Notes under the pieces: generated by a model
The model's input: only the letters and a program-made list of their open reading frames with translations
Databases searched by the model: none
Told to the model about the DNA's origin: nothing
Source of the DNA: Bacteroidota bacterium
GTDB lineage: Bacteria > Bacteroidota > Bacteroidia > Chitinophagales > Saprospiraceae
NCBI GenBank assembly: GCA_963169455.1
Contig: CAUJDW010000034.1
Span: forward strand, 1-64,000
Length of the DNA stretch: 64,000 nucleotides
Direction of reading: 5' to 3'
Position numbers and translations under genes: made by a program
Shown here: one piece after another, positions 1-64,000 of the stretch
How positions within the stretch are numbered: position 1 is the stretch's first letter
Layout of the letters: each line of letters begins with the position of its first letter

Positions 1-27
1 ATACCACTGGCCTTCCCGCTGAAGTTT

Positions 28-1456
28 GTTTCAATCCTTCTTATCCTGGAAATCGCTCGGGAAGTGTCATTCGAAAGTACTACCGGCCAACAATGCGGGA
101 TGTTTCAATCCTTCTTATCCTGGAAATCGCTCGGGAAGTCGGCTTCAGAAAAGCAGGCTTTTTACGGGTTTATGTTTCAATCCTTCTTATCCTGGAAATC
201 GCTCGGGAAGTTCGTGTATGTGTTATTTTCGCCGGCATTATAACCAAGTTTCAATCCTTCTTATCCTGGAAATCGCTCGGGAAGATTACTCCTTCCGGCT
301 GTTGCTTTCGTCGTATTTCGTTTCAATCCTTCTTATCCTGGAAATCGCTCGGGAAGGCAGTCCCGGGTTTCCGACGATGTGGCGCGGCTCAGTTTCAATC
401 CTTCTTATCCTGGAAATCGCTCGGGAAGAAGATCCTGGAAATGCCGCTCGACGAGATACAGGCAGTTTCAATCCTTCTTATCCTGGAAATCGCTCGGGAA
501 GGATAAAGGAGGTTTATACGCATTTCAACATTCAGTTGTTTCAATCCTTCTTATCCTGGAAATCGCTCGGGAAGTAGTTGCGTTGCGGAAGTCTTGAACG
601 AAGAAATGTCGTTTCAATCCTTCTTATCCTGGAAATCGCTCGGGAAGAATACTTGAATTTCGTGGCCCTTTTTCGCTACCCGGGTTTCAATCCTTCTTAT
701 CCTGGAAATCGCTCGGGAAGAAAAGATGGACGCGGCGAAACTATCCGAATGACGCGGTTTCAATCCTTCTTATCCTGGAAATCGCTCGGGAAGCTGGTTC
801 CGGGGTAGGGATTTTTCATTAACAAATGTGTTTCAATCCTTCTTATCCTGGAAATCGCTCGGGAAGCCGTAATTATTTCTTAACATGCCCCGGGGACGGG
901 GCGGTTTCAATCCTTCTTATCCTGGAAATCGCTCGGGAAGCTGTTGTAACATCTTTCATATCAGAATTTTATTTTCTGGTTTCAATCCTTCTTATCCTGG
1001 AAATCGCTCGGGAAGCCTGCGGATGGAATCGAACCACCGCCCACCGGAGTAGTTTCAATCCTTCTTATCCTGGAAATCGCTCGGGAAGCACCTCCGCCCG
1101 TCACATTGACTTGTAGCCTGTTATGTTTCAATCCTTCTTATCCTGGAAATCGCTCGGGAAGTTTCCTTTGTTTGCCCGAGCATCGAGACGGAAGCGATGT
1201 TTCAATCCTTCTTATCCTGGAAATCGCTCGGGAAGTGGCTACGATTTAATGCTTTTGGTGCCGGTTTACTCTGTTTCAATCCTTCTTATCCTGGAAATCG
1301 CTCGGGAAGGCCCACTGCAAAAACTTCTCATAGTCGGCAAATTTGAGTTTCAATCCTTCTTATCCTGGAAATCGCTCGGGAAGAATTGGTTCGCAGGGCT
1401 TTTCTATACGCCTTCCTGGGTTTCAATCCTTCTTATCCTGGAAATCGCTCGGGAAG
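28..1456 (-). CRISPR. CRISPR array, 20 repeats of 37 bp (+ strand GTTTCAATCCTTCTTATCCTGGAAATCGCTCGGGAAG), 19 complete spacers of 35-38 bp; continues beyond left window edge
   Basis: Repeat starts read at 28,102,174,248,320,392,465,538,611,684,757,830,904,979,1052,1125,1199,1273,1347,1420; repeats appear identical. The reverse complement ends in ATTGAAAC, the canonical type I-B 5'-handle, so transcription is inferred on the minus strand. Confidence 0.99.
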
Positions 1457-1653
1457 CCGTAACTCTACACAAAGAAAACATTTTCAAGCGAATAGCCCAA
1501 TTTTTCAATAGCAAAAAATAGAGCGACAACAGCCTGTCAAAGAACGTTTTCCGGGTTTTCAGCGCCATTCCCGAAAGGGGAAGGAGCTGATTTTCAGAGC
1601 GCTAAACAACCTTTCTGGCTGGCCTGAAATAAATTGGCGCCCGGAATGGCCAT
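1457..1653 (-). promoter_or_regulatory. Putative CRISPR leader (AT-rich, between cas4 stop and first repeat)
   Basis: Non-coding, AT-rich next to the repeat at 1420-1456; upstream of the array in the inferred minus-strand direction. Confidence 0.65.
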
Positions 1654-2229
1654 TTACTTCACACAAATATTGCGGTAGGTGCAATTTAAGCATCTGCGCC
1701 TGGATTTGGTAGCTTTCGGGAAGGTATTTCCATCGATAATGCGGCGGATAGATTCGGTGGCGGCGCGCACTTCGGCTTTATCCGATTCCTCCACGGGCAC
1801 TTCCACTACCTTGTTCTGGCTGCGGGTATATACAAGGAACCCGCGCCGGACGGGGCGCCGGAAATTCTCCTCGATCAGCCAGGCGTAACAATATAGCTGG
1901 GTTTTGTAGGTGCTGAATATACGCTCCTCGTATTGCGCGAATTTGTAATCCAGCGGCGCCATCGTGCCGTCCTGCAATTCCAGCACCTCATCAACGCGGC
2001 CGCGCAGCAGGGCATTGGTGAGGTACTGGTCGTCGTACCGGCGCACCACGCCCAGGCGTTTGCGCAGGTAGCCCTTGTTCCGCTCCAGCCGCTCATCGTG
2101 CAGGTGGCGGCCGCGCATCACCTTGTAATGCCGGGTTTCGTACTGCGGTATGGCCAGCACGTACTCGAAATAGGTGAACCGCGGACAATACAGATACTGT
2201 ATGATGTGCGATGGCGTAATGCTGATCAT
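1654..2229 (-). CDS. cas4: CRISPR-associated exonuclease Cas4
   Basis: 191 aa; N-terminal YCPR Cys, RVDEVLELQDG...DYKF nuclease motifs, C-terminal CLNCTYRNIC Cys cluster; overlaps cas2 by 4 nt. Confidence 0.93.
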   Translation of the reverse strand: MISITPSHIIQYLYCPRFTYFEYVLAIPQYETRHYKVMRGRHLHDERLERNKGYLRKRLGVVRRYDDQYLTNALLRGRVDEVLELQDGTMAPLDYKFAQYEERIFSTYKTQLYCYAWLIEENFRRPVRRGFLVYTRSQNKVVEVPVEESDKAEVRAATESIRRIIDGNTFPKATKSRRRCLNCTYRNICVK

Positions 2230-2516
2230 AGAAATAACGCTTTTACCTGGCCGGACACCAGCTTCTTGTCAAATGCCTGCCCCAACAATACGGTTTGCCT
2301 CAGTTCGTCGCGCGACATAGGGAAAACATATACTTTATCCTTGTCCGGATTGATCAGTTCCTCCAGTTGCAACTGAAGGCTGTCCTTATCCGTTGTGCTG
2401 ACCTCTCCCAGAAAAACGGATAACTGCACCCGGTATAGCCCCGCCTGCTTGCAGCATCTGGCGGCCCGGCTGCGGGCCCGGTCGTTTTCGATGTCGTATA
2501 ATACCCAGCAGATCAT
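2226..2516 (-). CDS. cas2: CRISPR-associated endoribonuclease Cas2
   Basis: 96 aa; MICWVLYDIENDRARSRAARCCKQAGLYRVQLSVFLGEV, typical Cas2 N-terminus; between cas1 and cas4. Confidence 0.94.
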   Translation of the reverse strand: MICWVLYDIENDRARSRAARCCKQAGLYRVQLSVFLGEVSTTDKDSLQLQLEELINPDKDKVYVFPMSRDELRQTVLLGQAFDKKLVSGQVKALFL

Positions 2517-2522
2517 GAGCTT

Positions 2523-3518
2523 TTATTTTCCAATGAGTTCATTTGCAAAACGATGCGCATCCATCTGCAGCCCGTTGCCGCGGCTTTGGTTGCGGCCATT
2601 GTAGCGGATCGTCTGCACTTCCAGGTAATCATTCAGCTTTTCAATCAGCAACTGCTTGCCTTCCTTTTCCAGGCTGAGGCCGTTGGCAAGGGGGGCCGTA
2701 TGGGCCTGGTTCACCTTTTTGGCGCTGAACAGGCGGAACACCACCGTTTCCACATGAATGCGGTAGGGCTCGATGAAATCGAATACCATGCTCTTCTGGT
2801 TGTAATCGTCGCGGTGCAGAAAACCCACGTAAGGGTCCAGCCCGGCGATCATCAGGGCTTTTTCCACCCGGTTGTAGAGTACGCCGTAGCCGTAGTTGAG
2901 AAAAGCATTGAAAGCATCCAGGGCCGGGCGGAAGCTGCGGCCGGCAAAGCGGTATTCCGGAGGAAGAGCCTGGCTCAGCACCTCGAAATAAAGCCTGCCG
3001 GCCGTGCCCTCCAACCCGCGCAGGGTTTCAGCGATGGCATCAACGGAAGGCGCTTCCTCCTGCAGGCGCATGCTTTGGCGCAGGTTTTCGACCTTGGCGG
3101 CCTTCTCATCCAGGAAATCCCCCATTCGGGCGCGGTGTTTTTTCAGGCTTTTGATGAATTCAGCCTGATTGTCCAGTTTGGCCGCCAGCCACTGTATCGT
3201 CCAGCGCACGCCCTCCGGGCCGATGCTGGCCTCCAGTTGGCGCTTGCGGATCTTCGTGGTGCTGCCCAGTTTGCTGTGCCAGATGCGCCCGAGGGGAAAG
3301 CCGCTGCTGTCGGCAAAAATGATGTCGATGTTGTTCTGCAGCGCCAGCCGCACGGCGTCGGTGCTCAGCGCGCCGGAGGTGGTCATGACGATGGAAGTGA
3401 CCTTCTGTGCCGCAAAATGCCGCTTTTCATGCCCGCCGCCTTCCTGCGGCATCCGCACTTCGAACAGCGCGTCTTTGACGTGGAGGTACACGCCGTAGGT
3501 ATTGAGGTATAACTGCAT
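2523..3518 (-). CDS. cas1: CRISPR-associated integrase Cas1 (start taken at MQLYLNTYGVYL)
   Basis: ORF 2523-3560; Cas1-like MQLYLNTYGVYLHVKDALFEV, FLHRDDYNQKSMVFDFIEPYR; adjacent to cas2. Confidence 0.95.
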   Translation of the reverse strand: MQLYLNTYGVYLHVKDALFEVRMPQEGGGHEKRHFAAQKVTSIVMTTSGALSTDAVRLALQNNIDIIFADSSGFPLGRIWHSKLGSTTKIRKRQLEASIGPEGVRWTIQWLAAKLDNQAEFIKSLKKHRARMGDFLDEKAAKVENLRQSMRLQEEAPSVDAIAETLRGLEGTAGRLYFEVLSQALPPEYRFAGRSFRPALDAFNAFLNYGYGVLYNRVEKALMIAGLDPYVGFLHRDDYNQKSMVFDFIEPYRIHVETVVFRLFSAKKVNQAHTAPLANGLSLEKEGKQLLIEKLNDYLEVQTIRYNGRNQSRGNGLQMDAHRFANELIGK

Positions 3519-3566
3519 GGCTGGGTTGTTTGGGGGCAAAGTAGAGGGTGAGAGTGACAATTAGCG

Positions 3567-3689
3567 TCAATGGCCAATTTGTTCCACCTTACCAATCCCG
3601 ATCCACTTCGGAAGCACCGCATTGGCCATAAACTGCCCTTCAAAAACGATCATGCGCTGGTCCTTAAAGTGGGTTTCTTTCTGCCCCAG
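3567..3689 (-). pseudogene. Relic of a second cas6 3' end
   Basis: Minus-strand translation LGQKETHFKDQRMIVFEGQFMANAVLPKWIGIGKVEQIGH* aligns to intact Cas6 LRQKETRFKDQRMIAFEGQFTTNAVLPKWAGIGKAVSRGFGTVERVG; in-frame TAA TAA just upstream. Confidence 0.85.
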
Positions 3690-4038
3690 TAATTATTAAG
3701 CATCATGGTAATTTGCCCCTCCCGGAGCAAAATTTTGTAATCCGTCCTTCCCCTTTCAGGGAGAACCTGCCGGCCTGCGGCACAGCAGGCGGGCTCGGCC
3801 GCGGCCTCGCGGGTAGGCAGGTAAGAAGGGGTTCAGACAGGAAAAGCCTACAAAATTTTGCTTCAGGAGCATTTTAGGCTGCATGCTGATAGTTATCCTG
3901 CTTTTTTAAAATCGGGGTGCGGAAGATGTGTTCAATCGATGTAGAATTTTATCTTGTGTTCCACAAAGTTATGTTTTCACGCTCAGCCGTTCAAAACCAC
4001 CTTGCACCAGCTATAATCTGTTAAAATCCATAAGAGCA

Positions 4039-5535
4039 ATGCCTGCACGTTTACTTTTCCTCTCCGCATTTATTCTCGGAACCGTTCTGAGTCAGGCTCA
4101 GCTCCCCGAATTCTCGAACCTCTCTTCCAGGACTATCAGCCGGAGGCTCCAATTTAATTCTTTACGCGTCGATGATGGCATTCTGTATTTTGCTCCACGG
4201 GCAGATAATATCCCGGTGCTGTACAAAGTTGACTTCAATGGGGCCATTGTCGATTCTGTATATCTGGTGCAAGACGATTACAGGATCACCGGCATCCTGG
4301 CTTCGAACGGCGATAAAATCCTGATGGCCGGGGAAGCCAACAAACCATTTGTCAGCTACGATCAACTGTTCAATGACCGCCGGGCTGCCCTGGTAATATT
4401 GAATTCCGAACTTGAAATTTTGGATATTAACTTATATGACATTGTCCCATACAGTGCAGGATGGACGCGCAGTATTACGTCCGGCAGCCCAATATCTACT
4501 TTCATTCAACCGGCAGGTGGAATAGGGATTGTCAACGATACAGTCTATATCACAAAACAATACACGTACTTCGATACCCTGACTTTTTTACCGAACGGCT
4601 TTGACCGGGTAATAGAGCGGATGATGATCCAGGGCCCTGCATTGGCCACTATTTCTATTGCTGCCAGTACTTTAGACGTATATGCCTCGGTATTTACGGA
4701 CAACGCTATTTACGTTAACGGACAATCAGGAGAGCCTTCGGGCTCGTTAATCCTCGACCCCGCGGCTGTCGGAGAATATGACTATGCGGGTAATTTTATT
4801 CAGAAACACCTGCTGTTGGATGTCCCATCACTTGGTTTCGACCCAACCTTTGAATCCGTTGGAAACCGTGCCGGCAACAGGATATACAATAGTGTTGTCG
4901 ACGAAGGTTTTTTTGGAGCGCCTTGCGCATCGGCTATGCTGGATATTCGCAACCTGGATTTTCAGCAGTTGCGCCTGGTGAAAGTTCCCGATTGTGGCAT
5001 GGCGCCTTCCGGAACGAAATGCGTGTCCATTAGCGACAACGCCATCTACTATTTAACGCGGGACGGTGACTTCAATCTGGGGCTCTACAAATACGATACC
5101 ACACTTAACCTGATCTGGAGAAAAATATACGATTTTTCCGAGCCGCATTATGGAATCGCGATCAATGCCATGCCTGATGGCGGCGTTATACTCGAGTGCG
5201 TTATCGATGATGCGGATCAAGGCATCATTAAGCTTTATAAAGTAAGTGCTTTGGGGGATATCATTTCTTCGACCAAGCTGGTTGCTGATCCTAAAATCCC
5301 GCTTTCCGTGTATCCCAATCCCTTTTCGGCTCAATTATTCATACAGGGAGAAATTGCACAAAAAGCAATTGTCAAGATATACGACTTGGCTGGAAATCTT
5401 TTGTTTTCAGAGCCCCTTGCGGGTCAAATGATCGACTGCACCGAATTACCTGCCGGCGCTTATTCATTATGCCTGTTTAGCCAGAAAAATGGCGCCCTGT
5501 TGCATAGTCAATGTATAATGAAAGGCGGAAGATGA
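4039..5535 (+). CDS. Secreted protein with T9SS C-terminal sorting domain
   Basis: Signal peptide MPARLLFLSAFILGTVLSQAQ; C-terminal LSVYPNPFSAQLFIQGE...KIYDLAGNLLFSEPL...GAYSLCL (Por/T9SS type A sorting motif). Confidence 0.85.
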   Translation: MPARLLFLSAFILGTVLSQAQLPEFSNLSSRTISRRLQFNSLRVDDGILYFAPRADNIPVLYKVDFNGAIVDSVYLVQDDYRITGILASNGDKILMAGEANKPFVSYDQLFNDRRAALVILNSELEILDINLYDIVPYSAGWTRSITSGSPISTFIQPAGGIGIVNDTVYITKQYTYFDTLTFLPNGFDRVIERMMIQGPALATISIAASTLDVYASVFTDNAIYVNGQSGEPSGSLILDPAAVGEYDYAGNFIQKHLLLDVPSLGFDPTFESVGNRAGNRIYNSVVDEGFFGAPCASAMLDIRNLDFQQLRLVKVPDCGMAPSGTKCVSISDNAIYYLTRDGDFNLGLYKYDTTLNLIWRKIYDFSEPHYGIAINAMPDGGVILECVIDDADQGIIKLYKVSALGDIISSTKLVADPKIPLSVYPNPFSAQLFIQGEIAQKAIVKIYDLAGNLLFSEPLAGQMIDCTELPAGAYSLCLFSQKNGALLHSQCIMKGGR

Positions 5536-5597
5536 GCTCCTGCGGCATCCGCATTTCATACAACGCAACTTGGAACTATGAACCTGAAACCGGGAAT

Positions 5598-5750
5598 CTT
5601 CCGATAACTGTGTCGGCAGCCCGGAAAAAGCCTGGTTATCAGGGAAACCTCAAACCTGAAACCTGTAACACCCAATGGAGACTGGGAGGCCGGGAGAGGG
5701 GGAGACGAGGTGAGCCTGCGGCAACCCCTGAAAACTGTAACCTGTAACCT
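5598..5750. repeat. Dispersed composite repeat, copy A (ATAACTGTGTCG..AAAGCCTGGTTATCAGGGAAACCT / AACCTG heptamers / CACCCAATGGAGACTGGGAGGC..GGAGACGAG..CTGCGGCAACCCCTGAAA)
   Basis: Same module order as at 21205-21405. Confidence 0.85.
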
Positions 5751-5768
5751 TGAACAGCCCCTTCGCGC

Positions 5769-6431
5769 TTACCCCACCCGCTCCACCGTACCGAACCCCC
5801 TCGACACGGCCTTGCCGATGCCGGCCCACTTCGGCAGCACCGCATTAGTCGTAAACTGTCCTTCGAAGGCGATCATGCGCTGGTCTTTGAAGCGGGTTTC
5901 CTTCTGCCGCAGCTGCGCCTGCGCCAGGATGCGCTGCTCCGGCTCCAGCCAGACGCCCATGCCCTTGAAGGCGGCCAGGATGTGGGCGCGCAGCAGGCCC
6001 GGCAGCCGCTGCTGCTGCTCGGCCGCCGACAAGCGGATGTACGCGCCGTAGTTCTTCTGGTTGAGGGCCATCCACAGAGTGCGGAAGGCATAAGTGTAGA
6101 GGGTTTCGGAATAGCCGGCTTCGGCTTCTTCGCACTTCAGCCCCTTGTGGTGCAGGGGATAAATGCGGCCATCGATGTCCAGCTCCTGCACGCGCAGGAA
6201 GAGGTCGACCAGCAACTCGGCCCCCTCCCCTATGCCCACCAGCACGGGCAGCCCGTCCAGCACCTTGTACTGCACCAGCGGATAGGCGTAGCGCAATTCC
6301 CCGCCTTCCAGATGGTTGTGCAGCAAGGGGCTGTGCTCCTGGAATAAACGCCCGAAATAGCCGCGCAGATAATGGGCGCTGCGGGTAGGGAGGTCGAGCT
6401 CGGGGAAGGTGAGGTGGGTGATTTTGGGCAT
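5769..6431 (-). CDS. cas6: CRISPR-associated endoribonuclease Cas6
   Basis: 220 aa; RAMP-like C-terminal glycine-rich motif WAGIGKAVSRGFGTVERVG; within cas locus. Confidence 0.85.
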   Translation of the reverse strand: MPKITHLTFPELDLPTRSAHYLRGYFGRLFQEHSPLLHNHLEGGELRYAYPLVQYKVLDGLPVLVGIGEGAELLVDLFLRVQELDIDGRIYPLHHKGLKCEEAEAGYSETLYTYAFRTLWMALNQKNYGAYIRLSAAEQQQRLPGLLRAHILAAFKGMGVWLEPEQRILAQAQLRQKETRFKDQRMIAFEGQFTTNAVLPKWAGIGKAVSRGFGTVERVG

Positions 6432-6439
6432 GGGGGAAG

Positions 6440-6700
6440 TTAGGGGTTCGCTATGATTTCCAGGTATTTATTTTTCAGGTAGGCCCACCTGGCTTCTTCA
6501 GCAGACTCCGGGCCCGGTTCCCGGGCAACGCCAATCATACTTTCAACTATCGGCAAAAAGCCTCCTTCACGGCGTATGCGTGCAAGGGCTTCCACATATT
6601 CCGTGAGTAGGGCCGTAAGGTTTTTTTCGTGCACCTGAGCATAAAGCTCCGCATCGATCAGGGTTTTTTCGTCTATCTGGAAAGTGAATTGCTTGCTCAT
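6440..6700 (-). CDS. DUF6364-like (antitoxin-type) protein, no toxin partner
   Basis: 86 aa; resembles the window's own 16402-16665 antitoxin (..Y..L....PIV.S..G..); between cas6 and cas3. Confidence 0.55.
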   Translation of the reverse strand: MSKQFTFQIDEKTLIDAELYAQVHEKNLTALLTEYVEALARIRREGGFLPIVESMIGVAREPGPESAEEARWAYLKNKYLEIIANP

Positions 6701-6716
6701 AAGGGCCGTCTTTCAA

Positions 6717-6872
6717 TTAAATGCATAGGATGAAGGGATGGTTCCAGGGTTTTGGCCAAAATAGCTTGCCACTGCCAGAGCGAACCGAGATGCGGTGGCC
6801 GGCGATACGGGATTTACCCCTCAGGATATCGGGCGTGGAAATGATTCGGGGGGCTATTGAAACGATAGTCAT
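6717..6872 (-). pseudogene. Truncated DUF433-like antitoxin fragment
   Basis: Hand-translated 51-codon ORF MTIVSIAPRIISTPDILRGKSRIAGHRISVRSGSGKLFWPKPWNHPFILCI*; N-terminus matches the DUF433 pattern (..I..dpeILgGKprIaGhRIsV) then terminates. Confidence 0.55.
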
Positions 6873-6944
6873 ATCAGTTGTTTTTTACAAAATACGGAAA
6901 ATTGGCGGATTGGGTGGGGGAGGATGGATGATAAATCTGGTTTT

Positions 6945-9431
6945 TTATAATACCAATCCTTTTTGTTGTTCTTCCTCTTCTTTTTTCGACCGATCTCTAT
7001 TAAATCCTGTTTTGGGAAACTCATACCATTCAGCTACTTGATCATGGGCTACATATAAGATTTTCAAATCAGGGAAATCAGGAATTAAAAAAGGAAGCCC
7101 TCCGGTATAAGTAGTCGGAACAGGAAGGCTATGTTGTTGAAAATCATTCCGATAATCTTTATCAAATAAGGATTTCAATTTTTGTTTTTCCCCCTTATCT
7201 CTGGTTGCCAGCATGTTTAGAAATGCCAGCCTGGCTTCCTTAGCCTTTTCAGATTTTTCAACGAAAACGGTAGTGTAAAAAGGTGCATTGGCAATGACTT
7301 GAAAATCACAGACAGGGATTCGCTCCGGCCTGGCCTGGCCTCTTAAATTCTGCCCATCTGTATAATAAACCGTTTGCACTCCCTTAAACCTTGCCCGGGC
7401 TTCTGAGTAGTCTACCATCTCCTCATCTGAAATCTTACCAAAATAGGTATCGACTAAATCGAAGTATTCGGGTTCATCAATAGGCTGGCTACCCAGAGCC
7501 TTTTTAGCTTGAATTGCAGTTAGGGTGCTGTATACGTCGGCACAATCACCGAAATCAAACACATATAAGGGAGAGCCCGTTCTTTCAATACTATTTTCCC
7601 TATTAATCCGTCCTGCAACCTGGACTATAGCATCAATTGGCCCTAAATCGCGGAATCCACAATCAAAATCAAGGTCAACACCAGCCTCGACGACCTGAGT
7701 GGCTACTAGAATAGGCTTGGGACCATTTGGAACAAGAAGGCTTTTCAACTCATCAATAACCCCTCTGCGATCAACGGGAAGAATATTTGTACTAAGGTAG
7801 TAAATAGGATTATTCAGGCTTTTCTCTTTCAAATAACTTTGGATTACCTGGAATACCGTCAAGGATCGGTTAACCTTATTGCATACAATTAGGCAAGATT
7901 TGCCAGAACTCCAATGTTGATCAAACAAATGGCAGAATTCCTCCTCTGACTTTATTATGGATTCCAGAATCGGAATAATTTTTGTCCGGTTAAATTCCCG
8001 GTAAATGAGTTTAGGAGCAGGCAACAACTCCTTTACTTCAGATAAAATATCTGTGCCATTTTCATTTTTCCCGATTATCTCTCGTTGGGCCAGTTCAAAG
8101 ATAAGCGGCTTGGTTGCAGTCATTAAAATGAACCGTGTATTCAGAAAACGCGAACAGTAATAGATCATGCTGCCGATGAAAGGGGCTTTCTCAAGGCTAA
8201 TATTTTGCACTTCATCCATGATGACAATTGCGTTGGCCAAATGGTGAAACTTAAGCAGCATTCGGTTTCGGTTACTGATAAGCGTTTGCAATAACTGGAC
8301 AAAGGACGTTACTACAACGTCGCATTGCCAGGTATTCAACTGCATCCGTCGTTGGGAATAAGCCCGTTCAGAATCGTTCTCGTTTTTGTTTTCATCATCT
8401 TCATCAGCATCCCGAAAAATGTCAGCGTACTGATAATGGCCTAAAATACTAGCTCCGCTTTCGCCTAGCACTATCTCATACTCCTTTAATGTTTGTTCAA
8501 TGATATTGATGAAAGGTAGTGCAGTAATGATCTGTGGCCGGCCCGGAATTTCATTCCTAAGCTTAAGCGCGAAGTCAAGTGCAGTAAGGGTTTTGCCAAT
8601 ACCCGTCGGTGCAGTTAAGGTAAAAAGCCGGTAATCGAGAATTTCTTTAGAATCTAGTGCTCGGATCACTTCTTCTCTTACCTGCTGCCGAAGACGGTTC
8701 TGAGGGGTATTTTTACTTTGTTTGGCAGACAGGGCTTCGTCAACTGCATTGATAGGTAAAACAATTCTGGGGTAGGGTGCTGTTTGTGATGCATCCAGTT
8801 TATCCGCCTCAATTAACAGGGAAAAAAGGTAGTTGAGAAAAAAGTAATCCTGTATATCTGCCCTGGCCTTGACCAAGCTGCTAATGAATTTTGCAAACTG
8901 GCGATATTCGGGAATCTTCAAAAATGAAAAAAGGCCGGGAATATTCAATTCATTCGTTATCTGCTCCCGGTAGGGGGTCAGCGTAGCGCATTGTTCATGA
9001 AAAAGCCTTTCTTTATCTGAATGTTCGTCTTCACTGCTAATCAATGCTTCTTTTTCTTTGTCTTTGGGCCAGTGTAAAGAAGCATGATGATTTTTCACCA
9101 GAAAATACGCCCAGTAAGCTAGTACAGGGTCATTGCTTAACCATTTTTCATAAACTGCATAGGCGCCAAGCCGAGCATGGCTTTTCTTCTGGGAATCAAC
9201 ATTTTCTCCCAATAAATATGCCTGAAAAAATTGTGTGTATTTCCCCAGGTCATGCAATTGACATACATCATGAAGCAGTGCTTTAATCTGCTCTGACGGA
9301 TAAGAAAACCCAAGGGCTGGCAACAAATGCATCATCGCTTTTTCTCTAACCCCATTGGTATGAACCTGCATTGTTTTGCTACCTCGACGCCTCTTTCCTT
9401 CATCTGTTTCGGCATGAGAGAAAAATTCCAT
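6945..9431 (-). CDS. cas3: CRISPR-associated helicase/nuclease Cas3 (HD + DEAD helicase)
   Basis: 828 aa; HD motif LHDVCQLHDLGKYTQFF, Walker A LTAPTGIGKTLTALDFAL, IVIMDEVQNI box, VATQVVEAGVDLDFD...QVAGRINR. Confidence 0.95.
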   Translation of the reverse strand: MEFFSHAETDEGKRRRGSKTMQVHTNGVREKAMMHLLPALGFSYPSEQIKALLHDVCQLHDLGKYTQFFQAYLLGENVDSQKKSHARLGAYAVYEKWLSNDPVLAYWAYFLVKNHHASLHWPKDKEKEALISSEDEHSDKERLFHEQCATLTPYREQITNELNIPGLFSFLKIPEYRQFAKFISSLVKARADIQDYFFLNYLFSLLIEADKLDASQTAPYPRIVLPINAVDEALSAKQSKNTPQNRLRQQVREEVIRALDSKEILDYRLFTLTAPTGIGKTLTALDFALKLRNEIPGRPQIITALPFINIIEQTLKEYEIVLGESGASILGHYQYADIFRDADEDDENKNENDSERAYSQRRMQLNTWQCDVVVTSFVQLLQTLISNRNRMLLKFHHLANAIVIMDEVQNISLEKAPFIGSMIYYCSRFLNTRFILMTATKPLIFELAQREIIGKNENGTDILSEVKELLPAPKLIYREFNRTKIIPILESIIKSEEEFCHLFDQHWSSGKSCLIVCNKVNRSLTVFQVIQSYLKEKSLNNPIYYLSTNILPVDRRGVIDELKSLLVPNGPKPILVATQVVEAGVDLDFDCGFRDLGPIDAIVQVAGRINRENSIERTGSPLYVFDFGDCADVYSTLTAIQAKKALGSQPIDEPEYFDLVDTYFGKISDEEMVDYSEARARFKGVQTVYYTDGQNLRGQARPERIPVCDFQVIANAPFYTTVFVEKSEKAKEARLAFLNMLATRDKGEKQKLKSLFDKDYRNDFQQHSLPVPTTYTGGLPFLIPDFPDLKILYVAHDQVAEWYEFPKTGFNRDRSKKEEEEQQKGLVL

Positions 9432-9440
9432 GTTTTCATT

Positions 9441-10208
9441 TTAAGCTTCAAGAAAAACAAAATTCATTCTTACCCCCTCTTCCTCAAATGAATGATACTG
9501 GCCCGTGAATCTTATGGATAAAGGATGCCCCGATGTGGCAAATAGCACTTTATGCAAAGATTTCAACTCCCTGTCATAGTCATCTATAAACTCCCCAGGC
9601 AACATTTCTTCTTCGATGATAACATGCTCCTGGCCTGGAATAATGCCTTTGACGTTGCTTACAGGAACAGCTGAAATAAAATCCAGTGATTCATCATTCG
9701 CCTCGTGGGTACTCCAATTACCAGTAGTATATTTTCGAGTTCTTGCTATATGAGCATGGCAAAATGCTGAGCCTAAGGTTAGGTTGAAGGTATGATCCTT
9801 GGATTCCAAACATTTGGATATTTCAGAAAAAACAGCTTCGCCAGCTTCAAAGGCTGAAAGGAAAATTTGATATTCCACAAAATCTGTTCGTAAATCCAAA
9901 CCCGTTACGATTTCATAAGGAGTTTGTACAGGGCCTAATCGGCCTCTAAAATCTCCTCCCCCCTTGATCATAAGGTTATTGAGGCGGTGAAAGGATTTTT
10001 TCACAGGATTTTTTATGCCTATCCCCACGCGAAAGTGGCTGGACGCCATTTCCCTGTAATAAGAATCGCGCGCTCTTCCAAGTAGTGCAGCAAAAATACC
10101 TGTGAGCGTTGTCCGCGGCGGTAGGGCATAGCTCAAAGCGGTATTATTGCCGTAATATTTGCGGAAATGTGCGAATTTCCCTCGCAATTCCAGAATGATC
10201 AGATCCAT
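9441..10208 (-). CDS. cas5: CRISPR-associated protein Cas5 (type I-B, Cas5h-like)
   Basis: 255 aa; N-terminal ELRGKFAHFRKYYGNNTALSYALPPRTTLTGIFAALLGR typical of Cas5; overlaps cas7. Confidence 0.9.
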   Translation of the reverse strand: MDLIILELRGKFAHFRKYYGNNTALSYALPPRTTLTGIFAALLGRARDSYYREMASSHFRVGIGIKNPVKKSFHRLNNLMIKGGGDFRGRLGPVQTPYEIVTGLDLRTDFVEYQIFLSAFEAGEAVFSEISKCLESKDHTFNLTLGSAFCHAHIARTRKYTTGNWSTHEANDESLDFISAVPVSNVKGIIPGQEHVIIEEEMLPGEFIDDYDRELKSLHKVLFATSGHPLSIRFTGQYHSFEEEGVRMNFVFLEA

Positions 10209-11212
10209 GTTTGTGCCGGATTTTTCACACCAACCGCCGTCCGGATAATTACGTCCTTGAGTGGTTTACCCTCCCCAACCTGCCCTTCAAGGGTGTCTTC
10301 CAAGTGGCTAAAGTCAAGAGCCAAATCTGTAAACTGAGTTACTTCCTGAGGCTTTTTTTCACCCTGGATTCTCGCCTCGATCAAATTGCGCAAATCACCG
10401 AAATGGCCGTTGTGGAATCCTTCGTTGTAAACCAATTCGAGGTAAAACTTTGGATACTGGTTTAGCTTTGACCGGGTGGGGCTGGCTGACACGCCATTCC
10501 ATAAGGCTTCCCGAAAAGTTTTTAGATCAGCTTCCGTTAGGCCTGTGGTTAAAGCTGCAAATTTATTAACAGATCCATGAAAGGCCAACAAGCTGTATTT
10601 AACACGGTAATCTTTGCCAAAGGTGCTACTGTCTTCATTCATGATGGAAGATATAGTGCTACTATCTACCAGATAAACATCATTCAGGCTATAACCCCAA
10701 TTGAGCTGAATAGGGCCTGTAAGAGCTTTATTGAATCCCTCCACTGCAAAAGCGCTTCCGAACATCCGAATATCCGCAAACCGGCGTTTCACCAACCCGG
10801 TTAATATTGCCCGGTTCACCTCTTTATGTTCCGTTTTTTTATCGAACAACTTCTTCATTGTTTTCTCGGCATCCTCTGTCCGGACTTTCTCCTTATACAC
10901 ACTGAATAGTTTTTCATCGCTGATTATCTCCCGCATGGCTTCATCATTATCCCAAATGGAAAGTAGGATATTTTGAAGCCTTTGATCCATTCCAACCTTA
11001 CTGTCGCCTTCCATATCTACGAAAATCTCCTGCCCGTTTTGTTTCAGAAATTCACGGATATACCTTTTCAGGCGAACGTCGGTCACCAGGTTGGTACGGG
11101 TATCGTAGTCCATACGGGGCTTGTTCTCCTGGTCGGGGTCCCCGTTAGGGTTGCTCAGAATGGCTTCGTACAAAAAGAGAAAATCGGAATTGTTTTGAAT
11201 GTTCTGTTCCAT
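10199..11212 (-). CDS. cas7: CRISPR-associated protein Cas7 (Csh2-like, type I-B)
   Basis: 337 aa; FLFLYEAILSNPNGDPDQENKPRMDYDTRTNLVTDVRLKRYIREFL, RRFADIRMFGSAFA. Confidence 0.93.
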   Translation of the reverse strand: MEQNIQNNSDFLFLYEAILSNPNGDPDQENKPRMDYDTRTNLVTDVRLKRYIREFLKQNGQEIFVDMEGDSKVGMDQRLQNILLSIWDNDEAMREIISDEKLFSVYKEKVRTEDAEKTMKKLFDKKTEHKEVNRAILTGLVKRRFADIRMFGSAFAVEGFNKALTGPIQLNWGYSLNDVYLVDSSTISSIMNEDSSTFGKDYRVKYSLLAFHGSVNKFAALTTGLTEADLKTFREALWNGVSASPTRSKLNQYPKFYLELVYNEGFHNGHFGDLRNLIEARIQGEKKPQEVTQFTDLALDFSHLEDTLEGQVGEGKPLKDVIIRTAVGVKNPAQTWI

Positions 11213-11231
11213 GATTTTTTGCGATTTTGGT

Positions 11232-13127
11232 TTAGTCTAAAGAATCACTTTCCAATTCAGCGTCTCCACTTCTCGGTATGTAATGAGTGTATCCTGCCAG
11301 GAAGAAGAAAAGGGCTTCCCGGCCATCCATATTCCAGGAATTTTCTCCGGCAGGAAAAAACTGGAAGAATCTGTTAAGGTCATACTCTAATTTAGAGGCT
11401 AACTTGTATTTTGGATCATATTGCCGCCCTTTCTCCATAATTGCGGCAGCCATATTCCGGATCGTCCTTTCGTCAAGGCCATTGAAATTTACCATATCCA
11501 GGGCTGTTTTATTTTTCTTGTCCTGCCGCTGAACATTGACCACCCGTTTCAATGCTTTGCCAAGAAAGAACATGGCGCGCTGATTGTTGGAATACCCCAT
11601 TTCATTCAGGAATTCCTGAGTTTCGGCCTCAATCTGCGTCCAGTTTTTTTTGTTCTCCATCATCTGGTTTGGTTCCATAATGAGTAAATTCAGGTTAATT
11701 AAAGCATGCCGGAAAGCATGGTAAGAGAAAACTGCTTCGCGGAGCAGAAGGTCTATAATATCATCACGTTTCGGCTCGGTTATATTGGCATATGCCTTAT
11801 ATCGGCCATACCAGTGGCATAAAACCAGATCGGTAAAGTGTTGCCATAAGCGGGATTCCTGTACCGGCCGCCCTTCCAATACCATTTTGCATAGTTCTAA
11901 CGCCTGGTTAGCCTTCAGCTCCTTACGAATCGGAATCAAGTAATACATTGTACCCAGGTTGACAAACCTGCCTCGAAGAAAACCAGCCAATAACTTGCTG
12001 GAATCTTTGAACTTTTTGACTAGCCTTTGGATATGGATACCACTTACATCCCGAATGTGATTAGTCACCTTCAGGAAATTACCGTCTGATTCAAATCCGT
12101 AAAAATCAAGCCAATATAAATCCGACTGGATATCTAATTCGCTGAGAATATCTGTTATGTATTTAACTTTAAAGATCAAATCAGTTCCACTACGCAAACG
12201 CGTATAATCCTTTATGTCATAATCCACTCCGATAGGCAAACGAGGAATGCAGACATGCCAGAGGCCCGCAATGCTCACCTGAAAATCCGCCAGTACCCGC
12301 TCTGAACCCCGGTCAAGAAATTGCCGGGTTTCTTCCGAGACTTGGTAGTTCTTGACTAGATTTTTCCCTTCAAAATTACTGGCATAGTTAATGGTTGTCG
12401 ATTGGAAGAGTTTGTTTAGGTTGTATCGGGCAGAAAAACTTGCTTCACCTGTATCCTCTCTGATCTCACCTGTAGCATAACATAATCGGGGAGCCGCTCT
12501 TTTGTCTTTTTTTGCGGAGGAAGAAAGGAATTTCCCTTCCATAAACTCTTTGTAACCTTCCATTTTAGCCAACGGCTTATCATCCCAACCTCTTTCAGTG
12601 CTTCTTGCCGCCACAAATACAGCTACCAATATGTCCTGATTTCCAATAGATATTTCCTTTAAACCAAGTTTACCTTTTTCATCTGTAAATTTTTTATAGA
12701 AAACGGGGGCGAATGCTTTGATCAATTTTAGGGCTTCAAAAAGCTCACTTGCTTCAAGCTCAGGAGCCTCCTTGAGTATAGCCTCCTGAAACTCACTTAG
12801 AATCGGGAAACTGCCATCCCTTCCAGCTTTCCCAAAAAGGGCTTTTGCCAGTTTATCCAGATTACCTGGCTCGGTGGCTACATATATTGCCTTGTTGTTC
12901 CCTTTTAAAATATCAATCAACCCGTATTCCGCCCGCTTATCATGGTTGTAGCGCGTTAGACCGTCTTCAAGGCTGATTTCATCTTGATCCAGATCAAAGA
13001 CTATTCGGAGGATTAGCGGATTTTTATTCGCGTCCCGTTCGCCCACCTTAATGTTCAAAAGGAAATCTTCCCAGGGATGCCGCCCTTCACTAATTTGCTT
13101 GCCTATTTCAATCAAGGTATTTAACAT
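11232..13127 (-). CDS. cas8b: CRISPR-associated protein Cas8b (Csh1/TM1802-like)
   Basis: 631 aa; position at head of the cas7-cas5-cas3 operon; C-terminal FFLGKALKRVVNVQRQDKKNKTALDMVNFNGLDERTIRNMAAAIMEKGRQY resembles Csh1-type Cas8b. Confidence 0.85.
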   Translation of the reverse strand: MLNTLIEIGKQISEGRHPWEDFLLNIKVGERDANKNPLILRIVFDLDQDEISLEDGLTRYNHDKRAEYGLIDILKGNNKAIYVATEPGNLDKLAKALFGKAGRDGSFPILSEFQEAILKEAPELEASELFEALKLIKAFAPVFYKKFTDEKGKLGLKEISIGNQDILVAVFVAARSTERGWDDKPLAKMEGYKEFMEGKFLSSSAKKDKRAAPRLCYATGEIREDTGEASFSARYNLNKLFQSTTINYASNFEGKNLVKNYQVSEETRQFLDRGSERVLADFQVSIAGLWHVCIPRLPIGVDYDIKDYTRLRSGTDLIFKVKYITDILSELDIQSDLYWLDFYGFESDGNFLKVTNHIRDVSGIHIQRLVKKFKDSSKLLAGFLRGRFVNLGTMYYLIPIRKELKANQALELCKMVLEGRPVQESRLWQHFTDLVLCHWYGRYKAYANITEPKRDDIIDLLLREAVFSYHAFRHALINLNLLIMEPNQMMENKKNWTQIEAETQEFLNEMGYSNNQRAMFFLGKALKRVVNVQRQDKKNKTALDMVNFNGLDERTIRNMAAAIMEKGRQYDPKYKLASKLEYDLNRFFQFFPAGENSWNMDGREALFFFLAGYTHYIPRSGDAELESDSLD

Positions 13128-13323
13128 GATACATGGATTTGACTTTTCCTAATTTCCTACCAAACTCTATTACACCACAAACATCCCCCCTCCCAGTGAC
13201 AACTACTGTCAATCCCATCTGGGGAGCCATATTTTTTCAACAGCCGCCTTATCCTCAGGGCATTAAAAATCCCAAAGGGCCGGCCTTTTCTATTCCGAAC
13301 TGTAGCTGTGTGTTTATCCTGGG

Positions 13324-13380
13324 GCCAGGGTTATATTGTTGGATTGTTATATTGTTCTGCTAAATGTATCCAACTACTTA
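13324..13380. repeat. Dispersed repeat (GGTTATATTGTTGGATTGTTATATTGTTCTGC..ATGTATCCAACTACTTA), second copy at 40094-40150
   Basis: Near-identical ~57 bp sequence at both sites. Confidence 0.85.
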
Positions 13381-13509
13381 ACAATGAGGACGCTCCGAAA
13401 AGCCCTGTTTTTTTACACGGAGCCACACTGAGGAGACACGGAGTTGCACGGAGCCTTGGTATCTATTGCTTTGACTCCGTGAATCTCCATGTCTAACACT
13501 TTCCGGAGC

Positions 13510-13577
13510 AGCCTCAACAATATAGCCATATAACAATACAGCCATATAACAATATAGCCATATAACAATACAGCCAT
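13510..13577. repeat. Short tandem repeat, ~16-bp unit AGCCATATAACAATA(C/T)
   Basis: Several successive units read directly. Confidence 0.85.
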
Positions 13578-13592
13578 TCTCTCCTGTACTGC

Positions 13593-14480
13593 CTAGTAAA
13601 ACCACCTTCCCTCCCCCGCCCTTTTGCGCAGGTAGGCCTTCAGTTCCTCCGGCTCCGCCACTTCCACTTCTCCCGGCAGGCCGAGGATAAAGCGCCCGAT
13701 GCCGCGCCAGTCGCGCACCATGCCGTCGAATAGGGCCTGGCCTTTGGAGGTGCGCACGAAGGGGCGGGCGTCGGGAAATTCCTCCAGCAGCAGGTTGTGG
13801 GCGTAGGAGCTCAGGCGCAGCTTCACCGGCAGCCATTGCGGGCCAGTCCAACCAAAGAGGTCGAGTACGCGGCCTTCATGCTGGGCAGCAATGGGTTCGT
13901 CCATAATTTCCACATCCCCAATCCGGTCGAGTTTGAACTGCCGGTAATCTTTTTTGTCCAGGTCGTAGGCCCACAGGTAAGTATAGCCCTGCATGAACTC
14001 CACCGGCTCAAGGTAGCGGTTAGACAGCTCGCCTCCGCTGGAAGGGGCGAAATAGTTGAGCAAACGCACCCGCAGGCCAGCCTCCATAGCTTTGCCCAGG
14101 GTGCGTACGTGTTCGTATGTGGAAAGCTTCGGCAGGCTTTGCGCCACCGGGGCCAGCGTGTACTGCTTATTCAGCTTGTGCAGCAGGTGCTCTCTCCGTG
14201 GGTCTCCGGCAGGCGCCTGCCAGAGCAGGTCATGTAGATACCCCGCCTCATCCAGGTTGATCAGTTGTTTATCGTCCTTGAATTCGAGGTACAAAAAATA
14301 GCGGTCGCCTTCTTTCTTATCGATCTGGTAGCCCAGCGACTCGAGCAGCTTGATGTACCGATAGACGGTGCGGGAGTCGACTCCCAGAATGGTAGCCAGA
14401 TGTGGCACTTTTCGATATGGCGGCTGACTCAACAACTGTATCAACCGGAAAACGCGAAAGAGCTTCTGTTGGTCCGTCAT
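13593..14480 (-). CDS. HTH/WYL-domain transcriptional regulator, possible cas regulator
   Basis: 295 aa; N-terminal wHTH (ATILGVDSRTVYRYIKLLESLGYQI), WYL-like YLEPVEFMQGYTYLWAYDLDKKDYRQFKLDRIGDVE. Confidence 0.85.
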   Translation of the reverse strand: MTDQQKLFRVFRLIQLLSQPPYRKVPHLATILGVDSRTVYRYIKLLESLGYQIDKKEGDRYFLYLEFKDDKQLINLDEAGYLHDLLWQAPAGDPRREHLLHKLNKQYTLAPVAQSLPKLSTYEHVRTLGKAMEAGLRVRLLNYFAPSSGGELSNRYLEPVEFMQGYTYLWAYDLDKKDYRQFKLDRIGDVEIMDEPIAAQHEGRVLDLFGWTGPQWLPVKLRLSSYAHNLLLEEFPDARPFVRTSKGQALFDGMVRDWRGIGRFILGLPGEVEVAEPEELKAYLRKRAGEGRWFY

Positions 14481-14632
14481 GGCGTAGCGCTTTGAAGTTG
14501 GCCATTCCCTTCACTCCTATGCCTTAAAAATAAAAATTTCCAACAAGAATCCTACGGCTTGGAGGCATTTTTTGACCTAATCTCTATTGCCACAGGCTGG
14601 CAATCCTGAAAAATTCCTCATAAATTGCGAAG

Positions 14633-15202
14633 ATGACGCAACCAATAACCGTTCCTGCCCCCAAACGCCGTTTTACTGTCGAGGAATATCACCACCTGGC
14701 AGAAGCGGGAATATTACGTGAAAACGACCGGGTAGAACTCATCCACGGAGAAATCATTCAAATAAGCCCAATTGGCCCAAAGCATGCGGGAAATCTCGAC
14801 CGAATCGTAAGAGCCCTCACTTTCCTTTTTGGAGAATCTGCTATCGTCAGGCCCCAGAATCCTGTGCAACTCAACGATTATTCGGAGCCTGAACCCGATA
14901 TTTCGATCCTCAAACCCCGAAAGGATTTTTACACCACCGCTCACCCCAGGCCTGATGAGGTGCTATTAATCATCGAACTTTCCGAAAGTACGCTGGAATA
15001 TGACCAGGAGGTGAAACTACCGGCCTATGCTGCCAGCGGTATTCCGGAATACTGGATCATCGACCTGAAAAAGGATATCATTCTTGTCCACTCCGAACCT
15101 TCAGGTGAGGGGTATGGCAATATCAGGGCTTTTCACATTAATGAATCGCTCGAGAGCCTAAGCTTGCCCAAGCCGCCCGCGGTTAGTCAATTGTTAGGAT
15201 AG
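14633..15202 (+). CDS. Uma2-family (DUF820) putative restriction endonuclease-fold protein
   Basis: 189 aa; RFTVEEYHHLAEAGILRENDRVELIHGEI, EPEPDISIL, EVLLIIELSESTLEYDQEVKLPAYAASGIPEYWIIDL. Confidence 0.9.
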   Translation: MTQPITVPAPKRRFTVEEYHHLAEAGILRENDRVELIHGEIIQISPIGPKHAGNLDRIVRALTFLFGESAIVRPQNPVQLNDYSEPEPDISILKPRKDFYTTAHPRPDEVLLIIELSESTLEYDQEVKLPAYAASGIPEYWIIDLKKDIILVHSEPSGEGYGNIRAFHINESLESLSLPKPPAVSQLLG

Positions 15203-15205
15203 CTC

Positions 15206-15718
15206 CTACTCCCCCACCCCCAAAGCCAGTATCCTGATATCTCCCTTATCCCAGGGGTTCACAATAGCAAGGCCCAAACCGGAAAATGCCCCCCTCACCT
15301 CAAAAATTACCTCCCCGTCCTTGTAGCTATTGTCCTCTACCAACTCATTCAGCCCGCTGACGGGCGCCAGCAGGGCGCCAGAGTTGTCCACCTCCAGGCT
15401 AAAGGTATCGTCCCAGAAATTGGCGCCATTGCCGCTCCGGGGAGAACACCGAATGATAAGGGAAAGATGATGCACCCTGCCGCCCGCATCCTTCAGCGCC
15501 CCGCTCAGCAGCCGGTAAGTGATCTCGCTGCCGGTGGAGAAGCGGAAGGTAATCTCATCGCTCTGGGGAAACGCAGCTCCCCGCTTTGAGCCGGATGCGT
15601 TGCCGGAGCCGTGGCCGAAGGCGTAACAGTATCCTGCCCGCCTCTGCCTGCCCCGGAGTTTAATCCTCAATAACCGACCAACAGCGCTGCCAGAATCGCC
15701 ACAGCGGCGACCAGCCAT
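15206..15718 (-). CDS. Hypothetical protein, C-terminal beta-rich part; may be frameshifted from ORF 15667-15873
   Basis: Overlapping minus ORF 15667-15873 encodes a TM segment (FKWLVAAVAILAALLVGY) just upstream in another frame. Confidence 0.35.
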   Translation of the reverse strand: MAGRRCGDSGSAVGRLLRIKLRGRQRRAGYCYAFGHGSGNASGSKRGAAFPQSDEITFRFSTGSEITYRLLSGALKDAGGRVHHLSLIIRCSPRSGNGANFWDDTFSLEVDNSGALLAPVSGLNELVEDNSYKDGEVIFEVRGAFSGLGLAIVNPWDKGDIRILALGVGE

Positions 15719-15976
15719 TTGAACCGGGCGGGTTGCCGGCGCACTGTGTTTACAAACTTCGCCATCCCGTCCAGGCGCCGGGGGGAAGAAAATGTCCCGT
15801 AAACCACGTTGGCGCGCCCCTCATCGGAGGGCCAGGGGTGGATCCGTTGGATGGATCCGGTGCTGTTCTTCACCGGGCAGCTGCTGGAAAAGGGGCAGGC
15901 CTTCCTGAGCGAAGGTGGAAAAAGAAAGGAATGTAATGGCGGCCAAAGCCAGGGTTTTTAAAAAGTGGTGTTTGAT

Positions 15977-16405
15977 TCATTTGAATTTCAATATCAAAAG
16001 ATAACTCTCTGGCGTGTGTATCGCCAGGTCGCTTTTAGCATAATCACTAATATCCCTGGTTACGATCGTTCTTACGCCGGCCGCTTTCGCACAAAAATTT
16101 TGAATCGCATCTTCAAAATCCGGAAAACCGGAGGACAACGCTTGCTTAATGATCTGTTCATCAAGCGGTAATATGGCTACAATCTTCTCCAGCTTGTCGA
16201 GGAGCGCAATTGCTTTTTCGCCTCCTTCCAGTTTCCGGATGATGTAGAAAATATGGCTGAAACTCAATGCGGAAACCATTGCCCGAATATGCCCCTTTTC
16301 CGAATAGGTGAATATCCTGGCGGCGTCTTCAGAAAAGGGTTTCCTCTCTGTCAGGAAATCAATGACCACGTCCGTATCAATAAAAACCTGCTCCATGCCT
16401 GTCAA
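15977..16405 (-). CDS. PIN-domain putative toxin (VapC-like)
   Basis: 142 aa; VFIDTDVVIDFLTERKPFSEDAARIF...FPDFEDAIQNFCAKAAGVRTIVTRDISDY, PIN acidic residues; overlaps upstream antitoxin by 4 nt. Confidence 0.85.
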   Translation of the reverse strand: MTGMEQVFIDTDVVIDFLTERKPFSEDAARIFTYSEKGHIRAMVSALSFSHIFYIIRKLEGGEKAIALLDKLEKIVAILPLDEQIIKQALSSGFPDFEDAIQNFCAKAAGVRTIVTRDISDYAKSDLAIHTPESYLLILKFK

Positions 16406-16665
16406 TTACGGCCGTATTTTTTCATCAGTTCCTCCTCCAGAAGCGCATCGTAATCCAGAACTCCATCTGCTGCTTTGACGGACCCCTTCAATGATTTCAC
16501 GATGGGCGAATATTCAAAATCATCCTTCAACCGCCCCTGAGGCGCTGTCAATGATTTCAGGTAATCTTCTATTAAATTGGACAGGCTCCGGCCATGATCG
16601 CGGGCATACTTTTTGGCCGCTTCAATAACTTGTTGGTCCACCGTTAAAGTCAACTTAGTTGGCAT
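16402..16665 (-). CDS. DUF6364-like antitoxin partner of PIN toxin
   Basis: 87 aa; MPTKLTLTVDQQVIEAAKKYARDHGRSLSNLIEDYLKSL; overlaps PIN gene. Confidence 0.75.
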   Translation of the reverse strand: MPTKLTLTVDQQVIEAAKKYARDHGRSLSNLIEDYLKSLTAPQGRLKDDFEYSPIVKSLKGSVKAADGVLDYDALLEEELMKKYGRN

Positions 16666-16884
16666 TGCTATACGTATTTAAAACCAGAACAATATACGTG
16701 TTTTTTTGGTTCCCATCAATTATTTCCCAAACCAGCCCTCAGCCCGTAAAACACAAATACGCCGCCACGATCAGCACCATCACCAGGGCGCACACCAGGA
16801 AGATGAGCACGCTGTAGTACTGGGAGGTAACCTTTTTCCTACCCGCCAAATAGAATACCCGAACACACACAAAACCATACGGCC

Positions 16885-17346
16885 ATGAATAAGCTGATTA
16901 TTGTTTCCATCTTTCTGATCTCCTGCCTGCCCGCCTTTTCCCAATCCGTCTGGAAAGGCGGAACGCCGGGCCGGCCTACCGACTGGATGGAGCCCCGCAA
17001 CTGGAGCGATCAGCGCGTGCCGGGCTGGGAAGACGGCGTCCTGATCCCCCATCTGTGGCACAACAACTACCCCGTCATCAATACGGGCGTACCCGCCATA
17101 GCACATCTGGAAGTCGAAGGCGGCGCCCACCTGTACATCGGGCCGAAGGGGCATCTGCTGATCGACGGCGGCGCCACCACCAACTCCGGTATCCTGCTCA
17201 CCGGCCTGATCCGGAATGAGGGCGCAGTATCCATCTTCAACACGGCCCTGGCAGCGATCGACGGCCAGCCCGGAAAACTGATCAACCAAAACCAGGGCAG
17301 GTTTACCGCCACCGGAGCGGATATGGCAGCCCACATGCCCAGATGA
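16885..17346 (+). CDS. Small secreted hypothetical protein
   Basis: Signal peptide MNKLIIVSIFLISCLPAFSQ; 153 aa; VWKGGTPGRPTDWMEPRNWSDQRVP. Confidence 0.6.
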   Translation: MNKLIIVSIFLISCLPAFSQSVWKGGTPGRPTDWMEPRNWSDQRVPGWEDGVLIPHLWHNNYPVINTGVPAIAHLEVEGGAHLYIGPKGHLLIDGGATTNSGILLTGLIRNEGAVSIFNTALAAIDGQPGKLINQNQGRFTATGADMAAHMPR

Positions 17347-17511
17347 GGCCTCCCCTCCGATAAACACAGCACGGCCTACGCCCCCTTCCCGGTGAAAAAA
17401 CCGGGCGGGGGCGTTACATTGTAATTTTTTCCCTTATTTTCAGGTTCGGAAAGTTCCGCTTTACAGGCAGGCCAGCCTGCCTTTTCCCCTTTCCGACCCA
17501 AACCCAATACC

Positions 17512-20500
17512 ATGAGAAAGCCGTTCGTTTTGCTTATCACCTCCCTGGCTGCCACTATCACCCTCGCCCAGAAAGCAGAACTCGTCATCCCTATCGGGCA
17601 TTCCGTAGAAGTCTCCTCGGTAGCCTATTCGCCCGATGGGCGGTACGTGCTCACCGGCGGCCTGGACAATACGGCCAGGCTGTGGGCAGCCCGGAGCGGG
17701 CAACTGATCAAAGTGCTCAAAGGCCATGAGAACCCGCTGGCCGAGGCGGCCTTCTCGCCCGACGGGCAACGGATGCTGACTCTTGAAAAAGGCGCCGGCG
17801 TAGCCCTCAGGCTCTGGGACAAAGAGGGCAACCTCCTGGCCACGCTGGACGACGACACCGCTCCTATCACCGCCGCCATTTTCACCCCCGACAACCGGCA
17901 CATCCTGGCCGGGTATCAGAACGGGGAAGTAAAGCTGCTCAGCATGGAGGAAGCCGGATTCCCGGCCAAGCGCATCTACCCCGGAGCCAGCCGGGCCATT
18001 ACGGCCCTGGCCATGGACTCCGGCGGGCGGGTGCTGGCGGCGGGCAAAGACCGCACGGCGCGGCTTTATCAGGCCGATGGCAAACTGCTCTTCCCGCTCA
18101 CAGGGCATAGCGGGGCCATCAATACGGCCGCATTCTCCCCCGATGGCAGCCGCATCGCCACCGGTTGCGATGGCGAACAGCTCATCCTGTGGGGAAAGCG
18201 GGGCGAAAAATTGTCAACGATCAGCCGCCACAAGGACAAAATCACCAGCGCCGCCTTTTCACCCGACGGCCGGTATCTGGCCACCGCCAGCGAAGACGGA
18301 ACCATTTTCATCTGGAATGAGGCGGCGAAAAGCCAGGCCAGGGCGCAGCCCTTCGGCTTCGGCGTCAACGATATCGCCTGGTCGCCGGACAGCCGCTTCC
18401 TGCTGGCCGGGGGAGACAATAAAGATGCCGTGCTGCTCGGCCTGGACGGAGCCATCGTCCAGCGCTACACCGGCCATTCCAGTGCGGTGCGTTCGGTAGC
18501 CTTTTCACCCGGCGGGCAGTTCCTGCTCACCGGGGGCAACGCCCAGCACTGCCGGGTATGGCTCACCGATGTCCGAAACGTCCTCTCTTTTCCGCTTACC
18601 AGCGATTACAACGCCCCGGCAGTGCTTTCACCCGACGGAAAGTCTGTCTTTATCGCCGACGAAAGCAAAACGGCCAGGTTGTACAGCCTGTCCGGAGAAC
18701 CGCCGAAAGAATTCCGGCGCAGCACCGACGGCAGCGCCTCCTGTGTGGCATTTGCCCCCAACGGCCAATACCTTGCCCTTGGCGATTTTGCCGGCCAGGT
18801 TACGATCTGGACGGCCGATGGCGCAGCGGCCGGCAGGCCGGTACAGGCACAACAGAGAGCCGTGTCCTGCCTCTGCTTCACCCCCGACGGGCAGGCCTTC
18901 TTCAGCGGGCAGGCGGGCGCAGGCGGGCAGGGTGCTGCCGAATTCGCCCAGGGCAGCCAGAAAATCGACCTCAGCCTGATGGACGGCGGCAAGCAGCCCA
19001 TCTCCATGCGCCATGTCAGCGAGCAGAACCTCATCAGGAATTTCGGCGCCCAAAGCCAGCTCGCGGCCTGCTCGCCCGACGGGCAGTTCGTCATTACCGA
19101 TGACGACGGGGCCCTGGCGCTGTGGAGTTCAGGCGGCGATCTCATCCGGAAATGGGAACATGGCGTTCTCGATGCCGGGATCAGCGCCCTGGCTTTTTCT
19201 CCCGACAGCAAAAAAATACTGGCCGGCTACCAGGACAACCTCGCCAGGCTGTGGAGCACCGACGGCGCCCTGTTGCAAACCTTCACGGGGCACGAAGGGC
19301 AGCCCCTGGCCGCCGCCTTCTCGCCGGATGGGGCTTATGTCCTCACCGGCAGCGACGACAATACGGCCAGGGTCTGGGAAACGGCCAGCGGCAGGCAGGT
19401 GGTGGAACTGATCGCACTGGATGAAAATGACTGGGTGGCCATAACTCCGGGCGGTTGCTTCGACGCCTCGCCCGGCGCCATGGAAAACATGTATTTCGCA
19501 AGCGGGCTGGAAATCATCGCCCTGGAACAGCTCAAGGGGCGCTACTACAAACCCGGGCTGGTGCAGAAACTCCTGGGCCCGGATCGGGAAGCCGTCAGCT
19601 GCGCCGAAGCCTTCGACACGGTCAGCCTGTTTCCCGAAGCCTCGCTAGAACTGACCGGCGATCAGCTTTCCATCAGCCTCGCCCCCCGGAACGGCGGCAT
19701 CGGGCAGGTATCCGTTTTCGTCAACCGGCGGGAAGCCGTTGCCGACGCCAACCCCGGCCGGCAGGCGGCCCTTACCGTCGATTTGGCTCCCTTCGCGGGG
19801 TATTGCCTGCCCGGCAGGCCCGACACGGTGTCCGTCGTCACCCGCAACGCAGGAGGCTGGCTGGCCAGCCAGCCCTACAGCCTTCCCTGGGAACCCGCCA
19901 ATTATGTCGGCGGGCGCGGCGAAGCGGGCAACGAATCCGGCGCGCAGGCCTTCGTCACAGCGCAAGACCCCGACATCTATATCCTCTGCATCGGCACTTC
20001 CCGATACGAGGGCCAGGGCCTGGCGCTCAAATACCCCGACAAAGACGCTCAGTATATGAAGCAGGCCCTGGAAGCAGTCGGCGACCGCCTCTTCGGCGCT
20101 ACCGGCACGGTAAAGGCCTTCCTGCTCAATACAGACCCCGCCGTGGCGGATAAAACGCCCTCCAGGGACAATATCCGGGCCGCCATCCGGGAAATTGCCC
20201 GGCAGGCCAAAGCGGAGGATGTCCTCGTACTTTACTTCTCCGGCCATGGCGTCGCTTTCGGCGCCGGTGAAGAGGCCTCCTTTTACTACCTGACCAAAGA
20301 CGTAGTAACCATGGACCTGAGCGACCCCATCACCCGGAGCAGCTACGCCGTTTCCACCGACACCCTTACCGAATGGGTCAAGGCGGTCAAGGCCCTCAAA
20401 CAGGTTATCATCTTCGACGCCTGCCATTCCGGCAAAGCGGTGGAAGAAATCTCCAGCGGCAAAAAATCCCTCAATACCGACCAGATACTCGCCCTCGACC

Positions 20501-21153
20501 GCATGAAAGACCGCACCGGCACCTACGTCCTCTCGGGCAGTGCAGCCGATAAAGTGAGTTACGAAGCCAGCCAGTACGGCCAGGGGCTGCTCACCTACAG
20601 CCTGCTGCAAGGCATGAACGGAATGGCTCTGCGCGATAAAAAGTACGTGGATGTCGTCACCCTCTTCCAATATGCCATCGACCAGGTGCCCAAGCTGGCG
20701 GAGGACATCGGCGGCATCCAGAAGCCGGAAATGGCCTCCCCAAAAGGCGGCGCCAGCTTCGATATCGGTTTGTTCGATGACAGCGTGAAAATTCCGGTGA
20801 CGGCCAAAAAGCCGGTCTTTATCCGCAGCAACTTCCTCAATTTAGCCACCTTCCGGGACGACCTGGAACTGGCCGAAAAGGTGTCTTCCCACTTCGAGGA
20901 TATCTCCTCCCGTGGCGCAGATGCCAGCCTGATCTACCTCGATGTGTCCAGATTCAAAAAGGGTTATATACTCACTGGTGGATACGGAACCGCAGGAAAT
21001 ACCATTAAATTGGAAGGCCGGGTGTCCAAAGGCGATGAATTGATCGGGCCCTTCACTGCCCAGGGAAATATAAATGATATGGATGCCCTGGCTCAACTGA
21101 TCATGGGGGAAGCCATCAAAGTGATCAACGGGCAGGGGCAGGCCGGCCGGTAG
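17512..21153 (+). CDS. Exported WD40-repeat protein with C-terminal caspase-like (peptidase C14) domain
   Basis: 1213 aa; signal peptide MRKPFVLLITSLAATITLAQ; many WD40 units (VAYSPDGRYVLTGGLDNTARLW...); caspase dyad motifs VLYFSGHG (His codon 20245-20247) and IIFDACHSG (Cys codon 20422-20424). Confidence 0.92.
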   Translation: MRKPFVLLITSLAATITLAQKAELVIPIGHSVEVSSVAYSPDGRYVLTGGLDNTARLWAARSGQLIKVLKGHENPLAEAAFSPDGQRMLTLEKGAGVALRLWDKEGNLLATLDDDTAPITAAIFTPDNRHILAGYQNGEVKLLSMEEAGFPAKRIYPGASRAITALAMDSGGRVLAAGKDRTARLYQADGKLLFPLTGHSGAINTAAFSPDGSRIATGCDGEQLILWGKRGEKLSTISRHKDKITSAAFSPDGRYLATASEDGTIFIWNEAAKSQARAQPFGFGVNDIAWSPDSRFLLAGGDNKDAVLLGLDGAIVQRYTGHSSAVRSVAFSPGGQFLLTGGNAQHCRVWLTDVRNVLSFPLTSDYNAPAVLSPDGKSVFIADESKTARLYSLSGEPPKEFRRSTDGSASCVAFAPNGQYLALGDFAGQVTIWTADGAAAGRPVQAQQRAVSCLCFTPDGQAFFSGQAGAGGQGAAEFAQGSQKIDLSLMDGGKQPISMRHVSEQNLIRNFGAQSQLAACSPDGQFVITDDDGALALWSSGGDLIRKWEHGVLDAGISALAFSPDSKKILAGYQDNLARLWSTDGALLQTFTGHEGQPLAAAFSPDGAYVLTGSDDNTARVWETASGRQVVELIALDENDWVAITPGGCFDASPGAMENMYFASGLEIIALEQLKGRYYKPGLVQKLLGPDREAVSCAEAFDTVSLFPEASLELTGDQLSISLAPRNGGIGQVSVFVNRREAVADANPGRQAALTVDLAPFAGYCLPGRPDTVSVVTRNAGGWLASQPYSLPWEPANYVGGRGEAGNESGAQAFVTAQDPDIYILCIGTSRYEGQGLALKYPDKDAQYMKQALEAVGDRLFGATGTVKAFLLNTDPAVADKTPSRDNIRAAIREIARQAKAEDVLVLYFSGHGVAFGAGEEASFYYLTKDVVTMDLSDPITRSSYAVSTDTLTEWVKAVKALKQVIIFDACHSGKAVEEISSGKKSLNTDQILALDRMKDRTGTYVLSGSAADKVSYEASQYGQGLLTYSLLQGMNGMALRDKKYVDVVTLFQYAIDQVPKLAEDIGGIQKPEMASPKGGASFDIGLFDDSVKIPVTAKKPVFIRSNFLNLATFRDDLELAEKVSSHFEDISSRGADASLIYLDVSRFKKGYILTGGYGTAGNTIKLEGRVSKGDELIGPFTAQGNINDMDALAQLIMGEAIKVINGQGQAGR

Positions 21154-21204
21154 GGCTTTGACAGGGCGAGGGTAAAGGTGAAAGGTGAAAGGGTGAAGAC
21201 TATT

Positions 21205-21770
21205 CAAATAACTGTGTCGACACCCGAGTAAAAGCCTGGTTATCAGGGAAACCTGAAACCTGGAACCTGGAACCTGAAACCTGGAACCTGTAACCTGAAA
21301 CCTGAAACCTGGAACCTGGAACCTGAAACCTGGAACCTGTAACACCCAATGGAGACTGGGAGGCAGGGAGAGGGGGAGACGAGCCTGCGGCAACCCCTGA
21401 AACCTGTTAGGGATTCCATCGCTTACAGCGATGGAATCCCTAAAATCGCCGTTTTGCGCTCCGGAGCCAGGGGGAAGCCCCGGCAGCTTCGGGGGCGCCG
21501 CCTTCAGTGGGTGCAAAGCCCTGAGAAGCCTCCTTTGCCTTACGCGAAAGGGCCGTTACAGGTTTCAGGGGTTGCCGCAGGCTCACCTCGTCTCCCCCTC
21601 TCCCGGCCTCCCAGTCTCCATTGGGTGTTTCAGGTTGCAGGTTGCAGGTTGCAGGTTTCAGGTTTCAGGTTGCAGGTTGCAGGTTGCAGGTTTCAGGTTG
21701 CAGGTTGCAGGGGTTGCCGCAGGCTCACCTCGTCTCCCCCTCTCCCCGTCTCCCAGTCTCCCTATATTTC
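21205..21770. repeat. Dispersed composite repeat, copy B: expanded AACCTG(G/A/T) heptamers, ~70-bp inverted repeat arms (about 21340-21406 / 21556-21630), CAGGTT(G/T) heptamers and a third arm
   Basis: Direct reading; arms are near-perfect reverse complements; same modules as 5598-5750. Confidence 0.9.
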
Positions 21771-22057
21771 CATGCACGGGGCCGGGAACGGAGGCGCCCC
21801 TTTTTGCGTTGTACTGCCGTCCGGTTATTCATGCCGGGAAATAAGCGTAACTTTGCGTCTCGCATGTTTGTAAAAGAACCGCAGAGCTTGCCCGGCTCCG
21901 GAGGAGACGGGACGCAGAGGGCGCAGAGGTTTTTCGCAGGAGAAGCTCCTTGTACATGTCCTTCTTTGCGTTCTGCTCTGCGTCTCCGCGTCTTTGCGGT
22001 TCCCCAAAAAACGCGAGGGCTTTGCGCTTCCATTTTAGGCCATAAAAAAAACGAGAT

Positions 22058-23011
22058 TTGGAAAAGGGAACGGTCATTAAATCCACGGGCAGTTGGTATC
22101 AGGTGAGGCTGGAGGGCGGCCGGGTGGCCAACAGCCGCATCGTAGGGAAGTTTCGCCTCGACGGCATGCGCATCACCAACCCGGTGGCGGTGGGGGATGA
22201 AGTGGAAGTGGAAATCGACGAAAAGGAGGAAACGGGCACGATCAGGAACATCCTGCCGCGCCGCAACTACGTCGTGCGGCAATCTCCGCGCCGCAAGCAC
22301 GACCTGCACCTGCTGGCCAGCAATGTCGACCAGGCCATGGTCATCGTCACCATCATCGAACCGAACCTCAAGCAGGGCTTCATCGACCGCTTCCTGCTGA
22401 TGACGGAGCCTTACGAGATACCCACGGTCATCGTTTTCAACAAGGCCGACCTGTACGGGGCGGAAGAGCTGTCGGTTTTCGAATATCTCGAAGCGATTTA
22501 CCAGAATATCGGTTACACCGTTCTGCTGGTTTCCGCCACCCAGGGAAGAGGGCTGGCCGAATTGCAGGAGTTGCTCCGCGACAAGGCCACGCTCATCGCG
22601 GGGCAGTCGGGCGTGGGCAAATCCACCCTGGTCAACGCCATTCAGCCCCAGCTCGAACTGCGCACCGCCGAGCTGAGCGACTACTCCGGCAAGGGCCAGC
22701 ACACCACGACTTTCGCCGAGATGCACCCCCTCGATTTCGGAGGGGCCATCATAGATACGCCGGGTATCAAGACCCTGTCGTTCAACCACCTGGAGCCTAT
22801 GGACGTCGCCCACAACTTCCGCGAATTTTTCGAACGCTCGGAAGGCTGCAGGTTCGGCGGCAAATGCCTGCACCGCAACGAGCCGGGCTGCGCCGTGAAG
22901 AAAGCTATCGAAGCCGGGGAGGTCAGCGAACTGCGCTATATGAACTACCTGGCGCTGCTGGAAGAAATTGAGGATCAGAATTACTGGGAAAGGCTCAGCG
23001 AGGAGTATTGA
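22058..23011 (+). CDS. rsgA: Ribosome small subunit-dependent GTPase RsgA
   Basis: 317 aa; VFNKADLY, GQSGVGKSTLVNAI, DTPGIKTL, C-terminal Cys/His zinc motif CRFGGKCLHRNEPGC. Confidence 0.95.
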   Translation: MEKGTVIKSTGSWYQVRLEGGRVANSRIVGKFRLDGMRITNPVAVGDEVEVEIDEKEETGTIRNILPRRNYVVRQSPRRKHDLHLLASNVDQAMVIVTIIEPNLKQGFIDRFLLMTEPYEIPTVIVFNKADLYGAEELSVFEYLEAIYQNIGYTVLLVSATQGRGLAELQELLRDKATLIAGQSGVGKSTLVNAIQPQLELRTAELSDYSGKGQHTTTFAEMHPLDFGGAIIDTPGIKTLSFNHLEPMDVAHNFREFFERSEGCRFGGKCLHRNEPGCAVKKAIEAGEVSELRYMNYLALLEEIEDQNYWERLSEEY

Positions 23012-23096
23012 GAAAAAACCGCCAAACAAAAAGGGCCACGCCTTGGCGGAGCCCCTCTCCAACATTGGTTTAAAAAACGAAATCTCTTATCAGGCA

Positions 23097-23128
23097 GGGG
23101 CGGAGCTGACTGAGTTCAGCTCCGCCCC
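23097..23128. terminator. Hairpin between convergent rsgA and bamA (possible bidirectional terminator)
   Basis: Perfect 13-bp stem GGGGCGGAGCTGA-CTGAGT-TCAGCTCCGCCCC; no strong poly-U. Confidence 0.4.
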
Positions 23129-23135
23129 GTCCGGC

Positions 23136-25670
23136 TTATTCCGGCTCGAAGCCGAGCACGATGTTGAAGTCGCCCAGCGCCTTCAGCGATCGGTCGGCGC
23201 CCGTTTTGTCGAAGCCAATGCCGTAGTCGAAGCCGAGCACCCCAAACATGGGCAGGAAAACACGCAGGCCCATGCCCACCGAGCGCTTCACGTCAAAGGG
23301 GTTGAAATCGCGAAACTCCCGCCAGGAATTGCCGCCCTGTGCAAAAGCCAGCACGTAAATGGTGGAGCTGGGGTTGAGCGACAACGGGTAGCGGAGTTCG
23401 AGCGTGAATTTGTCAAACAGGGGTGTGGCCGAGGTGCCGCCGGAAGGATCGACATTGGCTTCCAGCTCGTTGATCTCGTAACCCCGCAGCGAGATGATAT
23501 CCACCCCCGCGAAGCCGAACTGCTGGTTGTTGATGCCGTCGCCGCCGAGCTGGAAGCGCTCGAAGGGCGAGGAGCCGATTTCGCGGTTGTAGAAGCCGAG
23601 CAGGCCGATCTTGGCCTGGGCCTTGAGGATGAGCTTGCCGACGATGGGCGTGTACCACTCGGCGTCGAAGCGCCACTTGTGGTATTCCAGGTAGCGGAAG
23701 CGCTCTTCCGCCGGCTCGCTGGTATAATCCCTGTCCGGGTTGAAAAGGGAATAGGGCGGGGTCACCTGTACGGAAAGGGAGATGCGCGAGCCATCCTGCG
23801 GGAAGATCGGGTCGTTGACGGTGGAGCGGGCGATCGTCTGCCTGATGCTGAAGTTGTTGTAATTGCCTTCCCGGACGATCTCGCCTTCATCCGAACGGAA
23901 CAGGCCTCGCACCCAGTTGTCCAGCGTCAGGGTCTGTATGTTCAGGGCCGTGCTGATCACGAAGTTGTCATCCGGCCACTTCAGGCGCGTGCCCAGGCTG
24001 ATGGAAGCCTGTTTGATATTGAAACTCTGGTAGGTATCCGTGCCGCGGCGGCCGAAGGCGAAGCGGTTGAAGAAGCCCGCCGCCGTGAAGGAGGTCGGTT
24101 TCTTGCCGCCTAGCCAGGGCTCCGTGAACGAGACGTTATAGGACTGGTAGAAGTCGCCGTTGGTCTGCGCGCGCAGGGAAAGGCGCTGGCCGTCGCCCTG
24201 GGGCAGGGGGCGCCAGGCTTCCTTGTTGAAGATGTTGCGCAGAGAGAAGTTGTTGAAAGAAACGCCCAGGGTGCCGATCACGCGCTGCACGCCGCCCCAG
24301 CCGGCCGAGAGTTCCAGCTGGTCGGAGGGTTTTTCCTCAACGGCGTACTCGATATCCACCGTGCCGCGCTGGGGGTTGACGGGGGTGTTGATGCCGAGGG
24401 CTTCGGGGTTGAAGTAGCCGAGGTTGATGATCTCGCGCTGGGAGCGGATGATGTCGGAGCGGCTGAATTTCTGCCCCGGGCGGGTGCGCAATTCCCGGCG
24501 GATGACGTGCTCGTGGGTGCGGTCGTTGCCTTTGATGACCACCTTGTCGATCGTGGCCTGCGGGCCCTCGAAGATGCGGATTTCCAGGTCGATCGAATCC
24601 CCTTCAACCGCCACTTCGATGGGGTCGACCTGGAAGAACAGGTAGCCGTTGTCCATGTACAGGGTGCTGACGTCGCGGCCGTCCTGGCTGAAGCGCAGGC
24701 GGGTGTCCAGCAGTTCCTGGTTGTAAATCTCTCCTTTTTCGATGCCGAGCACATCGGCAAGCACCTGGGTTTCGTAGATGGAATTGCCCTTCCAGCTGAT
24801 GTCGCGGAAGTAGTACCGGTTGCCTTCGTCGATCTTGAGTTTGACCATCAGCTCGCCGTCCTCGTTGCGCCACAGGCTGTCGTAGAGTATCCGGGCGTCG
24901 CGGAAACCCTGGGTATTGTAGTAGGCGATCAGCTTCTCCTTGTCGGCTTCGTAATCCTTTTTAATGAACTTGGAGGAGGCGAAGATGCGGCCTTTCTCCT
25001 TGGTTTCCTTGAGTTGTTTGCGCAGCTTCCGGTCTTTGACCTCGGCATTGCCGTCGAAATCGATCTTGTCGATCTTGATGCGCGGCCCGCGGCTGAGGTT
25101 GAAGACGAGGCCCACGGAGTTGGCCCGGCTCGAGTCCGGCGCTTCAGAAACGGTGCAGCGGGCGTCGAGAAAGCCCTTGCCGATGAAAAACTGTTCGATG
25201 GCCTTGCTGGCGTTGACCTTGACGTTTTCCGTGACGATGCCCCCCTTCAGCAGGTGTTTGTCCACCTCCTCGTTGAGGTCGTCGTGGTAGCCTTTTTTGA
25301 CTCCCTGGTAAGAATACCTGCTCAGCCTGGGCCGTTCCTGCACGCGGATTTCCAGAAAGACGATATCGCCGATGCTTTTTTCCTTCACCACCTGCACGTC
25401 GGTAAAGAGGCGAAGTTTCCACAAAGCTTTGATGGCCTTTTGAATGTCGGGGCCCGGAATGCGGATTTTATTGCCCACCTGCAGCCCCGAGATGCTGATG
25501 ATGGCGTTCTCATCGCTGTAACTGGCCCCGACGACCTTGACGCCGCCGATCTCGTAATCACGTGGATTGTCGTAGTTCGTTACGGGAAGGGTGTCGGAAG
25601 CCGTTTGGGCAGTCGTATAATGAGGCGCCAGTATGCTGCCAAGAGTGATCAAGGCGATTAAGATTCTCAT
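23136..25670 (-). CDS. bamA: Outer membrane protein assembly factor BamA (Omp85)
   Basis: ORF to 25733; start at MRILIALITLGSIL; POTRA-like repeats and C-terminal Omp85 barrel (ALRYPLSLNPSSTIYVLAFAQGGNSW..GMGLRVFLPMFGVLGFDYGIGFD). Confidence 0.93.
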   Translation of the reverse strand: MRILIALITLGSILAPHYTTAQTASDTLPVTNYDNPRDYEIGGVKVVGASYSDENAIISISGLQVGNKIRIPGPDIQKAIKALWKLRLFTDVQVVKEKSIGDIVFLEIRVQERPRLSRYSYQGVKKGYHDDLNEEVDKHLLKGGIVTENVKVNASKAIEQFFIGKGFLDARCTVSEAPDSSRANSVGLVFNLSRGPRIKIDKIDFDGNAEVKDRKLRKQLKETKEKGRIFASSKFIKKDYEADKEKLIAYYNTQGFRDARILYDSLWRNEDGELMVKLKIDEGNRYYFRDISWKGNSIYETQVLADVLGIEKGEIYNQELLDTRLRFSQDGRDVSTLYMDNGYLFFQVDPIEVAVEGDSIDLEIRIFEGPQATIDKVVIKGNDRTHEHVIRRELRTRPGQKFSRSDIIRSQREIINLGYFNPEALGINTPVNPQRGTVDIEYAVEEKPSDQLELSAGWGGVQRVIGTLGVSFNNFSLRNIFNKEAWRPLPQGDGQRLSLRAQTNGDFYQSYNVSFTEPWLGGKKPTSFTAAGFFNRFAFGRRGTDTYQSFNIKQASISLGTRLKWPDDNFVISTALNIQTLTLDNWVRGLFRSDEGEIVREGNYNNFSIRQTIARSTVNDPIFPQDGSRISLSVQVTPPYSLFNPDRDYTSEPAEERFRYLEYHKWRFDAEWYTPIVGKLILKAQAKIGLLGFYNREIGSSPFERFQLGGDGINNQQFGFAGVDIISLRGYEINELEANVDPSGGTSATPLFDKFTLELRYPLSLNPSSTIYVLAFAQGGNSWREFRDFNPFDVKRSVGMGLRVFLPMFGVLGFDYGIGFDKTGADRSLKALGDFNIVLGFEPE

Positions 25671-25797
25671 TCCTGTTCTCAAGTTATCTCGTTGGATGCG
25701 CAAAAATAAGCGTTCGCCCTTGCATAACCGCAAAAAAGGAGGGCCTGATTATTTTTTACCCCAAAAAGAGGCGCGAAGCCGGCGAGGGGTTGTATGC

Positions 25798-26544
25798 CTA
25801 CTGTACCAATTGTTCGCTGATTTTGCCGAACCGCCTTTCGCGCTGCTGAAAGTCGATGATGGCCTGATAGAGGTGTTCTTTGCGGAAGTCGGGCCAGAAC
25901 ACGGGGGTGAAATAGAGTTCCGAATAAGCGATCTGCCAGAGCAGGAAATTACTGATGCGGTTTTCACCGCTGGTGCGGATGAGCAGTTCCGGGTCGGGAA
26001 TGCCGCCGGTAGTCAGGGCATCCGAAAACATTTGCTCGCTGATCTCCTCCGGCCTGATCTCGCCGGCGAGCACCTGGCGGGCCAGGCTCCGGCTGGCCTC
26101 CACCACTTCCCAGCGGGAGCTGTAGTTGAGGGCCAGCACCAGGGTCATCCTGGAGTTGTTTTTCGTCCTTTCGATGCCCTGCAGCAGGGCCTGGTAAGTC
26201 CGCTCCGGCAGATTCCGGATATCGCCGATAGCCTGGAGGCGGATATCGTTTTTATTGAGGGTTTCTACTTCCTTGTGCAGGGTTTCCACCAGCAGCCGCA
26301 TCAGGGCGTTCACTTCCAGCTTGGGGCGGTTCCAGTTTTCGGTGGAAAAAGCATAGAGGGTGAGAAATTCCACCCCCAGCTCGGCTGCGGCTTCCGTGGC
26401 CTCCCGCACGGCGATCACGCCGTTGCGGTGCCCGAATACCCGGGGTTTGCCGTGTTGTTTGGCCCAGCGGCCGTTGCCGTCCATGATGATGGCAATGTGG
26501 CGGGGCAGCTTCTCTATGTTGATCTGAGACTTTAAATCCATCAT
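25798..26544 (-). CDS. uppS: Isoprenyl transferase (undecaprenyl diphosphate synthase)
   Basis: 248 aa; LPRHIAIIMDGNGRWAKQHGKPRVFGHRNGV, TLYAFSTENWNRP, DPELLIRTSGENRISNFLLWQIAYSELYF. Confidence 0.96.
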   Translation of the reverse strand: MMDLKSQINIEKLPRHIAIIMDGNGRWAKQHGKPRVFGHRNGVIAVREATEAAAELGVEFLTLYAFSTENWNRPKLEVNALMRLLVETLHKEVETLNKNDIRLQAIGDIRNLPERTYQALLQGIERTKNNSRMTLVLALNYSSRWEVVEASRSLARQVLAGEIRPEEISEQMFSDALTTGGIPDPELLIRTSGENRISNFLLWQIAYSELYFTPVFWPDFRKEHLYQAIIDFQQRERRFGKISEQLVQ

Positions 26545-26789
26545 TGGCGCTTAAATCATTTCTAGGGTGTGGTGTTTTCCTGCAAACCTGGCCGGAGTCA
26601 CATGGCGGCCCGGGGAGGGAAATGCTTCCGGAAAATTCATCCAAAGGTAAGAAACTGTCGGCATTTTTATGGGGCCTGCTTTACAATAGCTTTCCATGCC
26701 GCGATAAATAACGAATAATCTCCGGATTGATTATCTGCTGAATCCATTGTATTTTACGCGCCATTTCTCATAACATCAGGATCAGAGGC

Positions 26790-28490
26790 ATGGCTACCAC
26801 TTTTGAAACATACCAGTACACGCGCCCCGAGTTCGATTCCTTTTCCCGGTCTTTTCACGAAGCGCTCTCCGCTTTTGAAACGGCGGGCTCTATCCCAGAA
26901 CAGGGCCGCGCCCTGAGCCGCATCAATGCCTTGCGCACCGAATTCACGTCCATGTACAACATCTGCCACATCCGGCATACCATGGACACCCGCGACGAAT
27001 TTTACGAGAAGGAGAACGAATTCTTCGACCACCACATGCCTGCCTACGAAGGCCTGGTGAATGATTTCTACAAAAAACTGCTGTCCTCGCCATTCCGGGC
27101 CGGGCTGGAGCAAAAGTGGGGGCGGCAATTGTTCACCATCGCCGAGCTCAGCCTAAAAACCTTCGACGAATCCATCATCGGGCTGCTGCAGGAGGAGAAC
27201 AAACTCAGCAGCCAGTACACCAAACTGAAAGCGGCGGCCCGGATCGAATTCCGCGGCGAAGAACACAACCTCTCCTCCATCCAGAAATACGAAATTGACC
27301 GGAACCGGGAAACCCGGAAAGCGGCGGCCGGGGCCAAATGGGGCTTTTTTGCCGCGCAGGCCGAAGCGGTGGAGGGCATTTTCGATCAGCTGGTGAAGGT
27401 GCGCCACAACATCGCCCTACAGCTGGGGTACCGGAACTTCGTTGAACTGGGCTACGCCCGCATGCTGCGCTCCGACTACAGCCCCGAAATGGTGGCCAAC
27501 TTCCGCAGGCAGGTGCTGGAGTACATCGTCCCCATCGCCACCCGCCTCTATGAACGGCAGCGCCGCCGCCTCGGGCTGGAAAGCCTGAAATACTATGACG
27601 AGGACCTCCGCTTTGCCGGCGGCAACCCGCAACCCAAAGGGCAGCCGGACTGGATCGTGGGCCAGGCCCGCCGGATGTACGGCGCCCTGTCGGCCGAAAC
27701 CCGCGAGTTCTTCGACTTCATGAGGGAGGCCAAACTGATGGACCTGGAAACCAGGCCCGGCAAAGCCACCGGCGGTTACTGCACCTATATCGCCAACTAC
27801 AAAGCCCCTTTCATCTTCTCCAACTTCAACGGCACCAGCGGCGATATCGACGTGCTGACCCATGAGGCCGGCCATGCTTTCCAGGTGTACAGCAGCCGTG
27901 AATTTGGCATCGGAGAATACAACTGGCCCACTTACGAAGCCTGCGAGATACACTCCATGAGCATGGAATTTTTTACATGGCCCTGGATGGAGCTCTTCTT
28001 CGGGGAAGATACCGACAAATACAAGTTCAGCCACCTCTCCAACGCCCTCTATTTCCTGCCCTACGGCGTAGCCGTCGACGAGTTTCAGCATTTCGTGTAC
28101 GAGCATCCGCAGGCCTCACGCGCCGAAAGGAACCAGGCCTGGCGGGAGATCGAACGAAAATACCTGCCCCATCGCGACTATGACGGGTATGAATTTCTGG
28201 AAAAGGGGGCCTTCTGGCAGAAACAGAGCCACATCTTCAGCATGCCTTTTTATTATATCGACTACACCCTGGCTCAGATCTGCGCCTTCCAGTTCTGGAA
28301 AAAGGACCAGGAAGCGCACGAAGCCGCCTGGGCGGACTACCTGCGCCTTTGCCGCGCCGGCGGCAGCCTGTCATTCCTCGGGCTCGTGCAACTGGCCGGC
28401 CTGCGCTCTCCTTTCGAGGATGGCTGCGTAGCTTCGGTGGTGGACGTGATCACCGGCTGGCTGGACGGCGTCGACGATTCCGCTTTTTAG
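26790..28490 (+). CDS. M3 family oligoendopeptidase
   Basis: 566 aa; HEXXH-type zinc motif DVLTHEAGHAFQVY. Confidence 0.93.
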   Translation: MATTFETYQYTRPEFDSFSRSFHEALSAFETAGSIPEQGRALSRINALRTEFTSMYNICHIRHTMDTRDEFYEKENEFFDHHMPAYEGLVNDFYKKLLSSPFRAGLEQKWGRQLFTIAELSLKTFDESIIGLLQEENKLSSQYTKLKAAARIEFRGEEHNLSSIQKYEIDRNRETRKAAAGAKWGFFAAQAEAVEGIFDQLVKVRHNIALQLGYRNFVELGYARMLRSDYSPEMVANFRRQVLEYIVPIATRLYERQRRRLGLESLKYYDEDLRFAGGNPQPKGQPDWIVGQARRMYGALSAETREFFDFMREAKLMDLETRPGKATGGYCTYIANYKAPFIFSNFNGTSGDIDVLTHEAGHAFQVYSSREFGIGEYNWPTYEACEIHSMSMEFFTWPWMELFFGEDTDKYKFSHLSNALYFLPYGVAVDEFQHFVYEHPQASRAERNQAWREIERKYLPHRDYDGYEFLEKGAFWQKQSHIFSMPFYYIDYTLAQICAFQFWKKDQEAHEAAWADYLRLCRAGGSLSFLGLVQLAGLRSPFEDGCVASVVDVITGWLDGVDDSAF

Positions 28491-28627
28491 AGGGGCATGC
28501 CGCACCCTTTCATCCCGAAAAACCATATCTTTGCCAGAAGGCGCCTGTAAGGCCGGAAAATGAGAAGCGTCATGCCAGTGCCTGAACCGGCAATTTGGAT
28601 ATTTGGAATCATAATCTCCCCTGGGCC

Positions 28628-29698
28628 ATGTTCATACTTGTAATTTGTTTCCTTACTGCGTTCACCCTGACTTACCTTGCCGTGCCGAGCATCATTTCCA
28701 TTGCCCGGGAGAAAAACCTGTTCGTGGAACCGGGCGAGCGCAGTTCCCATACCATCAGTACGCCTTCGCTCGGAGGGGTTGGTATTTTTGCAGGGGCCAT
28801 CTTCTCCATCGTCATGTGGACCCCCTTTGACCGCTTTGGCGGGCTTCAATACATCCTTTGCGCCTTTCTCATCGTATTCCTGGTCGGCCTGAAGGATGAC
28901 CTGTCGCCGGTATCGCCCTTCAACAAACTGATCGCCCAGGTGCTGGCGGGATCTATCCTCGTTTTTAAATCGGACATCCACCTTCAGGGGTTTTACGGCA
29001 TGTTCGGGCTGCACGCGGAGCTGCCGGAACCCTTCTACGCCGGGCTGACCCTTTTCACCATTCTGGTCATCATCAATTCCTTTAACCTGATCGACGGCAT
29101 CAACGGCCTGGCCGGCAGCGTGGGCGCACTCATTTCTGGAGTGCTGGGGTGCTGGTTCTTCTGGGTGGGCAGCATGGAACTCGCCATCGTCTCTTTCTCC
29201 CTCATGGGGGCCATCATCGCATTCCTGAAGTATAACTACACCCCGGCCAAGATATTCATGGGAGACTCGGGCTCCCTGGTCATTGGCGCCGCCTGTGCAA
29301 TTCTCATCATCCGGTTCATCGATATGAACTATAACCTGGAAGCGGGAGACTTCCACCAGATCCAGGCTATCCCGGCCGTAGCTATCGGCATCATGATCAT
29401 TCCGCTTTACGACACGCTCCGGGTGTTTATTACGCGCGTTCTTCGGGGCCAGTCGCCGCTTCATGCCGACCGGCGCCACATCCACCACCTGCTGATCGAT
29501 TATGGGTTTTCCCACATGCAGGCCACCGGTATCCTGGTGGCGGTAAACGTCTTTTTCATCCTGATGGCCTTCTCGCTCAACCAGGCCGTTGAGTTGCACC
29601 TGCTGTTGTTGCTGATCCTGGGTGCAGCTACTACCATGACCTACATTCTGCACAAGTCGGTGAACCGGAAAAAACAGCAAAAGCTGGCTATCCGCTGA
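28628..29698 (+). CDS. Undecaprenyl-phosphate glycosyl-1-phosphate transferase (MraY/WecA family)
   Basis: Multi-TM; GLKDDLSPVSPFNKLIAQ, NSFNLIDGINGLAG, KIFMGDSGSL, HADRRHIHHLL. Confidence 0.92.
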   Translation: MFILVICFLTAFTLTYLAVPSIISIAREKNLFVEPGERSSHTISTPSLGGVGIFAGAIFSIVMWTPFDRFGGLQYILCAFLIVFLVGLKDDLSPVSPFNKLIAQVLAGSILVFKSDIHLQGFYGMFGLHAELPEPFYAGLTLFTILVIINSFNLIDGINGLAGSVGALISGVLGCWFFWVGSMELAIVSFSLMGAIIAFLKYNYTPAKIFMGDSGSLVIGAACAILIIRFIDMNYNLEAGDFHQIQAIPAVAIGIMIIPLYDTLRVFITRVLRGQSPLHADRRHIHHLLIDYGFSHMQATGILVAVNVFFILMAFSLNQAVELHLLLLLILGAATTMTYILHKSVNRKKQQKLAIR

Positions 29699-31172
29699 TC
29701 TCTCCCGCATTGGCATCCGCAGGAATATGGCCGCCTTTCTCCTTAAGGCCGAGATTGGTGAGCAGAGCGAGGCTTATAAAGAAAAAGGCCCCCACCTTGT
29801 CCGTTTCGATCAGGTCGTTGATGAGCAGCAATGAAAGGATGATGAGCAGGGAGAGCATGGCCATCATGGCGAGCTGTTTGTCTTTCACCGTTTTTGCATG
29901 GTGGTAGATCGATTCCCCCCTCAGCAGGGCGTAGCTGCACAACAGTAAAAAGAAAACCAGCCCGGGCAACCCCTGCTCAGCCAGAGTCATCAGAAAATAG
30001 CTGTGAATGCCTGATTTGTCCGGATTGTCGCTGACGTAGGTCTGGAAACTGGTGATGGTGTAGGATTTGTAGAAATTGTAAAAATTGCCGGGGCCAAAGC
30101 CCAGCATGGGACGCTCGGCGGACATCTGGAACCCGGCCATCCAGCGGTAGAGGCGCTCCATGGTGGAGATATCCTCCATCTCGTAGGTCGCCTGGATCAG
30201 GTTGTTGAAATCCTTGTGAGATACCGTTGTCTCATAATTCGGCGCATAGTCCAGATAGCGGTTGCCGGCGGCCATGAAGGCGACCAGCCCGGCCGAGGCC
30301 GCCAGAGCCAGTATCAGCACGTAACGCATCAGCCGAAAACGGATGATGTAATACGCTCCGATAGCTCCTACCACAGCCACATAAGCTGCACGCGTATAGG
30401 AGAACTGAATTGCCAATACCGAGATCAACAGCCCGGCGACAAGCATCCACCATTGCCGGCTGTAGCGCGGATACCACTGAAGCATGAACCACAAAAAAGG
30501 CATGAAAAGCGCAATGATGGAGGCATAGGTTACGTGGTTGCGGTAAAAGGGGTGCAGCACCCGGAAAACATCGGCAAAACTGAAGCCGTAAGCTGCGTGC
30601 CGGATCAGAATAAAGACGGCTGTGAACATCAGCGGCAGAAAAGCCGCCCAGAAAAAAGCGCGGAAGCGTTTTTCCCCATCCAGCATCCGGCTGGCCAGGA
30701 AGTAGAAGGCGGCCACATACCAGATCTTGGCCAGGGTAAACTTCAGGGACACCACTTGGTCCTGGGAGGTAATTGAGGTAACAGCAATCCAGGCCAGATG
30801 AAACAGCAGAAAGAGGGTGATCGGATGCAGGAGGAAACGGCCGTCGAGGTTTTTGTAGTGGCGAAGCGCGAAGGCCCCGCCCACCAGCATCAGCCCCACA
30901 ATCAGCGGTTCGGTGGGCAGGTCGGTCGAAAGGCCGTTGGGCAGGTTTATTTCGGTGGACAGCGGGATGCAGGCGATGAGCAGGAGGAAGGCCTTATGAA
31001 AATCGACGATCACCAGGTAGGCCAGCAGCAGAAAGGCCGGGATGCCGGCCAGGAAATACCACTCCGTAGCAATCCCCACAAAAAGGCAGAGCAACAGGAC
31101 AGCGCCGAATATCAGGAAAAACAGTTGCGGCAGGCTATCCGTATCCAGCAATCGCGCCAGCCTACTTTGCAT
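29688..31172 (-). CDS. O-antigen ligase/polymerase family membrane protein
   Basis: 494 aa, multi-TM; PMLGFGPGNFYNFYKSYT..NPDKSGIHSYFLMTLAEQGLPGLVFFLLL typical of Wzy_C. Confidence 0.85.
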   Translation of the reverse strand: MQSRLARLLDTDSLPQLFFLIFGAVLLLCLFVGIATEWYFLAGIPAFLLLAYLVIVDFHKAFLLLIACIPLSTEINLPNGLSTDLPTEPLIVGLMLVGGAFALRHYKNLDGRFLLHPITLFLLFHLAWIAVTSITSQDQVVSLKFTLAKIWYVAAFYFLASRMLDGEKRFRAFFWAAFLPLMFTAVFILIRHAAYGFSFADVFRVLHPFYRNHVTYASIIALFMPFLWFMLQWYPRYSRQWWMLVAGLLISVLAIQFSYTRAAYVAVVGAIGAYYIIRFRLMRYVLILALAASAGLVAFMAAGNRYLDYAPNYETTVSHKDFNNLIQATYEMEDISTMERLYRWMAGFQMSAERPMLGFGPGNFYNFYKSYTITSFQTYVSDNPDKSGIHSYFLMTLAEQGLPGLVFFLLLCSYALLRGESIYHHAKTVKDKQLAMMAMLSLLIILSLLLINDLIETDKVGAFFFISLALLTNLGLKEKGGHIPADANAGEISG

Positions 31173-32265
31173 GATAAATCTCCCGCCAGTTTACATCCTG
31201 ATAGGTTTCAAAAAGCAACACCCCGAAAATGCTGAAAAGGAAGGCGATGGCGCCGGCAGCCAGGACGATGATGCTTCGCTTGGGGCGCGATTTGATGACG
31301 GGCACTTCGGCCTCTTCAACAATCACCAAGGCCGGAATGACGGAGTGATAGGTTGCCAGGGCCTGCTTCAGCCTTTCCTTGTCTTCGCTCAGCGTCTGGT
31401 TGGCCTCTACGTACTGGCGCTCGAAAATCCCTACCTTGCCCAGGCCCTTATTGAAGTTTTCCATTTTTGCGGTAAGGTTTTTCAACTCTTCCTCCATACC
31501 TGTTACCGTCGCTTGCAGGTATTTGATAGTATCGGCCGGGATGCCACGGGTGTTTTTGAGCACCTCCAGCTTGGCGCGGTTGCGCACCATGAGGCCTTCC
31601 GCCTCGGAGACCTGCCCCGACAAAGCCTCCGCCTGCCCGACGATGTTGTATATGCCGTACTCCTGCCGCAGCCGGATGAGGCTGTCACTCAGAGCCGACA
31701 GCAGAGCTTCCTTGCCCTTAATATTGTCTTCGTAGGAATTGATGGTCTTTTGCAGGCCTTCCTGCATCAGGCGGCGGGCAATTTCGTCCGCCTTTTCGCG
31801 CGCAGCCCTGGCCATGCGGGCAGCCATTTCCTTGTCCTTGTCTTCCACCGACAGCTCGATTGCATCGCGTTTTGTTTTCGTCACTTCGTACAGCCCGAAA
31901 AACTTTTCGCGCACTTTAAACGCCGCCCTGTTATTTTCGGGATTGATGCCGTAGTGCTCATAGAGGTTGAAGGAGTCTATCATGAAACCGGCCAGTTCCG
32001 CCGAGCCGGCTATGGTCAGCAGGCGGTCGATGTCGTTTTCGTTGCCGTAGTATTCCGTCCTCAGCTGCCCCTTGCCGTAGAGCGATTCCGGCTTGGCCTG
32101 ATCAGGGCTAACTGCCAGAAAGGTGGTCGTGGCCTTATAGTAGTTGGACAGGGTAAGGCTGATGATTACAGCGCCTGCCACGGCCAAAACGCAAACATAA
32201 AAGATCTGCTTCTTCCACTTGAAAAGCGTCCGGAGTACATCGAGTAAGTTATCCTGATGGTTCAT
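31162..32265 (-). CDS. Wzz/chain-length determinant (GumC-like) polysaccharide co-polymerase
   Basis: Start at MNHQDNLLDVLRTLFKWKKQIFYVCVLAVAGAVIISL; coiled coil and C-terminal TM. Confidence 0.8.
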   Translation of the reverse strand: MNHQDNLLDVLRTLFKWKKQIFYVCVLAVAGAVIISLTLSNYYKATTTFLAVSPDQAKPESLYGKGQLRTEYYGNENDIDRLLTIAGSAELAGFMIDSFNLYEHYGINPENNRAAFKVREKFFGLYEVTKTKRDAIELSVEDKDKEMAARMARAAREKADEIARRLMQEGLQKTINSYEDNIKGKEALLSALSDSLIRLRQEYGIYNIVGQAEALSGQVSEAEGLMVRNRAKLEVLKNTRGIPADTIKYLQATVTGMEEELKNLTAKMENFNKGLGKVGIFERQYVEANQTLSEDKERLKQALATYHSVIPALVIVEEAEVPVIKSRPKRSIIVLAAGAIAFLFSIFGVLLFETYQDVNWREIYHAK

Positions 32266-32646
32266 TTGTCGTTTCCCTGAAATTTGGAGGAGCGTTTTCA
32301 CGCTGAATGCCAGGCCTGTAATACCGCCGCTCCTTTTTGAAATAAGCGCAAAAGTAGGAAAATCATGAGAATGGACGAGCTTTTCCCCCCCTCCAATTAT
32401 GAGGCCGCTCCGGAAATCCATCGATCGAAGCAAAGGGCTGCCTTGGGTATTGGAGTGCTGGAGTACTGGCCCGCCGCCGCCATCAGGCGCGGTTGCCTTA
32501 TGCGGAGGCGCCCGGCGGCTTTGTCGGGCAAAAATGCTGGAGTGCCGGATTACCAGCCTTCCGGCCCCTCTCTCCGAGCCGGGCAAGCCTTCCGACATAA
32601 TCAGAGTGCCATCCCGATGCGGCCAGGTAAAAGTACTGGCGTACGG

Positions 32647-34098
32647 CTATCCTCTCTGGCGCTCCTCCCTCAGCCGAAGCAGGCCCTGCAGCCCGGCCAG
32701 CCGAAGGGCCAGGGCCAGCAGCCCGCCAAGGGCCAGGGAAAAGAGGAGCCGCCAGGGCCAGGGGGCAGGCAGATAGAGCCCGGCCAGATAGGTGGCGCCC
32801 AGCAAAAGCAGGGCAAAACCGGCCAGCCGGGCGGCCAGGGCGATGGGAATTCCTGCCCGCAGCTTCCGGCCGGCCAGAGCAAGCTCGCCAAAAAATACGG
32901 CATACTGGGTGATGCAGGTGGCCAGGGCGGCGCCTTCGGCCTTCATGGCCGGTATCAGCGCCAGGTTGAGCGAGGCGTTCAGCACCAGGCCCGCAGCAAA
33001 AAGATAGTTCAAAGGCCGGAGGCTGCCGTTGGCCACCAGCAGGGTGCCGTAAATGTAACTGCCGTAAACGGCCAGAAAACTGGCCAGCAGGTAGAGCAGC
33101 ACCCTGCCGGAATAAGCCGAACCGCTGTCGTAAAGGGCCACCATCACCTCCGTCCGGTAAAAGCCGATGCAGCATAGCAGCGCCAGGGCGCCCGCAGCCG
33201 CCATCCGGAAGCTGAACCGGGCAAGCTCGCCAACCTCCTCGCGCTGCTTGAGCATGCGGGAAAAGATGGGAAGCAACAGGCTGGCAAAAAGAAACCCGAC
33301 CATATTGCCGGCCTCGAAGAGGCGGTAGGCGGATGCATAAATATCGGCCTCCTGCCGCCCGTCGGGCAACATCCGTTCGATCATCACGCCGTCGATGCGG
33401 TTGTAAACAGACATCAGCAGGATCGACAAGGCGTATGGCGCGCTCCGGCGCAGCAGCAGCAGCAGAAAGGGCAGGTGGAAGCGAAACCGCAGAGCCTTCA
33501 GGCGCCCCCGTACGATGAAAAAGGCCAGGGCGGCCGTGGCGCCCAGCGCCGCCGTCTGCGCCCAGGCAAACCACTCGATCCGGAACCGGCCCTGAAATGC
33601 CGGGGCCCAGAGCAAAACGCCGCAGATCAGGATGAGCAGCAGGCGGTCCGTTACGGAGACCAGGCTGTCCAGCCGGTAAAGGCCCAACCCGGAAATGTTG
33701 GTGCGCAGAAACAACACCAGTGAATTGAGCACCTGATTGACGGCAATAATGGACAACAAAGGCCAGCAGGCAGGCTCATAACCGGCAAGCCGCGCCGCCA
33801 GCACGATCAGCAGGAAGTAAGCCCCCGCCAGTATGCCCTTCAGAACGAGCAGGTTCGGGAAGTACTTGCCCAGCAGGTGGTGGTGCTGGGAAATGTTCCG
33901 GTTGTTGTAGTTCTGCAGCCCGAAATCGGTGACGATCTGGAACAGGAAGGTGAAGTTGAACAGGGCAAAATACAAACCGTATTCCCCCGGCGGAACGGCA
34001 TTCTGCACCCCCCGGTCGATGCCAAACAGGTAAAATGGCTTGACCAGCAGGTTGACGGCCAGGAGGAAAATAATATTGATCAGGAATTCCCGCTTCAT
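32647..34098 (-). CDS. Oligosaccharide flippase (Wzx-like)
   Basis: 483 aa, multi-TM; polysaccharide-biosynthesis pattern; next to Wzz and ligase genes. Confidence 0.8.
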   Translation of the reverse strand: MKREFLINIIFLLAVNLLVKPFYLFGIDRGVQNAVPPGEYGLYFALFNFTFLFQIVTDFGLQNYNNRNISQHHHLLGKYFPNLLVLKGILAGAYFLLIVLAARLAGYEPACWPLLSIIAVNQVLNSLVLFLRTNISGLGLYRLDSLVSVTDRLLLILICGVLLWAPAFQGRFRIEWFAWAQTAALGATAALAFFIVRGRLKALRFRFHLPFLLLLLRRSAPYALSILLMSVYNRIDGVMIERMLPDGRQEADIYASAYRLFEAGNMVGFLFASLLLPIFSRMLKQREEVGELARFSFRMAAAGALALLCCIGFYRTEVMVALYDSGSAYSGRVLLYLLASFLAVYGSYIYGTLLVANGSLRPLNYLFAAGLVLNASLNLALIPAMKAEGAALATCITQYAVFFGELALAGRKLRAGIPIALAARLAGFALLLLGATYLAGLYLPAPWPWRLLFSLALGGLLALALRLAGLQGLLRLREERQRG

Positions 34099-34123
34099 AA
34101 TGGAAGCGGAAAGTTAAGGCCTT

Positions 34124-35362
34124 TTACTCATACCGCAAGGCCTCGATGGGGTCGAGCCGCGAAGCTTTGAGGGCAGGGTACAGCCCCGAAATCAGCCCGA
34201 CCAGCGTGCAGGTGACCACGGCGATGGCAACCCAGCCCCACGGAAAGAGGAAGCTGCCTTTGGCAATGAGGGCCACGACGTTGCCGGCCAGGACGCCGAG
34301 GGCGATGCCCAGGATGCCGCCGATCATGCTGATCACGACCGCTTCGGCCAGGAATTGTATCATGACGGCCCGGCGGGTCGCCCCGATGGCCTTGCAAATT
34401 CCAATCTCCCGCGTCCGCTCGGTGACGGAAACAAGCATGATGTTCATCAGGCCAATAGCGGCGCCGACCAGGGTGATGAAGCCGATGCCGATAGCCGCCA
34501 GCCGGAAATAAGTGGTGTTTTCCTTGATGATGCCGATCAGGCTGTCGCTTTTGGATATCTCGAAATCGTTCTCCTGGGTGATGCGCAAATCGCGTACGAT
34601 GCGCAATAAGCCGGTGGCGTAATCAATGGCCATGTCGATCTGCGTGGGGTCATCGACGGCTACCAGTATGTTGTAGTTCGTATTGGGGTTTCCATAGAAC
34701 CGCTTGCCCGTTTGCAGGGGGAGGAGCAGGCGCCTGTCTTCGCTCTGATTCATGCTGGAGCCCTTCTTTTTCAGAACGCCGACCACCTTCAGCTTGATGT
34801 TGCCCGCATAGATGTACTTGTTGACAGCCTTCTCGGCATTGCCGTTAAACAGCTCCGACAGGATTTCGTCTCCGATGATGGTGATGGAGCCGCCGTTCAT
34901 GGCCTCCCGGGAAGTGAAGTTGCGCCCGGCAACGATTTCGAAGCCCTTCGCTTCGAGATAGTGCTCATCGACGCCGAAGAGGGCGACGCTGGGGTTGGTC
35001 TCCTCATCTCCGAACTTGATGGCGGCCGTGCCGGTGCAGAACAGTGATACAGAAGTCCGCGCCGGAAAATCATAGCGGTCTTTAAACTCCATGGCCTGCT
35101 CGTAGGAAATGGGGTCGCCACGCTTTTCCTGCCGCCCGCCCCGGTGCCCGCGGATGCCCTCTCCCTTGGGGTCAACGTCAAAAGTGTTGGCTCCGAGATA
35201 GGATAAGTTGCTGCTCAGGGAATTCAACCCCACATCGATGGCCGTCAGAATGCCCACCAGCGCCATAATGCCAAAGGCAATGATCATAAGGGTGAGGATG
35301 GCTCTCAGGATGTTGGAGCGCACCGCGCGAAAAGCCAGTATGATGTTCTCGGTCAGGCTCAT
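34124..35362 (-). CDS. MacB-family ABC transporter permease (FtsX domain)
   Basis: [89 protein letters not shown]. Confidence 0.93.
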
Positions 35363-35603
35363 GGCTGGTAGGTTGCGGATTATTCGGATTCGTCGCCCCG
35401 GCAGCAAAATATACTCCGCTGCGGCAGGTTTTGTACAAAACTGTTGTAGCACGGCGAGCTACATGCCGCACCGGCAGCCGGGTTGTGCTCTGAACCTGCT
35501 GCCGTCCGGTATAGCTACGCTCAGCCGCCTTAAAGATAACAACAATCCCCGCCCAGTAGTTATTTCTTCGATCAACGGCCGGGCTGTTTCGAGGAACAGC
35601 GCC

Positions 35604-36407
35604 TCAGGCAGCATAAAAAGCGCCGCCGATGGCCTGCTGCATGGCGCCGGCAATGGCGGCATTGGAAGCGATGATCTCCCCGCCCCCAAGATAGTTCTCT
35701 TCGCCTTTGAAATCCGTAACGACGCCGCCGGCCTGCTGTACGATAAAGGCTCCTGCGGCCACGTCCCAGGGGTTGAGGCTGTATTCGAAAAAACCGTCGA
35801 AGCGGCCGCAGGCCACGTAGGCCAGGTCGACGGCTGCGGAACCCAGGCGCCGGATGCCGCGCGTGTGCCGCATGAAGTACTCCAGTACCTGGAAATACGG
35901 GCCGATGCGCTTGTAGTCGTAGTAGGGGAATCCCGTCGCCAGCAGGGTGTTCCCGAGCGGCGCGCGGCGGCTCACCTGTATGGGGCGCCCGTTCAGAAAA
36001 GCGCCGCCGCCCAGCCAGGCGTAAAAACATTCCTGGCGGTTGAGTTCGTAAACGATGCCCGCCACGCTCCGGCCTTCCCGCTGCAATGCAACGCTGATGG
36101 AAAAGACGGGCAGCTGAAAGAGGAAATTCGTGGTGCCGTCCAGCGGGTCTATGATCCATTGCCATGCTCCGCTTTGTTTGGCCACGGTTTCTTCCTCGGT
36201 GAGGAAAGTGCTGCCCGGCAACAGCTGCTCCAGTGCCTCCACCAGCTGCACCTCCGCATTTTTATCGACATAACTGACCAGGCTGTTCAGGCTCTTTTCC
36301 TCGATGTCCTGGCCAGCCACCTGCCCCATTTCCTGGCGGATGAACCGGCCCACTCTTTCGACGATGGGGATGGCCTGGCGGCAGAGGTATTCGGGATCGT
36401 TATTCAT
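35604..36407 (-). CDS. Inositol monophosphatase family protein
   Basis: 267 aa; FLTEEETV, WIIDPLDGTTNFLFQLPVFSISVAL, NPWDVAAGAFIVQQAGG. Confidence 0.93.
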   Translation of the reverse strand: MNNDPEYLCRQAIPIVERVGRFIRQEMGQVAGQDIEEKSLNSLVSYVDKNAEVQLVEALEQLLPGSTFLTEEETVAKQSGAWQWIIDPLDGTTNFLFQLPVFSISVALQREGRSVAGIVYELNRQECFYAWLGGGAFLNGRPIQVSRRAPLGNTLLATGFPYYDYKRIGPYFQVLEYFMRHTRGIRRLGSAAVDLAYVACGRFDGFFEYSLNPWDVAAGAFIVQQAGGVVTDFKGEENYLGGGEIIASNAAIAGAMQQAIGGAFYAA

Positions 36408-36510
36408 GCTCGTTTATTGATTTGCCAAAGGCGCTTTCAGGAATGGCTAAAAATACCTAAACCCGGAAATAAATGCCATTAATTGAGGGTTATCCCATAA
36501 AAAGGAAGAC

Positions 36511-38028
36511 ATGTTTATCCCAAAAACGATTACCTTCATCGCCGCCATGGCTTTTGCAAAAGCCTTAACCGCCATCAACTATTACGTCTCCAATGCAGGC
36601 AGCGACGACAACACGGGGCTCAGCCTCCAGAGCGCTTTCCTTACTCTTCAGCACGCGGCCAACCACGTGATCGCCGGCGATACCGTATTCGTCGACGAGG
36701 GGGGCTATGCCGGCTTCGACCTCAGAGAGGCTTATGGCGCGGAAGGCCACCCCATCGTATTCAAAGCACTGGGCAATGCAGTGGAAATCAACCAAAGCGG
36801 CCCCATTCGCAATGACGGGATCAATGTGGAAAACTGCAGTCATATCGTCATCGATGGCTTTCGGGCCAATAATATGCCGGGCAATGGCAATGGCATCCGC
36901 GTGGTGCTCTCCGATTTCTGCGTGGTGCGCAATTGCTCTTGCGACAACAATGCCGAACGGGGTATTTTCACTGCATTTACCGACGATATAATCATCGAAT
37001 ACAACACCTGCAGCAATTCCGTGGACGAGCATGGGATTTACGTATCCAACAGTTCCGACCGGCCGATCGTCCGATACAATGAATGTTATGGCAACAACAA
37101 CATCGGCATTCACTTCAACGGGGATCTTTCGGCGGGGGGCGATGGCATCATTTCCGATGCCCAGGTGTATGGAAACATCATCTATGAGAACAACCTGGCC
37201 GCCGGCATCAATATGGACGGCGTGGAAAACCCGGTTATTTACAATAACCTCATATTCGACAATCATTTCGCGCAGGGTATTGCCCTCTTTCAGCAGGACG
37301 GCGCAATTTCCAGCCGGGGTGCGAAGATATTCAACAATACCATCATCGTGCCCCCCGACGGGCGCTGGGGCATACTGGCCGGAGAAGGCTCGAATGTTGG
37401 AACGAAAATCTACAACAACATCATAATCAACCACCACCAATGGCGGGGTTGTATCGCTCTTGAAAATACTGCCGGCTTCCAGAGCAATTACAATATCCTG
37501 AACGACAAAATGAGCGCTGATGGCGATGGGGCTTCCATATCCCTGGCAAACTGGCAGTTCCTGGGCTTTGATGTGAATTCCTTGCTGGCGGAAGACCCGG
37601 AAAATATCTTCGCCAATCCCGGCGGCGCAGATTTTCATCTAAAGCCCGGTTCCCAGGCCATCGACGCCGGTACGGGCATGGTTGATAATATCGTGGCCAC
37701 CGACATTGAAGGCCACCCCAGGCCGATGGGCGCCGCTTTTGATATCGGTGCTTATGAATATGCAATGCCGAATGGCGCAGATAATGTTTTTGGAAGAGTT
37801 CCGGCTCTGTACCCCAACCCGGCGACGGATTTTATTTTCCTCTACCCGGAACTTGGCCGCAATGTTGCGGAAGTGATCCGGCTCCTGGACAGCAATGGAA
37901 GGCTTGTTCGCCGGTTTGCTCCTGAATCGCACCGGCTTGACGTCCGGGGCATCTCCAGAGGCGCCTTTTTTTTGGAGGTTCATCTGAAGAATGGCCGAAA
38001 AATCCTGAGTAAAGTGGCCATACATTAG
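36511..38028 (+). CDS. Secreted right-handed beta-helix protein with T9SS C-terminal domain
   Basis: Repeated N-rich beta-helix segments; C-terminal PALYPNPATDFIFLYPELG...IRLLDSNGRLVRRF..GAFFLEVHLKNGRKILSKVAIH. Confidence 0.88.
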   Translation: MFIPKTITFIAAMAFAKALTAINYYVSNAGSDDNTGLSLQSAFLTLQHAANHVIAGDTVFVDEGGYAGFDLREAYGAEGHPIVFKALGNAVEINQSGPIRNDGINVENCSHIVIDGFRANNMPGNGNGIRVVLSDFCVVRNCSCDNNAERGIFTAFTDDIIIEYNTCSNSVDEHGIYVSNSSDRPIVRYNECYGNNNIGIHFNGDLSAGGDGIISDAQVYGNIIYENNLAAGINMDGVENPVIYNNLIFDNHFAQGIALFQQDGAISSRGAKIFNNTIIVPPDGRWGILAGEGSNVGTKIYNNIIINHHQWRGCIALENTAGFQSNYNILNDKMSADGDGASISLANWQFLGFDVNSLLAEDPENIFANPGGADFHLKPGSQAIDAGTGMVDNIVATDIEGHPRPMGAAFDIGAYEYAMPNGADNVFGRVPALYPNPATDFIFLYPELGRNVAEVIRLLDSNGRLVRRFAPESHRLDVRGISRGAFFLEVHLKNGRKILSKVAIH

Positions 38029-38056
38029 CCTGGCCGCCAACCGGCGCGCCGATTCT

Positions 38057-38596
38057 CTACTCGTCCAGCTGATAAATATCCGGCAGCTGCCTCCCCAGCC
38101 CGCCGTAGTCCAGCCCGTAGCCGATGACGAAGCTGGAAGGGATTTCAAAACCCTTGTAGTGCACGGGCACTTCGAATTCCAGCGCTTCCGGCTTGAGCAG
38201 CAGGGCCGCCACCGCTACCGATGCAGGGCCTTTTTCCTGTAGCTGGGGCAGGAACTCCGCCAGCGTTTTGCCTGAATCAACGATGTCCTCGATGATGATC
38301 ACGTGGCGCCCTTCGAGTTTTTCCTGTAGCCCGATGACGGTTTTGACCCGCCCCGAGGAGGACAGGCCATCGTAGGACGCCAGGCGGATGAAGGCGATTT
38401 CGCAGTCGATGGTGCAGGCCCTGATGAGGTCGGCCGCAAATATGAAAGCCCCGTTCAGCACGGCGAGGAACAATGGCCTTTTGCCTTCGTAGTCCCGGCT
38501 GATGCGGAGGCCCATTTTTTCGACACAGGCCCGTATGTCCGCAGCGCTGATGTAGGGGCGGAAAGCCAGGCCGTTTACGTTTATGGTTGTGCTCAT
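38057..38596 (-). CDS. hpt: Hypoxanthine phosphoribosyltransferase
   Basis: PRPP motif VIIIEDIVDSGKTL; FLAVLNGAFIFAADLIR; start at MSTTINVNGL. Confidence 0.92.
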   Translation of the reverse strand: MSTTINVNGLAFRPYISAADIRACVEKMGLRISRDYEGKRPLFLAVLNGAFIFAADLIRACTIDCEIAFIRLASYDGLSSSGRVKTVIGLQEKLEGRHVIIIEDIVDSGKTLAEFLPQLQEKGPASVAVAALLLKPEALEFEVPVHYKGFEIPSSFVIGYGLDYGGLGRQLPDIYQLDE

Positions 38597-38625
38597 GGTA
38601 TATGGCGGTGAATGGGGCAAAAAAC

Positions 38626-40011
38626 TTACAGCCCGTATTTGTCCAGCAGATAAACCAGGCTCATGATGGCGGCGGCGCCAAGTTCCAGTTCCCGTTTATT
38701 GACTACGTCGAAGCCGTCGATGGCCGTATGGTGGTAGTCGAAATAGCGCTGGGTATCGGGTTCGAAACCGATGAGCAGGCCTTTCTGCCCCCTGAGCCCG
38801 GAAATGTCCGCCCCGGAACCGCCGCGGCGCAGGCCCAGCCCGTAGGGTTCCAGGAGGGGCAGCCATTCGATCACCTTTTTAAACTTTTCGTTAAAAACGT
38901 CATCGTGGCCTTCGGCGGTGAAGCCGCGCGGCGTGAAACCGCCCCGGTCCGACTCGATGGCGGCCATGTGGTATTCCTTGTTGTCATCCGACCATTTCCA
39001 GTAGGCGCGGGCCCCGCGCAGGCCGTTTTCTTCATTCATGAACAACACGCAGCGGATGGTCCGCTTTGGCTGGTAGCCGAGGCGCCTGATGAGGTGCATC
39101 ACTTCCATGGCGTGCACACAGCCGGCGCCGTCGTCGTGGGCGCCTGTGCCGACATCCCAGGAGTCGAGGTGCCCGCCCACGAGAATGACTTCTTCGGGAA
39201 ACTGGCTGCCGCGGATCTCGCCGATGACGTTGTAGGATTCCACATCGGGCAGAGACTGACAGGTGGAGCGCATGAACACCCGGACGGGTTCTTCACGCAG
39301 GAGCCGGCTCAGCAACTCGGCGTCATTGGTGCTGATGGCGAAGGCCGGGATTTTGGGCGCATCCTCACTGTAGGCCAGGGAGCCCGTGTGGGGGATATCG
39401 TCCAGCCTCGTGGTCATGGAACGCACCAGCGCGCCGACGGCTCCGTAGCGGGCGCCCCGGGAAGCGCCCCACACCCTTTGCCCCGCCGCCTTGCCATACG
39501 CGTTGAAGGTATTGAGTTCGGTGGGGTCCATGGGGCCGTTGTAAAAAACGATCTTGCCGCGCAGGCGCTCTCCGAGGCTGTCGGCTTCTTCCAGGCTTTT
39601 CACTTCGACTACTTCGGCGGTAATCCCCAGCGGGCCGGAGCCTACGGAATTGCCGAGGGCCAGGGCGTTCAGGTCGATGGCGCCCATTTTCCGGGAATTG
39701 ACGATACGCACCTGTTCTTTTTCTCCCCGCACCCAGCGGGGCACAAGGCAGGGCTGCAGCCAGACGGTGTCGAGCCCCAGGGTGTCCAGCATCTGCCGGG
39801 TATATTCAACGGCTGCGGCAGCCTGCGGCGAACCCGCCAGCCGCCCGCCGATGCGGTGCGACAGATAATCGAGCCATTCATAACAGCGGGCCTCCGTCAG
39901 GACCTTGTCGTAGATTCTGCGCAGGTAAAAAGCGTCGGCTTCCTCGCTCTGCTGCTGGGCGCCCAGCCAAAGGGGAACGGACAGGAGCAAAACGGCAAGG
40001 TATTTTGTCAT
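38626..40011 (-). CDS. M28 family peptidase (carboxypeptidase Q-like)
   Basis: 461 aa; VGGHLDSWDVGTGAHDDGAGCVHAMEVMHLI, NEENGLRGA. Confidence 0.92.
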   Translation of the reverse strand: MTKYLAVLLLSVPLWLGAQQQSEEADAFYLRRIYDKVLTEARCYEWLDYLSHRIGGRLAGSPQAAAAVEYTRQMLDTLGLDTVWLQPCLVPRWVRGEKEQVRIVNSRKMGAIDLNALALGNSVGSGPLGITAEVVEVKSLEEADSLGERLRGKIVFYNGPMDPTELNTFNAYGKAAGQRVWGASRGARYGAVGALVRSMTTRLDDIPHTGSLAYSEDAPKIPAFAISTNDAELLSRLLREEPVRVFMRSTCQSLPDVESYNVIGEIRGSQFPEEVILVGGHLDSWDVGTGAHDDGAGCVHAMEVMHLIRRLGYQPKRTIRCVLFMNEENGLRGARAYWKWSDDNKEYHMAAIESDRGGFTPRGFTAEGHDDVFNEKFKKVIEWLPLLEPYGLGLRRGGSGADISGLRGQKGLLIGFEPDTQRYFDYHHTAIDGFDVVNKRELELGAAAIMSLVYLLDKYGL

Positions 40012-40093
40012 AAATACAAGACTTTAAGTAGTGGGACACATTTATTGTAACTCATACTGCTTCGGAAATACGGCGTCAACAGCATTGTTCCTG

Positions 40094-40150
40094 GGGCTAG
40101 GGTTATATTGTTGGATTGTTATATTGTTCTGCAAAATATGTCCAACTACT
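40094..40150. repeat. Dispersed repeat, second copy of 13324-13380
   Basis: See 13324-13380. Confidence 0.85.
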
Positions 40151-40175
40151 TAGGGTTACAAAAAACAAGTGGTTA

Positions 40176-41504
40176 TCAGCGGGCCGGCTCCGCCGTATCG
40201 GCCCAGGCCGGGGCATCCCGCGGTATCTCCCGCTTCAGCTTGCGGAGGAAAGGATGGAAGTGCACTTCCAGGCTATGCCGTTTGCTGTGGATGAAATCGT
40301 GATCGATCTCGTCACATTCCCTTTCCGCCATTTCCGACACATTTTCGGGAATGGCCCAGCGCCCCATGATACAGTTGGCGGCCAGCCTGGCCTGCATTTC
40401 GGAAAGAGGCCAGATGCAGCCCTGCGGCTGGGTCATGCCGATCATGAACAGGGTGGGATGGCCGGGGTATATCATGCGCAGGTAGAGGGGAATGCGGGCT
40501 GCTTCCTCAAAGTTGATGAAGGCGCTGTCGAAAAAGGGGAAAGCGATCTTGTAGCCGGTGGCGGCGATGACGGCGTCGTATTTTTCCACCTTGCCGTCGC
40601 TGAAGTGAACCTCCCTGCCATCGAACCGAAGGACGCCTTTGCGGGGGTGCACACTGCCGTGGCGGATGCGGTAGAGCAATTCCGAATTGAGCGTGGGGTG
40701 GCACTTCGTGGCCGGATAATCGGGCTGCTCCAGGCCGTAGTCGCGATAGTCGCCCACCTGGATGCGCAGGGAGAGCAGCTGCAGGTGGTTCCGTAAGAAA
40801 GTGGGAATCCAGAGGAGCCCCTTGTTGAAGGTGTCCGTGGGCTTTCCCAGGAAAAACTTGGGGATGATGTAGGTTGGCTTCCGCATGCTGATGGCCGTAA
40901 ATTCCGCAACGCGGCTTACCTCCACGGCGCAGTCGCAGCCGGAATTGCCCACGCCGACCACCAGCACCCGCTTGCCTGCAAAGGGTTGGTTGGTTTTATA
41001 ACTGTGGGAGTGTAAATACTCGCCGCTGAATGTTCCGGGAATATCCGGCCAGCGCGGCACGGAGTGGTGCCCGTTGGCGGTGATGAGGTAATCGAACAGA
41101 TGCGTTTCTCCGTTCGCCAGGGTGACCTTCCATTTCTTGTCGGCCATTTCTTCGGCTTTGGCGACAGCCGTATTGAAGCGGATGTGTTTTTCCAGGCCGA
41201 AATGCCGGGCGTAACTCTGAAAATAGGCCAGCACCTGCCTGTGGGATGGGTAGTCCGGATAATGTTCCGGCATGGGAAAATCCTCAAACTGGGACAGTGC
41301 TTTGGAGGAAATGATATGCGTCGTTTCACAAACGCTGGAGTGGGATTCGCCGGCGGTGTATATCCAGTTGCCGCCAGGCTGGTTGTTCTGTTCGAAACAG
41401 ATGATTTTCTCTACGCCTGCCTGAATGAGGTGTTTGACGGCCGCCAGCCCGGAACAACCGGCGCCGATAACGCATACAGCCGGGGAATCGGTTTTACTGC
41501 CCAT
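40176..41504 (-). CDS. Flavin-containing monooxygenase
   Basis: 442 aa; CVIGAGCSGLAAVKHLIQAG, VLVVGVGNSGCDCAVEVS, YDAVIAATGYK. Confidence 0.92.
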   Translation of the reverse strand: MGSKTDSPAVCVIGAGCSGLAAVKHLIQAGVEKIICFEQNNQPGGNWIYTAGESHSSVCETTHIISSKALSQFEDFPMPEHYPDYPSHRQVLAYFQSYARHFGLEKHIRFNTAVAKAEEMADKKWKVTLANGETHLFDYLITANGHHSVPRWPDIPGTFSGEYLHSHSYKTNQPFAGKRVLVVGVGNSGCDCAVEVSRVAEFTAISMRKPTYIIPKFFLGKPTDTFNKGLLWIPTFLRNHLQLLSLRIQVGDYRDYGLEQPDYPATKCHPTLNSELLYRIRHGSVHPRKGVLRFDGREVHFSDGKVEKYDAVIAATGYKIAFPFFDSAFINFEEAARIPLYLRMIYPGHPTLFMIGMTQPQGCIWPLSEMQARLAANCIMGRWAIPENVSEMAERECDEIDHDFIHSKRHSLEVHFHPFLRKLKREIPRDAPAWADTAEPAR

Positions 41505-41525
41505 ATATCTAAACTGCTTTGTGGG

Positions 41526-41861
41526 CTAGAGCTCCAGCCCATCCAGATCTTCCAGATCCTTTTGTTTGTAATGTTGCTTGGTAAAAGCTCTTTGTTTTTG
41601 CCTTTCCAGCACCAGCCGGGCCAGGGCCAGGTTGGCCGGCTCCTCGGAATAGGGGGACAGCGCCCGGTCGACTTTTCGCTCGTCGATGTCAAGCCTGTAC
41701 ATCATGCTGAGCAGATATTCCAGCCGGTGCTCGATCAGGCCGGCGATGTGGTCTGCCAGCATTTGGAGGAGCTCTTCCTCAGTAAGGCTTTGCTCCGGCG
41801 GCTGTAATTCAAAGTCGCGAACGATCAGTTCGGCGGTAATTCCAAGAGTATCCTCTGGCAT
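41526..41861 (-). CDS. Hypothetical protein
   Basis: 111 aa ORF between FMO and LRR genes on same strand. Confidence 0.5.
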   Translation of the reverse strand: MPEDTLGITAELIVRDFELQPPEQSLTEEELLQMLADHIAGLIEHRLEYLLSMMYRLDIDERKVDRALSPYSEEPANLALARLVLERQKQRAFTKQHYKQKDLEDLDGLEL

Positions 41862-41991
41862 GTGGTATTATTCGGAATGTAAAAATGTCAGTGTGCCAAC
41901 CCGGCTCCGGATGTATCTGGCGCAGCCGGCCGGGCCTCAGGGGCTCCACTGGAGCTTCGGAAGGGTAAAAATGCAAAATTGTGTCCAATAT

Positions 41992-43176
41992 TTATGCATT
42001 CCCCTGCCCCTCTTCTCCTTCATGGAAGTCCAGTTCCAGCGGCAGCTCCGCGAGGCCTGGCCAGGCTTCCGGCGGCAGGGCCGGCCAGAGCAGGGGCGGA
42101 GGCAGCGGCGCCTGGCTGTCTCTGCACACGTCCAGTTGCGGGCTTTTGAAGGAGGCATTGTACTCCGTGCCGTAGTCGCAGTAGATGGCCCTGAGTTCTG
42201 GCATGCGCAACAGCCAGGCCGGCAGCAGGGCGATGGGGTTGTTGCGCAGGTCGAGCACCCGCAGCCTGCGCATCCGGAATATTGCCTCGGGCGCTTCCCG
42301 GATGCCCTGCCCCGCCAGCCCGAGCACGAGCCCGGCTTCGGATTCATAAGCCAGGTTGGCCAGGATCAGGGCGATATCGTCGGGGTGCAGGCCGTCGAGC
42401 GCGAAGCCGATCTCGTTGCGCAGGGATACCATAAACCGCTTTTTTTCCGGGTGCCCGAGGTATTCCAGCCAGGACATGCGCAGCTTGTTGCGCCGCAGGT
42501 CGAGGCATTCCAGCCTGGGCAGGCTCAGCAGTTCCCCGGGAAAGCGGCTGAGGTTGTTGTACTGCAGGTCGAGGTAGCGCAGGCGGCGAAATGCCTGCAG
42601 GAAAACAGGCAGGCCGTGCAGTTGGTTGCGGGCGAGGCCCAGCGCTTCTACATCCTGAAAGCCGGCCAGTTCTTCAGGCAGCTGTTCCATGTTCAGATTC
42701 TGCAGGGCCAGGCTTTTTCCCCAGCTGTCCTGGAAAACCCTGCTTTCCAGCATCCGGTTTATGTCGGCCGGAGACCCTGACCGGAGTATTATTCCGCCGC
42801 AAAAGCCCTTGTGGCGATAGGTGTGGAATGCAAGAAACAGGCTGCCGATGCCGAATACCTGATGAAGCGCCTGAATGGCCCGGTGGCTTTCCGCTTCATC
42901 CGGTTCCTTGTCTTTCCCGAAATCCAGCAACCCCTGAAGGGCAGTGGAATAGTGGGGGGCTCCGGAAGACATGGCCTGGGCGAGCCCCTTCAGGCAGGTT
43001 CGAACGCGCGCACGCACCGGGGCCCTGCCAGTGAGCAGGTGCACGCCCAGCGTCGCCAGAAAGTCCTGCCTGGCCTGCCGGCTGTCCAGCAATTGCAGCG
43101 CCAGCAAGGCATTGCGCTCGCTGTCGCTGGCGAGCAGCCGGAGGATATTCGTGCAGGCGTTTCTCGATAAGGCCAT
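41992..43176 (-). CDS. Leucine-rich repeat protein
   Basis: LRRs: VEALGLARNQLHGLPVFLQAFRRLRYLDLQYNNLSRFPGELLSLPRLECLDLRRNKL. Confidence 0.8.
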   Translation of the reverse strand: MALSRNACTNILRLLASDSERNALLALQLLDSRQARQDFLATLGVHLLTGRAPVRARVRTCLKGLAQAMSSGAPHYSTALQGLLDFGKDKEPDEAESHRAIQALHQVFGIGSLFLAFHTYRHKGFCGGIILRSGSPADINRMLESRVFQDSWGKSLALQNLNMEQLPEELAGFQDVEALGLARNQLHGLPVFLQAFRRLRYLDLQYNNLSRFPGELLSLPRLECLDLRRNKLRMSWLEYLGHPEKKRFMVSLRNEIGFALDGLHPDDIALILANLAYESEAGLVLGLAGQGIREAPEAIFRMRRLRVLDLRNNPIALLPAWLLRMPELRAIYCDYGTEYNASFKSPQLDVCRDSQAPLPPPLLWPALPPEAWPGLAELPLELDFHEGEEGQGNA

Positions 43177-43529
43177 GGAAATTCGGATGCGGGCTGCAGG
43201 CCCGGCAAAACTCCTCTGAAATAGCTTTGGTTATGGTTTTACAGGCTATGCCCACCTAAAAATAAAGTTTTGCCGCCACATTTGCCGGAGGGCAAAAAAA
43301 TCAGCACAGGTGTTTTCTTTTTTCCGATATACTCTTATATTGAGAGGCTCAAAGGCGCTTCGCCTGATAAGGGGTTGTTTTTTCTCCGGCCCCTGCCTTC
43401 TCGTGCTGATGGAATTTTCGCGGGAAGTTTCTTTCCCGCCAGCTTTTGCCCCAAAATGCCCAATGTGAACAGAACCGGATTGACGCCACTACTTTAGCAA
43501 CCGATCGAAAAACCCGAGAATCCTGAGCT

Positions 43530-44024
43530 ATGAATGCGACTATTGCCCATGTTAACAAAAGCATCTGGCCCCTTACCTTCGAACAATTGCACCGGGATTG
43601 CCAGGACTGGCTTTCGCTGGTCGGCTACTGGAAGTACGAAGTCCGCTTTCTGGAAAAATCAATGCGGCGCTTCCTTGGATACGCCCTAACCCGCCCGCAG
43701 GCCATCGAAATGCGTGACATGTTCAACAACCTGATGACTTCCATCAAGCCGGAAATCAGGGAAATTGAGGGCTGGGTTCGCTCCTTCCACCGCCACCTGG
43801 CCAAGGTGGCCAACCCCCACACCCATGAACGGGAACTGAAAAACAATACCGAACATCGCCGCATCTACCGGAAAATAGACAGCTTCCGAAAGCGCCTCGG
43901 GCAGCTCAAACGCCAGTTGTTCGCCCTGCTCACCCAGGTGTTGCGCGACGAAAAGAACGCCCGGGGATTCCACCGGGGTATATGGGCTTACCCAACCACC
44001 CAACGCCTGCGGCGCAGCGGTTGA
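43530..44024 (+). CDS. Hypothetical helical protein
   Basis: 164 aa; no family recognised. Confidence 0.55.
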   Translation: MNATIAHVNKSIWPLTFEQLHRDCQDWLSLVGYWKYEVRFLEKSMRRFLGYALTRPQAIEMRDMFNNLMTSIKPEIREIEGWVRSFHRHLAKVANPHTHERELKNNTEHRRIYRKIDSFRKRLGQLKRQLFALLTQVLRDEKNARGFHRGIWAYPTTQRLRRSG

Positions 44025-44195
44025 GAAGAGACACTTGGAACACTTACCCCCCGGGGCGCTCCTTCGTTGGGGCGCCCTGTTTTTTTGCTGCAGCTGTAAT
44101 TCTAATGCAGGGTAAAGAGGCGCAGGTGGTTTCCGGTTCCTGGTTGCTCGTTTCCGGTTTCAGAGCCAAACTTCCGAAGTTTCGCCCATAGCAGC

Positions 44196-44360
44196 CATAT
44201 CCCGTCCTCTCCCGGCACCTTCGGGATCAGCCGGGTAAAAACAATATAACCATATCCCGTCCTCTCCCGGCACCTGCGGGATCAGCCGGGTAAAAACAAT
44301 ATAGCCATATCCCGTCCTCTCCCGATACCTTCGGGATCAGCCGGGTAAAAACAATATAGC
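44196..44360. repeat. Tandem repeat, three 55-bp units (CATATCCCGTCCTCTCCCG..CGGGATCAGCCGGGTAAAAACAATATAGC)
   Basis: Units start at 44196, 44251, 44306. Confidence 0.95.
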
Positions 44361-44441
44361 CATATAACTCAGCCATTCAGTTTGCTTGCCCAGAGGCTCT
44401 TCTCGCCTCCCCCCTTGCCATATTGCCAACTGCCCCACTGA

Positions 44442-45584
<1,143 letters not shown>

Positions 45585-45704
45585 TTAAAAAACTTTTCTA
45601 CCAAACCCCAAATTTGGCAGCCCCTTGTTATCGTGAAGGCTATTCCGGGCTCCTTTAACCTTCCAACCTTTAACCCGTCTGTTCATCCGGGCCCTAAGGC
45701 TCTG

Positions 45705-46877
45705 CTACTGCCTGGCCGCCGCCTCCGGAAGCCAGCTTCTGTAGTAGTCCCCGTCCTCGATGTTCATGGCGTGTTCCGTCAGTTTCAGGGGCCGGAAGGT
45801 ATCTACCATGACGGCCAGTTCGCGGGTTTCTTTGGCGCCGATGCTCTTTTCCACCGTGCCCGGGTGAGGCCCGTGGGGAATGCCGCCGGGATGAAGGGTG
45901 ATCATGCCCTGTTCGACGTGTTTCCGGCTCATGAAGTCGCCGTCCACGTAGTAGAGCACCTCGTCGCTGTCGATGTTGCTGTGGTTGTAGGGCGCCGGTA
46001 TGGCCTGCGGGTGGTAGTCGTACAGCCGGGGCACAAAGGAACAGATGACGAAATTGCGCGCCTCGAAGGTCTGGTGTACGGGCGGCGGCTGGTGCACCCG
46101 GCCCGTGATGGGCTCAAAATTGTGTATGGAAAAGGCGTAGGGGTAGAGGTAACCGTCCCATCCCACCAGGTCGAAGGGGTGGCTGAGGTAATAGTAGGGG
46201 TAAACCAGGCCCTGCTTTTTGATGTAGAAGAGGAACTCGCCCTGTTCGTCGTGGGTTTCCAGGTTCTGCGGCTTGCGGATGTCGCGTTCGCAAAAAGGAG
46301 CGTGTTCCTCCAGTTGCCCGAACTGGTTGCGGTAGCGCCTGGGCGTCACCACCGGGCTGAAGGATTCCACGATGAACAGCCTGTTGTCGGGCCCGTCGAA
46401 CTCCAGCTGGTAAATCGTTCCGCGCGGCACGACGACGTAATCGCCGTAGCCGAACTCCACCGCGCCGTACATCGTGCGCAGCCGGCCGCTTCCCTTGTGG
46501 ACGAAGATCACCTCATCAGCATCGGCATTTTTGAAAAAATAATCCGTCATGCTCCGGCGCGGCGCAGCCAGGATGATGGAGCAGTCGTCATTGACGAGCA
46601 CCGGTTTGCGGCTCTTCAGGTAGTCGTCTTCGGCTTCTATCTGAAAGCCCTTCAGGCTGCGGTGTTTGAGTTGTTTGTCGGACACCAGCTTCGGCTCGGC
46701 GGAGAAGGGCCCGTCCACCTGGACGATCTGGGTGGGCGGGTTGGCGTGGTAGAGCAGGGAGTAGAGGTTGCTGAAGCCCTCGGTGGAAAAGAGCTCCTCG
46801 TGGTAGAGCTCCCCGTTGGGCTTGCGGAATTGGGTGTGCCGCTTGGGCGGCACTTGTCCAAGGCTGTAGTAATGCAT
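45705..46877 (-). CDS. hmgA: Homogentisate 1,2-dioxygenase
   Basis: 390 aa; cupin family; DEVLYYVDGDFMSRKHVEQGMITLHPGGIPHGPHPG. Confidence 0.92.
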   Translation of the reverse strand: MHYYSLGQVPPKRHTQFRKPNGELYHEELFSTEGFSNLYSLLYHANPPTQIVQVDGPFSAEPKLVSDKQLKHRSLKGFQIEAEDDYLKSRKPVLVNDDCSIILAAPRRSMTDYFFKNADADEVIFVHKGSGRLRTMYGAVEFGYGDYVVVPRGTIYQLEFDGPDNRLFIVESFSPVVTPRRYRNQFGQLEEHAPFCERDIRKPQNLETHDEQGEFLFYIKKQGLVYPYYYLSHPFDLVGWDGYLYPYAFSIHNFEPITGRVHQPPPVHQTFEARNFVICSFVPRLYDYHPQAIPAPYNHSNIDSDEVLYYVDGDFMSRKHVEQGMITLHPGGIPHGPHPGTVEKSIGAKETRELAVMVDTFRPLKLTEHAMNIEDGDYYRSWLPEAAARQ

Positions 46878-46887
46878 GGGTTATTAT

Positions 46888-47391
46888 TTAGGGTAAACCT
46901 GCCGGGTTTACCGGGTTAAGGTTGTCGAAAACGGTGTTGAGGATGTCCGTCAGCCGGGCGATATCTTCGTCCGTCAGCCCCTGCCACGCCTGGCGGCGGG
47001 CGGTGCGGATGACGGGCATGACGGCCTCGGTTTTTTTCCGGCCCTCTTCCGTAAGCTGGATATTGAACCGCCGCCGGTCAACAGGGTCGGGAACTCTTCG
47101 GGCAAGCCCTTTCCGGCAAAGCAGGTCGATGATGCGGGTCACGGTCGGGGCGTCCTTAAAGGTGGCGCGCGCAATGTCCAGCTGGCTGAGCCCTTCCTGC
47201 TGCCCGAGCAACGGCAGGATGACCCACTGGTCGATGGTGATGCCGGCCTCCGCGGCGGCCAGCTGCTGCTGAAAAAACTGCTTCATCCGCTTGGCGGTGC
47301 GCTCCAGGATGAAGCCCGGGAGCTCCGATTGTCGGCCAGGTTTGCTTTTTGCGGCTAGTTCGGCCATGCCTTTGTTTTTTTGTTGCCACAA
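46888..47391 (-). CDS. MarR-family transcriptional regulator
   Basis: LSQLDIARATFKDAPTVTRIIDLLCRKGLARRVPDPVDRRRFNIQLTEEGRK. Confidence 0.92.
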   Translation of the reverse strand: MWQQKNKGMAELAAKSKPGRQSELPGFILERTAKRMKQFFQQQLAAAEAGITIDQWVILPLLGQQEGLSQLDIARATFKDAPTVTRIIDLLCRKGLARRVPDPVDRRRFNIQLTEEGRKKTEAVMPVIRTARRQAWQGLTDEDIARLTDILNTVFDNLNPVNPAGLP

Positions 47392-47463
47392 AAATAGTTA
47401 GTATAGCAATCATTTGCAAATGCCGGAGGGAACAGCGCGAATGCTCCGCTCCGGAAAGGCCCA

Positions 47464-48192
47464 TCACTGCCTCATCATACCAACAATGCCGAAGTAGGAG
47501 CCCGGCTCCAGTTCAGAATGCTCAATCAGCTCGAATGCTACATCAAAACCCGCTTTTTCCAGCAATTCCTTCCATGTCTTTTTGGAGAAAACCCCCACCT
47601 CGGCCTTGTCATGCACGCATATCGTTTCTCTGCCTTTTTCTTTTACCAGATAGGCGTATTCCGTTTCGACAATATTGTCATCGGGATCGCTGTCATAAGT
47701 CCATTCCAGATACCGGATACTTCTGGATGCATCATCATGCCCGCCATGATCTGTCTGAGGGGCAAAAGTTTCTTTGAAGAAATCCGGCGCGATAAACAAA
47801 ATGCCGTCCGGTTTTAAATGGCTTCTGGCTACCTGAAACACCTTTTCCAGGTCCTTTTCGGTTGTCAGGTACATGATCGCATCCTGGATAAAAACCAGGT
47901 CAAAAGCTTCTTTCAGTGCCAAATCCCTCATGTCGCCCACAAAATGCGGGCATTCCGGGTTGAGTTTCCGGCTCATGCGAACCATCTCCGGCGAAATGTC
48001 CGTCAGGGTGAAATGGCATTTGTGCTTCAGGTGAAAGGCGTTGTTCCCGCCGCCGCTCCCCAGCTCAAGGGCGCGTTTACAACCCTTTTTGTATTTTGAA
48101 ATGATCTGCCAGTAAAGCTCCGCTTCTTCCGCATAATCTTCGGGAGCGGAAAACAGAGGCCACCAATGGGCTAATTCGTTATAGAGTTTCAT
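47464..48192 (-). CDS. SAM-dependent methyltransferase
   Basis: Start at MKLYNELAHWWPLF; RALELGSGGGNNAFHLK, HFTLTDISPEMVRMSRKLNP. Confidence 0.85.
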   Translation of the reverse strand: MKLYNELAHWWPLFSAPEDYAEEAELYWQIISKYKKGCKRALELGSGGGNNAFHLKHKCHFTLTDISPEMVRMSRKLNPECPHFVGDMRDLALKEAFDLVFIQDAIMYLTTEKDLEKVFQVARSHLKPDGILFIAPDFFKETFAPQTDHGGHDDASRSIRYLEWTYDSDPDDNIVETEYAYLVKEKGRETICVHDKAEVGVFSKKTWKELLEKAGFDVAFELIEHSELEPGSYFGIVGMMRQ

Positions 48193-49637
48193 TTTGGAAC
48201 AGTTTTTTGTTTGTCGCCATTTAAATGTTGCATCGCTTTTCTGAGTTCTTCCTCCTGCATCTGCACGATCAGTTGCCCGCTGAGCAGCAGCAGTTCCTGC
48301 TCGTTGGGAGTGATGGTGTATTTGGTGCCGATGTGGGTGAGGAGTTCGTATAGGATCTGCCGGTCGGCCTCGCTCAGCGGGCTCTTTTGCGCCAGTAGTT
48401 TGATGAGGCGTTCCTGTTCCGGTTTCAGTTCGATCGATTCGGGAGGCAGTGCGGTGTTGTCGTGCAGCAGGATGTTGAAGCTGAAAAAGACAGGGGTGAT
48501 GCCGTATTGGCGGCATACGGCGCGGATGTCGTTCACCAGGGTGGCGCGGCGGGCGTCGAGCCCGCTGGAGGGCAAACGGGACAGCACGCCGAGGGAAAAG
48601 AGGGCAGCCTCCCTTTTGGAAAAGGTGAAACGGTTGCCGGCAGCATCGGCATCCACCACCAGCAGCACTTTGGAGCGCCGGCTGTCTTCCTGTTTGAGGA
48701 TTTCCAGGGCCGTGTAATAGCCAATGTTTTCTGTCATGGCGCCGTCGATCAGGTGGAGGAAGGGCCTTTCGGGGCTGTACCTGCTGCGCAGGGTGGTGTT
48801 GGAGATCAGCACGGGAAAACTGCCGCTGGCTTTGATGCCCACCGCCAGAGGTATGGTAAAGGGGTCGAGGCTATCCCGTTTTACGGCCCGGAGGCGGTGG
48901 GTGTAGCCGTTGATGTGGTAGCGCTCCAGAATGTCCGGGGTGAACGGGAAAATCGTCATGGTATTCACCGTCGAGCTGTTGGTGATGAACATGGGGAAGG
49001 ACACCGGGCCGGTGCTGCCGGCAGGGACGAAGAAGTCCCGCAGTATGAGGCTTCGGGTGCGCGAGCCGTCCCTTTTCCGGCGCCTGCCGAAGCCAAGCAC
49101 CTGTTCGTCGATGGCCCGCTCCAGGGCGTCGCCGTCATCGGCATAGGAAAACCAGAGGCGGGGGTCGAAGTTCGCCCTCAGCAACACGCCGGTGTAGGAG
49201 CGTGCCAGGCCGTCGCGGATTTGCCGGGGCAGGTAGTCGCTCAGCCGGAAGGGCTCCGGGCGCTGAAAATACTGATGCTCGTATAATGCTGCGGCATAGG
49301 CTCCGCCGGCGAAGCCGCCGCCGGATACGGTGGAGATGTAGTCCACCTGCCCGAGCATGTCCTCGCCTCCGTCGAGCTGGAGTTGCTCCAGCCCCAGCAA
49401 AACCCCCATCCCGAAATTGGCCGCCCGCGAGCCGCCGCCGGAGATGGCCAGGGCAACGGCCAGGGTGGAGTCCTGCCCGGGCCTGCCCTGAACGCTCTTG
49501 TAATAGTCCAGGCGCACCGTAGGTACGGGCTCACCGTCTTTCAGGAACTGGCTTCGGTCGGGGTAAATGTTTCTGGAACAACTGCCGAAAAGCAGCAAGC
49601 TGGCCGGCAAAAAAAATAACAGGGTTCGATTGGGCAT
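48189..49637 (-). CDS. Patatin-like phospholipase lipoprotein
   Basis: Lipobox LLLFGSC; ALAISGGGSRAANFGMGVLLGLEQL, YISTVSGGGFAGGAYAAALY, LIDGAMTENIG. Confidence 0.8.
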   Translation of the reverse strand: MPNRTLLFFLPASLLLFGSCSRNIYPDRSQFLKDGEPVPTVRLDYYKSVQGRPGQDSTLAVALAISGGGSRAANFGMGVLLGLEQLQLDGGEDMLGQVDYISTVSGGGFAGGAYAAALYEHQYFQRPEPFRLSDYLPRQIRDGLARSYTGVLLRANFDPRLWFSYADDGDALERAIDEQVLGFGRRRKRDGSRTRSLILRDFFVPAGSTGPVSFPMFITNSSTVNTMTIFPFTPDILERYHINGYTHRLRAVKRDSLDPFTIPLAVGIKASGSFPVLISNTTLRSRYSPERPFLHLIDGAMTENIGYYTALEILKQEDSRRSKVLLVVDADAAGNRFTFSKREAALFSLGVLSRLPSSGLDARRATLVNDIRAVCRQYGITPVFFSFNILLHDNTALPPESIELKPEQERLIKLLAQKSPLSEADRQILYELLTHIGTKYTITPNEQELLLLSGQLIVQMQEEELRKAMQHLNGDKQKTVPK

Positions 49638-49727
49638 GATATTCTGGATTTTCAAACCGTTGACTGCTGAAAGCCATTATATTTGTTATGAATACAAAAG
49701 ATAGAAATTAGCCGGGTTTTTCCATAC

Positions 49728-51545
49728 ATGACCACCGACGATTTTAAAACCATTTCCGACACCATTCCCAGGCAACCGGGGGTGTACCGCTTCCTGGACA
49801 AGGAGGGAGCCATCCTCTATGTGGGCAAAGCCAAGGACCTGCGAAGCCGCGTTTCATCCTATTTCGGCGACCGCCGCGACCGCGCGCACAAGACCCGCGT
49901 CATGGTCAAAAATGCGCACCGCCTGGAGTTCACCATCGTGGAAACCGAGGCCGACGCCCTGCTGCTGGAAAACACCCTGATCAAAAAATACCAGCCGCGC
50001 TACAACGTCATGTTGCGCGACGACAAGAGCTATTCCTACATCTGCATCAAAAACGAGCGCTTCCCCCGCGTTTTCATCACCCGAAGGGTGGAGAAAGACG
50101 GCTCCACATACTTCGGCCCCTACACCTCCAAGGCGCGCATCAAGGTCATCCTGGAGCTCATCAAACGCCTTTTTCCCCTGCGCACCTGCCACTTCAACCT
50201 GAGCAGGGAAAACATCGAGGCGGGCAAAGTGCGGGCCTGCCTGGAGTACCACATCAAAAACTGCATGGCCCCCTGCGAAGGGCTGGAAAGCGAAGAAGAA
50301 TACAACGGCAAGATCAACCAGGTGAAAAACATCCTGAAGGGCAACTTCGGCGCGGTGAAAAGCCACTTCAAAGGCGTGATGGAAAAATACGCCGAAAACC
50401 TGGAATTCGAAAAAGCCCATGCCATCAAGGAGAAGCTCAGCGCTTTTGAAGACTACCAGGCCAAATCGACCGTCGTGAGCAACACCATCCGCGATGTGGA
50501 TGTGTTTTCCATCGCATCCGATGAGAAGGAGGCCTATATCAACTACATCAAGGTAGTCAACGGCGCCATTATCCATACCCACACCCAGGAACTGGTCAAA
50601 AACCTGGACGACGACGATGAGAAAGGGCTGCTCGAATACGCCATCCCCATCATCCGGGAGCGGTTCAACAGCATAGCCACCGAGGTCATCCTGCCCTACA
50701 GCGTCCAGCTCGAGGAAGGGCTGCAGGCCGTGGCGCCCAGAATCGGCGACAAGCGCAAACTGCTGGAACTGTCGGAGAAAAACGCAAAATACTATCTGCT
50801 GCAGAAACAGAAGGAACGCGCCAGCCAGGCGCGCAGGCAGACTTCCGCCGAACGCATCCTGCGCACCCTGCAGAAGGACCTGCAGATGAGCGAGCTGCCC
50901 CTCCACCTCGAGTGTTTTGACAATTCCAACATCCATGGCGCGCATCCCGTAGCTTCCTGTGTGGTGTTCAAAAACGCGAAACCCAGCAAAAAGGACTACC
51001 GCCACTTCAACATCAAAACCGTGGAGGGCCCCAACGACTTCGCCTCCATGGAGGAAGTCGTTTTCCGCCGCTACCGCCGCCTGCTCGACGAGGGCGAAAG
51101 CCTGCCCCAACTCATCATCATCGACGGCGGCAAAGGCCAGCTCGGCGCCGCCGTGGCCAGCCTGAAAAACCTGGGCATCCTGGACAAGGTAACCGTCATC
51201 GGCATCGCCAAACGCCTGGAGGAGATATTCTTCCCCGGCGATTCCATCCCGCTGTACATCGACAAAAAATCCGAATCCCTCAAACTCATCCAGCAGGCGC
51301 GCAACGAGGCCCACCGCTTTGCCATTACCTTCCACCGCACCAAGCGCTCGCAACACTTTACTTCCACTGAGCTGACCAAGGTTCCCGGCATCGGGGAAAA
51401 AACAGCCCAGAAGTTGCTCAGCCATTTCGGCTCGGTGAAGCGCCTGCGCAACGCCTCGGCTGCAGAAATCGCGGAAGTGAGCAGCCTGAAGGCCGCGGAG
51501 AAGGTGAAGGCGTATTTTAAGGAGGCGGGCGAAGAAGAGGAGTAG
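49728..51545 (+). CDS. uvrC: Excinuclease ABC subunit C
   Basis: 605 aa; GIY-YIG PGVYRFLDKEGAILYVGKAKDLRSRV, LECFDNSNIHGAHPVASCVVF, C-terminal HhH. Confidence 0.98.
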   Translation: MTTDDFKTISDTIPRQPGVYRFLDKEGAILYVGKAKDLRSRVSSYFGDRRDRAHKTRVMVKNAHRLEFTIVETEADALLLENTLIKKYQPRYNVMLRDDKSYSYICIKNERFPRVFITRRVEKDGSTYFGPYTSKARIKVILELIKRLFPLRTCHFNLSRENIEAGKVRACLEYHIKNCMAPCEGLESEEEYNGKINQVKNILKGNFGAVKSHFKGVMEKYAENLEFEKAHAIKEKLSAFEDYQAKSTVVSNTIRDVDVFSIASDEKEAYINYIKVVNGAIIHTHTQELVKNLDDDDEKGLLEYAIPIIRERFNSIATEVILPYSVQLEEGLQAVAPRIGDKRKLLELSEKNAKYYLLQKQKERASQARRQTSAERILRTLQKDLQMSELPLHLECFDNSNIHGAHPVASCVVFKNAKPSKKDYRHFNIKTVEGPNDFASMEEVVFRRYRRLLDEGESLPQLIIIDGGKGQLGAAVASLKNLGILDKVTVIGIAKRLEEIFFPGDSIPLYIDKKSESLKLIQQARNEAHRFAITFHRTKRSQHFTSTELTKVPGIGEKTAQKLLSHFGSVKRLRNASAAEIAEVSSLKAAEKVKAYFKEAGEEEE

Positions 51546-51732
51546 GGAAAGAAGTGTTGGGAGGTACGCCCGGGGGGAACTGAAGAAAAAAGGTTTCACA
51601 CCGTTTTTTCAAATTGGTTAAGAGGGCTGAGCCCCGTTAAGAAAAAAATCGCCTTCCAGGGTGATACTTTTCCCCGCTGCTGCACTATAAACAATACAAG
51701 GTGTTAATTAACCCCCTGAAAATTACCATGCA

Positions 51733-52296
51733 ATGGATATTACCACTATCGATATAGGCCATCGGCTTCGCACCAAGCGGGAAGCCGCCTTCGAGCAGCT
51801 CTACACGGCCTGCTTCCCCCGGGCCGCCCGGCTCGTCAAAGCGCTGGGCGGCGATTACGACGACGCCAGGGACGTCTTTCAGGACGCCCTCATCATTCTT
51901 TACGAAAAAGCCGTGGAAGGGAAGCTCGATATTCACGGCGCTCCCTCCGCTTACCTGCTGGGCATCGTCAAACACCTGTGGGTGCGGCAGCGGGGGCGCG
52001 GCGCCCACCTGTTGCATTTCAGCGAGTTGGAACGGGCAATAGAAATCCCCGGCGATTTCTACGAAGAAACGGAAAAGCCCCGCCTGCGCCTCTTCCGCTT
52101 CCTGGCCGCCGCCGGGCGCCGCTGCATGGACATCCTGCAGGCCTTCTACTACCAGCGCCTGCCGATGGAGGAGATCGCCGGGGAGTTCGGCTTTTCCAGC
52201 GTCCGCTCGGCTACGGTGCAGAAACACAAGTGCCTGGAAAAGGTGCGCAAACAGGTAAAAGAAAAATCGCTGCATTATGAAGAAGTGGTGGAGTAA
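51733..52296 (+). CDS. RNA polymerase sigma-70 factor (ECF-like)
   Basis: Region 2 AFEQLYTACFPRAARLVKALGGDYDDARDVFQDALIILYEKA; region 4 LQAFYYQRLPMEEIAGEFGFSSVRSATVQKHKCLEKVR. Confidence 0.88.
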   Translation: MDITTIDIGHRLRTKREAAFEQLYTACFPRAARLVKALGGDYDDARDVFQDALIILYEKAVEGKLDIHGAPSAYLLGIVKHLWVRQRGRGAHLLHFSELERAIEIPGDFYEETEKPRLRLFRFLAAAGRRCMDILQAFYYQRLPMEEIAGEFGFSSVRSATVQKHKCLEKVRKQVKEKSLHYEEVVE

Positions 52297-52555
52297 GCTC
52301 CGGATTCAACTGTGGAGCCACAAAAGGAGGGCGGAAAGCGGAAACCGGGCGCTTTTCCCGAACCAGGCTGCAACGAGTGGGGAGTGGGAAATACAGGCCT
52401 CCCCGGAACAACAGGAGGCCATCCATCAGGCCATCCGCTGGTACGGCCGCCGCAAACTGCGCCGGGAGATCGATGCCGTACACCGGCGCCTGATCGTGGA
52501 GCAGCCGGAAGGGGCCCTGGCCAGGCAGCTACAGCGGATTTTTTCAGCGGGCTAG
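52277..52555 (+). CDS. Small hypothetical protein overlapping sigma factor gene
   Basis: 92 aa, overlaps sigma stop by 20 nt. Confidence 0.55.
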   Translation: MKKWWSKLRIQLWSHKRRAESGNRALFPNQAATSGEWEIQASPEQQEAIHQAIRWYGRRKLRREIDAVHRRLIVEQPEGALARQLQRIFSAG

Positions 52556-52599
52556 GATCGCAAACCCGGGAACTTTCTTCAACTTAAAAAACACAAGCT

Positions 52600-53262
52600 A
52601 TGCCACACCTCCATAGCCGGGCCGCTTTCGTGCCTATGGTCATCGACGGCAGCGGGCGCGACGAGCGCGCCTACGACATCTACAGCCTGCTGCTCAGGGA
52701 GCGCATCGTTTTCCTGGGCGCCGGCATCAACGACCAGGTGGCCAACCTCATCGTCGCCCAGTTGCTCTACCTCGACAGCCTGGACAGCAAGCGGCCCATC
52801 AATCTGTACATCAACTGCCCGGGCGGCGTCATTTACGCCGGGCTGGCCATTTACGACGCCATGCAGATGATCAAGGCGCCGGTGTACACGACCGCCGTGG
52901 GCGTCACGGCCAGCATGGGCACGGTGCTGCTCTCCTCCGGGGCGAAAGGCCATCGCTACGCCCTGCCCCACGCAACCATCCACATGCACCCCGCCGGCGG
53001 CGGCGCCCAGGGTTATACCGAAGATGTGCGCATCGCCTACCACGAGCAGGAGCGCCTGGAAAAACAATTGTTCTATATCGTCGGAAAAAACTGCGCCCGC
53101 GACTGGCGGCAGATCGAGGAGGATTTCCTGCGCGACCGCTTCCTCAACGCCATCCAGGCCCGCGCCTACGGCCTGGTGGATGAAATCCTCGGCGAAACGG
53201 ATGATGTGGTGATGCTGGAACGGGCAGGCCTGCAGTTGCTGACAGGCAGCAGGAGCGATTAA
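52600..53262 (+). CDS. clpP: ATP-dependent Clp protease proteolytic subunit (ClpP paralog)
   Basis: RIVFLGAGINDQVANLIVAQLLYLDS, INCPGGVIYAGLAIYDAMQ, VGVTASMGTVLLSSGAKG, IHMHPAGGGAQG. Confidence 0.93.
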   Translation: MPHLHSRAAFVPMVIDGSGRDERAYDIYSLLLRERIVFLGAGINDQVANLIVAQLLYLDSLDSKRPINLYINCPGGVIYAGLAIYDAMQMIKAPVYTTAVGVTASMGTVLLSSGAKGHRYALPHATIHMHPAGGGAQGYTEDVRIAYHEQERLEKQLFYIVGKNCARDWRQIEEDFLRDRFLNAIQARAYGLVDEILGETDDVVMLERAGLQLLTGSRSD

Positions 53263-53313
53263 AACCCTGCCCCTTTTAGATTTTCCCGTCTGCTATGCAG
53301 CCGGGCAAGCATT

Positions 53314-54099
53314 TCACAGGTTCTTCAGCCTGCCCCCGTCCACTGCCAGGGCTACGCCGGTGATATAGCTGGCGGCCGGCGAGGCCAGGAAAGCGATGGC
53401 GGCGCCCAGTTCATGGGGTTCTCCAAAGCGGCCCATGGGGATTTCGGCCTGCATCTCTTCGATGACTTCCTGCCGGCTGCGCCCCTCCTTTTCGGCCTTG
53501 TCCTCGATGATCTGCAGCAGGCGGTCCGTCAGGGTGGCGCCGGGAAGGACGTTGTTGACGGTAATCCCGAAGCGGCCCAGTTCGTTGGCCAGGGTTTTGG
53601 CCCAGTTGGCCACGGCCGCGCGCACGGTATTGGAAACGCCGAGGTTGGGAAGCGGGGCTTTGACGGAGGTCGAAATGACGTTGATGATCCGCCCGTATCC
53701 TTCCCGTTTCATGCCCGGCACGACGGCCTGCACCAGGAGGTGGTTGCAGATGAGGTGTTTGTCAAAGGCATCGCGGAAAGCCTCTATATCCGCATCAAAA
53801 GCGAGGCCTGCCGGCGGGCCGCCCGTATTGTTCACCAGAATGTGGATCGGCTTGGCCGACACCAGCCCCCGCACCTTGAACTGCAGGTCGGCGATGTCCG
53901 AAAAATCGGCTGCCAGGAAATCGTGATCCTGCCCCTGGCTTCTGTCCATTCCCTCCACGATGTCGGCCATGATGTTGGCCGAGCGGGATACCAGGGTCAC
54001 ATTGGCGCCCAACTGCGCGATCTCCAGGGCCGCGGCTTTGCCGATGCCCTTGCTGCTGCCGCAAACCAGCGCATTCCTGCCTTTGAGGTTCAGATCCAT
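53314..54099 (-). CDS. SDR family oxidoreductase
   Basis: 261 aa; ALVCGSSKGIGKAAALEIAQLGANV, NNTGGP; TGVALAVDGGRLKNL. Confidence 0.93.
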   Translation of the reverse strand: MDLNLKGRNALVCGSSKGIGKAAALEIAQLGANVTLVSRSANIMADIVEGMDRSQGQDHDFLAADFSDIADLQFKVRGLVSAKPIHILVNNTGGPPAGLAFDADIEAFRDAFDKHLICNHLLVQAVVPGMKREGYGRIINVISTSVKAPLPNLGVSNTVRAAVANWAKTLANELGRFGITVNNVLPGATLTDRLLQIIEDKAEKEGRSRQEVIEEMQAEIPMGRFGEPHELGAAIAFLASPAASYITGVALAVDGGRLKNL

Positions 54100-54239
54100 A
54101 TTGGCGTCGCTTGATGGTTTTTACTAAATTTGGCTAAATTTAAGACAATTTGGGCGAACAAAGGGGAAGCCCGCCTTTTTCATTCTGATGAAAACAGGCG
54201 CTTCCCGCCTTCGGATCACAAACCACAAACCGTAGCATT

Positions 54240-54758
54240 ATGCCACTGACCAAACCCTTCAACCTCCGGAAATGGGTGGATGAAAACCGTAGCCTGCTCA
54301 AGCCGCCGGTGGGCAACCAGCAGGTGTACAAAGGCAACGACGACTACATCGTCATGGTCGTCGGCGGCCCCAACGGCCGCAAGGATTACCACTGGGAAGA
54401 CGGCGAAGAGCTCTTTTACCAACTGGAAGGCGACATCACCCTGAAAATCATCAATGAGGAGGGCAAACCCGAGGATATCCCCATCCGGGAAGGGGAGATG
54501 TTCCTGCTCCCCCCGCGCATCCCACACTCGCCACAGCGGCCCGCCAACACCATCGGCCTCGTCATCGAGCGCTATCGCCGGCCAGGGGAGTTCGACAAGC
54601 TGATGTGGTTCTGCGAGAACTGCCACCGGAAACTGCACGAAGAGTCTTTCGCCCTGGAGGACATCGTCGCCCAGCTGAAAGTGGCCATCAATAAATTTAT
54701 GGACTCGGAAGATCTCCGCACCTGCCGGCACTGTGGGGCGGTTATGCAAAAAGCGTAA
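54240..54758 (+). CDS. nbaC: 3-hydroxyanthranilate 3,4-dioxygenase
   Basis: 172 aa; GGPNGRKDYHWEDGEELFYQLEGDITLKI; rubredoxin-like CENCHRKLHEE...CRHCG. Confidence 0.93.
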   Translation: MPLTKPFNLRKWVDENRSLLKPPVGNQQVYKGNDDYIVMVVGGPNGRKDYHWEDGEELFYQLEGDITLKIINEEGKPEDIPIREGEMFLLPPRIPHSPQRPANTIGLVIERYRRPGEFDKLMWFCENCHRKLHEESFALEDIVAQLKVAINKFMDSEDLRTCRHCGAVMQKA

Positions 54759-54782
54759 TTTTGCGCTTTTACCGCCGTATAG

Positions 54783-55577
54783 ATGAAGAAAGTTTATTTC
54801 GCTTCTGATTTCCACCTGGGGGCCGATGCCCGCCTCAGCAGCCGCGAACGCGAACAGCAGATCGTGCGCTGGCTGGAATACATCCGCGCCGACGCCGCTG
54901 AGATATACCTGGTTGGCGACGTCTTTGACTTCTGGTTCGAATACCGCACGGTTGTGCCCAAAGGGTATCTGCGGCTGCTGGGCAAACTGGCCGAACTGCG
55001 CGACGCCGGCATCCCCATTTATTTCTTTTCCGGCAACCACGACATGTGGATGTTCCGCTATTTTGAGGAAGAGTTGGGCATCCCCACCTACCGGCGCCCC
55101 ATCGAGCGGGAGATCATGGGCAAATCCTTTTTTATCGGGCATGGCGACGGGCTGGGGCCGGGTGACCACGGCTACAAGTTCATCAAAAAAGTTTTTGCCA
55201 ACCGGGCCTGCCAGTGGCTCTTCGAACGCCTCCACCCTAACTTCGGCATCCGGCTGGCCAATTTCTGGTCGGGCAAAAGCCGGGCTTCCGCCAAGCCGGA
55301 TACGGGCCGCTTCCTGGGCGAAGAAAACGAATGGCTCATCGCCTACGCCAAGCGGAAACTGAGCCGGAAACACTTCGACTTCTTCATCTTCGGCCATCGC
55401 CACCTGCCCATCGACCACACGCTAAACAACGGCGCCAGCCGTTATATTAACCTGGGCGACTGGCTCCACTACAACTCCTACGCCGTTTTTGACGGCGACA
55501 GGCTCGACATCCAATTCTTCGAAAATGACAAGGGCAGAATATTCGGAAAACAGGAGGCGGAACAGCAAAAGGGCTAG
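54783..55577 (+). CDS. UDP-2,3-diacylglucosamine diphosphatase (LpxH-like metallophosphatase)
   Basis: VYFASDFHLGAD, LVGDVFDFWFEY, FSGNHDMWMF, FFIGHGDGLGPGD, FGHRHLPID. Confidence 0.9.
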   Translation: MKKVYFASDFHLGADARLSSREREQQIVRWLEYIRADAAEIYLVGDVFDFWFEYRTVVPKGYLRLLGKLAELRDAGIPIYFFSGNHDMWMFRYFEEELGIPTYRRPIEREIMGKSFFIGHGDGLGPGDHGYKFIKKVFANRACQWLFERLHPNFGIRLANFWSGKSRASAKPDTGRFLGEENEWLIAYAKRKLSRKHFDFFIFGHRHLPIDHTLNNGASRYINLGDWLHYNSYAVFDGDRLDIQFFENDKGRIFGKQEAEQQKG

Positions 55578-55708
55578 GGAAACCGGAAATTTCCCCCGCC
55601 CCCGATTGCAAAGAGTGGGCAGGGGAAATGCGGCAGTGCTTTCCCTCTTTTTACCCGGCCGGGGGATTTATCCGGCTGCGGCAGCAGGCGTGACGAGGAC
55701 GAGCCCAC

Positions 55709-55750
55709 TTTTTACCCGGCCGATCCCGACAGTAGCCGGGAGAGGACCGG
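55709..55750. repeat. Dispersed copy of the core of the 44196-44360 tandem unit
   Basis: TTTTTACCCGGCCGATCCCGACAGTAGCCGGGAGAGGACCGG vs reverse complement of the 55-bp unit TTTTTACCCGGCTGATCCCGAAGGTATCGGGAGAGGACGGG. Confidence 0.8.
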
Positions 55751-55850
55751 CCCACTTCCCATTTCCGACTTCCCACTTCCCATTTCCGACTTCCCACTTC
55801 CCACTTCCCACTTCCCACTTCCCACTTCCCACTTCCCACTTCCGACTTCT
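55751..55850. repeat. Heptamer tandem repeat (ACTTCCC with ATTTCCG variants)
   Basis: Read directly; in frame with downstream CDS as TSHFPFP/TSHFPLP. Confidence 0.95.
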
Positions 55851-56658
55851 CTTCCTGTCTGTCGCCCTGCTTTTCACCACCTGCCGGGCCGTGCCGGCCC
55901 AGCCCGCGGCGGCCGATTCGTTCAACCTGATCCATACCCTGCCTCTGGAGTCGAAGTGGTTTGCCGTCGACAAGCTGCAGCAGGTGTATCTCGTTTCGGC
56001 GCGGAACGAGCTTTTCAAATTCGGCCCCGACGGAACAGAGCAGTTCCGCTACAACAACAATACCCGGGGTGAACTGGCTTATGTCGATGCTACCGACCCG
56101 TTCAACCTGCTGCTTTTTTACCCCGAGCTGCAGGGCGTCGCCACCCTCGACCGCACGATGAACGAGAGCGGGTGGCTGCTGCTGTTTTCAGCCCGGATCG
56201 TCAACGCCACAGCAGTGGCCCTGGCTCCCGACAACAACATCTGGGTTTATGACCAGGCAACTTTCCAGTTGCGGAAGATCGCTCAGGACGGCTCCCTGCT
56301 GGCCACCACCGACAATCTAAGCGCGCAGTTGGCCAGCCCGCCTTACGCCCGGCAGGCTATTGCCCGGGAGAACCTGGTATATCTCTATGACCCTGGCCAG
56401 GGCGTTTTCATCTTCGACAATTTTGGCCAGTTCCACCTCCTGCTCGAGCTGCCTGGCTACAACCAGATCCAGGTTGTGGATGGGCGCTTGCTGCTTTTCA
56501 GGCCCGGCGGCTTTCAGGCCTACAGCCTGGATGGGCTCCGGCACAAAGGAATGCCGCTGCCGGAGGCAGCGAAGGAAGCCCGGCAGGCCGTGTGGCAGGG
56601 CAGGCGCCTGTACCTGCTCAACCAGGAGGGCAAAGTGGAAGTGTACGAATGGAGGTAG
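55851..56658 (+). CDS. Exported beta-propeller-like hypothetical protein; no ATG start found near the signal peptide (ORF track 55489-56658)
   Basis: RLLFLSVALLFTTCRAVPAQP signal-like segment directly after the heptamer repeat; remainder SKWFAVDKLQQVYLVSARNELFKFGPDGTEQFRY. Confidence 0.6.
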
Positions 56659-56731
56659 GGCCGCGCTGTACAGCACTACAGCGCTTTTCCCCTTTCTTTT
56701 CCTATTTTTGCTGCAAATAATCCGTTTCTGC

Positions 56732-58153
56732 ATGTCCCGCCAGTTCCTCGAAACCGACCAGAAAGCACTGGAGATCAACCTCGACCCGCACATCTACGGC
56801 ACCTTTGCCGAGATCGGGGCAGGCCAGGAGGTCGCCCGTTATTTTTTTCAGGCCGGCGCGGCGGCCGGCACCATCGCCAAGACCATGTCGGCTTACGACA
56901 AAACTTATTCCGACCAGATTTACGGCCCGGAACCCAGCGGCCGTTATGTCTGCGAGGCGCGGCTCTACAAAATGCTCGACCACGAATACAGCCTGATGGA
57001 GTCGCGCCTGGCCGGTGAACGGCCCGATACCAATTTTTTCGTTTTCGCCGATACCGTTGCCGCCATCAATTTCCAGCGCACCATCAGGGGAAACGGCTGG
57101 CTGGGCATCCGCTTTCAACTGCAGCCCGACGGCCCTCCCAACGACCTCGTGCTGCACGCGCGCATGCTCGACAATGACAACCACCTGCAACAACAGGCCA
57201 TCGGAATTCTGGGCGTCAACCTCATTTACGCCTGCTACCGCTACAACCACCAGCCGGAAGCCATGCTGCAGTCGCTGATGGATGGCCTGCACGGCCGGGT
57301 AAAGATCGATATGGTGCGCCTTACCGGCCCGGATTTCGAACAGCTCGACAACCGCCTGCTCAGCCTCTGGATCGTCAGGAACAAACTGAGCGAGGTGGCT
57401 GTCTTCGGGCCCAACCGCCAGAATATGCACGCTTCGGAATTCCTGTACCGCAAAGACGTCATGCTGGTGCGGGGAAGCTTCCGGCCCGCCACGCTGGTCA
57501 ACATCGATATGATCAGGGCAAGCTACCAGCAGTTCCGCAGCGAACCGGAAGTCGGGCCCCGCAATGCCTTCCTGCTTACGGAGATCACCCTGGACAACCT
57601 GCGCGCTTCCGGCGAACTCGACGAACAGGACTTCCTCGACCGCGCCGAATTGCTCAATGCCCTCGGTTATACGGTTGTGGTTTCCGATTGCCAGCAGTAT
57701 CAGAAAATGATCGCCTACCTGGCGGACTACAAAGTCAACCAGCTGGGCATCGTGATGGGTATCCGCGAATTGCTGGCCCTCATCGACGAGAAGTATTACC
57801 AGAATATGGACGGCAGGCTGCTGGCTGCATTCGGCGAGCTGTTCACCAGAAACGTCAAGTTTTATGTCTATCCTGCTCTCCAGGAAGGCAGCGGCGAGCT
57901 GATCAACGCCCAGAATGTCCCCGTCCCGGAGGGCGTAAAGTTCCTGTACAAACACCTCCTGGACAATAAACAGATCGTTGATGTGGAAGGCTTTAACCAC
58001 AACCTGCTGCACATCTTCTCCAAAGAGGTGCTGCACATGCTCCAAAACGGCGAGCCGGGCTGGGAAAGCATGGTTCCCGCCCAGGTAGCCAGCCTCATCA
58101 AGGAACAATTTCTCTTCGGCTACCCGGCTGAACAGATGGAGTTCGATTATTAG
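56732..58153 (+). CDS. Conserved protein of unknown function (Bacteroidota-type)
   Basis: Start at MSRQFLETDQKALEINLDPHIYGTFAEIGAGQEVARYFFQAG; ~473 aa. Confidence 0.75.
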   Translation: MSRQFLETDQKALEINLDPHIYGTFAEIGAGQEVARYFFQAGAAAGTIAKTMSAYDKTYSDQIYGPEPSGRYVCEARLYKMLDHEYSLMESRLAGERPDTNFFVFADTVAAINFQRTIRGNGWLGIRFQLQPDGPPNDLVLHARMLDNDNHLQQQAIGILGVNLIYACYRYNHQPEAMLQSLMDGLHGRVKIDMVRLTGPDFEQLDNRLLSLWIVRNKLSEVAVFGPNRQNMHASEFLYRKDVMLVRGSFRPATLVNIDMIRASYQQFRSEPEVGPRNAFLLTEITLDNLRASGELDEQDFLDRAELLNALGYTVVVSDCQQYQKMIAYLADYKVNQLGIVMGIRELLALIDEKYYQNMDGRLLAAFGELFTRNVKFYVYPALQEGSGELINAQNVPVPEGVKFLYKHLLDNKQIVDVEGFNHNLLHIFSKEVLHMLQNGEPGWESMVPAQVASLIKEQFLFGYPAEQMEFDY

Positions 58154-58156
58154 GGC

Positions 58157-58262
58157 TGGCTATATTGCTATATTGCTATATTGCTATATTGCTATATTAC
58201 CATATTGATATATTGCTATATTGCTATATTGTTGTATTGTTATATTGTTGTATTGTTATATT
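58157..58262. repeat. Tandem repeat ~8-bp TATATTGC/TATATTGT
   Basis: Read directly downstream of 56732-58153. Confidence 0.95.
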
Positions 58263-58285
58263 GCTGGTTAAGTTGACAGTATCCA

Positions 58286-59143
58286 ATGAGGAACATTAAA
58301 CTTTCATCCCGTTTTTCAGCTTTCGCTTCTCTGTGCCGAGCGGCTTTTAGCGCTTCGTTTCTACTGTTGTCCCTGTCCGCCTGCCAGCCGGCCGGCGACG
58401 GGGGGGGGCATCAAACTGCGGGCATAGCGCCATATTCGGCTCCGCCCGACACCATACGCCCCGGCGCATCGGTTTTTACCACCGATTATATCATGGGCAA
58501 ATTCGACCCTGCCAGGCATCCCGATTTTACGCTGATAGAGGCCAAATACGCCAGCAGGGAGGGCATGTACCTCAGGAAAGATGCCTATGAGGCCTTCCTG
58601 AAAATGAACGAAGCCGCAAAAAAAGACGGCATTACGCTCACCATTCTCTCCGCCACGCGAAATTTCGATTATCAGAAAGGCATCTGGGAAGGCAAGTGGA
58701 CAGGCGCGCGGGCTATTGAAAACGGGAAGGATGCATCCAAAGCCTACCCCAACCCCAGGGAGCGCGCCCTGAAGATACTGGAATACAGCTCCATGCCCGG
58801 CTCCTCCCGCCACCACTGGGGAACCGACATGGACCTCAACGCCCTGAACAATGAGCACTTCGAATCCGGACAGGGGCTTAAAACCTACCAATGGCTCGTA
58901 GCCAACGCCCCATCCTTCGGCTTTTGCCAGCCCTACAGCCCTAAAGGGGAAAACCGCCCCCACGGATACAATGAAGAAAAATGGCACTGGTCTTACCTGC
59001 CCGTAGCCCGCCAGCTCACCCAACTGGCCCGCGAAAAGATGAAGGATGGGATGATCCAGGGGTTCAAGGGAGCGGAAACAGCCAGAGAAATCGGGGTGGT
59101 AGAGAAATACGTGCTGGGCATCAACGCAGATTGCCTGCCGTAA
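58286..59143 (+). CDS. M15 family D-alanyl-D-alanine carboxypeptidase (VanY-like) lipoprotein
   Basis: Lipobox LLLSLSAC; MPGSSRHHWGTDMDLNAL, HGYNEEKWHWSYLP. Confidence 0.88.
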   Translation: MRNIKLSSRFSAFASLCRAAFSASFLLLSLSACQPAGDGGGHQTAGIAPYSAPPDTIRPGASVFTTDYIMGKFDPARHPDFTLIEAKYASREGMYLRKDAYEAFLKMNEAAKKDGITLTILSATRNFDYQKGIWEGKWTGARAIENGKDASKAYPNPRERALKILEYSSMPGSSRHHWGTDMDLNALNNEHFESGQGLKTYQWLVANAPSFGFCQPYSPKGENRPHGYNEEKWHWSYLPVARQLTQLAREKMKDGMIQGFKGAETAREIGVVEKYVLGINADCLP

Positions 59144-59200
59144 GCCTGGCCATGAAGACATACGAGCCCCCCTTTCTTTTCCCACCAAAATCCTACGCCG

Positions 59201-60958
59201 ATGAAGCGACTGATACTCCTGATTGCCTGCGGCCTGGCCACAACGCACGCCTCTGCGCAACTGATGCGGGCCGAAGCCGATGAAAACTTTTTCATCACAG
59301 CCCATGAAGTTCCGGGATATGAAAACCTGGAATTCCGGGACGACAGCTTCGAGCAGTTGCCGGGTTTCCCCAAGGCCGTGCCGGCCAACCCCACTTTCAA
59401 GAACTTCCGCAACGTCACCCTCGCCGGCCTCAACGGCGACGGCGCGGATGACATCCTGTGGGCAACCAACGACAAAATATACGCATATTCACACGATGGC
59501 CTGCTGTGGGAGCGCAGCCTTTCCGCCGTGGCCATTTACCCGCCCTCCGTCGGCGATATCGACGGCGACGGCCAGCCGGAGATCGTACAGGCCACCGGCG
59601 GGGTGCAGGTGTCGCCCAAACTTTATGCCTTCGAACTGGACGGGAGCGATGTGCCCGGCTGGCCCCTCAGCCTGAACGGCAACTGGGTGCTCTCCGCCCC
59701 CGCCCTGTCGGACCTGGATGGGGACGGCGCGCTGGAGATCGTAGTGTCCGAGCGGGATTTTCCCATCGGCTATGTCCACGTGCTGAAAGGAGACGGCAGC
59801 TCTTTCAGCCCCAACTGGCCGGTAGCCCTCGATGCCACGCCGGCCGTAACCCCTTCCATCGGCGATGTGGATGGCGACGGGGAAAAGGATATCGTCATCC
59901 ACTCCGTCGACAGCAGGTATATCCTGGGGCTGGACGGGCTGCCCAGGCCGGGCTTCCCGCTCACCACCGGCCCTGCGCAGAAGCACAGTTACCAGTCGCC
60001 CGTGCTGATTCGCTTCGGCGATGAGGATCAACTGGCGATCGTGGGGGCCTCCCACGGCGACACCCCGGAGTTCTATATTTTCGGCCCCGATGGCGCTTAC
60101 CGCCCCGGATGGCCCATTCCAACACCGGAAAACAGCCCCACTTACAGCACCCCAACCGTGGTGGAAATCGATGGCGAACCATGGATATTTATGGGCCGCA
60201 CACTGGGCTCCGAAGCAGGTGACATGCTCTACGCCTGGGATGCCGACGGCAACCTGCGCGACGGCTTCCCCATCAACAAAACGGACGGCTGCGAAGGCAT
60301 CATCAGCGTGGCGGATATCGATGACGACGAGCAGTTCGAGCTGGTGTTCGGCTCCACCCTCTTCGTCGGCAACGGCCCGGGCTTCCTGCACGCCTACGAG
60401 CTCGACGGCGCGCCCGTTGACGGCTTCCCCATTCACCCCCGCGGCCTGACCTACCTCAACGGCGCCGCCCTGAGTGACGTCAACGGCGACGGATTGATGG
60501 ACCTCGTGGCCCTTTCCTACACCCTCAATTTCGGCGCCGCACCCGATACGGTTTTCCTCAACGCCTACAACCTCAATGTACCCTACAGCCCGGAACGCGT
60601 ACTATGGAGCACCTACAAGGGCAGCAATACCCGCGACGGGCTGCTGAGCGAGCCGATGGTGTCGGGAATTTCCGGCTCTGGACAAGGCGATATCGAGCTC
60701 CGGGTTTTCCCCAACCCCGCTCATCAGCAGGCCATCCTGGCTTTTTCGCTGCCGGAGGAAATGCCTGTCACCGTAACCCTCACAGACGCCCTGGGCAGAG
60801 TGGCGGCCTCCTATCCGGAAAAGCAGTTGCCCGCCGGAAAGCAGCAGTTGCCCCTGAATTTAAGCCATCTAAAGCCCGGCCTGTACCGGGCGAGTGCGAG
60901 CAGCGGGCCGGTGCAGTTGGGGACGGTTGCCGTTCTTATACAGCCTTCGGAGCATTGA
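59201..60958 (+). CDS. FG-GAP/VCBS-repeat secreted protein with T9SS C-terminal domain
   Basis: Repeated DxDGDG motifs (GDIDGDGQPEIV, SDLDGDGALEIV, GDVDGDGEKDIV); C-terminal LRVFPNPAHQQAIL..GLYRASAS. Confidence 0.9.
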   Translation: MKRLILLIACGLATTHASAQLMRAEADENFFITAHEVPGYENLEFRDDSFEQLPGFPKAVPANPTFKNFRNVTLAGLNGDGADDILWATNDKIYAYSHDGLLWERSLSAVAIYPPSVGDIDGDGQPEIVQATGGVQVSPKLYAFELDGSDVPGWPLSLNGNWVLSAPALSDLDGDGALEIVVSERDFPIGYVHVLKGDGSSFSPNWPVALDATPAVTPSIGDVDGDGEKDIVIHSVDSRYILGLDGLPRPGFPLTTGPAQKHSYQSPVLIRFGDEDQLAIVGASHGDTPEFYIFGPDGAYRPGWPIPTPENSPTYSTPTVVEIDGEPWIFMGRTLGSEAGDMLYAWDADGNLRDGFPINKTDGCEGIISVADIDDDEQFELVFGSTLFVGNGPGFLHAYELDGAPVDGFPIHPRGLTYLNGAALSDVNGDGLMDLVALSYTLNFGAAPDTVFLNAYNLNVPYSPERVLWSTYKGSNTRDGLLSEPMVSGISGSGQGDIELRVFPNPAHQQAILAFSLPEEMPVTVTLTDALGRVAASYPEKQLPAGKQQLPLNLSHLKPGLYRASASSGPVQLGTVAVLIQPSEH

Positions 60959-61069
60959 TGCCATAACCCTTTCCGAAAAGGTGGGCAATGAGTGTGAGCA
61001 CAGGCGCCATGACGATGGCGCCAAGCCAGATGGTGCGCTGAGCGGAGTGTATTGCGTTCATGATCAACC

Positions 61070-61624
61070 TTATTTAAGCGGTTGCGGGGCATCCTTGAAA
61101 TGTTCGTATTTGCCAAGCAGCTTCCCGATGAAAACCGTGACGGGCATAACCACTTTTTTTACAAAAGAGGGAATCTCAACCATGTCGTATTCACTCCTGT
61201 AGCGCGTGATCAGGTACGAACTGTCAAAAAGATCCCCCTCTGGTTTCCCGGCTTTAGCCATGGAATTGAATATGCCGGCGATGAAGTAGTCAAAAGTGTT
61301 GGCCGGCTTAATCCAACCCGTGCATTCCAAAACTTCCTCGCCGGCATTCCAGAAACGGTGGGCCTCTCCGCGCCTGAACAGGATGGTTTCTCCTTCGGTT
61401 ATAAACTTTTCTTCTTCGCCCTGTATCTGGTAGCCAAGCCTGCCTTTGGTTACCGTCAGGCATTCCTCCTGCTTGTGATGCACGTGAAATGGAGGCCCAA
61501 CATTGGGGGCGACCCGGTTATCGACTATAAACATTTTTTCGCCATCTTCCTCGACTACCTTCTGGATAATCAGTTCTTCGCCGAATGGGCTGCTAATGGT
61601 TTTAGGAAATTGAAAGGGATACAT
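61070..61624 (-). CDS. Cupin-domain protein
   Basis: Start at MYPFQFPKTISSPFGEEL; GPPFHVHHKQEECLTVTKGRLGYQIQGEEEKFITEGETILFRRGEAHRFWN. Confidence 0.85.
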   Translation of the reverse strand: MYPFQFPKTISSPFGEELIIQKVVEEDGEKMFIVDNRVAPNVGPPFHVHHKQEECLTVTKGRLGYQIQGEEEKFITEGETILFRRGEAHRFWNAGEEVLECTGWIKPANTFDYFIAGIFNSMAKAGKPEGDLFDSSYLITRYRSEYDMVEIPSFVKKVVMPVTVFIGKLLGKYEHFKDAPQPLK

Positions 61625-61704
61625 GGTTAAAAATTTTTTGATTGGCACAAATTTAGTACATTGTACTAAATTGCGCAAGAAAAATAGTACACTGACCTAA
61701 AAAA

Positions 61705-62331
61705 ATGAAAACAGTTGATAAAATACTGGAAACCGCCCTGCGCCTGTTCAACGAAGAAGGCTATATCCAGGTAGGTGTCCGCGAAATTTCCAGGGAACTG
61801 GACATCAGCCCGGGCAACCTCTCCTATCATTTCCCAAAAAAGGAAGATATCCTGTTTCGGTTGCTGCAGGACTTTTCACAGGCCAACAATCAGTTCTATG
61901 AAGGGTATTTTTCGGGCCCCGCCACAAACGAACATCTTCTCGGGCTGATGAAAAACATTTTCCACAGCCAGTTTAAATACCGCGGTGTTTACATTGGCAA
62001 CCAATTTGTCCAGCAGGAACTGCAGAACCAGGACCGGTTCAACTATCAGGCCGTAGCAGGCAGGCGGGAAGAAATATTCAGAAAAATTTTTGAGGGCCTG
62101 AGCCATGCCGGGCAATTAAAGCTCGATGATTCCGACATCGGTTTTCTGGTTTCCTATATCAGCCTCTTCGGCAGGTTCTGGATTTCCGAGGCCCTGCTTT
62201 TTGACAGGCATCGGGGGGAGCGCGAAACGATCGGGCACTACCTGAATTTACTGGCCAGGCAACTGAGTCTGTTTTCAACGGCTGAGGGGATGCTTTCCAT
62301 CGAACGGTTTAAAGCGCATAACCTGCAATGA
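61705..62331 (+). CDS. TetR-family transcriptional regulator
   Basis: ILETALRLFNEEGYIQVGVREISRELDISPGNLSYHFPKKEDIL. Confidence 0.93.
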   Translation: MKTVDKILETALRLFNEEGYIQVGVREISRELDISPGNLSYHFPKKEDILFRLLQDFSQANNQFYEGYFSGPATNEHLLGLMKNIFHSQFKYRGVYIGNQFVQQELQNQDRFNYQAVAGRREEIFRKIFEGLSHAGQLKLDDSDIGFLVSYISLFGRFWISEALLFDRHRGERETIGHYLNLLARQLSLFSTAEGMLSIERFKAHNLQ

Positions 62332-62394
62332 ACTTTGCCCCCTTCCGCTGCATTTGATTGTTAAGGTTTCTGAAAACGAATACAATCAAATATT

Positions 62395-62949
62395 ATGGCG
62401 CTTACCGAATCCAAGATGCTCCCCCTGGGCACCAAAGCCCCTGATTTTACATTGCAGGATGCAGTTTCCGGCAAGGCCATCAGCCTTTCGGATATCCGAT
62501 CGGACAAGGCCACCGTCATCATGTTCCTCTGCAACCACTGCCCTTACGTCATTCACGTCAACCCCGAGATCGTCCGGCTGGCCAGGGAATACCAGGATAA
62601 GGGCGCCAGTTTCGCAGCCATCAGCTCCAATGATGTGGCCAAATACCCGCAGGACGGGCCGGAGGAGATGAAAAAACATGCCGCTCAGGTTGGCTACCCC
62701 TTCCCTTACCTCTACGATGAAAGCCAGGCAGTAGCCCGCGCCTACGACGCCGCCTGCACACCCGATTTCTACGTCTTCGACGGCCAGATGCGCCTCTTCT
62801 ACCGCGGCCGGCTCGATGGGGCCCGCCCCGGTAACGGCACTCCCCTGACTGGCGAGGACCTGCGCGCCGCCCTCGACGCCGTGCTGGCCGGAGCGCCGGC
62901 GCCGGAAAAGCAGTACCCCAGCGCGGGCTGTAATATCAAGTGGAAATAG
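62395..62949 (+). CDS. Thioredoxin family protein (AhpC/TSA-like redoxin)
   Basis: LGTKAPDFTLQDAVSGKAISLSDIRSDKATVIMFLCNHCPYVIHV. Confidence 0.93.
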   Translation: MALTESKMLPLGTKAPDFTLQDAVSGKAISLSDIRSDKATVIMFLCNHCPYVIHVNPEIVRLAREYQDKGASFAAISSNDVAKYPQDGPEEMKKHAAQVGYPFPYLYDESQAVARAYDAACTPDFYVFDGQMRLFYRGRLDGARPGNGTPLTGEDLRAALDAVLAGAPAPEKQYPSAGCNIKWK

Positions 62950-63078
62950 TTACCCCGAACGCCCGTTTTCCCGAAGGCCAGTTCGGGCCGAACGATTCCG
63001 CTTACCCCGCTGTTACTGCTTTTCAGACAGAGTCATTTGAAATCATGTATCTTTGCAGATTAATCGGAAAATTGGAAC

Positions 63079-64000
63079 ATGTTCCCAGAATACGACGTAA
63101 TCGTTGTCGGCGCCGGCCATTCCGGCTGTGAAGCGGCGGTGGCGGCAGCCAATATGGGCTCCAGAGTGCTGCTGGCCACGATGAATATGACGACCATCGC
63201 CCAGATGTCGTGCAACCCGGCCATGGGCGGGGTGGCCAAAGGGCAGATCGTGCGGGAGATCGACGCCCTGGGCGGCTACTCGGGCATCGTCACCGACCAT
63301 ACCATGGTGCAGTTCCGCATGCTGAACCGCTCCAAAGGGCCGGCCATGTGGAGCCCGCGCGCCCAGAGCGACCGCCTGCTGTTCGCCCAGAAGTGGCGCA
63401 GCATGCTGGAGCAAAACCCCAATATCGACTTCTGGCAGGAGATGGTCACCGGGCTGGTGGTTAAAGACGGCCGGGTAAAAGGCGTGCGCACCGGCATGGG
63501 CCTGGAAATTCCCGCCAAAGCGGTTGTGCTGACCAACGGCACCTTCCTCAACGGCATCATCCATATCGGTGAAAAGCAGTTTGGCGGCGGGCGCGCCGGA
63601 GAGAAAGCGGCGAAGGGCATCACCGAGCAACTGGTGGAGCTGGGCTTCGAAGCCGGGCGCATGAAAACCGGCACCCCGCCCCGCGTCGACGGGCGCACCC
63701 TGAACTGGGACGCCATGGAAGTGCAGCCCGGCGATGAAAACCCCGGCAAGTTTTCCTATACCGACACCCCGAAGCTGGAAAAGCAACTGCCCTGCCACAT
63801 CACCTACACCAGCCCCGAGGTCCACGAAATCCTGCGGACGGGCTTCGACCGATCGCCTATGTTCAACGGCCGCATTCAGGGGCTGGGGCCGCGCTACTGC
63901 CCCTCCATCGAAGACAAGATCGACCGCTTTGCCGACAAGGACCGCCATCAACTGTTCGTCGAACCGGAGGGCTGGGATACCGTAGAGATCTACGTCAACG
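63079..64000 (+). CDS. mnmG: tRNA uridine-5-carboxymethylaminomethyl(34) synthesis enzyme MnmG (partial, runs off window)
   Basis: Hand-translated: MFPEYDVIVVGAGHSGCEAAVAAANMGSRVLLATMNMTTIAQMSCNPAMGGVAKGQIVREIDALGG; absent from the ORF track because it has no stop in the window. Confidence 0.97.
   Translation, partial: MFPEYDVIVVGAGHSGCEAAVAAANMGSRVLLATMNMTTIAQMSCNPAMGGVAKGQIVREIDALGGYSGIVTDHTMVQFRMLNRSKGPAMWSPRAQSDRLLFAQKWRSMLEQNPNIDFWQEMVTGLVVKDGRVKGVRTGMGLEIPAKAVVLTNGTFLNGIIHIGEKQFGGGRAGEKAAKGITEQLVELGFEAGRMKTGTPPRVDGRTLNWDAMEVQPGDENPGKFSYTDTPKLEKQLPCHITYTSPEVHEILRTGFDRSPMFNGRIQGLGPRYCPSIEDKIDRFADKDRHQLFVEPEGWDTVEIYVN

Follow-up and report, generated by a model that had tools for sequence, protein, structure and literature searches.

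The window, by which we mean the whole analysed stretch of 64,000 nucleotides, opens within a CRISPR array that is followed by a set of cas genes, all lying on the minus strand:

28-1456, minus strand: CRISPR array, represented in the window by 20 perfect 37-nt repeats
1016-1051, minus strand: spacer with a tRNA 3' half (canonical positions 36-71), the sixth counting from the leader side
1457-1650, minus strand: probable leader, assigned by its position, which separates the array from cas4, adjoins cas4-2-1 and is at the other end from the degenerate trailer repeats
1654-2229, minus strand: cas4 (TIGR00372, 1.5e-34)
2226-2516, minus strand: cas2 (TIGR01573, 2.6e-14)
2523-3560, minus strand: cas1 (TIGR00287, 4.3e-71)
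5769-6431, minus strand: cas6b (PF17262, 6.3e-34; PF17955, 2.9e-26)
6945-9431, minus strand: cas3, HD and helicase (TIGR01587, TIGR01596)
9441-10208, minus strand: cas5b (TIGR02593 above cut-off; TIGR02592, 5.3e-17, under its cut-off)
10199-11212, minus strand: cas7 (Csh2) (TIGR02590, 180 bits against a cut-off of 171.55)
11232-13127, minus strand: cas8b, Csh1/TM1802-like (TIGR02591, 1.9e-19, and TIGR02556, 7.6e-14, both under cut-off)
13593-14480, minus strand: WYL/HTH regulator adjoining the cas genes (PF13280, PF08279, PF25583)

The signature set of type I-B systems, consisting of cas8b/Csh1, cas7 (Csh2), cas5b, cas6b and cas3, is present, with Csh2 and Cas6b scoring over the curated cut-offs and the models of Cas8b and Cas5b (Cas5h) matching under cut-off, and the adaptation genes cas1, cas2 and cas4 adjoin the array. 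Judged by its gene content, the locus is a complete type I-B system. Between cas1 and cas6b lies a plus-strand gene (3928-5535) with a Por secretion C-terminal tail, flanked on one side by a degenerate copy of the cas6 3' end (3587-3689, 83%) and on the other by a degenerate copy of the cas1 5' end (5538-5574, 81%); the regions 3442-3689 and 5538-5912 represent a duplicated cas6-cas1 junction around this insert.

The array is built of the 37-nt repeat GTTTCAATCCTTCTTATCCTGGAAATCGCTCGGGAAG and of spacers of 35-40 nt. At least 20 further repeats in matching orientation were found at the end of contig C104 (76706-78134), so that the window begins within the array. The two outermost repeats on C104 carry three mismatches and form a degenerate trailer, the old end of the array. 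Since these degenerate repeats sit at the far end, the leader side is placed on the right, adjoining cas4-cas2-cas1, and the arrangement supports minus-strand crRNAs, whose handle would be ATTGAAAC, the minus-strand end of the repeats. The two oldest spacers are near-identical and share a palindromic GCGCCAAATAAATTTGGCGC core (C104, 76743-76851); a third, partial copy of them is located past the last repeat, at C104 76678-76704.

The spacer at 1016-1051 is bounded exactly by two perfect repeats (979-1015 and 1052-1088), and its reverse complement (the minus strand, in crRNA sense) is TACTCCGGTGGGCGGTGGTTCGATTCCATCCGCAGG. The first-pass annotation had described this spacer as the 3' half of a tRNA, a reading that was upheld by covariance model, alignment and shuffled controls. 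Indeed, the proposed parse into T36, A37 and C38, TCCGG, TGGGC, the T-arm GGTGG-TTCGATT-CCATC and CGCAGG falls in the same register as genuine tRNAs called by ARAGORN, and the spacer shows a 5-bp T-stem (pairs GC, GT, TA, GC and GC), a TTCRANY loop and a 5-nt variable loop ending in C48. A covariance model of 36 positions with a T-stem, built from a gapless alignment of the 3' halves of 34 host and phage tRNAs, from which phage tRNA-Ile was excluded, gave the spacer a full-length score of 25.6 bits (E about 1e-5), against 14.1 bits for the runner-up place in 66 kb. Local alignment to the tRNA library gave a score of 21, a value reached by none of 1000 shuffled spacers, the highest score among the 37 other spacers being 13. 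The tRNA identity of the spacer is thereby confirmed as real and beyond chance. No tRNA was called at 1016-1051 by ARAGORN or Rfam, because the fragment, being half a tRNA, is too short. The T-arm hairpin forms in the fold of the crRNA; the stability of the fold as a whole does not exceed that of shuffles, and therefore no structural role is claimed.

The spacer was then compared with the tRNA genes of its own genome, as the first-pass annotation had suggested. The host assembly is a 6.77-Mb draft of 162 contigs, in which 41 tRNAs were found and in which there is no second copy of the spacer with up to three mismatches; a match within the same limit was likewise absent from 398 genomes of the order. 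All 41 host tRNAs differ from the spacer at 9 or more of the 36 positions, the closest being Thr-UGU with 9/36, and none of them is free of mismatches at seed positions 1-5 and 7. The host tRNAs that carry T36 (Thr, Asn, Arg-UCU, Met and Lys) all have A38 where position 3 of the spacer is C.

These differences bear on two of the origins that had been proposed. Acquisition from the host chromosome itself, from a tRNA gene lying outside the assembly or since diverged, could be accommodated by the draft state of the genome, since tRNA-Ile(GAT) and tRNA-Ala(UGC) are absent among the 41 tRNAs found. Both tRNAs usually sit in rRNA operons; a pattern search for the host tRNA-Ile in the own genome and in relatives found no tRNA, and their absence probably reflects rRNA operons lost from draft assemblies. 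However, neither is expected to carry T36-A37-C38 together with a TCCGG stem, and because the host tRNAs that were found do not match, with no near copy in the own genome or in the order, self-derivation is very unlikely. The second proposal derives the spacer either from the attP core of an integrative element, such a core corresponding to the tRNA 3' end, or from an element that had inserted into a tRNA gene. It would account for a spacer that spans a tRNA 3' half, tRNA 3' ends being common integrase sites. Such a core would nevertheless match a host tRNA, and no identity to a host tRNA 3' end was found, either among the 41 host tRNAs or, with up to three mismatches, in the order. Moreover, the reach of the spacer up to position 36 exceeds many att cores. 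This origin therefore also appears quite unlikely.

The same comparison bears on the question of how a tRNA-targeting spacer could be tolerated, which the first-pass annotation had raised on the assumption of toxicity. In I-B systems the first spacer bases act as the seed (PMC13199841, PMC4390866): mismatches at position 3 lead to little or no binding in Thermotoga maritima (PMC13199841), and pairing is required in the first 10 bases, position 6 excepted, in Haloferax (PMC4390866). Since all host tRNA genes mismatch the spacer in the seed, they are not expected to be targets of the crRNA, and since the crRNA has the same sense as the tRNA, it cannot pair with tRNA transcripts. No protospacer is present in the host draft assembly, and with all 41 host tRNAs mismatched to the spacer at no fewer than 9 of 36 positions, the seed included, the question falls away.

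The best matches of the spacer are tRNAs of phage type, and the spacer is closer to phage tRNAs than to those of the host. The spacer agrees at 27 of 28 bases with a tRNA-Ile(GAT) that is located in a tRNA cluster in two IMG/VR contigs (L002, L004) and in Pseudomonas phage vB_PpS_SYP (for vB_PpS_SYP, blastn E 2e-4 in 2.3 Gb). Three IMG/VR contigs contain a 21-base piece of the spacer, in every case as part of a tRNA-Ile that belongs to a cluster of 7-8 tRNAs, and the tRNA-Val of the crAss-like phage cr131_1 matches at 24/27 bases. The 27/28 match is limited to the 3' part, the first eight bases of the spacer matching other tRNA types; because these eight bases differ, a tRNA-Ile of the vB_PpS_SYP type, and with it the phages that carry it, is probably not the source. 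The anticodon arm implied by the spacer, CCGGA-NTNN-TACTCCGG, was found in seven viral contigs, in tRNA-Arg(UCU) in six of them and in tRNA-Met(CAU) in one. In six environmental viral contigs (among L061-L067), tRNA-Arg(UCU) precedes a called tRNA-Ile(UAU) of 93 nt, which may contain an intron or have been misparsed.

Neither IMG/VR (exact and degenerate scans) nor phage or plasmid records yielded a full-length protospacer, exact or near-exact; the phage matches are partial, at best 27/28, and hence yield no PAM. The lack of any full-length tRNA match could be taken to mean that a spacer from a protein gene resembles a tRNA half by chance, which is extremely improbable in view of the blastn E value of 2e-4, the 25.6 bits of the covariance model and the alignment score that no shuffled spacer attained. 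The other spacers that were tested gave matches of E about 4 or none against phage records, nothing convincing, which points to poor sampling of the phages that infect this host. Searched against the own genome and 138 family genomes, the other spacers gave one weak match (27/29) of a low-complexity spacer, C31, to the same-family genome G180 (C22:415511-415539). An origin from the tRNA gene of another bacterium or of a plasmid, by uptake of chromosomal DNA or from a plasmid-borne tRNA, draws on the partly matching stretches that plasmids carry. Yet the best of these reaches 91.7% over 24 bases with E about 1, far weaker than the 2e-4 of the phage match, the full spacer does not occur in GTDB contigs, and its 23-base core is absent from 85,462 species genomes, so that this source, too, is unlikely.

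We consider it highly probable that a phage, or a phage-like element, infecting this lineage carried the tRNA gene from which the spacer was acquired in a routine manner. Among the origins first put forward, a tRNA-carrying mobile element thus fits best, given the phage tRNA matches, and a self-derived spacer or an attP core does not, given host tRNAs that are 9/36 or more off. The type I-B system, if active, would have taken up the spacer by normal adaptation; the crRNA, having the sense of the tRNA, would direct the type I-B Cascade to bind the phage tRNA gene on its template strand, after which the phage DNA would be cut by Cas3, while host tRNAs would be spared by their differences, above all those in the PAM-proximal seed. 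With a protospacer that begins at tRNA position 36, the three bases at the PAM position would be T33-N34-N35 of the anticodon loop, i.e., TTC if the source was a tRNA of the Arg-UCU type and TCA if it was Met-CAU. TTC is an accepted I-B PAM in Haloferax (PMC4390866), and TCA agrees with YYD, the consensus of the T. maritima I-B system (PMC13199841).

Compared with ordinary type I-B spacers against phage DNA, as in Haloferax and T. maritima, the present one is alike in the accompanying genes (cas6b, cas8b, cas7, cas5b, cas3, cas4, cas1 and cas2), in the repeat end ATTGAAAC and in the spacer length of 35-40 nt, but differs in being directed at a tRNA gene rather than a protein gene. With known phage tRNA clusters, represented by the vB_PpS_SYP-like tRNA-Ile and by the tRNA-Arg(UCU)/tRNA-Ile(UAU) pairs of IMG/VR, it shares 27/28 bases of the 3' part and the arm CCGGA..TACTCCGG, respectively, whereas its whole length is not matched by any one known phage tRNA. 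In Pelobacter carbinolicus, a spacer targets the chromosomal host gene of histidyl-tRNA synthetase (PMC2923632); both cases have a component of translation as target, but here there is no self target in the assembly. A full-text search, incomplete in its coverage, found no literature on spacers that target (phage) tRNA genes. Phages with many tRNAs offer such targets to CRISPR, and for these two reasons no novelty in kind is claimed. Overall, we regard this as an ordinary spacer with an uncommon type of target. Phage tRNA genes might even be a recurrent target of CRISPR systems: the invariant T33, together with the anticodon bases, would supply a T-N-N PAM in a constant position (TTC in Arg-UCU), and phage-specific seed bases such as C38 would separate phage from host tRNAs. 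This idea, derived from one spacer, is a speculation that we hold to be improbable.

The finding suggests that a conserved, structured RNA gene can be the target of a CRISPR system without damage to the cell itself, since the difference between phage and host tRNAs is large enough. Moreover, the spacer would provide a link between host and phage once a phage with the matching tRNA has been sequenced.
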